From contig OZ024876.1 of assembly GCA_964017185.1 (NCBI GenBank), forward strand, positions 16,690,226 through 16,754,225: a stretch of 64,000 nucleotides of DNA. Reading direction: 5' to 3'. Below are positions 1 to 64,000 of the stretch, piece after piece; position 1 is the first letter of the stretch, and each line of letters opens with the position of its first letter. The DNA is from Rugalucina vietnamica (taxonomy: Eukaryota > Mollusca > Bivalvia > Lucinida > Lucinidae). The position numbers were made by a program, and so were the translations under genes. The notes under the pieces were generated by a model. That model saw only the letters and a program-made list of their open reading frames with translations. It did not search any database and was not told where the DNA came from.

Positions 1-860
1 TATGTAAAAGCCTATGTTTCCAAATTTGACCTTGCCATAAAATAGGTCAAGGTCATCCAAGGGTCATCATTTTATCAAACTATGATGGGCTGAGGTCCTT
101 GATGCAACATACCAAGTTTCGTGGAAATCGGCCCACCGGTTCTGGAGAAGATTTTTGAGTGGTTTTTACCATATATGGGCGTGGCGGCCATCTTGGTCAT
201 GTGACCTGGATTTCGCGATCAAACTTTCGTCTCCCCTACCCATGGATGCTCCACATAAAATTTCACTTTGATTGGCCAAGAAGTTTCAGAGAAGAAGCTC
301 TTTGAAAAGTGTGTATGGTTAACAGACTGGCCAAGGTCAAGAGATGACCTTGACCTATATTAATCACATACCTTCATCTACTCCATTAGCTGTTTGCATC
401 TACCACTTTTCAGGCCTCAGGCTGCAATAGTTTTCAAAAAATCCATAGTTTTCACTTTTTCCCATGTAAAAGCCTATGTTTCCAAATTTGACCTTGCTGT
501 AAAATAGGTCAAGGTCATCCAAGGGTCATCATTTTATCAAACTATGATGGGCTGAAGTCCCCGATGCTACATACCAAGTTTCGTGGAAATCAGCCCAACG
601 GTTCTGGAGAAGAAGATTTTTGAAGGGTTTTTACCATATATGGGCGTGGCTGCCATCTTGGTCATGTGACCTGGATTTCGCGATCAAACTTGAAATGCCA
701 CTACCCAAGGAGGCTCCACATAAAATTTCAACTAGATCGGCCAAGCGGTTTCAGAGAAGAAGATCTTTGAACTTGTGGACGACGGACGGACGCCGGATCA
801 TGGCCATCTTGTTTTTAGCTCACCTTGTGAGCCTTCGGCTCAGGTGAGCTAAAAACCAAT
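1..860. repeat. family F tandem-core repeat element, 3' part
   Basis: Two about 460-bp cores carry ATAGGTCAAGGTCATCCAAG and GGCGGCCATCTTGGTCATGT. They are followed by a short GACGGACGGACGCCGG tract and the terminal stem TAGCTCACCTTGTGAGCCTT / CGGCTCAGGTGAGCTA. The 5' end is off the window. Confidence 0.9.
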
Positions 861-1339
861 AATCTTGGTTTCTCATCAGGTCCAACACAAACCGGCCTGT
901 ACAGTCACAGAAGCAGGCTAGAGATTTAACTCTAGAAGAGCAATTGTACAATCACTGAAACAAACAATACAACTTCTGACACAGGTCAAGGTGCCTTTAC
1001 AAATAACAGCAACATAATTGCCATACTTTATACAAGAAATGCTATCTTGTTGCCATACTATACCTGTGGGGAAGACTGGATTGTGTCAAACTTCTCCAGC
1101 AGCTTCAAGTAGTTCTCAAACAATAGAAATAGTTGGAAAAGAAGACGATACAACTTCTGACACAGGTCCAGTTTCTGAAAAAATGAGAATCAATTCAAAG
1201 TATTAAAACTTTTTTTTATTGTTATGATACAACCAGAGGCCCATGGACCACAAAGCTCACCTGATTTAACAGCTATCGTTGAATGTAAAATTTATGGCCA
1301 CTCAACAATTTATAACTGATAAAATTCTGTAATATTCTA

Positions 1340-1945
1340 TCCAATGTCTTTGCAAAAACACCATCTTAGAAGTCAAATAAAACATAGAAGACTACTCCAA
1401 AAACATTTATGCAAAAACAAAATTCAAATATCCGAAATAAGACTGCAGAAACGGCCAATTTCTACTTTTCCCATTATAAGTCTCTGCAAACTGAAAGTTG
1501 CCATAGCAACCAGAGTTCTTATCTGATTGGAACAACAACAACAAAAAAACAATTTCTTTGTAGAGGTTAATGCCAGGAACATAAATGCAAAGTATCAGCT
1601 TCATACAGCAAACAGTTTCTGAGGAAAAGATTTTTAAAGATTTTTTCTCTCGAAAATTTGCTCTTTTAGGGGCCCCAGCAACCAATCAAAGTAAGGGATT
1701 AGGATGAAGTTCATCTGCAACATTAGAGGACTACTCAATAAACATTTCTGAAAAAAAAAATCCAATAGACTGCAGAAATACAAAATTTTCACTTTTCCCA
1801 TAGTAAGTCCATGGAAACTGAAAGTTGCCGTAGCAACCAGAGTTCTTATCTGACTGGAACAAAAAACAACTGTTTTGTAGAGGCTAATGCTAGGAAGATG
1901 TATGCAAAGTATCAGCTTCATAACCAAAACAGTTTCTGAAGAGAA
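1340..1945. repeat. two-copy direct repeat, about 320 bp
   Basis: Copies near 1340-1640 and 1670-1945 share AACTGAAAGTTGCC, GCAACCAGAGTTCTTATCTG and TTTCTGAGGAAAAGATTTT. They resemble decayed F/G-type cores. Open frames on the minus strand here are repeat-derived. Confidence 0.8.
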
Positions 1946-1984
1946 GATTTTGTAAGATTATTTTCGAAAATTTAAGCAACCAAG

Positions 1985-2107
1985 TCTGTAACTTATCCTG
2001 CTTTTAAATGTTAAAATGACAATTGTTGGCATTTTAACATTTATGAGCAGGATAAATTTTAGTCTCAGCTGAGCAGAGCATGAAAAAAGTTTTATAACCT
2101 TGGGACC
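1985..2107. mobile_element. truncated MITE-2 fused to FRY exon E30
   Basis: It has the terminal AAAGTTTTATAACCTTGGGA and the AATGACAATTGTTGGCATT palindrome, but the far end is missing. The plus-strand end GGGACC meets the coding sequence of E30. Confidence 0.85.
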
Positions 2108-2323
2108 AGTTTGCTTGCATCGCAGCTCAATGTGTACCTGATCTTCAGTGCATCCTGCTGGATACGTTGTCCCACCATCAGCCAGGGATTGCTGCTTGAT
2201 AGAAGACTTGATCAACTCCAGGCTCTGTTCTGCCAGGTCCTTCCTGATACAGTACGTCTCAAAACATTCCTGTATCTCCAGTAGGCAATACTTGTGACTA
2301 GACACCACTCCACTACCCATCAG
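2108..2323 (-). CDS. FRY: FRY exon E30, last recognised exon, runs into a MITE
   Basis: Acceptor tttgtttag/CTGATGG, phase 0. It reads [65 protein letters not shown], matching L.SCGLLE...FGVLELQEHL.TY..K..A.EQWL and the later D.QELEWRSRE. At 2107 the frame enters a MITE-2 copy (GGTCCC) and stays open to a stop at 1958. The short conserved tail after this point in other furry proteins is not visible. Either the MITE supplies a new C-terminus or a donor (for example at gtacac or in the MITE) leads to an unseen exon. Confidence 0.88.
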
Positions 2324-5300
2324 CTAAACAAAAGAAAACAATTAGAAGGCCTAGGGGAAGACTGGTTTTCTTTAACTGAATAAAAACATTTACTTGTACT
2401 TACTTACCTACAAGTAAGAAAGGTGGCATTTCCAATGTGTACATTCATTTACATTACTGGACAAGGAAAACCAATGCATATTTTTTTCTTTTTTTTTTTT
2501 TTTTTTTTTTTTTTCTTTTTCTTTCTTTTTTTTCAGGGCAACCAATTTATTCTCCCATTTTTTTCTCTTCTTTTTTTCAGTTACCTGAGGGCAACCCATT
2601 AATTCTCCCAGTTTTTTTTTTCTCTTCTTTTTTCAGTTACCTGAGGGCAACCCATTTATTCTCCCCGTCATTTCTCGATTTTTCATTTTTGTTTCAATTT
2701 TTATTTCATTGAAATCCTGCTTAGACATTATTATCAACATTATCACACAGTGCACATGTACATGTACCTGCCTTTATTTCAAACATAGGAGAATAAAGAT
2801 CTGAACCCATATATTACAAATAGACTTTCCCATTGGTATCATTTGGATGAGTCCACTTTCGTTTTGAGGGACATCAGGAGTAATTTTGAATTTTTAACAT
2901 GTTTTTCGATGAAATTCCTCTAACAAACAGAAAAGCCCCAGATGGGATGCCGCGTTCTGCTGCGTCACATCTGGGGCTATTCTGTTTGCCTATGTCCCAT
3001 AAAAAGAGAGCCAGGCTTACCGGTAAATAAGTTAAGAGTAAATCATCTCAGTCAACAATATTTCAGTCATGTTAGGATGGAGCCACTATCTATTTTTAAG
3101 TAAATAATCTCTCACACATAATGGAAGTTTTGACTTTAGAAACTATCCTATCATAAGCTACACAGTTAATGTGAAGCTAATCTATATCTTTAACAAGTAT
3201 AAGCTTTAACAAAAAGCTTGGTCTACGCTTCGCATATATAAACTAGAATGTCAGAGAATCTGACCGTACTCCCATTTCATCGTGGTGCATTTGACTGAAC
3301 AGAAATAAAACGCTGCGCGGTGAAAGCATTCATACCTGACAATCGACCTGTCGGTTCATTTCATTCCGTTGTGGCTTGGATAGAATGTAATTGGCTAAAC
3401 GGCAGGTGGGGCGCGGTCAAAGCTTTCATACCTGACCATATAGCGTCACAATACCGTCGGTTCATTTCATTCCGTTGTTGCTTAGATAGAATGCAATCAT
3501 GCACCAGTTCCACGAATTTAACAATTTGCCCCCATTTTTGGTACCTACTGCATAATTGGTACAAATGTTACCAACCAAAGGGAGGTTTGCATGGGTGTTT
3601 GAGGTGTTTACACGGTCCTTGGCGAAACCACCCGGAATCCTACTAACACGATGGTCAAGCCACTAGACTCAAACGTGCAGTTGCAGTTGTAGAGCGGTGT
3701 ATGAGTTGTCTTGTAAGTAGGTCAATCTCAAACCTTAGAGTAGTCTACGCGCTGGCGCGTAGACAATCACATAACCAAAAACACAGGTCTAGAAAAATGT
3801 GTTTCAAAAAAGTTTTATTTATAACTTATACAAGCCTGGTTACAGTGAGTGGTGTCCTATTTATGGGACATATGCAAACAGTATAGCCCCAGATGCAACG
3901 CCGCGACACTGGACTCACTCAAATGATAATGATGGGGGAGTCCATTTGTCATAAAAAGGGTTAAAAGGTGTTTTTCTTTTGCTCCGGAGTTAGTTATTTG
4001 ACGCCCAGGGATCTCCATCGTCGGGCAGCTTACTCAATCTGTGAGTCCTCGTTTTTGATTCATCATGGTGGTTATCATGATTTATTTGTTTGTTCTTGAT
4101 GATTCATTGACTAGTTAGAGTTCACCACGAGGACCGAACAACTAAATGTTGTGAACCACTGCAGAAGCTGAGGGTGAAGTTAGATATCTGTAAAATCGAT
4201 TAATTCTAGATTACCAGTAATTCTAGATTACTGATCGTTCCAAGGCGATACTTCTGTGGTGGTGCTTGATTGTTAGTTTAGTTTTTTCCCACCTCAGTTT
4301 TTGGAGAGGGATTCTCTTTCTGATTGCGCCTTTTCCTGATGGTTGCCTACTTGTACCTTTTTAAAAGAGGGGGTGAACTTACAACATCAGGATCAATGAA
4401 GAAATACGGACATTCTAGGTGGATAAGCATCATGTCTAATGTCTGAAGTATACATGGTTAAGGTCAACAACATAGAGATTGGCATATACAAAACACATAG
4501 ACCTTTCTTATGAGAAAACCAATAGGTGCTATTACATTTGCGCACATTTTTCAAAAATTTCGTTTGCGCACAGTTTTCATTTGCACACAGAAATGTATAT
4601 CATTTGCGCACAGTTTTACTGTTACATTTGCGCACATGTTTTTAGGCCTCTTCCTTGGCCAGCTGCTGGTATTCTATTAAATCAAGGTACGACAAATGAA
4701 GTATCATCACTGTTATCCCTGTTCACCGGCCTGGGTGTGAAGAGTTTCAGGAGTCGCAGCCCTGGACTCTTCTTCCTAGAAGTCATGTTCGAATCTCCCT
4801 CAAAGAATCATTGTATCATTTAGCTGGGTTTGCAAGTTTTCTTTATGCATCACCACAAGTGTACCGTCTTACTTTCTCTTTCTTTTCTGAATCTAAAACC
4901 TTCATATAAAATTCCTCGTTTTCCAGGATTTGTTTTAAAATGTTCCATTTGGCTTGTCTATACAGACCCGCGAGCGCAAACATACCATTTACCGAAAAAA
5001 TATAGATGTGCACAAATGTAACATTTACCTGGGGAAATTGTGTGCGCAAATGAAAACGTTTACCTGGGAAAATTGTGTACGCAAATGAACCACATTCTTT
5101 CAAAAATGTGCGCAAATGTGCTGCCACCAACCAACAATTTGAGTTTCTGACCAGGCCCCAAGGTTATAAAACTTTTTTCATGCTCAACTCAGCTGAGACT
5201 AAAATTTATTCTGCTCATAAATGTTAAAATGCCAACAGTTGTTGGCATTTAAACATTTATAAGCAGGATAAATTACTAGCTTTTGTAAATTAAGCCTAAA

Positions 5301-8193
5301 ATTTCCATTAAGTTTGGCTATTTTGTTAATTATGAGCTGTTTAAATTTCATGCTCAGCTGAGCTGAGCACAACAGAAAGTTTATTATCTAATTCAGACAC
5401 AAATCGGCCTGTAAAGTCACAGAAGTAGGCTTGAAGATTGAAATTTTGGATTTGTGAAGAAGAGAAATTGTAATATCTGTGTAGCGAAAACAAAGACACT
5501 GATCAGATGTGCAATTACTGCACAGCTCATCTGCGCCTTTGTTTCTGCCCAGTCAACAATTTTTCCAGTCATGCAAGAATTAAACCCCCTTTTGATCTGT
5601 AGTTTGATGCTCTATACTCTAGCACCAGGTCCCGAGGTTACAAAACTTTTTTCATGCTCAGCTCAGCTGAAACTAAAATTTATCCTGCTCATAAATGTTA
5701 AAATGCCAACGATTGTTGGCATTTTAACATTTATGAGCAGGATAAATTACAGGCTCTGGTGACCTAAACCTGAAATTTCAATTTATTTGGGCTATTTCAG
5801 TAATTATGAGCATCCAAAATATTAAGCTCAGCTGAGTTAGAGCATGAAAAAAAGTTTTATAACATTGAGGCCAGGACACCACTCTCCACAGCATAGTAAC
5901 ATTTTAAGCAGAAACTTTTTGTCTTGCAGAGGTTCAATTTTGAATTTTTCAAAGCATAACAGGTCTGTTGTAACTAACAGGAAAACATCTGTGAAACATA
6001 TACCCCCTTATACCCCAATTTTAAATAGTAAACCAGAGTGTACAGGGCTAAACCCATTTTTTCATATTATTGCTACAAAACATAGATTGTGGGTTCTCAT
6101 TAGAACCACCTTGCCGCAGCAGTTCAAAAGTGTACCCACAATCTACGTTTCGAGCAAATACAACAAAATTATAAGCAAAATTCATCACTGTATATTGTTT
6201 GGGAGTGTTTATGTGATGAATTATAATAAAGGATATATATCTGAGCACCAATACTCTTCAATGTATCTGACTTGGAGATGTAGTAATAAGCATCCTTTGT
6301 GATATTGGCCAGTCTTCTTCTTAATTCCTGGAAAAATATATATAATTGAGCTGTCGCATTGGAAAACCAGCTATCTTCGTATGCGAAACCAAAGGCGCAG
6401 ATCATCTGTACCTCAGCTGATCAGCACCTTTATTTTTGCTACACAGATAGTACAATCTCTCGTATTCTAAAATATGAAATTTCAAGCTTATAACCATCTT
6501 CTGTGACTGTACAGGGCAAGGGCAGCTTGTGTTTGACCTGGTCGGTAATCTAAATTGTTGGTTTTCTCATGCAGCAGCTCAGATACAATAAATTGAGCCG
6601 CGACGTGAAAAAACGGCCTTCGGGATTTTCGACCAGGTCCAACATAAACCGTCACAGATGCAGGCTAGAGGCTTGAAATTTGAGAGGAATTGTACTATAT
6701 GAGTAGCAAGAACAAAGATGCTGATCAGCTGCACAGCTGATCTGCACCTTTGCTTTTGCATAGGCAAATATCCGGTTTTCTCATGACGTGTCTCAATTTA
6801 GAGTATAATACAAGCATGTACATTTGAAGAAGACATTCTCTTGCACTATTAAGATTTGAGCCTCCACATGAGAAAACCAACAATATGGGTATCCGACCAG
6901 GTGCAACACAAACCAGCCCGTACAGTCACTGCAGCAGGCTAGAAGCTTGAAATTTTGGACATACTGTAACTAGAAGAAGTATTGTACTATCCTTGTAGCA
7001 AAAACAAAGGCACTGATCAGCTGTGCAGTCACTTCGGCTTTGTTTTCGCATATGCAGATAGTTGGTTTTCTGACACGGCGGCTCGATTTATTTTGGCATT
7101 AAAATATTCTGGTGAAAGTTAAACAACTATTCCGGTGAAAGGTTAACAACCCCCCAAAATCATGAATTTTTAGTGAATAACCAAAACCACTCTGTATTAG
7201 AAAGTTTAAGCTTTGCATTATAACACAACTTGTATAACAAAGTTTTCCTTCTAGCATGGTTATGTTCAATGGCCCCCAAACTGCTTACTTATGATAGACA
7301 TGAAGCAAAATAATCATTTTGGGAGCCATAACATGGCCATGCTATATGGGCCTTCATGTGAGAAAACCAACAATCTGCATATGCAAAAACAAAGGCCCAG
7401 ACCAGCTTTGCAGTAACCGCGAAGCTGATCAGCACCTTTGTTTTTGATACACAGATAGTACAATCCCTCTTCTTCTCAAAATCCAAAATCGCAAGCTTCT
7501 TGTCTGCTTCTGTGACTGTATAGGCCAGTTTGTCAGACCTGGTCGGAAACCCAAATGGTTGGTTTTCTCATGCGAAGGCTCACATAATTTTGTGTTTTGG
7601 TTTGATTATGGCTTAAAGTCCCAGTTAACAATTTTTCTGTCATGTCAGGACGGACCAGACACAACTTTGTGAACCTACCCTGTATAACCTGGGAAATATT
7701 CTAGATGTATTAATGGTACTGGTAACGGACGCCTCGGACATGACCTTGCTGACGTGCTGTCTCCATATCTCCTCGACTTCATCACTCTGAATCATCAGGT
7801 ACATGAAACTGGCCTGGAAACTCGGGAACGTCGTTGAGGCTGCGCTGGCTCCCAGCTCACCGAGGTCATCACTGCTGCTACTGTGGAGACTGTGACTGAA
7901 AATAGGAACCAGTAAAAATCAGATTGCAAATGAGCCGAAAACAGTCTTTGGGGTGTCCGACCAGGTCCAACATAAAACCAGCCTGTGCAGTCACACAAGA
8001 AGGCTAGAAGCTTGGAATTTTAAGAAAAAGAGTGACTATATTATCTGTGTAGCGAAAACAAAGGCGCTGATCAGCTGCGCAGTTATTGCACAGCTGATCT
8101 GCGCCTTTGTATTCGCATAGGCAACTATGATTTTCTATGACAAGGCTCAACCAGCCACCTAGTTTAAAAGTAAGAACAAGCAGACAGACCCAT

Positions 8194-8228
<35 letters not shown>

Positions 8229-11200
8229 TGCCAGCTCAACAGCTAAATGTTCAGATGGCCATTTATCCTATTTAAACTGTTCCTGGATAAGCCTCTCAGA
8301 GACAGGCTATCAGTACTTAGTGCACATTTCGTTCACCACTAACTGACAAATGCTCGTTTTTAATCAGCAGAGAAGAATGGCCAGAAAAACAAAATCATGT
8401 CCAAAACCTAATGAAAGTGCCAGACATGAGATCTGAATCCAAGTCCCGAGGTTATAAAACTTTTTCATGCTCAACTCAGCTGAGACTGAAATTTAATTTG
8501 TCTGTAACTATCAAAATAGTCCAAATGAATTGAAATTTCCGGTTTTAATCACCAAAGCCTTAAATTTATCATGTTTATAAATGTTAAAATGCCAACCATT
8601 GTTGGCATTTTAACATTTACGAGCACAATAAATTTTTGTCTCAGCTGAGCTGAGCATAAAAAAGGTTTTATAACTCGGTCCCTGAACCCAAGTCCGTTTC
8701 ACTGCAAATAGGATAGGGCCATGATTTTGCTAAAATTTGCTTTAGAACTTATATCAAACTTACGTGGATGCAGTGAGAGGGCTTGATTCGCGTCTCTCTA
8801 CATGGTCTGGGTTCTGTATAACAATGACACTGCTAGCACACGGGGTGGGGCACTGTCGCAGACTCTCATCTGGGGTCGATGATACAGACTGAAATACATT
8901 TTATCATACAACTTTGCTGTTTTTCAGTGGATAACGTCATGTAATAACAAGAGGACTAATGGTCCTGTAAACGCTCACCTGAGAACTGGGATATGCAACC
9001 TAAGCTGACCTTGCCATAAAATAGGTCGCCATCCCAGGGTCATGATTTATACAAACTTTGTAGAGCTGTATTCATTGATGCTTCAGGTCAAGTTTCAAAA
9101 TCATAGGTCTCCTGGTTCTGAAGAAGAAGATTTACAATGGTTTTTACTTTTTATAGCCATGGCGGCCATCTTGGTTATGTGACCTGGACGATTTATACTA
9201 CATATAATTTTCACTCCCCTTTCCTAACGATGCTCCACTTAATGTTTGGCTTTGATTGGGCAAGCGGTTTCAGAGAAGAAAATGTTTGAATATTATGGTC
9301 ATATACATGAATATAGCCCCGGAACAGGGGCAGACAACCCCCTGAGGACAATTGTTTTTCATAACTATAAATCTTCTGCCCATTTGTATACTCCCAGCAA
9401 GTTTCCCCCCATTTAATAACATTTTACTAAATTTCCCCATTCAAATGCATAGGCAACCTATGTTGATCTTGCCGTAAAACAGATCAAGGTCATCCCAAGG
9501 TCATGATTTATATAAACTTTGTAGAGCTCCATTGCCTGATGCTTCATGCCAAGTTTTAAAATCATAGGCCTTCTGGTTCTGGAGAAGAAGATTTTTAAAG
9601 GTTTTTGCTATCTATAGCCATGGCAGCCATCTTGGTCATGTGACCTTGATCATTTATATAAACTTTAGTTCTCCCTTCCTAAGAATGATCTACATGAAGT
9701 TTGGCTTTGATTGGCCAAGCGGTTTCAGAGAAGAAGACCTTTGAATATAATGGTAATATATATGTATGTTGCCCCGGGGTGGGGGCAGACCTGCCCCTGG
9801 GGTCCAATTTTTTTTTCAGAATCATAAATCTTCAGTCCACTTGCCCAATTCCATACAGTTTTTCCCTTCAAATGACATTTTGACAATTTTCCCCATTCAA
9901 ATGCATGGGGGACCTATGTTGACCTTGCCTTTAAACAGGTCAAGGTCATCCCAGGGTCATGATTTATATAAACTTTGTATAGCTCCTCCACCTGATGCTT
10001 CATGCCAAGTTTCAAAATCATAGGCCCTCTGGTTCTGGAGAAGAAGATTTTTAAAGGTTTTTGCTATTTATAGTCATGGAGGCCATCTTGGTCGTGTGAC
10101 CTTGACCATTTATATAAATTTTCGTTCCCCCATCCCAAGGATACTACATATAAAATATGGCTTTGATTGGTCAAGCGGCTACTGAGAAAATGAAGTTTAA
10201 CATTCAATTTGTAACTGACCTTTGGGCAAGGTCAAGAAATGACCTTGACCTTTAATACTCACAACACTTCATTGGCTCAACATGTTGTCTGTATCTACCA
10301 ACTTTCAGGTCATAGGTTTCAAAACTTCCTGAAAAATTCAACGTTTTCACTTTTTTCCATTGAAAAGCCTATGTAATCAAAATTGACCTTGCCATAAAAT
10401 AGGTCAAGGTCAACCAAAGGTCATGATTTATATAAACTATGATGGACCAGAGTCCCTGATGCTTTATAACAAGTTTCGTTGAAATTGGTCCACCGGTTCC
10501 AGAGAAGAAGATTTTTTTGCGTTTTTTACCATATATGGGCATGGCGGCCATCTTGGTCATGTGACCTGCACCATTTATATAAACTTTTGTTCCCCCTTCC
10601 TAAGGATGCTCCACATGAAGTTTGGCTTTGATTGGCCCAGCGGTTTCAAAGGAGAAGATCTTTGAAAATGTGAACGGACGACGACGGACAACGACGACGG
10701 ACGGACGCCGGAGCATGGCCATCCTATAAGCTCACCTTGTCAGCCTTCGGCTCAGGTGAGCTAAAAAGTGTTATGACCACACGTGTATTAACACTTTTGC
10801 GGGAATGCATAATGTTATTGACAATGTCTGTAACAACAATGTAGATTTTCATTGAAAACATGTCCACTTTGAAGGCAAAAAAACTATTTTAAAAGTCATA
10901 TGATAAAACAAATCTTACACTCATGGTCATTTCATATGAAATTTATTAAACTCGCCGAAGGCTCTTTTAATAAATTTCATATGAAATGAAATGATCACGA
11001 GTGTAAGATTCTCTATGTATGATTTTAACCAAGAAGATTGATCAGCTGCTGTGATGGACCTCTACAAGCAGTATTGCTTAAAATAAGGTATCGGGAACCG
11101 TAAGTTAACCGTAAGTATATAGACTGTAATTTTAATACTGTAAGTTCTGGACCCAGTTGTTCAAAGCATCGTTAGCTTAACAATATCGTTAAGACATAAA

Positions 11201-14200
11201 TTTGTTAAGCAAATATCAGCTAAAGTAACAAATACACTGTTATTTTTTTGTTGAAAAAATGTGAGAATCCTTTGCAATGCAAAGGATTCTCACATTTTTG
11301 CAATGCAAAGGATTCTCACATTTTTTCAACAAAAAATAGCAGTGTATTTGTAATATTGCCATTTGAAATTTTAACGAATCGTTAACTAACAACATCCTTA
11401 ATTTTGAAAACTGGGTCCTGATATTTTTTTTTTTTTTTTTTTGAGAGCAGTATTTCGCAAATTTTCTATTTATGGATTATTCATACATCATTTTTTTTAG
11501 TTTTTATTACATGTATTCGCAAGTTGAACACTATGTTTGTTTTTATTTAATTTTCTTTCTATATAATATCAAGGATATCCCCAGGAAAAATGTTTTTTTC
11601 GGCGTAGTCCCCAATAAAACAGTAATCTGCGTCCCAGGAAAAGTGGTTTATCTTCATGAGCTCATTGCCTTTGGTTTCGGTTGAAAGTTAGCTCAATGAC
11701 TACATGTACCTCGTTTGGAAAGAGCTAGTAATTCTGCTCTTCGAGTGTATTGTCAGAAAAATGTTTTTTTATGTTTTATGTATTTTCTTTCCCACCTGGT
11801 GTCTATGTTGGGACTTTAGATTTAAATGCATCAATTCCTGGTCCCTCTTTTCTTACTTAACTTGGTGGGCAAGGCAGAAGCCAGGGACCAGTTGTTCAAA
11901 ACTTCGTTAGCTTAACGCTGTCGTTAAGCCAGTTATTTTTTGTTGAAAAAATGTGAGAATACTTTGAAATGCAAACGATTCTCTCTTTTTTTCAACAAAA
12001 AAACCAGAGGACCAATGGTCCTGTAAACGCTCACCTGAGATCAGCTGCACATACCAATAAACATGTTTGAATATTATGGTATTTAACTCCAGTGCAGGGG
12101 CAGATAAGCCCTTGGGCCATTTTCTTTTTTCAGAATCTTCAATATTCTGTCCATTTGCCAATTATTTGCAATTTCCTGTTGGCTTTTTCCTTCAAATGAC
12201 ATTTTAACAGTTTTCCCAATTCAGATGCACAGGCAACCCATGTTGACCTTGCCATAAACTTGGTCAAGGTCATCACAGGGTCATGATTTATATATACATT
12301 GGAGTACTTTAGCCATCGATGCCTCACGCCAAGTTTCCTTGAAATCAGTCTATTGGTTTCAGAGAAGATGATTTTTGATGGGTTTTTACCATATATGGGC
12401 ATGGCGGCCATCTTGGTCATGTGACCTAGATTATTTATATACATATTGATTCCCCCATTCTATAGATGCTTCACTTAAAATTTGGCTTTGTTTGGCCAAG
12501 CGGTTTCAGAGGAGAAGACGTTTGAATATTATGGAAATATACATGTATATTGCCCCGGGGTGGGGGCACATGAGCCCCTGGGGTCCAATTTTTTTCAGAA
12601 TCATTAATATCCAGTCCTACTGCCCATTTCCTGCAAGACTTTCACTTTAAATGACATTTTAAAAGTTTTCCCCATTCAAATGCATTGGTGACCTATGTTG
12701 ACCTTCCCGTAAAATAGGTCAAGGTCATCACAGGGTCATGATTTATATACACATTGTAGTGCTTGAGCCATCGATGCTTCGTACCAAGTTTCGTTGAAAT
12801 CGGTCAACCGGTTCTGGAGAAGAAGATTTTTGAACGGTTTTTACCATATATGGGCATGGCGGCCATCTTGGTCATGTGACCTGGATTTTTTATATACATA
12901 TTTGTTACCCCTTCCTATTGATGCTTCACATAAAATTTCGCTTTGATTGGCCAAGCGGTTTCAGAGGAGAAGATGTTTGAATATTATGGAGATATACATG
13001 TATATTGCCCCGGGGTGGGGGCGGATGAGCCCCTGGTGCCCAATTTTTTTCAGAATCATTAATATTCAGTCCTACTGCTCATTTTCTGCAAGATTTTTCC
13101 TTTAAATGACAATTTAACAATTTTTCCCATTCAAATGCATTCGCAACCTATGTTGACCTTGCCGTAAAATAGGTCAAGGTCATCATAGGGTCATGATTTA
13201 TATACACATTGTAGTGCTTGAGCCATTAATGCTTCATGCCAAGTTTGGTTGAAATCGGTCCAGTGGTTCTGGAGAAGAAGATTTTTGAAGGGTTTTTACC
13301 ATATATGGGCATGGCGGCCATCTTGGTCATGTGACCTGGATTATTTATATACACATTGGTTCCCCCTTCCCATAGATGCTTCATGTAAAATTTGGCTTTG
13401 ATTGGCTAAGCGGTTTCAGAGGAGAAGATCTTTGAAAATGGTGGACGACAGATGGACGACGGACGGACGGACGGACGACGGAGCATGGGTATACTATAAG
13501 CTCACCTTGTGAGCCTGACGGCTCAGGTGAGCTAATAATAGTGCAATGCAGCAACAAAAAAAAAAAAACAGTGTATTTGTAACACTGCCATTTGAATTTT
13601 TAACGAAACTTTAACTAACCACATCGCTAATTTTGAACAACTCAGCCCAGATTGCTTAATTACTAAGCCACTGTACACCCCCCCCCCCCCCCCCCCCCCA
13701 AGAAGGTAGGCTTTGCTGGGATGTTGTTCAATACATACTATATCATCGTGACAGGACAGTGTTTCTTCTTTCAGACTGATACTGTCTGTTGACTGGCCAT
13801 GACTCATACTCGTAAACTCGGATATTCTACCCAAATGGTTGAGATCAGGTGTGCTGCCGAACTGTGAGCGTCGTTGTGAGTGCTCCAAATCGGGAGATTC
13901 ATTAAGAGAGCGCCGTCGACTCTCAAATTGTGGAAAGAAATTGTCCTGTAATTTAAAGTAAATCATACCATGAAATGAGCCGTGTCATGAGAAAACCAAC
14001 AATGTGGTTTTTGAACAGGTCTGACACAAACTGGCCTGTACCATCACAGAAGAATGCTAAATGCTTCAAATGTTGAATACAAGCAGACATGGAATTGTAC
14101 TATCCATGCAGTGAAAGCAAAGGCAATACCGCACTGACCTGCATCTTTGTTTTCGCATATGCAGATTGCTGGTTTTCTTATGATGCGGCTCAAATCTTAA

Positions 14201-17200
14201 GATTATAATATACATATGGAAATTCAATTAATTGACTTTGCTCCAAAATCATACATCAAAAGCGTAACCAGGAATGTCAGATACACTCCTTGAGACCCGA
14301 GGTTATAAAACTTTTTTCATGCTCTACTCACCTGAGCTGTAAATTCAAACTGCTCATAAATACTAAAATATCGCAAAGTAATTGAAATTTTGGGTTTAGA
14401 TCACAAAAGCCTGTAATTTATCATGCTCATAAATGTTAAAATGCCAACAATGGTTGTCATTTTAACATTTATGAGCAAGATAAACTTTTTGTCCCAGCTG
14501 AGATGAGCATGAAAAAGGTTTTATAACCTCAGGGTCAGGGGCAATATGATGATCCTCTGAACAAAAGCTTATGGGTTGGGCTACAAGTTCTATCAACAAT
14601 GAGTTCTGGCTAACCCCTAGAACATAATCATACAGCTTACATACTTGCAAATGTAACGTATATACATGAAAAGGACAAATAAGGACCTATGATTCCATAT
14701 AATAGGAAAATATATCAGAATTAAAGATTCGCACATCTATCTTGAATTGGAGAGATAGAATACACGATAAGATAAAACACATGTACATGCATAAAGAATA
14801 AGATTTGCCTTGTACTTACATCATATTCCTCAATTTCGTTGTCAAGAAAGTCAAAGTTTTTAATCGTCATCATAACCATGTCTGTACCTGTACTGTCACT
14901 CAACAGATCTATAGCTAAAATAGATAACACATTGTGTGCTGTTACTCAACAGATCTATAGCTGAAATAGATAACACATTGTGTAGAGTCACTCAACAGAT
15001 CTATAGCTGAAATAGATAACACATTGTGTGCTGTCACTCAACAGATCTATAGCTGAAATAGATAACACATTGTGTACTGTCACTCAACAGATCTATAGGT
15101 GAAATAGATAACACATTGTGTGCTGTCACTCAACAGATCTATAGCTGAAATAGATAACACATTGTGTGCTGCCACTCAACAGATCTATAGCTGAAATAGA
15201 TAACACATTGTGTACTGTCACTCAACAGACCTATAGCTGAAATAGATAACACATTGTGTGCTGTCACTCAACAGATCTATAGCTGAAATAGATAACACAT
15301 TGTGTGCTGTCACTCAACAGATCTATAGCTGAAATAGATAACACATTGTGTACTGTCACTCAACGGATCTATAACACATTCTGTACTGTCGCTCAACAGC
15401 TCTATAGCTGAAATAGATAACACATTGTGTGCTGTCACTCAACAGATCTATTGTGTAGTGTCACTCAACAGATCTATAGCTGAAATAGATAACATGTGTG
15501 CTGTCACTCAACAGATCTATAGCTGAAATAGATAACACATTGTATGCTGTCACTCAACAGATCTATAGCTGAAATAGATAACACATTGTGTGCTGTCACT
15601 CAACAGATCTATAGGTGAAATAGATAACACATCGTGTACTGTCACTCAACAGATCTATAGCTGAAATAGATAACACATTGTGTACTGTCACTCAACAGAT
15701 GTATAGCTGAAATAGATAACACATTGTTTACTGTCACTCAACATATCTATAGCTGAAATAGATAACACTTTGTGTGCTCTTACTCAATAGATCTATAGCT
15801 GAAATAGATAACACATTGTGTGCTGTCACTCAACAGATCTATAACACATTGTGTGCTGTCACTCAATAGATCTATAGCTGAAATAGATAACAATTTGTGT
15901 ACTGTCACTCAACAGATCTATAGCTGAAATAGATAACACATTGTGTGCTGTCACTCAACAGATCTATAACACATTGTGTGCTGTCACTCAATAGATCTAT
16001 AGCTGAAATAGATAACAATTTGTGTACTGTCACTCAACAGATCTATAGCTGAAATAGATAAACACATTGTGTACTGTCACTCAACAGCAATATAGTTACA
16101 TGTAAAAATTGAAAAAAATACAAAAAAAACTGATACATGTGTTTCTTCATAATTACGAGTATGCTCAACACATTGTGGGTAAAATTGGTATACCCCTGTA
16201 TACCCCAGTTTTACTGTATTAATGTGGGGTACATTTGACGGACTTGTTGTTGTGATGTTTTATGTATATTACAAAGATACGGCTCATTTAGGACATTATA
16301 AAAACTTGCCCATGCAATATATAGAAATATGTTTTTAAAAGAAAAAATGAATTTTTTTTTTAATATTTCCGCTGAGGTGGTTCTAACAATTACCCACAAT
16401 GTATGTTTTGGATCAAAAATAAGTAAGTTAGGTATACCACTGCAAACCCCAGTTTTTCTATATAAAAGTGGAGTTTAAGGGGGTATACATTTCTTTACCA
16501 AATTGCCCCATGTGCTATAAATAGAATCTACATGTATGTCAGTGATCCGCCGCCCAATCACAGACAGATACTCAATAGCCATATCATGAGAAAAAAAGGC
16601 TTTTTGCATATAATATGCACAGGTGATCACTTCACAGATAGTAAATTTGTCTTCTTAAATCCAAAATTTCAAATCTCTAGCCTTCTTCTGTGACTGTACA
16701 GGCCAGTTTGTGTCGTAGCTGGTAGGAAACCCTGATGACCAGTTTTCTCATGACACAGCTCAACATTCCATAAACTTACAAGTATGGTTGACATCTGGTA
16801 GCGAGTCTTCCCCACTAGATATAACACTTTGCTGGTGGTCCAGAGTTGTATCACTTGACTGGCTAAAAATAACCTGAAAAACATTATGGTGAAGACTAAA
16901 AATGGTGCCAGGGAAAATGGTAAAAACTTGCTGTGTGATAAATATTCAGAGTGCGATAAATATTCAGGGTAAACACCTACAGAAAAGGATAATCTTATAA
17001 ATGGCTAGGACCCACTCACTTCAACTGTGAGGCATTAGAACTAAAAATGAGCCGCATCGTGAGAAAACCGGATTTTTGTCTAGGCGAAAACAAAGGCGCA
17101 GATCAGCTTCGCGGTAACCGCGAAGCTGATCAGCGCCTTTGTTTTCGCTACACGGATAGTACAATTTCTCTTCTTCTTAAATCCGAAATTTCAAGCTTCT

Positions 17201-20200
17201 AGCTCTTTTCTGAGCTTGTACAGGCCGGTTTGTGTCGGACCTGGTCGGAAACCCCGAAGACCGGTTTTCTCGCGTCGCGGCTCAAATATGACTGTGTTCA
17301 ATGACAAGTGTGGTAGCGACAGTGAAGATGACCCAGAAAACCAGCCCAATGATGTTAACTATGTTGCACACTCCATGTCTTAAGAGACCTGAACCAGGAG
17401 ATTGCAAAAGTGAGCTGGTGTTTTCCTTATGTTTCATGTTGTAGTTTAATTACCATATTCGTTCTAATTAGCGCACATGCTCCAATAAGCGCACACCCAG
17501 CTCTTTTTGGAAAAAACATATGCATAAGCACACACTGCTAGATTAGGATATTGATATTTTTTAAACAAATTTTACATGTTAATACCATATTAATGGTATA
17601 AAAACTTAACCATAAATGTTCAAACATTATTTTGCAACGGTTGGAACCCTAAAATGACATCATCAATGATATTTTGACATGGTTGTTTCAGCAGTTTTAT
17701 GTGATGTTTTCGTTTGTAGTGTGTGCTTATTAGAAAGATATTTTGTAACCTTAACGTTTAGTTATTTTAAAAAGCTAAGTGCACTGTGTGCTGATTAGAA
17801 CGAATATGGTATACTTTAGACATTGGTTTTCATTTGCTTAAACTGCTTTAAAGTTAAGCTGATATATAAAATGAACATAATACCATGTACCCTAAAAATT
17901 CTATTAAAGGGCCACACTCTTAAATGCCTATACCCCTATTTTAATGCCAAAAATGGCCATTTTATCCATGAGTTTTGCAATTTCATGCCGGAACCTCTAA
18001 TAAATGCTCACTTTAAAATGTGGTGAAAAATACTATATTTTTAAGCTTTTTAAATATAATATACAAATCTATTTTCTCTTATCGTCCAAATAAATGGTAA
18101 TGCATAGGATACCCGAACACCTAATTAGAACAAAAGTCATGTCTGGGGCATATGAGATGAGCTAATAATGTCAGTGCCTGTATGGGCCAAAACCTGAAAA
18201 AATGTACCTTCAAAGAATTTTTTGAGAAATAGAAAAACAATTTTATTTGAGCCGCATGGGAAAACCAACAATCTGCATAGGCGAAAACAAAGGCGCAGAT
18301 CAGCTTCACAGTAACTGCGAAGCTGATCTGCCCCTTTGTTTTGGCTAAACGGATAGTACAATCCTTCTTGTTCTTAAATCCGAAATTTCCAGCCTCTAAC
18401 CATCTTCTGTGACTCTACAGGCAGGTTTGTGTCAGACCTGGTCAGAACCCAAATTGTTGGTTTTCTCAAGCACAGGCTCAATTACTGAAGAAAATTGTCA
18501 CTGAAGATAAGAGGTGCAGCCTCTCTGTTACTCATTCGGTGGCATCCATTCCCAGTTTTGAACATGACAAAAAATTGGCACATGGACAAGGAATGCATAA
18601 ACCAAATGAGGAACGGATAAGAAACGCATGAAGTGGATAAGTAATACACTGGAACAAACTATGAACGAACTGGAGACAATTTCATCCGTTAGGCATCCAT
18701 TAGTGCTATCCAGTAATATGTGACCGCTGCTTTACGGACGCACCTTGACCCAGCGCCCTTGACCTGTACTGGCAAAAAGTAAGTCTCCGGTTTCTTAAGA
18801 ACTGTTGTTAAGTATACCATGTATTATACATAATGTTCTAAGTAGATAATAGTTTTTCCTAAACATTTGGTATTTATTAGTCATTTTAAATGGTAAGACT
18901 TGAAATTTTTAACATGTTTCAAACAATTTCCAGTCATCTACATGCTTCAGTAAAAGATTATTGTGAATAAAAATATGTATATTCCTGAATGTTTAGTCAT
19001 GTTAATTTTCTGCTTACAGAAATAATTAAGCACCAGTCATTTATAATCACTTCCCCCACCCCATTCTGGGAAGGGCAGGATTATGACTTTTTTGTTTTCC
19101 ATGCCCTGCTGTAAGCCCCACCACCAGGTGACATACTGGAGGTCAAAGCACTGCTCTCTGCCCGGCCATTCACAACAGAAAACCTCACTCTAATATCAAA
19201 ACCAGGTATTTCCCTTGCACGGCAGGGACAATAAACCAGAGAATCAATGGTTCTTAAAACACTCTCCAGAGATTTGGTCTTTGATAAATGAGCTTTGGCT
19301 ATGGTCATGTTGGTCAAGGTAAAAAAAGTCCCCCATGCTTCATACCAAATTTTATTGAAATCAGTCCACCTGTTACAGAGAAAAGATTTTTTTAAAGGTT
19401 TTTACCATAAATTGGCAAGGCAACCATTTTGTGACCTGAACCATTTATACATGTACAAACTTTTATAATGCAACAACCCTACACATCGTCCTAATAATAC
19501 ACATCGTCCTAATAAAGGGGGGTCATAAATTGAAGCTTTATTTAGCTACTGACCTAATGAAGGCCGTCTCTACTGACTAAATTTGTCGGCTTTCGTGGCA
19601 TTATAAAGTGAATAACTACCCTGTGACCAAAAATAAACCCATTTAACGCGCTCGGACCATAAACAGATGAAATGGCTCCCTGAAAGCACGCCTGTTCATC
19701 TGTTAAAGCTTAACGTTGATTGGCTCACTGGTTTCAAAGGAGAAGAAAGTTTTGTTTGTTTGTTTGTATTGGTGCTTTACGTCCCAGTCAACAGCAATGG
19801 TCATGTCTTACCCAGCATTAGAATGTCATGACAATCAAACTGTGATCCATAAATATAACCACCCATGCAAACCAATAAGGCTTGTATGACGAATGGTTTG
19901 ACTAAACCACTTTTCCTGGGCAGGCTCAGACTTGAGCGGTTAACCAGTAATCAGATGGTCGGTCAGTAGTTTTGAAGCTTTGCCTGGAGGCACAAGCAGC
20001 CCATCTATTTCTCCTAGGCCACAATGGGCAAGGACCCCAAGAAGGTTTTCATCTTAAATTGTTAATAACCGTTGGCAAAATCAGAGAACCAAAAATTAGG
20101 TCATAAAATAGGTCAAGCTCAACCCAAGGTCATGATTTATATAAACTATAATTGGCCAGAGTCCCCAATGCTGCACACCAAGTTTCATTGAAATCAGTCC

Positions 20201-23200
20201 ACGGGTACCAGAGTAGATTTTTTAAGGTTTTTACCATATATGGGCATGGTGGCAATCTTGGTCATGTGACCTGGACCATTTATACAAACTTCAGTTTCCC
20301 CTTTCTAAGGATACTTCACATGGAGTTTGGCTTTAATTAACAACAATGACGGACGATGGAGATACTATACTATAAGCTCATCTTATGAGACTAACGGCTC
20401 AGGTCAGCTAAAAAGTAATTGCCCTCAACTTTAGCCCAACTATCCCCCACCCATCCCAGAAGGAGGGGGTTGGGGCAAGGTTACAAATGACTGGTGCATT
20501 ACAGAACATCTACGGTCTCGGATAGGATCTGACATGAACATCTGAAACAACACATGGGTAATCTAATTAAAAAAGTCCATGAAGTTTGTATAAATAATGA
20601 TTACAAGAGGACCAATGGTCCTTTAAACGCTCACCTGAGACCTGAGATATATACTTATAAACTTGTTCGACTACAATGGTAATATGCATGTATATAACCC
20701 CTGGGCAGGGTCAGAATAAACTCTGGAGTCAATGTCTTTTCAAATCATGAAAATTCAGTCCATTTGCTAATTTACTGCAAGTTTTGCCCTTCAAATGACA
20801 TTTTAACAATTTTCCCCCATTCAAATGCATGGGCGACCTAAGTTGACCTTGCCGTAAAATAGGTCAAGGTCATCCCAGTGTCATGATTTAAGTAAATTTT
20901 GTAGACCTCTATTCATTGATGCTTCATGCCAAGTTTCAAAATCATAGACCTCCTGGTTCTGGAGAAAAAGATTTTTAAAGGTTTTTGCTATTTATTGCCA
21001 TGGCGGCCATCTTGGTCATGTGACCTTGACCAGTCATACAAACTTTCATTCCCTCTCCCTAAGGATGCTCCACATACAGTTTGGCTTTGATTGGCCAATT
21101 GGTTTCAGAGAAGATGTATGAATATTTTGGTCATATACGTGTATATAGACCTGGGGCAGGGGCAGACAACCCCATGGGCCCAAAATATTTTCATAAACAT
21201 AAATCTTCTGTCCATTTGCTCATTCCTAGCAAGTTTTCTGCCATTAAATGACATTTTCTGATTTTTTCCCATTCAAATGCATGGGTGACCTAAGTTGACC
21301 TTGCCGTAAAACAGGTCAAGGTCATCCCAGGGTCATGATTTATACAAACTTTGTAGAGCTCCATTGCCTGATGCTTCATGCCAAGTTTCAAAATCAAAGG
21401 CGTTCTGGCGAAGAAGATTTTTAAAGGTTTTTGCTATAGCGGCCATCTTGGTCATGTGACCTGGACCATTTATACAAACTTTCGTTCCCCAATCCTAAGG
21501 ATGCTCCACATGAAATTTGAATTTGATTGGCCAAGTAGTTTCAGAGAAGAAGATGATTGAAAAGTGTGAACAAGGACGACGGACGACGGAGCCTGGGTAT
21601 ACTATAAGCTCATCTTGTGAGCCGAGCCTAACGGCTCAGGTGAGCTAAAAACCACACCAAAACCAAAGTCCAGTTTTATAACTTTTTTCAAATGTTTTGC
21701 CACATTGGCATCTTCAGAAAGTAAGCATTACAAGTATATATGTTTAATCTTTTTCTTTTTTTTTTTTTGAAATAAAAAAACAAACAAAAAAACAACAAAA
21801 AAAAACAAGAGGACCAATGGTTAATCCCCCGACGTACTGCGAAAAGGGATTTTTGTTCGTTTAGTTTATTGCTTTACGTCCCTTTCAACATGTAACATCC
21901 TAACATGACGATAGCTGTAGACTGGGATGTAAAGCAATAAATCAAACTAACATTTGAGCAGCCTCGTGGGAAAACCAACAATGTGGTTTCCAAACAGGTC
22001 CGACACAAACCGGCCTGTACAAGCACAGAAAAGAGCTAGAAGCTTGAAATTTCGGATTTAAGTAGAAGAGGAATTGTGCTATCCGAGTAGCGAAAACAAA
22101 GGTTACCGCGAAGCTGATCTGCGTCTTTGTTTTCGCCTATGCAGATTGTTGGTTTTCCCATGAGGTGGCTCATTTTTAATTGCAATAAAAAGCAAGTCTA
22201 TGTCGAGAGATTATCGATTATGTGTGAAGAGTCCTTAACAACCGGCCATTAATCTAACATCAGGTAATGTGTACTATATGAGCTGCAACGCGATAAAACC
22301 GGTCTTCGGGGTTTCCGACCAAGTCTGACACAAACTGGCTTGTGCAGCTACAGAAGATGGCTAGAAGCCTGAAATTTTGATCTAGGAAGAAGAGGAATTG
22401 TACTATCCATGAAGCGAAAACAAAGGTGCTGATCTGCTGTGCAGTTACTGCACAGCTGTTCTGCGCCTTTGTTTTTGCATAGGCAATAATACTGTTTTCT
22501 CACAACGCGGTTCATATACTCCATCACACCCCACTTTTATATAGTTAACCTGGGTTGTATAGGGGTTAGCATTTTCCTTATTCTTTGTTCAAAACATAGA
22601 TTGTGGGTACTCATTAGAACTGCCTCGCTGAGACAGTACTAGCGTGCACCCACAATCTGTTTTGGTCAAAAACTTAGAATTTTATTCTTACCAATCAACT
22701 GAACATTTTCAATTTTTACCATTACGAAAACTTGTCCATACACTATAGAAATTTTTTCAGCTGTAAAATATGAAAATTTCATTGGAAACATTTCGATATT
22801 TTTAATATTTTTGCTCAAAATATTGATCGTGGGTACATGTTAGAACCGCCTCCGCAAGGCGGTTCTGTTAGAACCGCCTCCGCAAGGCGGTTCTAATGAG
22901 TTCCCACAATCTATGTTTTGGATCATGAAAATTAGGTATAACCCTGTAATCCCCAGTTTTAACTATATAAAGATGGTGTATAAGGGGGTATACATTACAC
23001 CCAGTAACAGCTGACAAATCTCTGTACTTTGGATAGGTATGTTTTCGTAATGAGATTACTTGAGCCGTGACGCGAGAAAATGGGTCGTCGACCCAATCCA
23101 ACACAAACTGATCTCGAAAAAAGGCTAGAAGCTTGAACTTTGGATTTAAGAAGAGGGTTGCTCTATCTGTGTAGCTAAACCAAAGGCACTGATCAGCTGT

Positions 23201-26200
23201 GTAGTTACTGCACAGCTGATCTGTGCCTTTGTTTTTGCATAGGCAAAAAAAAAAAAAAAAAAAAAAAAAAAGGTTTTCACGTGACGAGACTCACTTACCG
23301 ATGGACTCTTGGGAAGACGTTTCTGACCAAAACATGACAGGAGTTCTGTCAGTCGCTCCCTCGTTCTGGCCTGAAATAGAAAACAGTTCAAAGCCCATCA
23401 GGATACAATGTCCATGAAATGTATGCCCCCTTATACCCCACTTTTATATAGCAAAACTGGGGTATGCAGTATGCAGGGGTAAACCTATTTTTCTTATTTT
23501 TGCTCCAAAACATAGATTGTGGGTACTTGTTAGAACCGCCCCACGAACCGAGGCGGTTCTAACGTGCACCCATAATCTATGTTTTAGGCAAAAATAAGAA
23601 AAATGTCAAAATTTTTCTACTGAAAATTTTCAATTTTTACAAGTTAAGAAAAATCTGTATATTACATGGGCAAGTTTTCATAATACATGTTATGTTCTAT
23701 ATTTACCAGACAGATTCTGAATCCAGAATTTCTTTACTGGCCCCTGTTCAAAGGCACTGGTCAAGCCATGTCGCGGCTATAAAAAGTCTCTCCCATGCAT
23801 TATCATCCATAGTGCACATATATATTTTATTTTGATCCTTTGAGATCAGTAAGAATATTTCGAGAAAAACAGTTTTATTACCTAATGACATTAAAAATTG
23901 TATAGAAATGACTATTTGTTATTTTCATCTATTCCAGTTACTATTGTTAACACTTTGAAACAGAACCAGGAAATAGAAAATTCTATTGCCTGGCAAGTGA
24001 TCAGTCTGGTTATGTGATATGCCATATGACTGCAGTGTAACAAGGTTACAACATGAAATTGAAACATGAACATGAAAAATGAAAATTCTATTGCCTGGCC
24101 AGCTGTCTATTGCCTGGTCACATGATAAGTTACATGACTATAGATGTAATTAGGTAATAAAACAGTTATTTCAAGCTTAAACAGGCAATAGTGCAAAACA
24201 TTTTCCCCTCATTGCAGGTACTGACTTGACAAGCTATTGCCCTCGGCTTCGCCTCGGGCAATAGCGTGCCAAGTCGGTACCTACACCTCGGGGAAAATAT
24301 TTTGAACTATTGCCTGCTGAAGCATGAAAAAACTGTATAATATGTAATATGTTAAAATATGTCTTCTCAACAGTACTTTGATTATTTGGCCCGTATTGGA
24401 GTCTTTGATTTAGACCAACCTAATGTAAAGTCTTAAAAATTGAAGCACAAAAAAATCTGAGCCTTTGCATGTAAACAATTTGTGTTTATGACCAGGGACG
24501 ACACAAACCAGGCTGTACAGTCACAGAAGATGGCTAGAGGCTGGAAAGTTTAGATTTAGAAAGTAGAGGAAACATACTATTCGTGAAGCGAAAACAAAGG
24601 CACTGATCAGCTTTGCATTTACTGCAAAGCTGATCTGTGCCTTTTGTTTTCGCCTATGCAGATTGTTAGGTTTCCCATGCGGTGGCTTATCTGGCTTTTG
24701 TTGCCAGTTTGTAAAGGCTCTTTTATGAGGATTCATCACCTGAAATTGTACACATATGGCCCACATCGTCCCCAATGAATGTTTAACTGCTTCCTCAGGA
24801 ATTGACCATTATATTTTAGTATTAATTAATTTTTGGTGGTGATTTTGGAGCTTGGGTCAAATAGAGATAAAATGTTGGTTTTAAGTCTCGTCCGAAAGAC
24901 TTAAGAAGCTCAGGGTCAAACAGAGCCGCGACACGAGAAAACTGGTCTTCGGAGTTTCCGACCAGGTCTGACACAAACTGGTCTGTACAGCTTTATAAGA
25001 TGGCTAGATGCTTGAAATTTCGGATTTAAGAAGAATAGGGATTGTACTATCCGGGTAGCGAATTCAAGGGCGCTGATCAGCTTTGCAGTTACTGCAAAGC
25101 TGATCTGCGTCTTTGTTTTCACATAGGCAAAAATCCGTTTTTTCTCATGACGAGGCTCCAACACATGACCACCAACACACACAGGTATCCATCAGGAAAA
25201 CATGTCTGTGCAATAAATACCCCCTTAAACCCCACGTTTATATAGAAAAACTGGGGTATGCAGGGTTATACCTATTTTTCTTATTTTCGCTCCATAACGT
25301 AGATTGTGGGTACTCGTTAGAACCGCCTCGGCTTAGAACTGGTGAGGCGGTTCCAATGTGTACCCATGATCTATGTTTTGAGCAGAAATATAAATACATG
25401 TAATATCAATTTTTTTCTGATGCATGGGCAAGTTTTCTTAATGATTTTTTTTTTAAAGCAGATTAAGACATCTTGAGGTCATGAAAGACATTTTGACAAC
25501 TGTGAAAAATGAGCGCATCATGAGAAAACCAGATTTTTGCATATGCAAAAACAAATGTGCAGATCAGCTGTGCAGTAACTGCCTTTGTTTTCACTACACA
25601 AAAAGTACAATCCCTCTTCTTCTTCTTAAATCTGAAATTTCAAGCTTCTAGCCTTTTTCTGTGATTGTACAGTCCAGTTTGTGTCGGACCTGGTAGGAAA
25701 TCCTGAAAACCGGTTTTCCCATGACGCGGCTCAAATAATCTTATTCCTGTTTCACCTGTGAGTTGGCTGCTTTTTTCCAGCACGTATCAGCCTCGGTAAA
25801 TGATGATCCTTTCCTGCTCAGTGATGATTGGTTGCTAGGCGTGCTGCTGGCCTCCTCCACTACACTCGCACCGTAGATGTCCGGATTAAGGTAGCGTCGA
25901 CCAATCACTGCAGTCTTTGACAAGTCCACTGAGAAATCAAGTGTTCTGCCTGTAATCGGAGAAATACAATGAAAATTTTTAGTCAGTGAGTTGAAAATAG
26001 AAAATTAAGAGGATATACCAGCATATATCATAAAATGACATTATATTATACTCCTTAGAGTGCTGCAAAAAGTATAAATGAGTGTCATCACAACAATGGA
26101 CTTAAATTTCAGAATGTTAGTATTTGTCTCGATGACATAGACTGGCTGTTGATCTATGTTGTGCTTACAAAAGAAATGTGTTCAAAAACAATTAGAAAAC

Positions 26201-29200
26201 CATATCCTTAATTGTCATCAAAACATGTGGCTTCTTTTTATGTAACACATTATTTTACCTGGCAATTCCTTTTTATGGCTGACATCAACGTCCGAAAATG
26301 AGATAATATTATGTCCTGAATATGCCGACTCTAAACTGCTGGATGATGAAGGTGGCGCTGCCGTCAATGTCGACGATCTTGCCACTGTCAACTTAAGAAT
26401 TTTGATAGCCTCCTTCCAATGGGAGCCCTGGACGTGTTTAGCCACTGTGTTGAAGAGTTCTTTGTTGAGAACGCTGGTCGGCGTGGTGTTCAGGTCGACA
26501 TAGTGTACCATACAGTGTAAGATCAGGAGAACAGCTTGTTGAAACGTGTTTGGACCTTTCTCCAACACCTACATGGAAAGTAAGGAGGAGAAAACATAAT
26601 TAAGGCCTAAAGGAAATACAAAGGTAAGTGTAAGTTTTATTTCAAAAGAAAGCAACAGTTCATACAAAATTTTGCCATTTTTTATGGAAATCAGTCTAGT
26701 TTTATATATATTGAAAAGGGGTGTACAGAGGCATAGTTTTTCTTATTTTTGCTCCAAAACATAGATTTTGGGCAGTATTCTTTAGAAATGCCTTGGCTAG
26801 GCGGTTCCAACATGAACCCACAATCTATGTTTTAAACACAAATAAGAACAATATGAAAATGTTTAAACGAAAAATTATTAATTTTTACAGCAGAAAAAAA
26901 AATATTGTAATGCACTAATGCTTACCTCAACAAGAAATGTGATCATTGATAGACTGGCCGAGGCGTAGACATCATGTAAATATTTCACCACACACTTCGT
27001 CCATTGAGAACTATCTTTACCAAAGGTCCCACGACTGTACAGTGACATCACAGTACCCAAATTGTCCAGGCGATCTGACTTCTGGGAGCATATCTGTGAA
27101 GTCAGTCAAATCAGGTTTTGATTTGGTCATTGCTTAACATCCCATTTCACTTTTTTATTCAGTCAGATGAGTAGAGCTATCCCTTCCTGTGTGTTAACCA
27201 GGTCTTGTGGCTATAAAACATTTTTCAAGCTCAACTCAGCTGAGCATGCAATTGCAACTACTCATAGATGTTGCAATAGTCAAAATTAATGGAAAATTCA
27301 GGTTCAAAACTCAAAAACTAGTCATTTATCTTGCTCATAAATGTTAAAATGCCAACAATTGTTGGCATTTTAACATTTATGAGCAGGATAAATTTTAGAC
27401 TTGGCTGAGTTGAGCATGAAAAAAGTTTTATAAGCTTGGGCCCAGTACTCTGGGAAACTTAAGAGACACAGTGTCTTTCTAAACAAACACTACACGGCAG
27501 AAGTAGAAACTGAACCATTTCTCTCTGTGGTCTGGTACTCTACCACTAGGCCACCACACTCTCATTTATGGACTGCACAGCTGATCTCCACCTTTTTTTT
27601 CGCACACACAAAAATGTGGCTTTCCCAAGACTTGTTGAAGCAGAGTTAGAGGAAGAATTGACATTAAAATAATCTGAAATGTGCAGGCCATGAGGATAGA
27701 TCTCTGGTACCCTTTATAGATCTCTTGTACCCTTTATAGATCTATGGTACCCTTTATAGATCTCTGGTATCCTTTATAGATCTCTGGTACCCTTTATAGA
27801 TCTCTGGTACCCTTTACAGATCTCTGGTACCCTTTATCGTAAGAACTACCATGCACCGTACACAGGTTCTATGTACCATACACAGGACTGGGGTGGGTAG
27901 GGGTCATAATTACCTGTGCAATATGATCTGCTGCATCTCTACACGACTGGGGTGGATTAAAATAGTGATACACCAAGTATGGTAAAATAGCCACTACATT
28001 CATTGGGAAACCTACAAATACAAAAATTAACCCATGTATGAGTATGTGGAATGGACTATCAGGAGTGATTTATTTTTCTTTTCTTTTTGTTGCTTTTTCA
28101 TGCTTGATGAGATTCCTCTAAGCAAACAGAATAGCCCCAGATAGGACACTCTGTTCAGCAGTGTGACATCTGGGGCTATAATGTTTGCCAACGTCCCATA
28201 AAATAGGACACCATGCTTAATTGAGTTAAATAGATGAATGATTTTAATAAATACATGAATTATATAGGCTGAAACAAAGGCTCAGATCCACTGCCTTGTT
28301 AGCATCTCAGCCCTCTTAACATATCCACTTTAATTACCAGAGGACCAATTGTACGTAAAAACGTAAAAATGAACAAAGTCAATGGACCATGAAATATAAG
28401 TCAAGGTCATCAGGTCAAAGTGCATGCTTGAAGGGTATGTCAAGGACAATCACTATGCAAGGTTTCACACTTGCAGCTATCACTGATGTAGAGAAAATCA
28501 AACTTTGACATAAAAATAAACAATGTCAATGGAGCCTGAAATATAGGTCAAGGTCAGCAGGTCAAGGTGCGTGCTTGAAGGGTATGTCAAGGACAATAAC
28601 TATGCAAGGTTTCACGCTCGCAGCTAACACCGATGTAAAGAAAATCAAACTTTGACGTAAAAATTAACAAAGTCAATGGACCATGAAATATAGGCCAAGG
28701 TCAGCGGGTCAAGGTGCGTGCTTGAGGGTATGTCAAAGACAATTACTATGCCAGGTTTCACACTCGCAGCTATCACTGATGCAGAGAAAATCAAACTTCG
28801 ACGTAAAAATGAACAAAGTCAATGGACCATGACATATAGGTCAAGGGCCATGGGTCAAGGTGCTTGCTTGAAGGGTATGTCAAGGACAATTATTATGCAA
28901 GGTTTCACACTCCTAGCTCTCACTTATGTAGAGAAAACCAAACTTCTACGTAAATGTTGACGGACGAACTGACGGACGGACAGACGGATGGAAATTTGGA
29001 CTCCTATATCGCACCCTGCTATAAGCAGGTGCGATAAAAATTCTTCTTTGAAGTTGTGGAAGGACGACAGACGACGACGACTACGGGTGCCTTCGGCTCA
29101 GGTGAGCTAATAATGCAAGTAAATCTCCAATATTTGCATAAATTTAAATATCCAGTATTAGTTTATCCTTAGAAAGAACAATGATTTAGTTTGAAATTTG

Positions 29201-32200
29201 GAAATTTCAAAAAGCCAGGACCCAGTTGTTCAAAGCATCGTTAACTTAACGATATCGTTAAGACATAAATTTGTTAAGCAAATATCAGCTAAAGTAACAA
29301 ATACACTGTTATTTTTTGTTGAAAAAATGTGAGAATCCTTTGCAGTGCAAAGGATTCTCACATTTTTTGAACAAAAAATAACAGTGTATTTGTAATATTA
29401 ATGTTTGAAATTTTAACGAAACGTTGACTAACGACGTCGTTAGTTTTGAACAACTGGGCCCAGGTCTCACAAAATATAGAATTTTTTGAATTTCGTAAAT
29501 GTAAAACTACCCAAATTCAGAGGGGCATTTTGCATGTCATGTATAATGAAGTACCTTATCAATACTTAAACTGTTATCCATCAAGGACAGGTCTGCATAT
29601 TTTTAGACAAAAATAGAATTTTCAGATTATTTTATGTCTTGAATTAAATGGATATATGGTAACTATGTGGCTGGTCAGAACTTTTGCATTACAAAAACAT
29701 GCCTGTTAAATACCTAGTGATTTTTAAAGTTGTACAAAATGGAAATTTTCATTACAAACATTTTGATATTTTTATGTTTTTGAACAAAATATAAATTGTG
29801 GGTACACATTAGAACTGCCTAACGAGTACCCACAATCTATGTTTTGCAACAAATAAGAAACAATGCATACCCTTGTAAACCCCAATTCAGTATACAATAC
29901 ATGGACATGTTTTCCTGATGGTTAGTATATTTTACTCATAGACTAACTCTTTCCTCTTGCTGGGTACCCATTATTTGTATCTCCTAAATAACAACTTTTT
30001 CATGTAAATACTAAAAAATCATTTGATTCACGTGTAAGAAAAACAACTGGTTATATCATTATGAAAATGTGTCCATACAATATACAGAGATTTTCAATGT
30101 TACAAACATTGAAAATTTTTCGTTGAAAAATTTCATTTTCTATATATTTGCTCAAAACATTGATTGTAGGTACACATTACAATCACCTAAGCGAGGTGAT
30201 TCTAACGAGTACCCACAATCAATATTTTGAATCAAAAGTAAGAAATATGGTAGACCTCTGTAAATCCAAGTTTCACTGCAAAACAGTGGGCCTTAAGGAG
30301 ATATACATTTCACGGACATGTTTTACTAATATGGTGGGGATCAAGTAAACAGCAGACATGTTAACTTTGTACCAAACAGTTAGAAAAGCCAAATTTTGAA
30401 GTAAAAGAATGATATTATGGTGAAATAACTGCAAATTGGCAGATATGAAGGGTTATACTAAAATCAAGCCTTCGCATAAGAAAACCAACCATTTGCATAT
30501 GTGAAAACAAAGACACAGATCAGCTGTGCAGTAGTAACTGCGCCTTTGCTTTTGCTACACGGATTTCTCGATCTAAAATCCAAAATTTCAAGCTTCTAGC
30601 CCTCTTCTATGCGGGCTGATTTGTGTCAGACCTGGTCGAAATCCCAAATTGTTGGTTTTCTCATGCACTGGCTCGAATTGTAATTTCTCTTCCACTTAGG
30701 AAAATCACAGCAAAATTTTATGTGCCTGAAAATTAAAGACTACAATCATATTATAAACATTACATATGTATACAATACATATGCCTACATGTAGTACGTG
30801 TATAGGGTGATTACTGAATGAATACTTACACTGGCTAGTAGTGGGGTCTATATAGGAAGATTCATGAGCTAACAACAGAAACCAGGTACGCATAAACCCC
30901 TTTATATCTTGAACACAGTTTGTATATATAGTTTGAATAATTTTTGGACCCCAAACCCTATTTTAAGGCTGATTTTGCTATACTGCTTTACATTTTACTC
31001 TCATTAAACACAAATTGGGTTGCTAACATGAAACTTGGCTTGGATCCCTAAAATAGTGTTATAAACAGATTGTAGAGTACCATCATCTTATTCAAACATT
31101 AGACCCTAAGATCTAACAATGGCTCTACTAAGATCAACTTCAATATCAATCTGCCACTTTGTCAGTTCAATCTCAACTTAAAGCTACTATTTCTATACAC
31201 ATATGACACCCCCTCCTCCCCCCCCCCCCCCACACCGACTTTCTCAGTGACAATGGCTAGGTGGTTACAAGCTAAAGATACGGCTCATTTAATACTTACC
31301 AAGACTACCAGCAGGGTCAATAACTGACGAGTTGATACAACAGCTGTTTCGCCTATGCAAAACCAAACATGCAGATCAACTGTGCAGTAACTGCACAGCT
31401 GATCAGCGTCTTTTGTTATCGCTTTACTGATAGTAAAATCCCTCTTCTCTGAAATTTCAAGCTTATAGCTTTCTTCTGTAAATGTACAGACCAGGTACCG
31501 AGGTTACAAAACTTTTTTCATACTCAGCTCAACTGAGACTAAAATTTATCTTGCTCTTAAATGTTAAAATGCCAACAATTGTTGCCATTTTAACATTAAT
31601 CAACAGGATAAATTACAGAATTTGGCATTATAAACCTTCAAATTCAACATATTTGGACTATTTTGGTATTTATGAGCAGTTTGAATTTTATGCTCAGCTG
31701 AGTTGAGCATGAAAAACATTTCATAACCTCGGGATCAGTTTGTGTCCGACCTGGTCAGGAACCCAGAAGACATGTCTCAGTACTCACCAAGACTGCCAGT
31801 AGGGTCAATAACAGATGAGTTGATACACACAGTCATTCTGGTCAGTAACTGCCACGTCGTTTCAGCGGTCATGTGGGAGGTACACCCCTGAAATGTCCAT
31901 CGAAATGTTTATACCATTATTGTTATAGTTTTATTTGTTTTATTGCTTTACATCCACAGTCAACAGCTAATCATTTAAAGAGAGTCGTTTCACTTTATTT
32001 CCTCGCCAATTAATTTTTTCTTTATGAAATTTTATGTTATTAGCGATGCAAATTAAACCATATACTAACTAGAATTTGTTTTCTATGTGAAAACTGATGT
32101 CTCCCCCCTTTCTACCTGCATGTCCAAAATATGCAAGCAAGAGTTATAGTTCCTGTGCATCACATATCCTGTCATTCTGTTTTATAATTGTACCAAGTTT

Positions 32201-35200
32201 AATTGAAATATCTCTTACGGTTTTCAAGTTATAGAGGGGGCATGAAAGTGTTTGGAAAATAATCAAAGGGAAATAACTCCAAAGATATGAAAGCAGGAGT
32301 AATGATTCTTGTGCATCATGCTTTGTAAGTGTACCATGTTTCACTGAAAAATCTCTAATGGTTTTTTAGTTATAGAGCAGACACGAAATTGAATGGAAAA
32401 TAATCAAAGGGAAATAACTCCAAAGATATGCAAGCAAGAGTTATGGTTCTTTAGCATGACACATCATCTCATCGTGCTTTATAAGTGTACCAAGTTTCAT
32501 TGAAATATTTCTTATGGTTTTGAAGTTATAGAGTGGACATGAAATTGTATGGAAAAATAATCAAAGGGAAATAACTCCAAAGATATGAAAGCAAGAGTTA
32601 TAATTCTTGTGCATGACACATCGTCTCATCACGCTTTATAAGTGTACCAAGTTTCACTGAAATTTCTCTTACAGTTTTCAAGTTACAGGGTGGACACGAA
32701 ATTGTATGGAAAATAATCAAAGGGAAATTACTCCAAAGATATGCAAGCAAGAGTTATGGTTCTTTAGCATGACACGTAATCTCATCGTGCTTTATAAGTG
32801 TAGCAAGTTTCATTGAAATATTTCTTATGGTTTTCAAGTTATAGAGTGGACATGAAATTGTATGGAAAAATAATCAAAGGGAAATAACTCCAAAGATATG
32901 AAAGCAAGAATTATAATTCTTGTGCATGACACATCTTCTCATCACGCTTTATAAGTGTACCAAGTTTCACTGAAATTTCTCTTACAGTTTTCAAGTTATA
33001 GGGTGGACACGAAATTGTATGGAAAATAATCAAAGGGAAATTACTCCAAAGATATGCAAGCAAGAGTTATGGTTCTTTAGCATGACACGTAATCTCATCG
33101 TGCTTTATAAGTGTACCAAGTTTCATTGAAATAACTCTTACGATTTTTGAGCTATAAAGCGGACACGAAATTGTATGGAAAATAATCAAAGGGAAATAAC
33201 TCACAAAATACTCAAGCCAGAGTTATGGTTCTTGTGCATGACACATCGACTGATCATGCTCAATAAGTGTACCAAGTTTTATTGAAAAATCTTAAACGGT
33301 TTTCAAGTTATACAGCGGACACGAAATTGTATCGAAAATAATCAAAGGGAAATAACTCCAAAAATACTCTCAAGCCAGAGTTATGGTTCTTGTGCATGAC
33401 ACATTGTCTCGTCGTGGTCTACAAGTGTACCAAGTTTCATTGAAAAATCTTTAACGGTTTTCAAGTTATACAGCGGACACGAAATTGAATCGAAAATAAT
33501 CAAAGGGAAATAACTCCAAAAATACTCAAGCTAGAGTTATGGTTCTTGTGCATGACACATCGTCTCGTCGTGGTTTACAAGTGTACCAAGTTTCATTGAA
33601 AAATCTTTAACGGTTTTCAAGTTATAGAGCGGACACGATTTGTGACGGACAGACGGACGGACGGACAGACGGACGGACGCACGGGGAAAAACAATATGTC
33701 TCCCGACCCTGTCGTGGGGAGACATAACTATTGCACAAGAAAGAAGAGTTTTAATACGTCTGTAGCAGACCAATATTGAACATACATCTGGGTTATTCCC
33801 TATCAACCGTTTGCAATTTCCCTTATCAAATGACATTCGCCAATCTGTACTTTGCCATATTGTTTTTGTCACCAAGCAATGGAATAAAACCATAAATACC
33901 CTGTAAAGGTTGATTATCAATGATCCTACAGATGGATATTGAAAAAATATATAGTCACCATAAGATTATACCATGAAAAGTTTATGTATTCTGTGAACAA
34001 TACAGCAAAATAACTTGCCCGCCAAAACGCATGCGCTGTCACCGACGTCCATAATTTGACGTACCAGTTGGAATTTGACAAGACGTATGTACGGTGTGAT
34101 TATGCACTAGTAACCATGGCTACCCCAATCATAGGGAATAGCTTAGAAATTGATTTTTATCAAGCAAACCTCTGCACTGGGGGACACACATTTTGCAAAA
34201 CGCCTGCTAATTTACCTGGCGGTCTGCTATGTTTGTAGCTGTTTTTACAAATATAATGCAAACCACAGGTAGTTCCCTAGCACTGGGGCGCACATATCCC
34301 CGTTCAATGCCATGACTATCCACCGCCCTCCCCGGGGACGGGCCCATCGCTACAAATGACTAGTGCATTATCATCATTAAAAATTTAATACTGCCTTCAT
34401 ATTGTTTTCTGTGCATAGTTTTCTAACATCTCCTTACTTTCAGTAGTAGAGTCTGTACCCCGGGAAAGTTAGTCCACTTGATCTGCTGGAGTATTTTGTC
34501 CAGTTTATCTCGGCATTCCGGTCTTTCAGGCTGAAGGTGACACAGTATCTGAAACACATTCATCATGAAAACATGCATTTATGAGCCGCAATGCGAGAAA
34601 ACCGGTCTTCCGGAGTTCCGACCAGCTCCAACATAACCGGCCTGTATAGTCACAGAAAAAGGCTAGAAGCTTGAAATTTCGGATTTAAGAAGAAGAGGGA
34701 TAGTACTTTTTTTTTTTTTTTTTTTTTTTTTGATTCAGTTTTACGTCCCTTTCAAGCTTTTTCACTCATATCGAGACGAATCAATCGGTAGGTGGGGCGA
34801 AAACCGGAGTACCCGGGGAAAAACCACCTGACACACCCGCAAGCAGAACATGGCTTGTCTCACATATGAATTCGTGCCCCGTGCGAGGCGCGAACCCACA
34901 TCGGTGAGATGATCGAATGATCAAGAGCACTGAAGTCAGCGACCTTAACCACTCGGCCAGGGGGTCCGCCGCGAGGGATAGTACTATCCGTGTAGCGAAG
35001 ATCAAGATGCCGATCAGCTTCGCAGTTACTGCAAAGCTGATCTGCGCCTTTGTTTTCTCAAAAATTCAGTTTTCTCACGATGCGGCTCATATGATACACA
35101 AAAATTTTTATAATTGCTAAAAATGAAAACTTTTGTTGTCAAAATTTTGATTTTTTTTTTTTCTTATTTTTGCTTCGGAACATAGATTGTAGTACATGTT

Positions 35201-35242
35201 AGAACTGCTTTGCCAAGGCACTTCAAAGGAGTACCCACAATC

Positions 35243-35279
<37 letters not shown>

Positions 35280-38200
35280 AATCTGTGTGCAATTTATTTG
35301 GATTTACCCCGTTACAAACACTCTTCTGGACCCGGGTTTTCCAGAAGTGTTACATAAAAAGATTCTTTCTCTCTCTCTTTTTCTCATCTGACATACATGT
35401 GCACTATTCTTCCTCACTCCTTGTATACAATAAATCTTTTAAATACATAGAATTTTGTAGCAATATTAGTGCACCTTTTATACTACCTTTCAACCGATAA
35501 CATTTATAAATATAATAATCTTTTTTTCTTTTTTTTTTTGTCAATCAAACACATGTATTAAGTACAAAATTTTATCTTGACATGTAAGCTGCAGGTTAAC
35601 AAGAGTTCCCAAGAGGTTGAACTGAAAAAAAAAAGCAGAAAATAAACATCTCAAAAATGAGTGTCCAAAGTCTCAGGAACGTCTCAGTAATCTGTCCCAC
35701 ACAATATTATAAAGTTTGTTCAACAGATTCTTTTAGAAAAACCTGGCAATAGGTGGGGATGGGGATTGGGGTGGGGGGGGGGGTCTGCCCAGTATGTTAT
35801 TTAAATATTTTTCTGTTACAGTAGATTGGCTCAAATAAAAACAATAAAGATAAGTATGCCATTTAATTTTAATGCTGAGTTGAAGGAAATTTGTGTTAGA
35901 CAATTATATCATCTAATAGCTGTTTATATGGGCTCCAATCTTTCGCAAAGGTTTCTAAAGTGTTATTTGAAAAAGCTATTTCCATATGCGTTTTGTACAT
36001 GAATTTAAGTTTTTTCTTATATACTGACAATATCAGTGGTTGGCTGTTACATCTTGAACAGTAAATGTAGTATTTGGCATATAAGAGGATAAAATGTAAT
36101 ATATTTGTCATCTTCTGATATTTATCAATACCAAATAAAAACAGATGTTCTGAGAGATGAATGTAAATATTGTAATTTTGGAGCCACAATTTAATTGAAT
36201 TCAAAAACTCTTGTGTTTTATTACAGTTCCAAAGTAAATGGGCAGTTGATTCTTCCTCCAGAGAACAAAAAGTACAACTTGAATCTTCTATTATTTTCAT
36301 GTGTTTCAGAAGTTTGTTTGTAGATAGAATGTTATGATTTATTCTTATCTGAAACCAACGTAGTTGGGAGTATTGTGTTATTTTAAATGGATATTTATAA
36401 ATATTTTGCCACTCTTTTTCCTCAAAGTTATATATTTTATTCCATGTTTGTTTTGCTGTAGGAATTTCGTCATTGTGGTTTAAAATATTATACATGACCC
36501 TTGCACCTTGCTTTCTTTTAATTATAGGAGCAATGTGACTAGGCATAAATGGAGTTTGGCTTCTATGTGTTAGAGTTGTGTCAACATTTTTTAAGTATGT
36601 GTTTATTGCTCCCGTTATTCCCCAAAATTGAAGGTAGTTTGTTTGTATTCTAAATATTTCTGAAAATTCTTCTTGGTCTAAAAATGCTCCATTTTCTTTT
36701 ATTAAATCATTTATAAATCTTACGCCCTTTCTAAACCAAGTGTCATAATATATATCTTTACCATCTATTTTGATATTTTTGTTATGGAATATTGGGGTTT
36801 GTAATATCAAGTCCTCATCAATTTTAGAAACACTTGTCTCACTCAATTTTATTAAGCCTTTTAGAACATCTATCCAAAATTCATTTTTCATATTATAGAG
36901 TTTCTTCTTAATGTATTGTGTATTACAACCTACTAATTTCTCAATTTCAATATCTAGTTTAATGAAATCTTGCCATTTCCTGTCTGCATTTAGCAGCCTC
37001 CTTATCCATGTCAGTTTTAATGCCTCAATAAATGCTTTTAGATTTACCATTTTTAGACCGCCTTCTTCATACTGTTTTATAACAACACTCTTTTTAATTA
37101 GGGCTTTGCTTCCCCACAAAAAGTTATAAAGGATATTATTAATGTTATTAATTACAAATTCTTCTGGAGTTGGCAGTGTAAAGAATAAATGATTTAATAT
37201 TGGTATCATTAAAACTTTTATCAAAGTTATTTTTCCTAATGGTGTTAATGTTCTTCTTTCCCACTGTCTACACATATTCTCAAGGGCTTGAATCTTAGGC
37301 TTATAATTATCCTTTATCATTTTAGACAAGTCTGTATTGAAGTTAATGCCCAAAAGTTTAAAAGTTTGTTTTCCCCATATGAGTTTCCATTTTGTTTTAA
37401 TAGAAGTTTGATCAAATTTTTTTGAGCCAATCCATACTAGTTGTGTCTTGTCAAAATTTACTTTAAGGCCTGATATTAACGCAAAGTATTCTAATTCCTT
37501 TAACAATTCTTCCAATGATTTTTCTGAGCCATCAAGAAATATAGATGTGTCGTCTGCATATTGTGATATTTTATGTTCTGATGTTCCCACTTTTATACCT
37601 TTAATATTTTTGTTTTTTTCTTATCTTATTTGCTAAAAATTCTGCACATATTATGAAGATATAAGAGGATCTCCTTGGCGGCATCCGCGGCTTATTTGGA
37701 AAAAGGATGATAAGTAACCATTTTGTATGAGTACCCACAATCTATGTTCTGAAGCAAAAATATGAAAAATGTATACCCTGTACATACCCATTTTACAATA
37801 TAAAAGTGCGGTGTAAGGGGTATGCATTACACTGACATGTTATCCTGATGACAAACATCCTGGCTATCATAATCATGATCAAATTATCTCGGCACTCCAG
37901 TCTCTCTGAGGTTGCAGACCTTGGCTATTAGGAAATAACACACTTTATTACACTATCTATTTATTTTTTTTTTCTTTCTGTGTTTTGTTAGGGCCAATAA
38001 TATGATGAATATCCAGTTGTCATGTGGTAGTCAGACTCTCCTTATCCAGTAGTCTTGTGGCCAACAGGACCTCATACTCGTAGTCCGACTCACCTTTTCC
38101 AGTAGTCGCGTGGCCAACAGGAACTCAAACTCCAACTCACCTTATCCAGTAGTCATGTGTTCAACAGGAACTCACACTCATAGTCCGACTCACCTTATCC

Positions 38201-41200
38201 ACTAGTCCCGTGGCCAACAGGAACTCAAACTCCGACTCACCTTATCCAGTAGTCATGTGTTCAACAGGAACTCACACTCGTAGTCCGACTCACCTTATCC
38301 AGTAGTCGCATGGCCAACAGGAACTTATACTTGTAGTCCTACTCACCTATCCAGTAGTCGCATGGCCAACAGGAACTCATACTCATAGTCTGACTCACCT
38401 TATCCAGTAGTCGTGTGGCCAACAGGAACTCATATTCGTAGTCCGACTCCAGCAGAGACACAGCAATCCAGAACATCTGCGACAAGATGGTCAACTTATC
38501 CTCAGTCCCCTGTTCTGAGTTTTTCAGGGATTTCTCACTCCGTGATCGTGGCATGTTGGTTCTCCCCCTGCTGTCCAGCTCTGTGCCACTGCGGATCCTC
38601 ACCTCCATAGCTGGGGCAAAACATAAAGTCCATTATACACCTGTCATTTGTCGACATGCCCACACCCCAAAAGCTATGGGCATAGCGAGGTTATTCAGTT
38701 TTTAGATTCCTATAAGCCCCACCCCCACAAGGAAACCTTTAGGTCTTAACTCTGCTTTTTGCCCCCCCCCCCCCCCTCCCCCTTCCACAACAGAAAGTTT
38801 CATTAAACTCTTCATTACCCTGCACTGTGGGGCAATCACAAAGTAATTGCCCCATACTAGTAGATGGAGATGTGGGCTATGGTTACATATGAGCCGTGTC
38901 ACATACAAGAAAACAGGTCTTTGGGGTCTCCAACCAGGTCTGACACAAACTGGCCTGTACAGTCAAACAAGATGGCTAGAAGCTTAAAATTTCAGATATG
39001 AAAAGAAGAGGAGATTACTCTCTGTGTATCTAAAACAAAGATGCTGAACTGCATCTTTGTTTTCACATATGCAAAAATCCATTTTTCTCACAATGCAGCT
39101 CACATGAATCGTATATTAGTTCATCCATGCTAAAGATAAGAAACCTATTTTTGTTGGCTTTTAAAGAGATAGTCACTTTGTGTAGGTTTGCTCTAACAAA
39201 AGGCCAAAAATATTTCAATAAACCACCTCACTGACTTAAAATCAGTTTCTCGATCCCTTACAAATGGCTAATCTAATCCAGCTGAGTTGAGCATGAAAAT
39301 ATTTTCATAACCTCGTGGCCAGTGGACATTAGTGCTGTGGGGAGACTAATACATATGAGCAGCAACGAGTGAAAAACAGTCTTCGGGGTTTTCGACCAGG
39401 TCTGACATAAATCAACCTGTACAGTCACAGAAACAGGCTAGAAGTTTGAAATTTCGGGTTTAAGAAGGAGAGAAATTGTACTATCCGTGTAGCGAAATCA
39501 TAGGCACTGATCAGCTTCACAGTTACTGGGAAGCTGATCTGGGCCTTTGTTTTTGCATAGGCAAAAATCTGGTTTTCTCACGATGCGGCTCATATTGCTC
39601 AAGGACAAAATTTAGTGAGATAGGATTCTAACCCAGGATCTCTTGATTCAGGGTGTGTCACACTAGCCACTACGCCATCTCGCTCCCAAAACATTGATCT
39701 AATACATTCACTCACAGTTTTAACTCACCAGGGTTAACTTTCGCAGTGACACTCTGTATGGAGTAGCTTGTGCTCCTGGCATGCTGGGGAGGACTAGACT
39801 GCTGCTTGGGTGCCATCAGTACGCTACGCCGCGCCTCCGCGCCACTGAGATCCTTTGCCAGGTTTGGAGTAGACATGAAGATATCTCTCATAAAGTCTAT
39901 AGGTCGGACCTCCATGTCAAGGTTTTCAACCAAAGCCTCTAGGGTGAGGATTATTTCTGTCACGTAGCCCTGCAGAAAGTTAACTAAAGCATGAATAGGA
40001 AGGCTTAAAAAGCATGCATAGGAAGGCTTAAAAAGCATGAATAGGAAAGCTTAAAAAGCATGAATAGGAAGGCTTAAAAAGAGCAACACGCATGAGCCGC
40101 CGCATGGGAAAACCAACAATCTGTATATGCGAAAACAAAGATGCAGATCAGCTGTGCAGTAACTGCACAGCTGATCAGCATCTTTGTTTTCGCTACACAG
40201 ATAGTACAATCCTCTTCTTTTTAAAGTGGAAATTTCAAGCTTCTAGTTAATTTCTGTGACTGCACAGACCAGTTTCTGTCTGATATGACCTGGTTGGAAA
40301 CCAAGATAGTTGGTTTTCTCACACTAAGGCTCATTATGTTTAGAATCGCCCCGGATGGGATAGCTTGTTTGTCTCTGTCCCATAAATAGAACATCAGGAT
40401 TCTTTCAGTAACATGTTCAAATACCCAAACAACCTTGTTAAATAGTAAATGTCAATGTTCTAGCTTGTTCCTGTATGTGCACAGGTCGGTTTGTGTCAGA
40501 GCTGGTCAAATCCCCAAAGACCTCTTTTCTGGCATCACAGCTTATTTATTTTGATTATACACCCTAATAGTTGACACCATCATGTGGGTAAATGTCAAAC
40601 TGTGGGTAAATGTCAAACTGTGGGTACATGTCAATGCTCTGTGGGTAAATGACGTACCTGCATATCTTCTCCCTGCTCGGCAACAGTTTCCACAAGTCGT
40701 GAGAGAATATCAGACAGCATCTGGGATGTCGGGCGAACATGTAAGGCCCTCAAGACCTACAAATAACATACAAACTGGCCTGTGCTGATCTCTGAGTGGG
40801 TATTATATTATCATTTTTAAGAGAATCGACCAATGAAAGTCTATGCATGGACACTATTGACCCCCGGGGCATGGCCAAATTTGACCCAGGGGCATGACTG
40901 GCACAATTTATAATGGGGACTACCAAACATTGCTACATACAAAATATAGAAGCTCTGGGCCTTTTGGTTTCAGAGAAGAAGATTTTTGTTAGTTTTTCCC
41001 ATTGTAGGTCTATGGAGACTATCGACCCCCGGGGCGTGGCCAAATTTGACCCCAGGGGCATGATTGGCACAATTTATGTAGAGGACCATTAGCCATTACC
41101 ACCTACAAAATATCAAAGCTGTGGGCCCTGTGGTTTCAGAGAAGAAGATTTTTTATTTTTTTTTCCCATAGTAAGTCTATGGAGACTATCAACCCCCGGG

Positions 41201-44200
41201 GCGTGGCCAAATTTGACCCCAGGGGCATGAATGGCACAATTTATGTAGAGGACCATTAGCCATTGCTACATACCAAATATCAAAGCTGTGGGCCTAGTGG
41301 TTTCAGAGAAGAAGATTTTTTTAGTTTTTCCAATTTTAAGTCAATGGAGACTATCGACCCCCGGGGCGTGGCTAAATTTGACCCCAGGGGCATGGCTGGC
41401 ACAATTTATGTAGAGGACCATTAGCCATTGCCACATACAAAATATCAAAGCTGTGGGCCCTGTGGTTTCAGAGAAGAAGATTTTTTAATTTTTTTCCCAT
41501 AGTAAGTCTATGGAGACTATCGACCCCCGGGGCGTGGCCAAATTTGACCCCAGGGGCATGAATGGCACAAATTATGTAGAGGACCATTAGCCATTGCTAC
41601 ATACCAAACATCAAAGCTGTGGGCCTAGTGGTTTCAGAGAAGAAGATTTTTTAATTTTTTTCCCATAGTAAGTCTATGGAGACTATCAACCCCCGGGGCG
41701 TAGCCAAATTTGACCCCGGGGACATGATTGGCACAATTTATGTAGAGGACCATTAGCCATTGCCACATACAAAATATCAAAGCTGTGGGCCCTGTGGTTT
41801 CAGAGAAGAAGATTTTTTAATTTTTTTCCCATAGTAAGTCTATTGAGACTATCAACCCCCAGGGCGTGGCCAAATTTGACCCCAGGGGCATGAATGGCAC
41901 AATTTATGTAGAGGACCATTAGCCATTAATTTATGTAGAGGACCATTAGCCATTGCTACATACCAAATATCAAAGCTGTTGGCCTAGTGGTTTCAGAGAA
42001 GAAGATTTTTTTAGTTTTTTTCCTATTGTAGGTCTATGGAGACTATCGACCCCCGGGGCGTGGCCAAATTTGACCCCAGGGGCATGATTGGCACAATTTA
42101 TGTAGAGGACCATTAGCCATTACCACCTACAAAATACCAAAGCTGTGGGCCCTGTGATTTCAGAGAAGAAGATTTTTTAATTTTTTTCCCATAGTAAGTC
42201 TATGGAGACTATCAACCCCCGGGGCGTGGCCAAATTTGACCCCAGGGGCATGAATGGCATAATTTATGTAGAGGACCATTAGCCATTGCTACATACCAAA
42301 TATCAAAGCTGTGGGCCTAGTGGTTTCAGAGAAGAAGATTTTTTTAGTTTTTCCAATTGTAAGTCAATGGGGACTATCGACCCCCGGGGCGTGGCCAATT
42401 TGACCCCAGGGGCATGGCTGGCACAATTTATGTAGAGGACCATTAGCCATTGCCACATACAAAATATCAAAGCTGTGGGCCCTGCGGTTTCAGAGAAGAA
42501 GATTTTTGAATTTTTTTCCCATAGTAAGTCTATGGAGACTATCGACCCCCGGGGCGTGGCCAAATTTGACCCCAGGGGCATGAATGGCACAATTTATGTA
42601 GAGGACCATTAGCCATTGCTACATACCAAATATCAAAGCTGTGGGCCTAGTGGTTTCAGAGAAGAAGATTTTTTTAGTTTTTCCCATTGTATGTCTATGG
42701 GACCTATCTGTTGCCATGGAAACCACAATTTTGATACAATCTGCTCCAAAACCTAATGCCATCAATCCCCCAACCCAATTATGGTTCACATTAAATTTGA
42801 TCAAGATCGGCCTACTAGCTTTAGAAATATTCTTCTTTGAAATTGTGGACGGACGACGACGACGACGGACGACGACGACGACGGATGCCTGCCTATCCTA
42901 TAAGCTCACCTGTGAGCCTTCGGCTCAGGTGAGCTAACAAGAGAACCAATGGTCTAGTAGCTCACCTGAGAGATTTGCTCATCGTAAGCTTAAAGGTCCC
43001 AAGCCCCCAAGCCCTGCCTGTATGAACCACAGGGGCATGATTGACAGGATTTATAGAGGATTTCTATGCATTGCTACACAAACTAGAGGACCATTGGTCC
43101 TGTAGCTCACCTGAGAGATTATCACATTGTAAGCTCATGAGATTTAAACTAATTGAGAATCGACCAATGAAAGTCTATGCATGGACACTATTGACCCCCG
43201 GGGCATGGCCAAATTTGACCCAGGGGCATGACTGGCACAATTTATAATGGGGACTACCAAAAATTGCTACATACAAAATATAGAAGCTCTGGGCCTTTTG
43301 GTTTCAGAGAAGAAGATTTTTGTTAGTTTTTCCCATTGTAAGTCTATGGAGACTATCTACCCCCGGGGCGTGGCCAAATTTGACCCCAGGGGCATGGCTG
43401 GCACAATTTATGTAGAGGACTATTAGCCATTGCCACATACAAAATATCAAAGCTGTGTGCCCTGTGGTTTCAGAGAAGAAGATTTTTTATTTTTTTCCCA
43501 TAGCAAGTCTATTGAGACTATCAACCTCCGGGGCCTGGCCAAATTTGACCCCAGGGGCATGAATGGAACAATTTATGTAGAGGACCATTAGCTATTGCTA
43601 CATACCAAATATCAAAGCTGTGGGCCTAGTGGTTTCAGAGAAGAAGATTTTTTTAATTTTTTTCCCATAGTAAGTCTATGGAGACTATCAACCCCCGGGG
43701 TGTGGCCAAATATGACCCCAGGGGCATGAATGGCACAATTTTTGTAGAGGACCATTAGCAATTGCTACATACCAAATATCAAAGCTGTGGGCCTAGTGGT
43801 TTCAGAGAAGAAGATTTTTTTAGTTTTTCCTATTGTAAGTCTATGGAGACTATCGACCCCCGGGGCATGGCCAGATTTGACCCCAGGGGCATGGCTGGCA
43901 CAATTTATGTAGAGGACCATTAGCCATTGCCACATACCAAATATCAAAGCTGTGGGCCCTGTGGTTTCAGAGAAGAAGATTTTTTATTTTTTTTCCCATA
44001 GTAAGTCTATGGAGACTATCGACCTCCCGGGGCCTGGCCAAATTTGACCCCAGGGGCATGAATGGCACAATTTATGTAGAGGACCATTAGCCATTGCTAC
44101 ATACCAAATATCAAAGCTGTGGGCCTAGTGGTTTCAGAGAAGAAGATTTTTTTAGTTTTTCCCATTGTAAGTCTATGGGACCTATCTGTTGCCATGGAAA

Positions 44201-47200
44201 CCACAATTTTGATACAATCTGCTCCAAAACCTAATGCCACCATTCACCAACCCAATTATGGTTCACATTAAATTTGATCAAGATCGGCCTACTAGCTTCA
44301 GAAATATTCTTCTTTGAAATTGTGGACGGACGACGACGACGACGGACGACGGACGGACGACGACGGACGACGGATGCCTGCCTATCCTATAAGCTCACCT
44401 GTGAGCCTTCGGCTCAGGTGAGCTAAAAATATAAAAGCTCGAGGGCTCATGGTTTTAGAGAAGAAATATTTGATTTCCATTGTAAGTTTACAAAATAGAA
44501 AATTTACAAAATAGAAAATTATTACACTCACTTATTAAGTTTTTTTTCTAATAAAGCAATCAAAACTTGAATAAACCTGTTCCATCAGTTTTATCCTCCA
44601 TCTAATATTCCCAGCAGTCTGTCATATCTTCATTACACTGTCATTTTCACATGACATGTAGTGCAAACCACAGTTTCCCCACTTGCAGGGACAACGTGAA
44701 GGTAAAAACCTTGCTCAGTTTAACAGCTATCCCTTCCCTCAGGGATGGGGGCATGATTACAAATGACTGGTGAATAATGACACAGCATTTACTAAAACCT
44801 TGTAATATTTGACACACATTCTGAGCATGTTTGCCTATACAAAAACAAAGGCGCTGAGCAGCTGTGCAGGGACTGCACAGCAGATCTGCATCTTTTTTTT
44901 TTGCTACATGGACAGTACTATTCCCCTTTTTGTTAGATCCTAAATTTCATAGTACTATTTAGCTTGCCTCCTTTTGTAGATGTACAGTTCGGTTTGTTTC
45001 AGACTTGGTCGGAAATCCTGTCAACCAGTTTTCTTGCATAGCAACTAGCATTATTACCTCAAATGATCTCCCGGCATAATGTCTAGATGAACATGACAGG
45101 GCTAACTGCATGGCCACCTGGCACCATCGTTGTTCTACCAGAGCAAGGGGAGACAAATGCTTGAAGAAATTCACAATCAGTTTCAGGAAGTTCTCCAGCT
45201 GCACAGCACTCTGGGTAACGAGGGTCTTTGGTGTGATGTCCTCATAGCACCAGAGTGGACGGCCTCTCCTGCAGAACAGTACGAAATCTTGCCCATGCAA
45301 TAAACAGAGATTTTTTATAGCTTTAAAAATCGAAAATTTTCAGCCGAAAAATTTTGATATTTTTCTTATTTTGGCTCAAAACACAGCTTGTGGGTACATG
45401 TTAGAACCGCCTCAGCGAGGCAGTTCTAACGAGTACCCACAATCTATGTTTTGAATCAAAAATAAGAGAAATAGGTATACCACTGTAAACCCAAGTTTGA
45501 CTGTATAAAACTGGGGTTCAAGGTGGTATACATTTCAGGGACATGTTAACCTGATGTATATGACCTCTTTTCATGGTTTTCTTAAACCGATATGAAGCTT
45601 TAGGCTGGTGTGAAATATTGACCTCTGCTTGTCAAAACGATTTTACTGATTTTTGGAATGGATTATTATCAGTTTTAAATAGCCAAACAATCAACTTTTT
45701 TGCATGGTGATACCTCCATTAGATCTCTCATACAAGTCAATTTGAATTTTGTTACCAAAAATCAAGGTATGACTTGAAAACATTACCCAAATCCCATTTG
45801 GTAAAATGCAATAAATTCACAACAAACTGCTGATGTCAAAAACAATGTCATGCAAACTTAGATCAGGAAGACATGTACATGAAATAAATATGTCTTTTAA
45901 ACCCCATTTTTATCTAGTGAGACTGGGCTATATATGTTTTCTTTTCTTGATTTCCATCCCAGGGTACCCACGCTTTTGTCAAAACCAAATTCCAGGACTT
46001 TTCCAGGCCAGATGAGTAATTTTCAAGGTCTGATCACAACAAAATTCCAGGACTTTTCCAGGATCGTCAAATTTATAACTCGCAACAAGAAACAGTTTTT
46101 CTTATCTGAAACAGCGGACCTCGGTAATTGGGAGTAAGGATTTGACTTTGCACGTTCTTAACTTTCAGAAACTATGTTTAAACAACCCTTTTCCCGAAAT
46201 TCGAAAACGCATCCGCGTTAACTTTGATCCGTGTGTATTCGGACTCCCTCGGCCAAACCGATTATTTCCCTTGTACGGTTGGGTATGAAAGCCCCATCCC
46301 AGCTGTATATAAGACGGTACCGCAAAAAAAGACCGGAATATAGCGTCGCGCCCGAAAATATGATCAACAACGATCGATATTACCTATTCTATTGTTATTA
46401 AATCTTACACTTCTTTCTGGGCCTGACATTTCCAGGGCAAACCATATTCCCGGACGATTCACAGAAAAATGATGAAAATTACAGATTCCAGGACTTTTCA
46501 TGACCGGGAACACAGTTTTACTAATTCCCCGACCTTTCCCGAATTCCCGGTAGCGTGGGAACCCTGCCATCCAAAACATAGTTTGTGGGTACTCATTAGA
46601 ACTGCCAGGGCAGATCTAATTTGTACCCACAGTCAATGTTTAGAACACAAAACAAGTAAGAATAAAACATTTTCAATGACAGATGATAATTTTTCTTTGA
46701 TGAAAAGATTAGATTGTTTTCCTAATGATACCTTTTGCTCATCATCTCAATCACCGCCCTGACGATATCCATGACAGTTTTATGGATATCTTCATCCGTG
46801 GTTGCCATAGTTTCCGAGGGTTGTTCTGGAGTCACTGGGGTCGTGGGGGTCCCAGGCATCAAGGTCGTCGAACTGTCAACCCTGAACAGGGGCCGGGACT
46901 CTTCAGAATGATCTTCTGCACTCTGATTGGCTGAAAAATAGGCTTCCTTTATTGAGATTTACTCCACTTGATTAATACATGCATTGGGAAAAGAGGAATA
47001 CATAGATGTATTTTGGGAAAAGTATATGCAATGGGGACATGATCCAACTTAAGCAACTGTGATAGTAGCAGTAACCTGAACCTATAATGCCATCTTAAGT
47101 GATAGTCAATCCATTGGTTTATGATATTTGTTTGTTTCGTGGTTTAACACCCCAGTCAACATTTTTATAGTCAAGTCTGGAAAGAGCCACCACTTCCTAG

Positions 47201-50200
47201 ATATTAATCTAAATCAGTACTTACTTGCCCTACACCAGGAGGTGTTTCAAACCATGGACCTCTCAATCCAAAGTCTGACATTCTAGCTCTCCACTACATA
47301 ATAACTGATCCTAAAGGTAAGTCTTTCACAATACTGGGGAGTGTTGGGTGATTCACAAAAGCTTGTCTTAAAAGAAATCTTGAATTATAACCAGCCCAAC
47401 TGGTTTATTAAATCAATGAGTCATTTTTCTGTATAATCGCATGATGGCAGGGTATACCTGTTTCATTGGGACTTGTGTCCTTGACCTCAGAAATCATCTC
47501 CAAGGTGTCATCAAGGTTAGTCTGGTAACTTAGCAACAGTCTGGCAGCTTCTGGGTGATCCTGATTGGCCGCTAACAGCATCAGGTTCTCTAGAAGCTTC
47601 TTACAATGCTCATAAACCATTTCCTTGTTGTGGTCTAAGCCTATAAATTAATTATCAAAAGTAATATGAGCCGCGACGCGAGAAAACCGGTCTTCGGGGT
47701 TTCCGACCAGGTCCGACACAAACCGGCATGTACAGTCTCAAAAGGAGGCTAGAGGCTTGAAATTTTGGCTATAAGTAGAAGAGGAATTGTACTATCCGAG
47801 TAGCGAAAACAAAGGCGCTGATCAGCTTCGCGGTTACCGCGAAGCTGATCTGCGCCTTTGTTTTCGCCTAGGCAAAAATCCGGTTTTCTCACGATGCGGC
47901 TCATATGTGTGAAATCAAACAATTTTATATTTTATGCATACTTGTGCTGCAGTGCAACAAACGTTTATCCAAGACTAAGCATCCAAGTTTGTTAAATACA
48001 GATGATTATTCAAAATTTAAGCAAAAGCTGACGTTACCAGTGTTTAACATGTGTATGCCCTTGTATGTAATGAGCCGCGACGCAAGAAAACCGGTCTTCG
48101 GGGTTTCCGACCAGGTCTGACACAAACTGACCTGTACAGTCACAGAAGCGGGCTAGAAGCTTGAAATTTCGGATATAAGAAGAAGAGGGAATATACTCTC
48201 CGTGTAGCGAAAACAAAGGCGCTGATCAGCTTCGCGGTCACCGCGAAGCTGATCTGCGCCTTTGTTTTCGCATAGGCAAAAATCCGGTTTTCTCACGATG
48301 CGGCTCTAATCATGTATGTTTTTCATTACTCACAAGCCCAACTGCATATGGCCAATGAGTTGATTTTTTGTTCACCAAAATACTTACAAACACTTTTCTT
48401 GAATCAGCAGAATAGCCTTAGAAATATTTTTAAAATGTGCAAGGTGTGAGGATCAATTGCGGGCTCAGAGATAAAGTTCATAACATGTCAAGCAGAGTTT
48501 TTTTCTGTTCCCTAAACTATTAAGTCCAATCAAACTCTTTGGACATGGTATCAGCATAAACAAGTCACTAAAAGCAATATCTACAACTATGAGATAACAT
48601 ACCCAGAAAAATGACCTGTAACTTGTTGGCAGAAGGGCAGACCAATCAACTATGAGATAACATACCCAGAAAGATAACGTGTATCATGGTTGGCAGATAT
48701 GCAGACCAATCAACTATGAGATAACATACCCAGAAAGATAACGTGTATCATGGTTGGCAGATATGCAGAACAATCAACTATGAGATAACATACCCAGAAA
48801 GATAACGTGTATCATGGTTGGCAGATATGCAGAACAATCAACTATGAGATTACATACCCAGAAAGATAACGTGTAACATGGTTGGCAGATAGGCAGACCA
48901 ATCAACTATGAGATAACATACCCAGGAAGATGACTTGTAACATGGTTGGCTGACGGGCAGACCAATCAACTATGAGATAACATACCCAGGAAGATGACTT
49001 GTAACGTGGTTGCCAGATGGGCAGACAAATCAACTATGAGATAACATACCTAGAAAGATGACATGTAACATGGTTGGCAAATGGGCAGACCAATCAATCT
49101 CAAGACCATCTAACACCAGGTCGGATATAAACATGATGGAAATATTGCACCTGAAAAGGAATACATATGAGCCTTTGCATGAGAAAACCAACAATCTGGG
49201 TTTTCGACCAGGTCTGACATAAACCGTACTGTGCAGCTACAGAAGATGGCTAGAAGCTTGAAATATTAGATTTAGGAAGAAGAAGAATTGTACTGTACTT
49301 TTCGCTATCTGTATTAAACATTATGGCTTACGGTTGCTGGGATGTAAATAAAGAAATGAGCCGCCTCGTCAGGGGCGGATCCAGGATTTCTGAAGAGGGG
49401 GTTCAAATGTAGAAAAGGGGGGTTCGTTTGCTGAATTTCGCACAAAATCTTTTGAAATTCCCCATGAAAACGAAATAATGTGGGTCCAGAGGGGGGTTCA
49501 AACAAACCCCTTTAACCCCCTCTAAATTTGCCACTGCTCGTGGGAAAACCAACGTGGTTTCCGAACAGGTCCAACACAAACCGACCTGTACAGTCATAGA
49601 AAAGAGCTAGAAGCTTGAAATTTCGGATTTAAGTAGAAGAGGAATTGTACTATCCGAGTAGCGAAAACAAAGGCGCTGATCAGCTTCGCGGTTACCGCGA
49701 AGCTGATCTGCGTCTTTGTTTTCGCCTATGCAGGTTGTTGGTTTTCCCGTGAGGCGGCTCAAATAAAGAAATCTGTTAAAAATCTGCATAAAAAATACCT
49801 GTGAAAACCAGCAGAAGGCAGCAGGTTCTCTGGTAAGAATTCCAGTAATGGTGCAAAATATCCACCATATGCTGGCATTGGTAGGGGGTAGGGCATCTTG
49901 GTCTCCACTCTGTGAGGGTCGGTTGTACGCCTAGCAGGAGATGTTAAGGGCATCTCATCCTCTGAAACGATAGGAAAATTATCTAAGCTGCAACGCGAGA
50001 AAAACTGTCTTCAGGTGTACGATCAGGTCTGATAAAAATTAGCCTGTATCACACAGAAGGAAGACTAAAGAACTTTTGAATTTAAGAAGAAAAGGGGTTG
50101 TTCTTTCTGTGAAGTGATAACAGAAGGTGCAGACTGGTTGTGCAGTTACTGCACAGCTGATATGCGCCTTTGTTTTTGCTGCACAGCTGGTCTCCATCTT

Positions 50201-53200
50201 TGTTTTTGCAGCATAAGCAAAAAGCCAGTCTTCTCATGATGTGGCTCACCTAATGATATAAACAAAAGACACTGAGTTATTTGTCCCCTAGAATGAGTTT
50301 AAGATCAAGATTAATAAGTATATGATGACCCCATTGATTTAATGCTTTTCTGTCCACTGTCAACAGCTCATGTCATATTGGGAGGTTCAGTTATAGTAGC
50401 AAATGGGCTGCGATGCGAGAAAACCTGTCTTCAGCATTTCCAACCAGGTACGAAGCAAACTGGCCTGTGCAACTACAGAGGATGGCTAGAAGCTTGAAAT
50501 TTGTAGATTTTGGAAGAAAAGGAATTGGACTATCCGAGTAGAGAAAACATAGGAGCTAATCAGCTGTGCAGTTACTGCACAGCTGATCTACATGTACGCC
50601 TTTGTTTTGGCATAAGCAAAACTCCAGTTTTCTCTTGACGTGGCTCAAATGGTCTTGGACTTGAAACAGCAGAAAAGGAATAATGGCCATAGAAATATAT
50701 TCAAAACTAGAAAAAGTGCCTTGAGAGGCACGCATACCCCCGGCTGGTAGCACCCGCCCCCCGAAGCCCCCCCCCCCCCTAGCCCCAACATGCCCACATA
50801 AGTGGGGAGGGGGGTTGTAGTAGAATGACATCTATTTTAGAGCAGTATACAGAGCTGGCGTGTATACTCAATCTAGGACTTGATCGCGGACATTGAGGGT
50901 CAGGTCCTCGGTCCTAGAGGGAAAACAGAATGTCATTCTTTAATTATAATAATAAAAAAAATCAATAAATATAAAACATGTCCTAGATATTGACCTCTAC
51001 TACCACCCTGGTTATGGCCCCCTAATGTCATTAGATACATAGCAAAGCTTATTGAGTACCTATATGGTCTAAGTACGAATGATTTCGTACTTTCGGTTGT
51101 GAAGAAAAGTACAGAAAATACAATTTTTATAGAAGTTCTAGATTTTGACCTCTAGCCCCACCCCCCTCATATGGACCCTAGAGTCTGAACCTAACCTGAT
51201 GCCTATGGTCGAAGTATAAAAGCTTTCTGACAAGACTTTGTGGATGTCAAGATATAGACTTACAGAAAATTTCTCATGGTATCTATCATATTATAAAGGT
51301 GTCCTAGATGTTGAACTCTAGCCCCACGCCAGGGGATGGTACCCAGAATTCGGTGCCATGAAATGAAAGCAAACCCTACAGGTTATCTATGATGTAAATA
51401 GGAATACATTCCTTTGATTATTTATTAAGATATGGACTTAGAAATGAAACATTAACATTATAAACAGCACATTTTAAAGATGACCTAGATATTGACCTCT
51501 AGCCCCACCCCCGGGCATGGACCCTGGGGTCCGAACTAATGGAAACAAAGCAAACCCTATAGGGTACCTATGGTCCAAATATGAATGGTTTCTGATGGTT
51601 GGTTCATGAGATATACACTATTAGAGAAACTTTAACCAAAACTTTGACATAAATTCCACGAACGTTCCGGAATTACGAACGAACTAACGAACGAATACAC
51701 GAACGAATGAACGAACACACGAACGTACGAACGGAAAACACGGGGACCCAACTGTTAATCGTGATTATTGATGCGACGTGGAATGTTAATGCATGCCATT
51801 ATGAAGTTTTGTATGCGTCGGCGAGTTCGTTACGAATGCGACGTTCCACATCCTCTATCCTTGGACGGTAAGTACCACATGTTTTGCTCTCGTGAAAATA
51901 AACAAAGCCGAGTTTACAAAATCAGCGTCCACTATGATCTGCAAAATTCTTCTATGTTCCCACCTGAAATCAACTGGAATACTTACGGCACTTGTGTTTT
52001 TCAGCTAATGGTTTATAAAGTTGACAGGTAGATACAAGATTGCCACGAATACACATTACATTCTTAAAGTCCATTTGTTTTTCTAATTCTTGGTCGTAAA
52101 CTAAGAAGTATAACACAGTCCTAATGGTGTCTTTATTGAAATATGTATCAAAATGGCTTTGTAAATGCACATTTATTTACTGAGCGTGAAAAACAGTAAG
52201 ATAAGTACCTTTTGTATGCATCGAAGATGAAGGTACGTCCTACTAGAATGAGTCATGGAAGAATTAGCATTTTGTTGTGCTCTTACAAAAGTTATTTACG
52301 TCAATGCAGAAGCATAACTTGCGCTTATTGCATGGTGTATTTTTTCCTTGTACTACATGTACTTCGTTGAGCGAGCTTCAAAGAATGTGCCACTTTTATT
52401 TTGAATGAGGTCACAGAGTGGTTTTCTGATATAGCTTTGTCAACATTCGAGTGACTTCTTGCCTCGAAACAGCAAATCATTTTCGGGCATATCAGTGACA
52501 AATGTAATATGTTTTCTAACATTAAATGACCGCTAAACCAAATATTATTTGATCATTTAATATCGGTGGCTCGATGCTCCTCTTTTTGATAAGCGGAGGT
52601 TGGGGGGGGGGGGCGGGGAACAAAATAATTAAAGGGATTTGTGCGGTTTTTAGGTGCGGTTGTCAGTCAGTTTTCCATTGGGAATGGTGTGTTGTACAAG
52701 AACAGCGATCAACTATGGTTATTTTATTGCAATTAGAAGAGTCTTTCGGGAGCCCCTTGAACTCTCCGCCTCAGGCTAAAACAACTTTCTCCAGCCTCTG
52801 CAAATGTTAATACAGTATAAAAACATGGTTGACCCCTTTAACATGTATCTAGAAAATATTAATTGAAGAAAATGCATCACTGTCTACATATCGTAACATT
52901 TGCTATTTTATTTTACTGATTCATCGGTCTCAATCTTCAACGACGCATTTCTGTGTCGCATATAAAATTTTAACAAAATCTATGATGCATACGAAAGATG
53001 CTTATCTTTCTGTTTTTCACGCTCAGTAAATAAGTGTGCATTTACAAAGCCATTTTGATACATATTTCAATAAAGACACCGCAAGACTGTGTTGTACTTC
53101 TTAGAATACGGTCAAGAATGATAAAAAACAAAAGGAATTTAAGAATGTAATGAGTTTTCGTGGCAATCTTGTATCTACCTGTCAACTTTATAAACCATTA

Positions 53201-56200
53201 GCTGAAAAACACAAGTGCCGTAAGTATTCCAGTTGACTTCAAGTGGGAACATAGAAGATTTTTGCAGATCATAGTGGACGCCGTTTTTGTAAACTCGGCT
53301 TTGTTTATTTTCACGAGAGCAAAACATGTGATACTTACCGTCCAATGACAGAGGATGTGGAGCGTCGCATTCGTAACGAACTCGCCGACGCATACGAAAC
53401 TTCATAATAGCATGCATTAACATTCCACGTCGCATCAATAATCACGATTAACAGTTGGGTCCCCGTGGAAAAGCGAAAGCTATATACCCGTCGGCATAAA
53501 TGCCAGGGGTATAATGACGACCTTGTAATGTTTTTTAAAGGTCAATCAAAATTCCCCACAAGCATCACCGTGTTTTGTCCTTGAGCAAGACACATTAACT
53601 CCCTACAGTACTGGTTAAACCCGAAAGCGTTGGCTCCGTCCTGACATGACTGAAATATTGTTGACTGAGGCTTTGAGCCTCAACACAAACAAACAAACAA
53701 AATTTCAGGTGGCCAATAAGAAGCTTACTAGTACCTGAAGAAAGACTGGATTCACTCTCTTGTGTTGAGTCAGTCATGACAGCACTGAAAACACAAAATA
53801 ATACATGCATATTAATCACAACATTATGAAATATAAAATAAGCCTTGCCATGAGAAAGTCAACGTGTTTCCGAACAGGTCCAACACAGACCAGACTATGC
53901 AGTCGTAGAAGATGGATAGGAGCTTGAAATTTCGGATTTAAAAAGAAGAGGGATTGTACAGTCCATGTAGCAAAAACAAAGGCACTGATCAGCTTCGCAG
54001 TAACTGCGAAGCTGATCTACACCTTTGTTTTTGCCTATCCATGTTGTTGATTTTCTTATGCGACGACTCAAATGAAATGCATTGAAACTTCATTATCACT
54101 TTTTTTTTCAAATACAACTTGCGGTAATATTCTTAACTCTATAACATTAGGACATACAACCACTTCAGCAATGTTCGTGAGAATTTAACTTTCTCTAATA
54201 TATGTGAATCACTATCTCGTGAATTCAAATTCTTGCTAATAATGAAAGGGCATGCAAGAAAATTCAGAACTTACTTTGTTTTATGACATGGTCTAGAAAC
54301 AAAGTCAGACATATAATCACATTTGAGGAAACAGACTTGGCTTAACTTTTTAACTGCAACACGTTTAATTTCCGATGCAACTTCTTAATGTAATTCAAAG
54401 CATTCATTGTGGGTACATGTGAGAACCGCCTTGGCGGGCGAGGCAGTTCAAACAAGTACCCACAATTTGTATTTTGAATAAATTAAGAAAAAATGTATAC
54501 CCTTGTACATCCCAGTTTTACTTTTTACATTATAAAAACTTAACCATGCAATGTAGAAATAATTTTTGGAAGTGTCTGCTGACAGCCGGTTGTCACCAGC
54601 AAAATTCGCTGCTGACAACCGGTTGTCAGCAGCGCAACAAGCTGCTGACAACCAGCTACATATTTTTCCAATAAATCAATGGTATTGTGATAATTATCAG
54701 GCTATTATGTAGTCTATTCATCTTTTATTCTATACTTTGATTACAAATGAGTTGCTGAGCTGAAAAATATGAAAAGCAAATATAAAAAAAATGTTATTTT
54801 GTTAATGTACCTACAATATTGTTCATAACTGTTATTGGCTTATACAGTGGTATACCAATAGTGATGAGTGATCAGACATTCTAAAGTCTAAACTATTTAA
54901 TAAAAACATTTATCAAAATATTAATTCGTGATTTTTATTATTATTATTATTTTTTTTTATTTATTTTAGTTTAAGAGACTTTACTTCCCAATCCATACTT
55001 CTCTTAAGTTTTAATGATGGGGTACATGTAAAATGATCATTAAACTCTTTATCTAATACATGTAGACATCTTTATTATATTCTCATTTCTGCCAGCTAGG
55101 ACAGGGCAGACTTAATTATGCTGAAAATGGCACTTTCATTATGTGGCAATAAGCAAAAGGGCACTTTTTAGACCACAGCACTTCTTTGAAATAAAAGCTG
55201 ATAATCACTTTATTAGTTGTACTATACTCGGCAAAAAGGTTTTGGACCACCAACCTTTTTCAAACACTGCTGAATTATTTAGTTCTCAAACACAAAACAA
55301 GTAACATTAATGGTTAATGTAATTAATCCCTGATAAGAATAAAAGAAAATTTAATTCCAAGAAGGCATTGAGTTCTTGTCAGCATCCTCTAAACTTTATA
55401 GGGGTCCTCTAAAAAAAGTGACCCAAAAGTTAATAATGTCTGTATCCACCATTATTATGACCGCAATCGCAGACCCTGTTCTTTGATGAGTGCACAAGTT
55501 TCCAGAGGCTATAGCGGAACTCTGATGCATTCCTTCCTCAGAAATTGTCAAAGGTCTTTTAATGTCTTGTTTTGCTCCAGGCCAACCGAAAACAGCTCAC
55601 CCTAAGATGTCCTAAACATGCTCTATGCATGATCAATCTGGCGAAAATCGCAACTGCAGGCAAGACAATACCTAAGTAAGAAATCATCAACAATATGTGA
55701 TCAATGTTGCCTGGCATTTTCGTTTTGGAATAAGCGGAGCGACTTGATCAGTACTGTCAGTTTCATTTTTGAAAATCTGCTAGGCCTGACATTTCATCTA
55801 GTGACTTGTTTTTGGGCTTGGTTAAAATGCATTCAAAATTGAGAAACAGTCGTATTGGTTGCAATGAAAATCAAGAATATCTGGTGAATTCCGATCTTTT
55901 TACCAAAATAAAGGGCAGGGTGCAAACTGCATGAAAAAGGACACAACAGGGTGCTGGAAAAGGGCATCAGGGCGATGCGCCCTGCTAAATTATTCTAGCT
56001 GAAGCACTGTCGTATGGTGTGAATTTCATCTATATTCTTTTAATGAAACAGCTCCAATGTCTAATATCTGGTTCACATTACTTGTAGAATTTTGTCATCT
56101 AACATTGCGATTCTGAACATTTATGGTACAAACCTGAACTTAAACAAAAATAAGTGAATTCACCACGAGGACAGAACTAAATGTACCTTTTCCTATCTAA

Positions 56201-59200
56201 TTTGGTCCATTTAGAAAGATGATATAATGTTGAAACCATTTTTGTTTCTTTTGTTTTATTTGTTGCTCAATGTCCCATTTAACAGGTATGGTCATGTTGG
56301 GACATGCCTCCATATTATGAGACTAACACTTCAATCTAACATTTGGGATGACATGAAAACCCAAATTGTTGTTGTTTTTCAAATATAACCACCTAAGTAA
56401 ATTAAGACATGGTTTAAATTAAACGCTTTTCCTAGGCAGGCTCATAATCTAAATACGATAGCTATTAAACCAGTAATCAGGTGATCAGTCACTGACAGTC
56501 AGTAGGAGACAGCTCTGCCTGAAAGAACAAGCAGCCCATCTATTTCTCATAGCCCAATGAACGTGGAACTAAAACCTCTTTTACATGTACCATACATGTA
56601 TGTATACAACATGTACAAAGTGGCTGTAGAACATTAATTTAACATTTTGATTGCATATAATCAGGTGAAATAGTTTCAGGTGAAGAGTCTACTATAGCTT
56701 CATGTACTTAAAATACTTTCAATGGGCTGTTTTGCTGAGTCTGGCAAAATAGCCATTCCATAGAAATTCTATCACAGTAAATGTCACATTTACGGTTGGT
56801 TTTCCATTTATTATTTAGCTAGATGCCTCATAAATAAAAAAAACAAAATATGCATTTATAATTAAAAGATGAAAAGACTACATTATGACCTGATAATTAT
56901 CACAAAACCAATGGTTTATTGGAAAATTAAGTAGCTGGTTGTCAGCAGCGTAATGCGCTGCTGACAACCGGTTGTCAGCAGCAAATTTTGCTGGTGACAA
57001 CCGGTTGTCAGCAGACCTCGCCATAATTTTTAGCTGAAAAATATTGATATCTTTCTTATTTTTGCTCTAAACATAGATTGTGGGTACCTCGCCAAGGCGG
57101 TTCTAATGAGTACCCACACTCTATGTTTTGGAGCAAAAATAAGAAAAAAAGGTATACCCCTGCATACCCCAGTTTTGCTATATAAAAGTGGGGCTCAAGG
57201 CGGTATACATTACAAGGACATGTTTTCGTGATGAATATTGTGGTTTAAGGGAGTATACTATTCTTGGACATCTTTCCTGTTTTGTGTAGCATAGCCTACC
57301 TGTCTGATGGTAAATCATCGTTATTAGCGCTGTGTCGTTTGGTATGGAGGGTTCCCTTCTCTAGTGCTACTTCTGTAGACTGGTTCACAAGTTTTTCATC
57401 GTCTGTGGTATTTGGTATCAGAGTAGGCCGCTTAATCTGTGACAGTCTAAAGAATGGCGGTGTCTGGGTTCTCTCGATGCTCATGTTCAATGTCTCTACT
57501 GTCTGGAGTTCGGCCATTAGCTCGTCGACGAGACGCTCCGGTCGGGCACGACCAATGTAGCTTACTACTCTCTTTGCCTGAAGTGGGAAGATAGACATTC
57601 AAGTACATGTATATACAAACAAATGGACCGTGTCATGAGAAAATCAACAATATGGTTTCTGGACAGGTCCCACACAAACCAGCCTGTACAGTCATTACAG
57701 TACATAAATTAAACCAGTTTTAATGCAACATGGGATGGTCCGTCAGTAAGAATGTAAGTAAGTAATTACTTTATTTAATGAGGGTAACTTGGTTGGCTAT
57801 GCCAATCTTCCCCGAGGCCCTCAAAGCATATACAACACATTTTAGTCAAGACAATAAAACAATATCAGATTTACAAAATTAGACAATTAAATAAGTCACG
57901 TCATGAAAAACCCTGTTCTGAGTGAAAGAAATCTACTTAATGAAAATGAGATATTATGCTAGAAAGTCATTGAGGCTATGATAATAATGACACAGTCAGC
58001 GGTTTGCTTTTCATGTTAGCAAAAACAGGCAATCTCATGTTGTGGCTAAATCATTTAATAATAGAAAATATGCAATGATGCTAGATTATCAAGTCGATGT
58101 CAGGTAATACAGCATGCAAAGGATATTTTCACCTTCGTCCCGACGTTTACGTCACAAATTACGTTTTTCATGTATTATCAATAAAATGACGTTTTCTCAT
58201 TTTATCACATGAATAAAGCAGTCAGTAAGTTATTTCTAAAAAGGATTTGATCAAAACATCAAATTACATATGAAAAAGACAAAAAAATCATGATACTAAG
58301 TTCCCTATATACTTAAGGAATAAAGAAACGCAAAAAAACACTTTGGGTCGCTGTAAGCAGACTTTGTAATGCAAAAATGTGGTGTTACTGAACTTATTAG
58401 ATGAAAGCAGTATCTAACTGTCAAATTGCAGTATGTTTAGCCACTAAGACGGTTACGTATGCTTAATGACGTGGGCTTAAGCATATACTTACATAAGGCA
58501 GCAGTTCAGTGGCAGCCATGTTGGTTAATATGACTAGATAATGCATCACAACCCGGATGTTATTGGGCCAACATAAAACAAGCGCTGCCCACAGGGCTTC
58601 CAACTCTTGTGGATGGTCATCACCAAACTGTAAATATAGAACACAATTGAACCATGTAACAAGAAAACATGGCTTGAATTAGTCTGTATAGTCACAGGAA
58701 ATAGCACAGTACAAGTTTGAAATTTGATATTTAAAAAAAAAACAATGAATTGCAATAATCATAAGCAAACACGAACACATTGATCAGCTAAATATATTAT
58801 CCTTCTACAATATGAGCCGCCTCATGAGAAAGCCAACATTTTGCATATGCGAAAACAAAGACGCAGATCAGCTTCGCAGTAACTGCGAAGCTGATCAGCG
58901 CCTTTGTTTTCTCTACTCAGATAGTACATTTCCTCTTCTACTTAAATCCGAAATTTCAAGCTTCTAGCCATCTTCTGTGACTTTGCAGGCCGGTTTGTGT
59001 CAGCCCTGGTCGGAAACCCTGAAGACCGATTTTCTCACGTCGCAGATCATTACTGCCCAAATACGTCCCACATATCTTGATGAGGAGCATGGTGGTCTAG
59101 TGGTAATGTAACTGACTCCGAATTGAGAAGTCCTGGGTTAAAACCCCAATAATGCGGGGTTGTTGCTTCCACCACCAAGGCACATCAACTCTCCACATTA

Positions 59201-62200
59201 CTGATTTATACCCATAAAGCAGTAGATCCATCCAAACATGACTGATACAAATGTTGACTGGGACGTTAAAGTCCTAATGAAACCAACAAATGATCTTACC
59301 TTGACCGTGATATAGAAGAGATTATTGAGCACCATCTTGGTTGCCTCCTGTGAACCCCACCCCTCACCCTTCAGTGGGGGCTTGAACGTCTCCGTGTAGT
59401 TGTCGTGTAACCTCACCAGAAAGTTACTCAGGGGACTAGACTGGGGCAGGGAGGGGTCCACTAGCTCCATGTTGTGTAACCATGGCAACAGATACTTCAG
59501 TAACGTCTGCCTGATGGCAGGCTTGGCTGTTTGAAATCTGTGAGTTATCTCTGAAAAGTTGAAACAAACGAGCAGCATCATTAGAAAACTTAATCTTTAA
59601 TTACGAGTCGCAACATAAGAAATTCAATAATCTGGGTTGCCAAACTAAACTTTGACGTAAATGTTGACAGACGGACGGAAGAAGGAACGAACGGACGAAC
59701 GAACGAACGAACGGATGGATGGAAATTTGAACTCCTATATCGCACCCTGCTATAAGCAGGTGCGATAAAAACCAGCAATCTGCATAAACGAAAACAAAGG
59801 CGCAGATCAGTTACTGCACAGTTGATCAGTGCATTTGTTTTCACTACAAGGATAGTAAAATCTTCTTCTTAAATCCAAAATTTCCAGCTTCTGGCCTGCT
59901 GTGACTGTACAGGCCGGTTTGTATTGGACCTGATTGGAACCCAAATGGTTGGTTTTCTCATGTGAAGGCTCATATACAGCTACTAACTTATCTAAGCCTG
60001 GTACCCTATTTGTAAGACACATGCAAACAGTAAAGCCCCAGATGGGACTCTAAAGAATTGTATGTGGATATTCTGTTTGCTAAGAGGAATTTCACAAAAA
60101 AAAATGAAATTAAAATTTAAAATCAGGTTTAAATGGCAGAAATTATTTTACCTACCTGAAAACACAGGCATGGTCAACTCGGGATGTAGGCGAGCCAATT
60201 CGTCAGACAGACACATCTGTGATCGACAGTAAGACACAGACAGAAACACATCATTCAGAGGTTGGTGCTCCTCAAGATTGTCACTGAGTACGGAAGGCTC
60301 TTGGAAGAATCTTCTGTCTAGGAGGTGCAGAAGCTGTACTGCGGTCTCATGGGTCTGGATCCTCGGGTTGCCGACGTTCAGTATGGCAAGGTTCAGCATG
60401 GCGACGTGGTCACATGGGTACTCTCTGGAAGGAACATCACGAAAAAATGCCCATGCAATATACAGAGAATTTTTTCAGAAGCGAAAATTGAAAATTTCCA
60501 TGGAAAAATGTTAATATTTTTAATATTTGCACTCAAAATATTGATTGTGGGTACACGTTAGATACGCCTCGGCAAGGTGTTTCTTATGAGTACCCACAAT
60601 CTATGTTTTGGACCAAACATAAGAATTGTATACCCCTGTCTACCCCAGTTTTACTTTATAAAAGTGCGGTTCAAGGATTCTTATTTCATGGCCATGTTTT
60701 CCTGATGGGAAAGAGAAATACAATGGTTATATTTCATGGCAGTATACAGAGCTGACTTGTATATTTGATCTAGGACTCGGGCACTGACTCTGAGGGTCAG
60801 GTTCCCGGTCCTTGATACAAAGTTAAATTGGAATTGAACCTTAAGTCCAAACAAGACCCTTTCGGGTACATATGGTCTACATAATATCCACCACTGAAAT
60901 CTTGTAACCGAAACTTTAATGCAAATTCCATGAATTATTCGGAATTACAAACAAACTAAGGAACAAACAAATGGAAAGACAAAAACTATATAACCATTGG
61001 CGTAAATGCATTGGGTAAAATATGTGAAAATTGTTTCCACAGACCTAGTTTGAAATACAGCTGCCAGTGCATTAAAGCATCCATCTGCCACCTCATTGGC
61101 CCCGGTATAACACCGATCTATGACCCAGTCTAGCAGACCCTGGGTGTCGGCATTGAAATCCAATAAACACACCACCGTCTCCTTCGCTAGGTCGTATATC
61201 TGTAACAGATAAGTTGTATATGTAAAATATGGATAGATGCATGTTAAATGAAATGACACATGCTTGGAATAAATGCAGAATTTGTTTTAGGCAAGTTAAG
61301 AAGCCAGTTTCTATAATGATACAAAAGATTAAAAAAAGATAAAAAATGATGTTATTTTGACATTGTGCCCCATAAAAACACCCCTTTGATCATACTTGAG
61401 CTACATCAAGAGAAAACCAGTCTTTTGGGTGTCTGACCAGGTTTGACACAAACCGGCCAGTACAGTCACAGAAGAAAGCTAGATCCTTGAAATATTGGGT
61501 ATAAGTAGAGGAGGATTTGTACTATCCATGTAGAGAAAACAAAGGCGCTGATCAGCTGTGCAGTTACTGCACAGCTGATCTGGGCCTTTGTTTTCACATT
61601 GGCAATAATACAGTTTTCTCATGATGCGGCTCACTTTACACCATTCTTATGTTCTTCTATAATCTGTGGAAAATAACTCAGCATGAAAATATGCTGCGCA
61701 AACATATGAGCCGCGTAATGACAAAACCACGTGGTTTCAGAATTAGTCCAACACAAACCAAGCTGTACAAGCCCAGAAGATGGCTACAGGCTGGAAATTT
61801 TGGATTTAGAAAGAAGAGGAATTATACTATCCATGTAGCACAAACAAAGGCGCTGAACAGCTTCCCAGTTACTGCAAAGCTGATCTGTGCCTTTGTTTTC
61901 GCATATGCAAAATGTTGGTTTCTTATAACGCGGCTCATATACATGTACATATATTGGGAGGAACAACTGTTCAATGTAACTGGCCTGGTTAAGGCTAACC
62001 TAACTAAGGGTCTTCAGTTACCATGCTGCAAAGCATTCTTTCTGGTCTACTATGCCCATCAAATAGCTTAAGCTAGATAAAGGGAATATCTGATGATAAA
62101 TGAGCCGCCCCATTGGTAAACCAAAAAGATACATAGGACAAAACAAAGATACAGATCAGCTGTGCAGTAACTGCGAAGCTGATCAGCACCTTTATTTTCG

Positions 62201-62974: not shown

Positions 62975-62975
62975 C

Positions 62976-63236
62976 TGGTCCCGAGGTTATAAAACTTTTT
63001 TCAAGCTCAGCTCAGCTGAGCATGAAATTTCAACAGCTCATAAATGTTGAAATAGTCAAAATTAGTGGAAAATTCAGGCTCAAATCTCATAAACTAGGTT
63101 TAGATCACCAGAGCCTGTAATTTATCCTGCTTATAAATGTTAAAATGCCAACAATTGTTGTCATTTTAACATTTATGAGCAGGATAAATTTTATACTCAG
63201 CTTAGCTGAGCATGAAAAAAGTTTTATAACCTCGGG
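62976..63236. mobile_element. MITE-2, best copy (TCCCGAGGTTATAAAAC ends)
   Basis: Inverted ends TCCCGAGGTTATAAAACTTT and AAAGTTTTATAACCTCGGGA, then AGCTCAGCTGAG on both sides. A large palindrome AATGTTAAAATGCCAAC / GTTGTCATTTTAACATTTAT follows, with GAGCAGGATAAAT. CCTGG flanks both sides. The insertion is at the acceptor of E1. Confidence 0.9.
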
Positions 63237-63439
63237 ACCTGGTTTACAAGGTATAAGTGGCTTAACCAACATACCAGGCTGACTTACTGAAGAACCCGGC
63301 AAATTGCTTTCCACCTACCATGCTTTCTCTAAAGCACAACTGAGATGACAGACAAAAAGAAACTTGGCTCAATTTTCAGTCAAACTGAATGTTTCCCCTA
63401 GAACTCTGAATTATGAGATCATGAAGTAAGACAAGTAGC

Positions 63440-64000
63440 ACAAGGGCAACGATTGCTCACCTGAGAGTCACCAAGTATAGTCACTGGAGAAGATTTTTGA
63501 GTGGTTTTTACCATATATGGGTGTGGCGGCCATCTTGGTCATGTGGCCCGGACTTCGCGATTAAACTTTCACTCCCCTTATCCATGGATGCTCCACATAA
63601 AATTTCACTTTGACTGGCCAAGCAATTTCAGAGCTGAAGATCTTTGAAAAGTGTGTATGGATGACAGACCGGCCAAGGTCAAGAGATGACCTTGACCTAA
63701 ATTAAGCATGAACCTTCATCTACTCTATTAGTTGTTTGCATCTACCACTTTCCAGGTCTCCGGCTGCACTAGTTTCCAAAATATCCAGTTTTCACTTTTT
63801 CCCATGTAAAAGCCAATGTTTCCAAAATTGACCTTGCGGTAAAATAGGTCAAGGTCATTGCAGAGTCACGATTCATATACACATTGTATTACTTGGGTCA
63901 TAGATGCTTCATGCCAAGTTTCGTTGAAATCAGTCCACCAGTTCCAGAGAAGATGATTTTTGAAAGGTTTTTACCATATATGGGCATGGCAGCCATCTTG
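63440..64000. repeat. family F element, 5' part
   Basis: GCTCACCTGAG at 63458 is followed by cores with GGCGGCCATCTTGGTCATGT that run off the right edge. Confidence 0.85.

Follow-up and report, generated by a model that had tools for sequence, protein, structure and literature searches.

Tandem arrays of splice junctions in a predicted FRY gene of the bivalve Rugalucina vietnamica

When a splice acceptor and the first codons of its exon stand copied many times over in the preceding intron, which of the copies is used, and how did such an array arise? The question is raised by a minisatellite in a 64,000-nucleotide stretch of the Rugalucina vietnamica genome (contig OZ024876.1), hereafter called the window, which an earlier note had described as 25 copies of the acceptor of FRY exon E24. 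The gene that carries the arrays described below lies on the minus strand and is identified as FRY (Furry) from its exon matches to the profiles PF14228 and PF14225. When the exons of the window were strung together, both profiles were matched over their cut-offs (E values of 1.2e-14 and 2.3e-9, respectively), and Fry_C (PF19421) reached 21.9 bits, below its cut-off of 25.9. Exons adjoining particular arrays were also scored. The exon at 108.7 kb matched PF14222 with 50.6 bits and that at 38 kb matched PF14225 with 30.7 bits, both over cut-off; the exon at 48.6 kb, taken together with the next exon, matched PF14228 with 24.8 bits, below the cut-off of 27. The exon at 72.8 kb matched no profile, and we take it to belong to FRY from its position, its strand and its likeness. 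A search of the PDB with a piece of FRY found nothing.

Tandem Repeats Finder reported the E24 array under overlapping rows that together span 14889..16087 (minus strand), and its units were cut at the anchor CTGTTGAGTGACAG with up to three mismatches allowed. This revealed 27 head-to-tail units ahead of the real exon copy, in place of the 25 counted before. Most are 46 bp long (21 units), and the others measure 47 bp (one), 43 bp (one), 33 bp (three) and 26 bp (one). Read on the minus strand, the unit is CAATGTGTTATCTATTTCAG, the intron end, followed by CTATAGATCTGTTGAGTGACAG[T/C]ACA, the exon start, each full unit comprising ~20 nt from the end of the FRY intron and ~26 nt from the start of the exon that follows. 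A 16-mer from the exon start occurs 16 times in the window including the exon's own copy, always within 14889-16090, and a search of the window's plus strand found none. The Tandem Repeats Finder rows, the unit cutting and the clustering of the 16-mer bear out the earlier note in its main points, that a splice-acceptor minisatellite is real and that its unit derives from the E24 acceptor, and an array of such length is beyond what base composition would yield by chance. The motif TTT[C/T]AG is kept in 21 of the 27 units, 20 of them decoys reading TTTCAG and one the presumed true site reading TTTTAG; two other units read CAC at this place, and four short units lack the site. Past the far end of the array we noticed by eye a decayed remnant of a further unit (16164..16177, minus strand; CTCAACACATTGTG on the plus strand).

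The exons on either side of the array are E23 (16780..16873, minus strand, 94 nt) and E24 (14820..14914, minus strand, 95 nt, phase 1 at its start and followed by the donor gtaagt), whose joined peptide gave the Fry_C match below cut-off. They join in frame at TTTTAG/CTATAG across an intron of 1.87 kb that contains all 27 units, and the array does, as had been proposed, lie upstream of the true acceptor in the transcript. A second in-frame AG stands 6 nt downstream of the presumed acceptor (CTATAG/ATC), so that the exact start of E24 is one of two positions. Splice-site strength was scored with a position matrix made from 18 acceptors and 14 donors of FRY chosen by eye, each list having lost one string (of 19 and 15, respectively) that was not found. 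The presumed true acceptor AG, which is the exon-proximal one (14915..14916, minus strand), scored 7.1, the lowest of the 21, versus 7.8-10.2 for the decoys (20/20 higher). The suspicion that the true site is the weaker one was thereby upheld. Native FRY acceptors span scores of 5.3 to 16.2 by the same matrix, and all 20 decoys fall within that range. A reading-frame check showed that every one of the 20 decoys leads to a stop 10-32 codons in. The expectation that an upstream acceptor would shift the frame held only in part: since seven of the 20 decoys add a multiple of three bases, the harm of using them does not lie mainly in the frame, and it is the stops, common to all 20, that would do most damage. 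The last unit alone carries GTAAC (14941..14945, minus strand), a putative branch site whose candidate branch A, at 14942, is 27 nt from the end of the AG; the corresponding position in the 20 decoys reads GTGAC in 18, GTAAG in one and GTGGC in one. GTAAC may be a better branch site, although the change is of one base, in one unit among the 21 that bear an acceptor, and could be chance.

Scanning the window together with 200 kb of flanks (264 kb in all) revealed that FRY carries five junction arrays, two at acceptors and three at donors, of which three lie inside the window. Each of the other four is built from its own exon's sequence. The first donor array (38027..38449, minus strand) has about 8 units of ~53 bp with the exon end ...LLATRLLDK followed by gtgagt, and its founding exon, the one matching PF14225, lies at 38399..38608 (minus strand, start approximate) with the donor GT at 38398. 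The second (48584..49097, minus strand) has 8 units of 64 bp with the exon end ...TMLHVIFL followed by gtatgt, and its founding exon, with the PF14228 match, lies at 49050..49149 (minus strand, start approximate) with the donor GT at 49049. Outside the window, in extended coordinates, are the third donor array (72845-74962) and the second acceptor array (108713-109295), which has a 45-bp unit. We also noticed by eye a two-copy donor duplication near 109300-109450 in the same coordinates.

The consequences of using a decoy were read in these arrays as well. Presumed decoy donors would lead to a stop within the stretch read in 7/7 cases at 48.6 kb and in 6/7 at 38 kb, where the first decoy causes a frameshift and meets no stop in that stretch. 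The array at 72.8 kb gave a stop at 20/20 pattern-matched sites, some of its units falling outside the pattern. In the acceptor array at 108.7 kb, five of the 11 decoys give a stop; at the other six the 45-bp unit length keeps the frame open, so that 15-residue repeats would be added. Early stops from all decoys are thus ruled out as a general rule by this array and by the first decoy at 38 kb.

Several other repeats fell outside the class of junction arrays. The array at 27696-27837 lies about 76 bp past a donor, and that at 39986-40081 stops 16 bp short of an acceptor AG group; the latter is a pyrimidine-rich array of four 23-bp copies, placed where the branch site and pyrimidine run of a FRY exon would lie. 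Those at 40583-40634 and 51679-51733, and at 68771-69211 and 84659-85938 in extended coordinates, are not on junctions. Apart from these, repeat units of about 166 and 156 bp make up large arrays at 40847-44186 and 32126-33638, which may be parts of mobile elements since GAC/GACG-type simple repeats adjoin them. A near-perfect long inverted repeat (GCGAAAACAAAGGCGC...) was seen by eye at 17084-17148, with a similar one near 40130-40190, and a 574-codon open frame with a YADD motif (35899-37620, minus strand), inside a FRY intron, looks like the reverse transcriptase of a non-LTR element.

Taken together, we consider it probable that the E24 array is a mirage, as comparable arrays in amphioxus are called: a tandemly duplicated splice junction that grew by repeat turnover and is mostly a tolerated passenger, with the exon-proximal site being used. 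A short segment across the border of FRY intron, acceptor and exon would have been duplicated in tandem, founding the minisatellite, which slippage or unequal exchange would then have enlarged and homogenised. Turnover of this kind is indicated by sets of identical units, there being 19 distinct units among the 27, and by a duplicated 125-bp block of 46+46+33 bp (units 2-4 equal units 5-7). The last two units differ from the consensus at two positions each, and some inner units equal or exceed that. Choice of the exon-proximal acceptor, which we presume from the reading frame alone, would leave FRY intact, and because all 20 decoys lead to early stops, whatever product results from their use should be eliminated, assuming nonsense-mediated decay.

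As to what would direct that choice, local strength is ruled out as a general rule, since decoys match or outscore the presumed true site in three FRY arrays (20/20, 19/20 and 5/6); in the other two it outscores every decoy (0/11 and 0/7 decoys reach its score), so that strength may help there. The likeliest rule would be exon definition, by which the acceptor that lies closest to the downstream donor is preferred when introns are long. The exon-proximal acceptor would be favoured because only there do a full 95-nt exon and its donor follow directly, each decoy being followed by 26 nt of exon. GTAAC in the last unit, if it is the better branch site, would perhaps aid the proximal choice. The donor arrays would fit the same preference, as the first donor transcribed is the frame-keeping one. 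For human genes, PMC9225289 reports that where long introns flank alternative sites, pairing is with whichever site is closest across the exon. The same account gives an overall preference for upstream acceptors that is significantly reduced, not plainly reversed, when strengths are nearly equal and introns long. Since the preference is reduced rather than reversed, exon definition may be too weak to overcome 20 stronger sites upstream, and the choice of the E24 acceptor is a real puzzle.

If the decoys were in fact used in some transcripts, the array would act as a regulatory VNTR whose length, through stop-bearing mRNAs, tunes FRY output. The decoys' scores, above the true site and within the native range, would suit such a role, as would the stops that all 20 produce, in the manner of poison-exon control, and the open frames at six of the 11 decoys at 108.7 kb. 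Conservation within the units can be read both ways. Across the 21 full-length 46-bp units, eleven columns of the acceptor tract before the decoy AG are unchanged, which favours regulation, but the AG itself bears no clear sign of being kept, its G being changed in 2/21 units versus a mean of 0.5 changes per column (T/C site excluded). The intron part of these units shows 9 changes from the consensus and the exon part 23, nine of the latter at the one T/C site, counts that are hard to weigh because the units share descent. Against regulation, too, PMC3087553 states that amphioxus Adh3 data and globin RT-PCR suggest no interference of mirages with regular splicing. We consider regulation by array length unlikely, and keep to the reading of a tolerated, turned-over junction duplication.

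Junction duplications were also sought in other genes. A search of the genome for myosin listed 91 matches. From the 34 best-ranked of these, 20 were cut out with 600-bp flanks, several of the resulting loci sharing one gene; the remaining 14 comprised nine within stretches examined before, two that overlapped stretches included here and three omitted for no particular reason. Four of the 20 loci had duplications across a junction, of 1.8-2.8 copies, at acceptors in L035 and L046 and at donors in L043 and L051. In L029-L032, four longer stretches with 24 of the myosin exon matches, no junction array reached three copies. A repeat in L029 (5702-5768, 26 bp, 2.6 copies) was rejected, as it adjoins a myosin acceptor without spanning it. 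In L032 (3078-5096), three adjoining exons match one part of the profile (about 119-153), like mutually exclusive exons. Compared with solved structures, a myosin exon came nearest to squid and scallop chains, ahead of vertebrate and insect ones, in keeping with a mollusc. For kinesin, five places were chosen among 133 matches for repeated matching of one profile part, which makes the sample not random, and four of the five had junction duplications: at donors in L053 (18 copies up to the end of the stretch) and L055 (four, likewise up to the end), and at acceptors in L056 (six copies) and L054 (two, by eye). The fifth, L057, is not a tandem array; it has two separate exon copies about 450 bp apart, perhaps alternative exons. 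The further arrays in FRY, myosin and kinesin genes rule out the E24 array as an isolated oddity.

Three less probable explanations were also considered. The repeats could have been selected as reserve splice sites that buffer junctions against mutation, and most units of several arrays do contain good-looking sites. However, most extra FRY sites tested lead to stops and so look like a cost, not a reserve, and the second copy in myosin locus L051 carries stop codons and changes; selection for spare sites seems to us quite improbable. That the unit came from elsewhere, as a satellite or mobile element that met the exon border secondarily, is suggested by the many other tandem arrays in the window and is still harder to credit: an exact-match search of the 1.09-Gb assembly for a 25-mer of the unit found 13 matches, all inside the E24 array, which speaks against a dispersed satellite, the exon portion of the unit codes in frame for FRY residues, and other junction arrays use their own exons' sequences. 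Equally implausible is an assembly artefact, for although tandem arrays are prone to error in assembly, the diversity of the units, the 63.7-Mb contig, a window without N and similar arrays on other contigs all speak against it. The lengths of thirteen contigs, ranging from 102 Mb (C1) down to 35 Mb (C17), point to about 17 chromosomes.

We then asked how often tandem repeats fall on junctions, using a null model that places units at random relative to junctions and ignores differing loss or gain of repeats inside exons or mobile elements. In the window, three of seven arrays lie on junctions (P 9e-4, 60 junctions assumed). In the 264-kb region it is five of 21 rows, with P of 1.6e-5 for 122 junctions, which we take as twice the human exon number, and 1.7e-4 for 200. 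Rows counted there had periods of 18-130 and at least 2.5 copies, the best-scoring of overlapping rows being kept; double-length periods were halved, two rows stood for the single 72.8-kb array, and the count excluded four rows with periods of 15-16 together with all units of greater length. Among the 20 myosin loci, four of eight arrays (period of at least 20, at least 1.8 copies) were on junctions (P 1.8e-3), and adding the four longer stretches made this four of 17 (P 0.069). Enrichment of tandem repeats at junctions is thus supported in FRY and unsettled genome-wide. It is conceivable, and we put it forward tentatively as somewhat short of an even prospect, that in this mollusc lineage junctions are preferred sites of tandem duplication throughout the genome, that many ordinary genes carry their own acceptor or donor arrays, that splicing relies on an exon-proximal rule over local strength, and that the arrays provide a naturally occurring library of competing splice sites as well as raw material for new exons.

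It has long been asked how the spliceosome passes by strong decoys close at hand, and constructs are the usual means of study. In this genome, conserved genes hold natural arrays, varied in length and frame, in which near-identical acceptors and donors compete. The FRY arrays suggest that mirages are also found in a second phylum, and this is relevant to the way introns and exons move and originate. The arrays resemble intron gain by tandem duplication, as cited in PMC3087553, in that the duplication carries splice sites. They differ in lying within existing introns, with no new intron or exon seen. Besides the amphioxus mirages, the literature also cites splice donors arranged as a minisatellite within an interferon-induced transcript. 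This is reportedly the human IFI6 (6-16) minisatellite of a 1995 paper, with multiple splice donors, in which a 12-bp unit is said to be itself the donor and to be used in alternative splicing. In both systems a single kind of splice site is present in many copies; the FRY unit, unlike that of IFI6, also carries conserved codons, and the FRY decoys are candidate sites only. In the open-licence full-text literature we recognised no mirage-type arrays outside cephalochordates, and an earlier report may exist elsewhere. The closest match in anatomy is with the mirages of amphioxus, described for Adh3, the globins BflGb6 and BflGb9, PGBD5 and TnC in PMC3087553 and PMC3902484. As there, the repeat unit spans an exon-intron border, at E24 and at four other FRY junctions, and many but not all units keep the AG or GT (21/27 at E24). 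The FRY case differs in occurring in a mollusc, with five arrays in one gene, in the 27 units of the E24 array compared with six and three in two amphioxus BflGb6 haplotypes, and in that most or all decoys in three FRY arrays equal or exceed the presumed true site.
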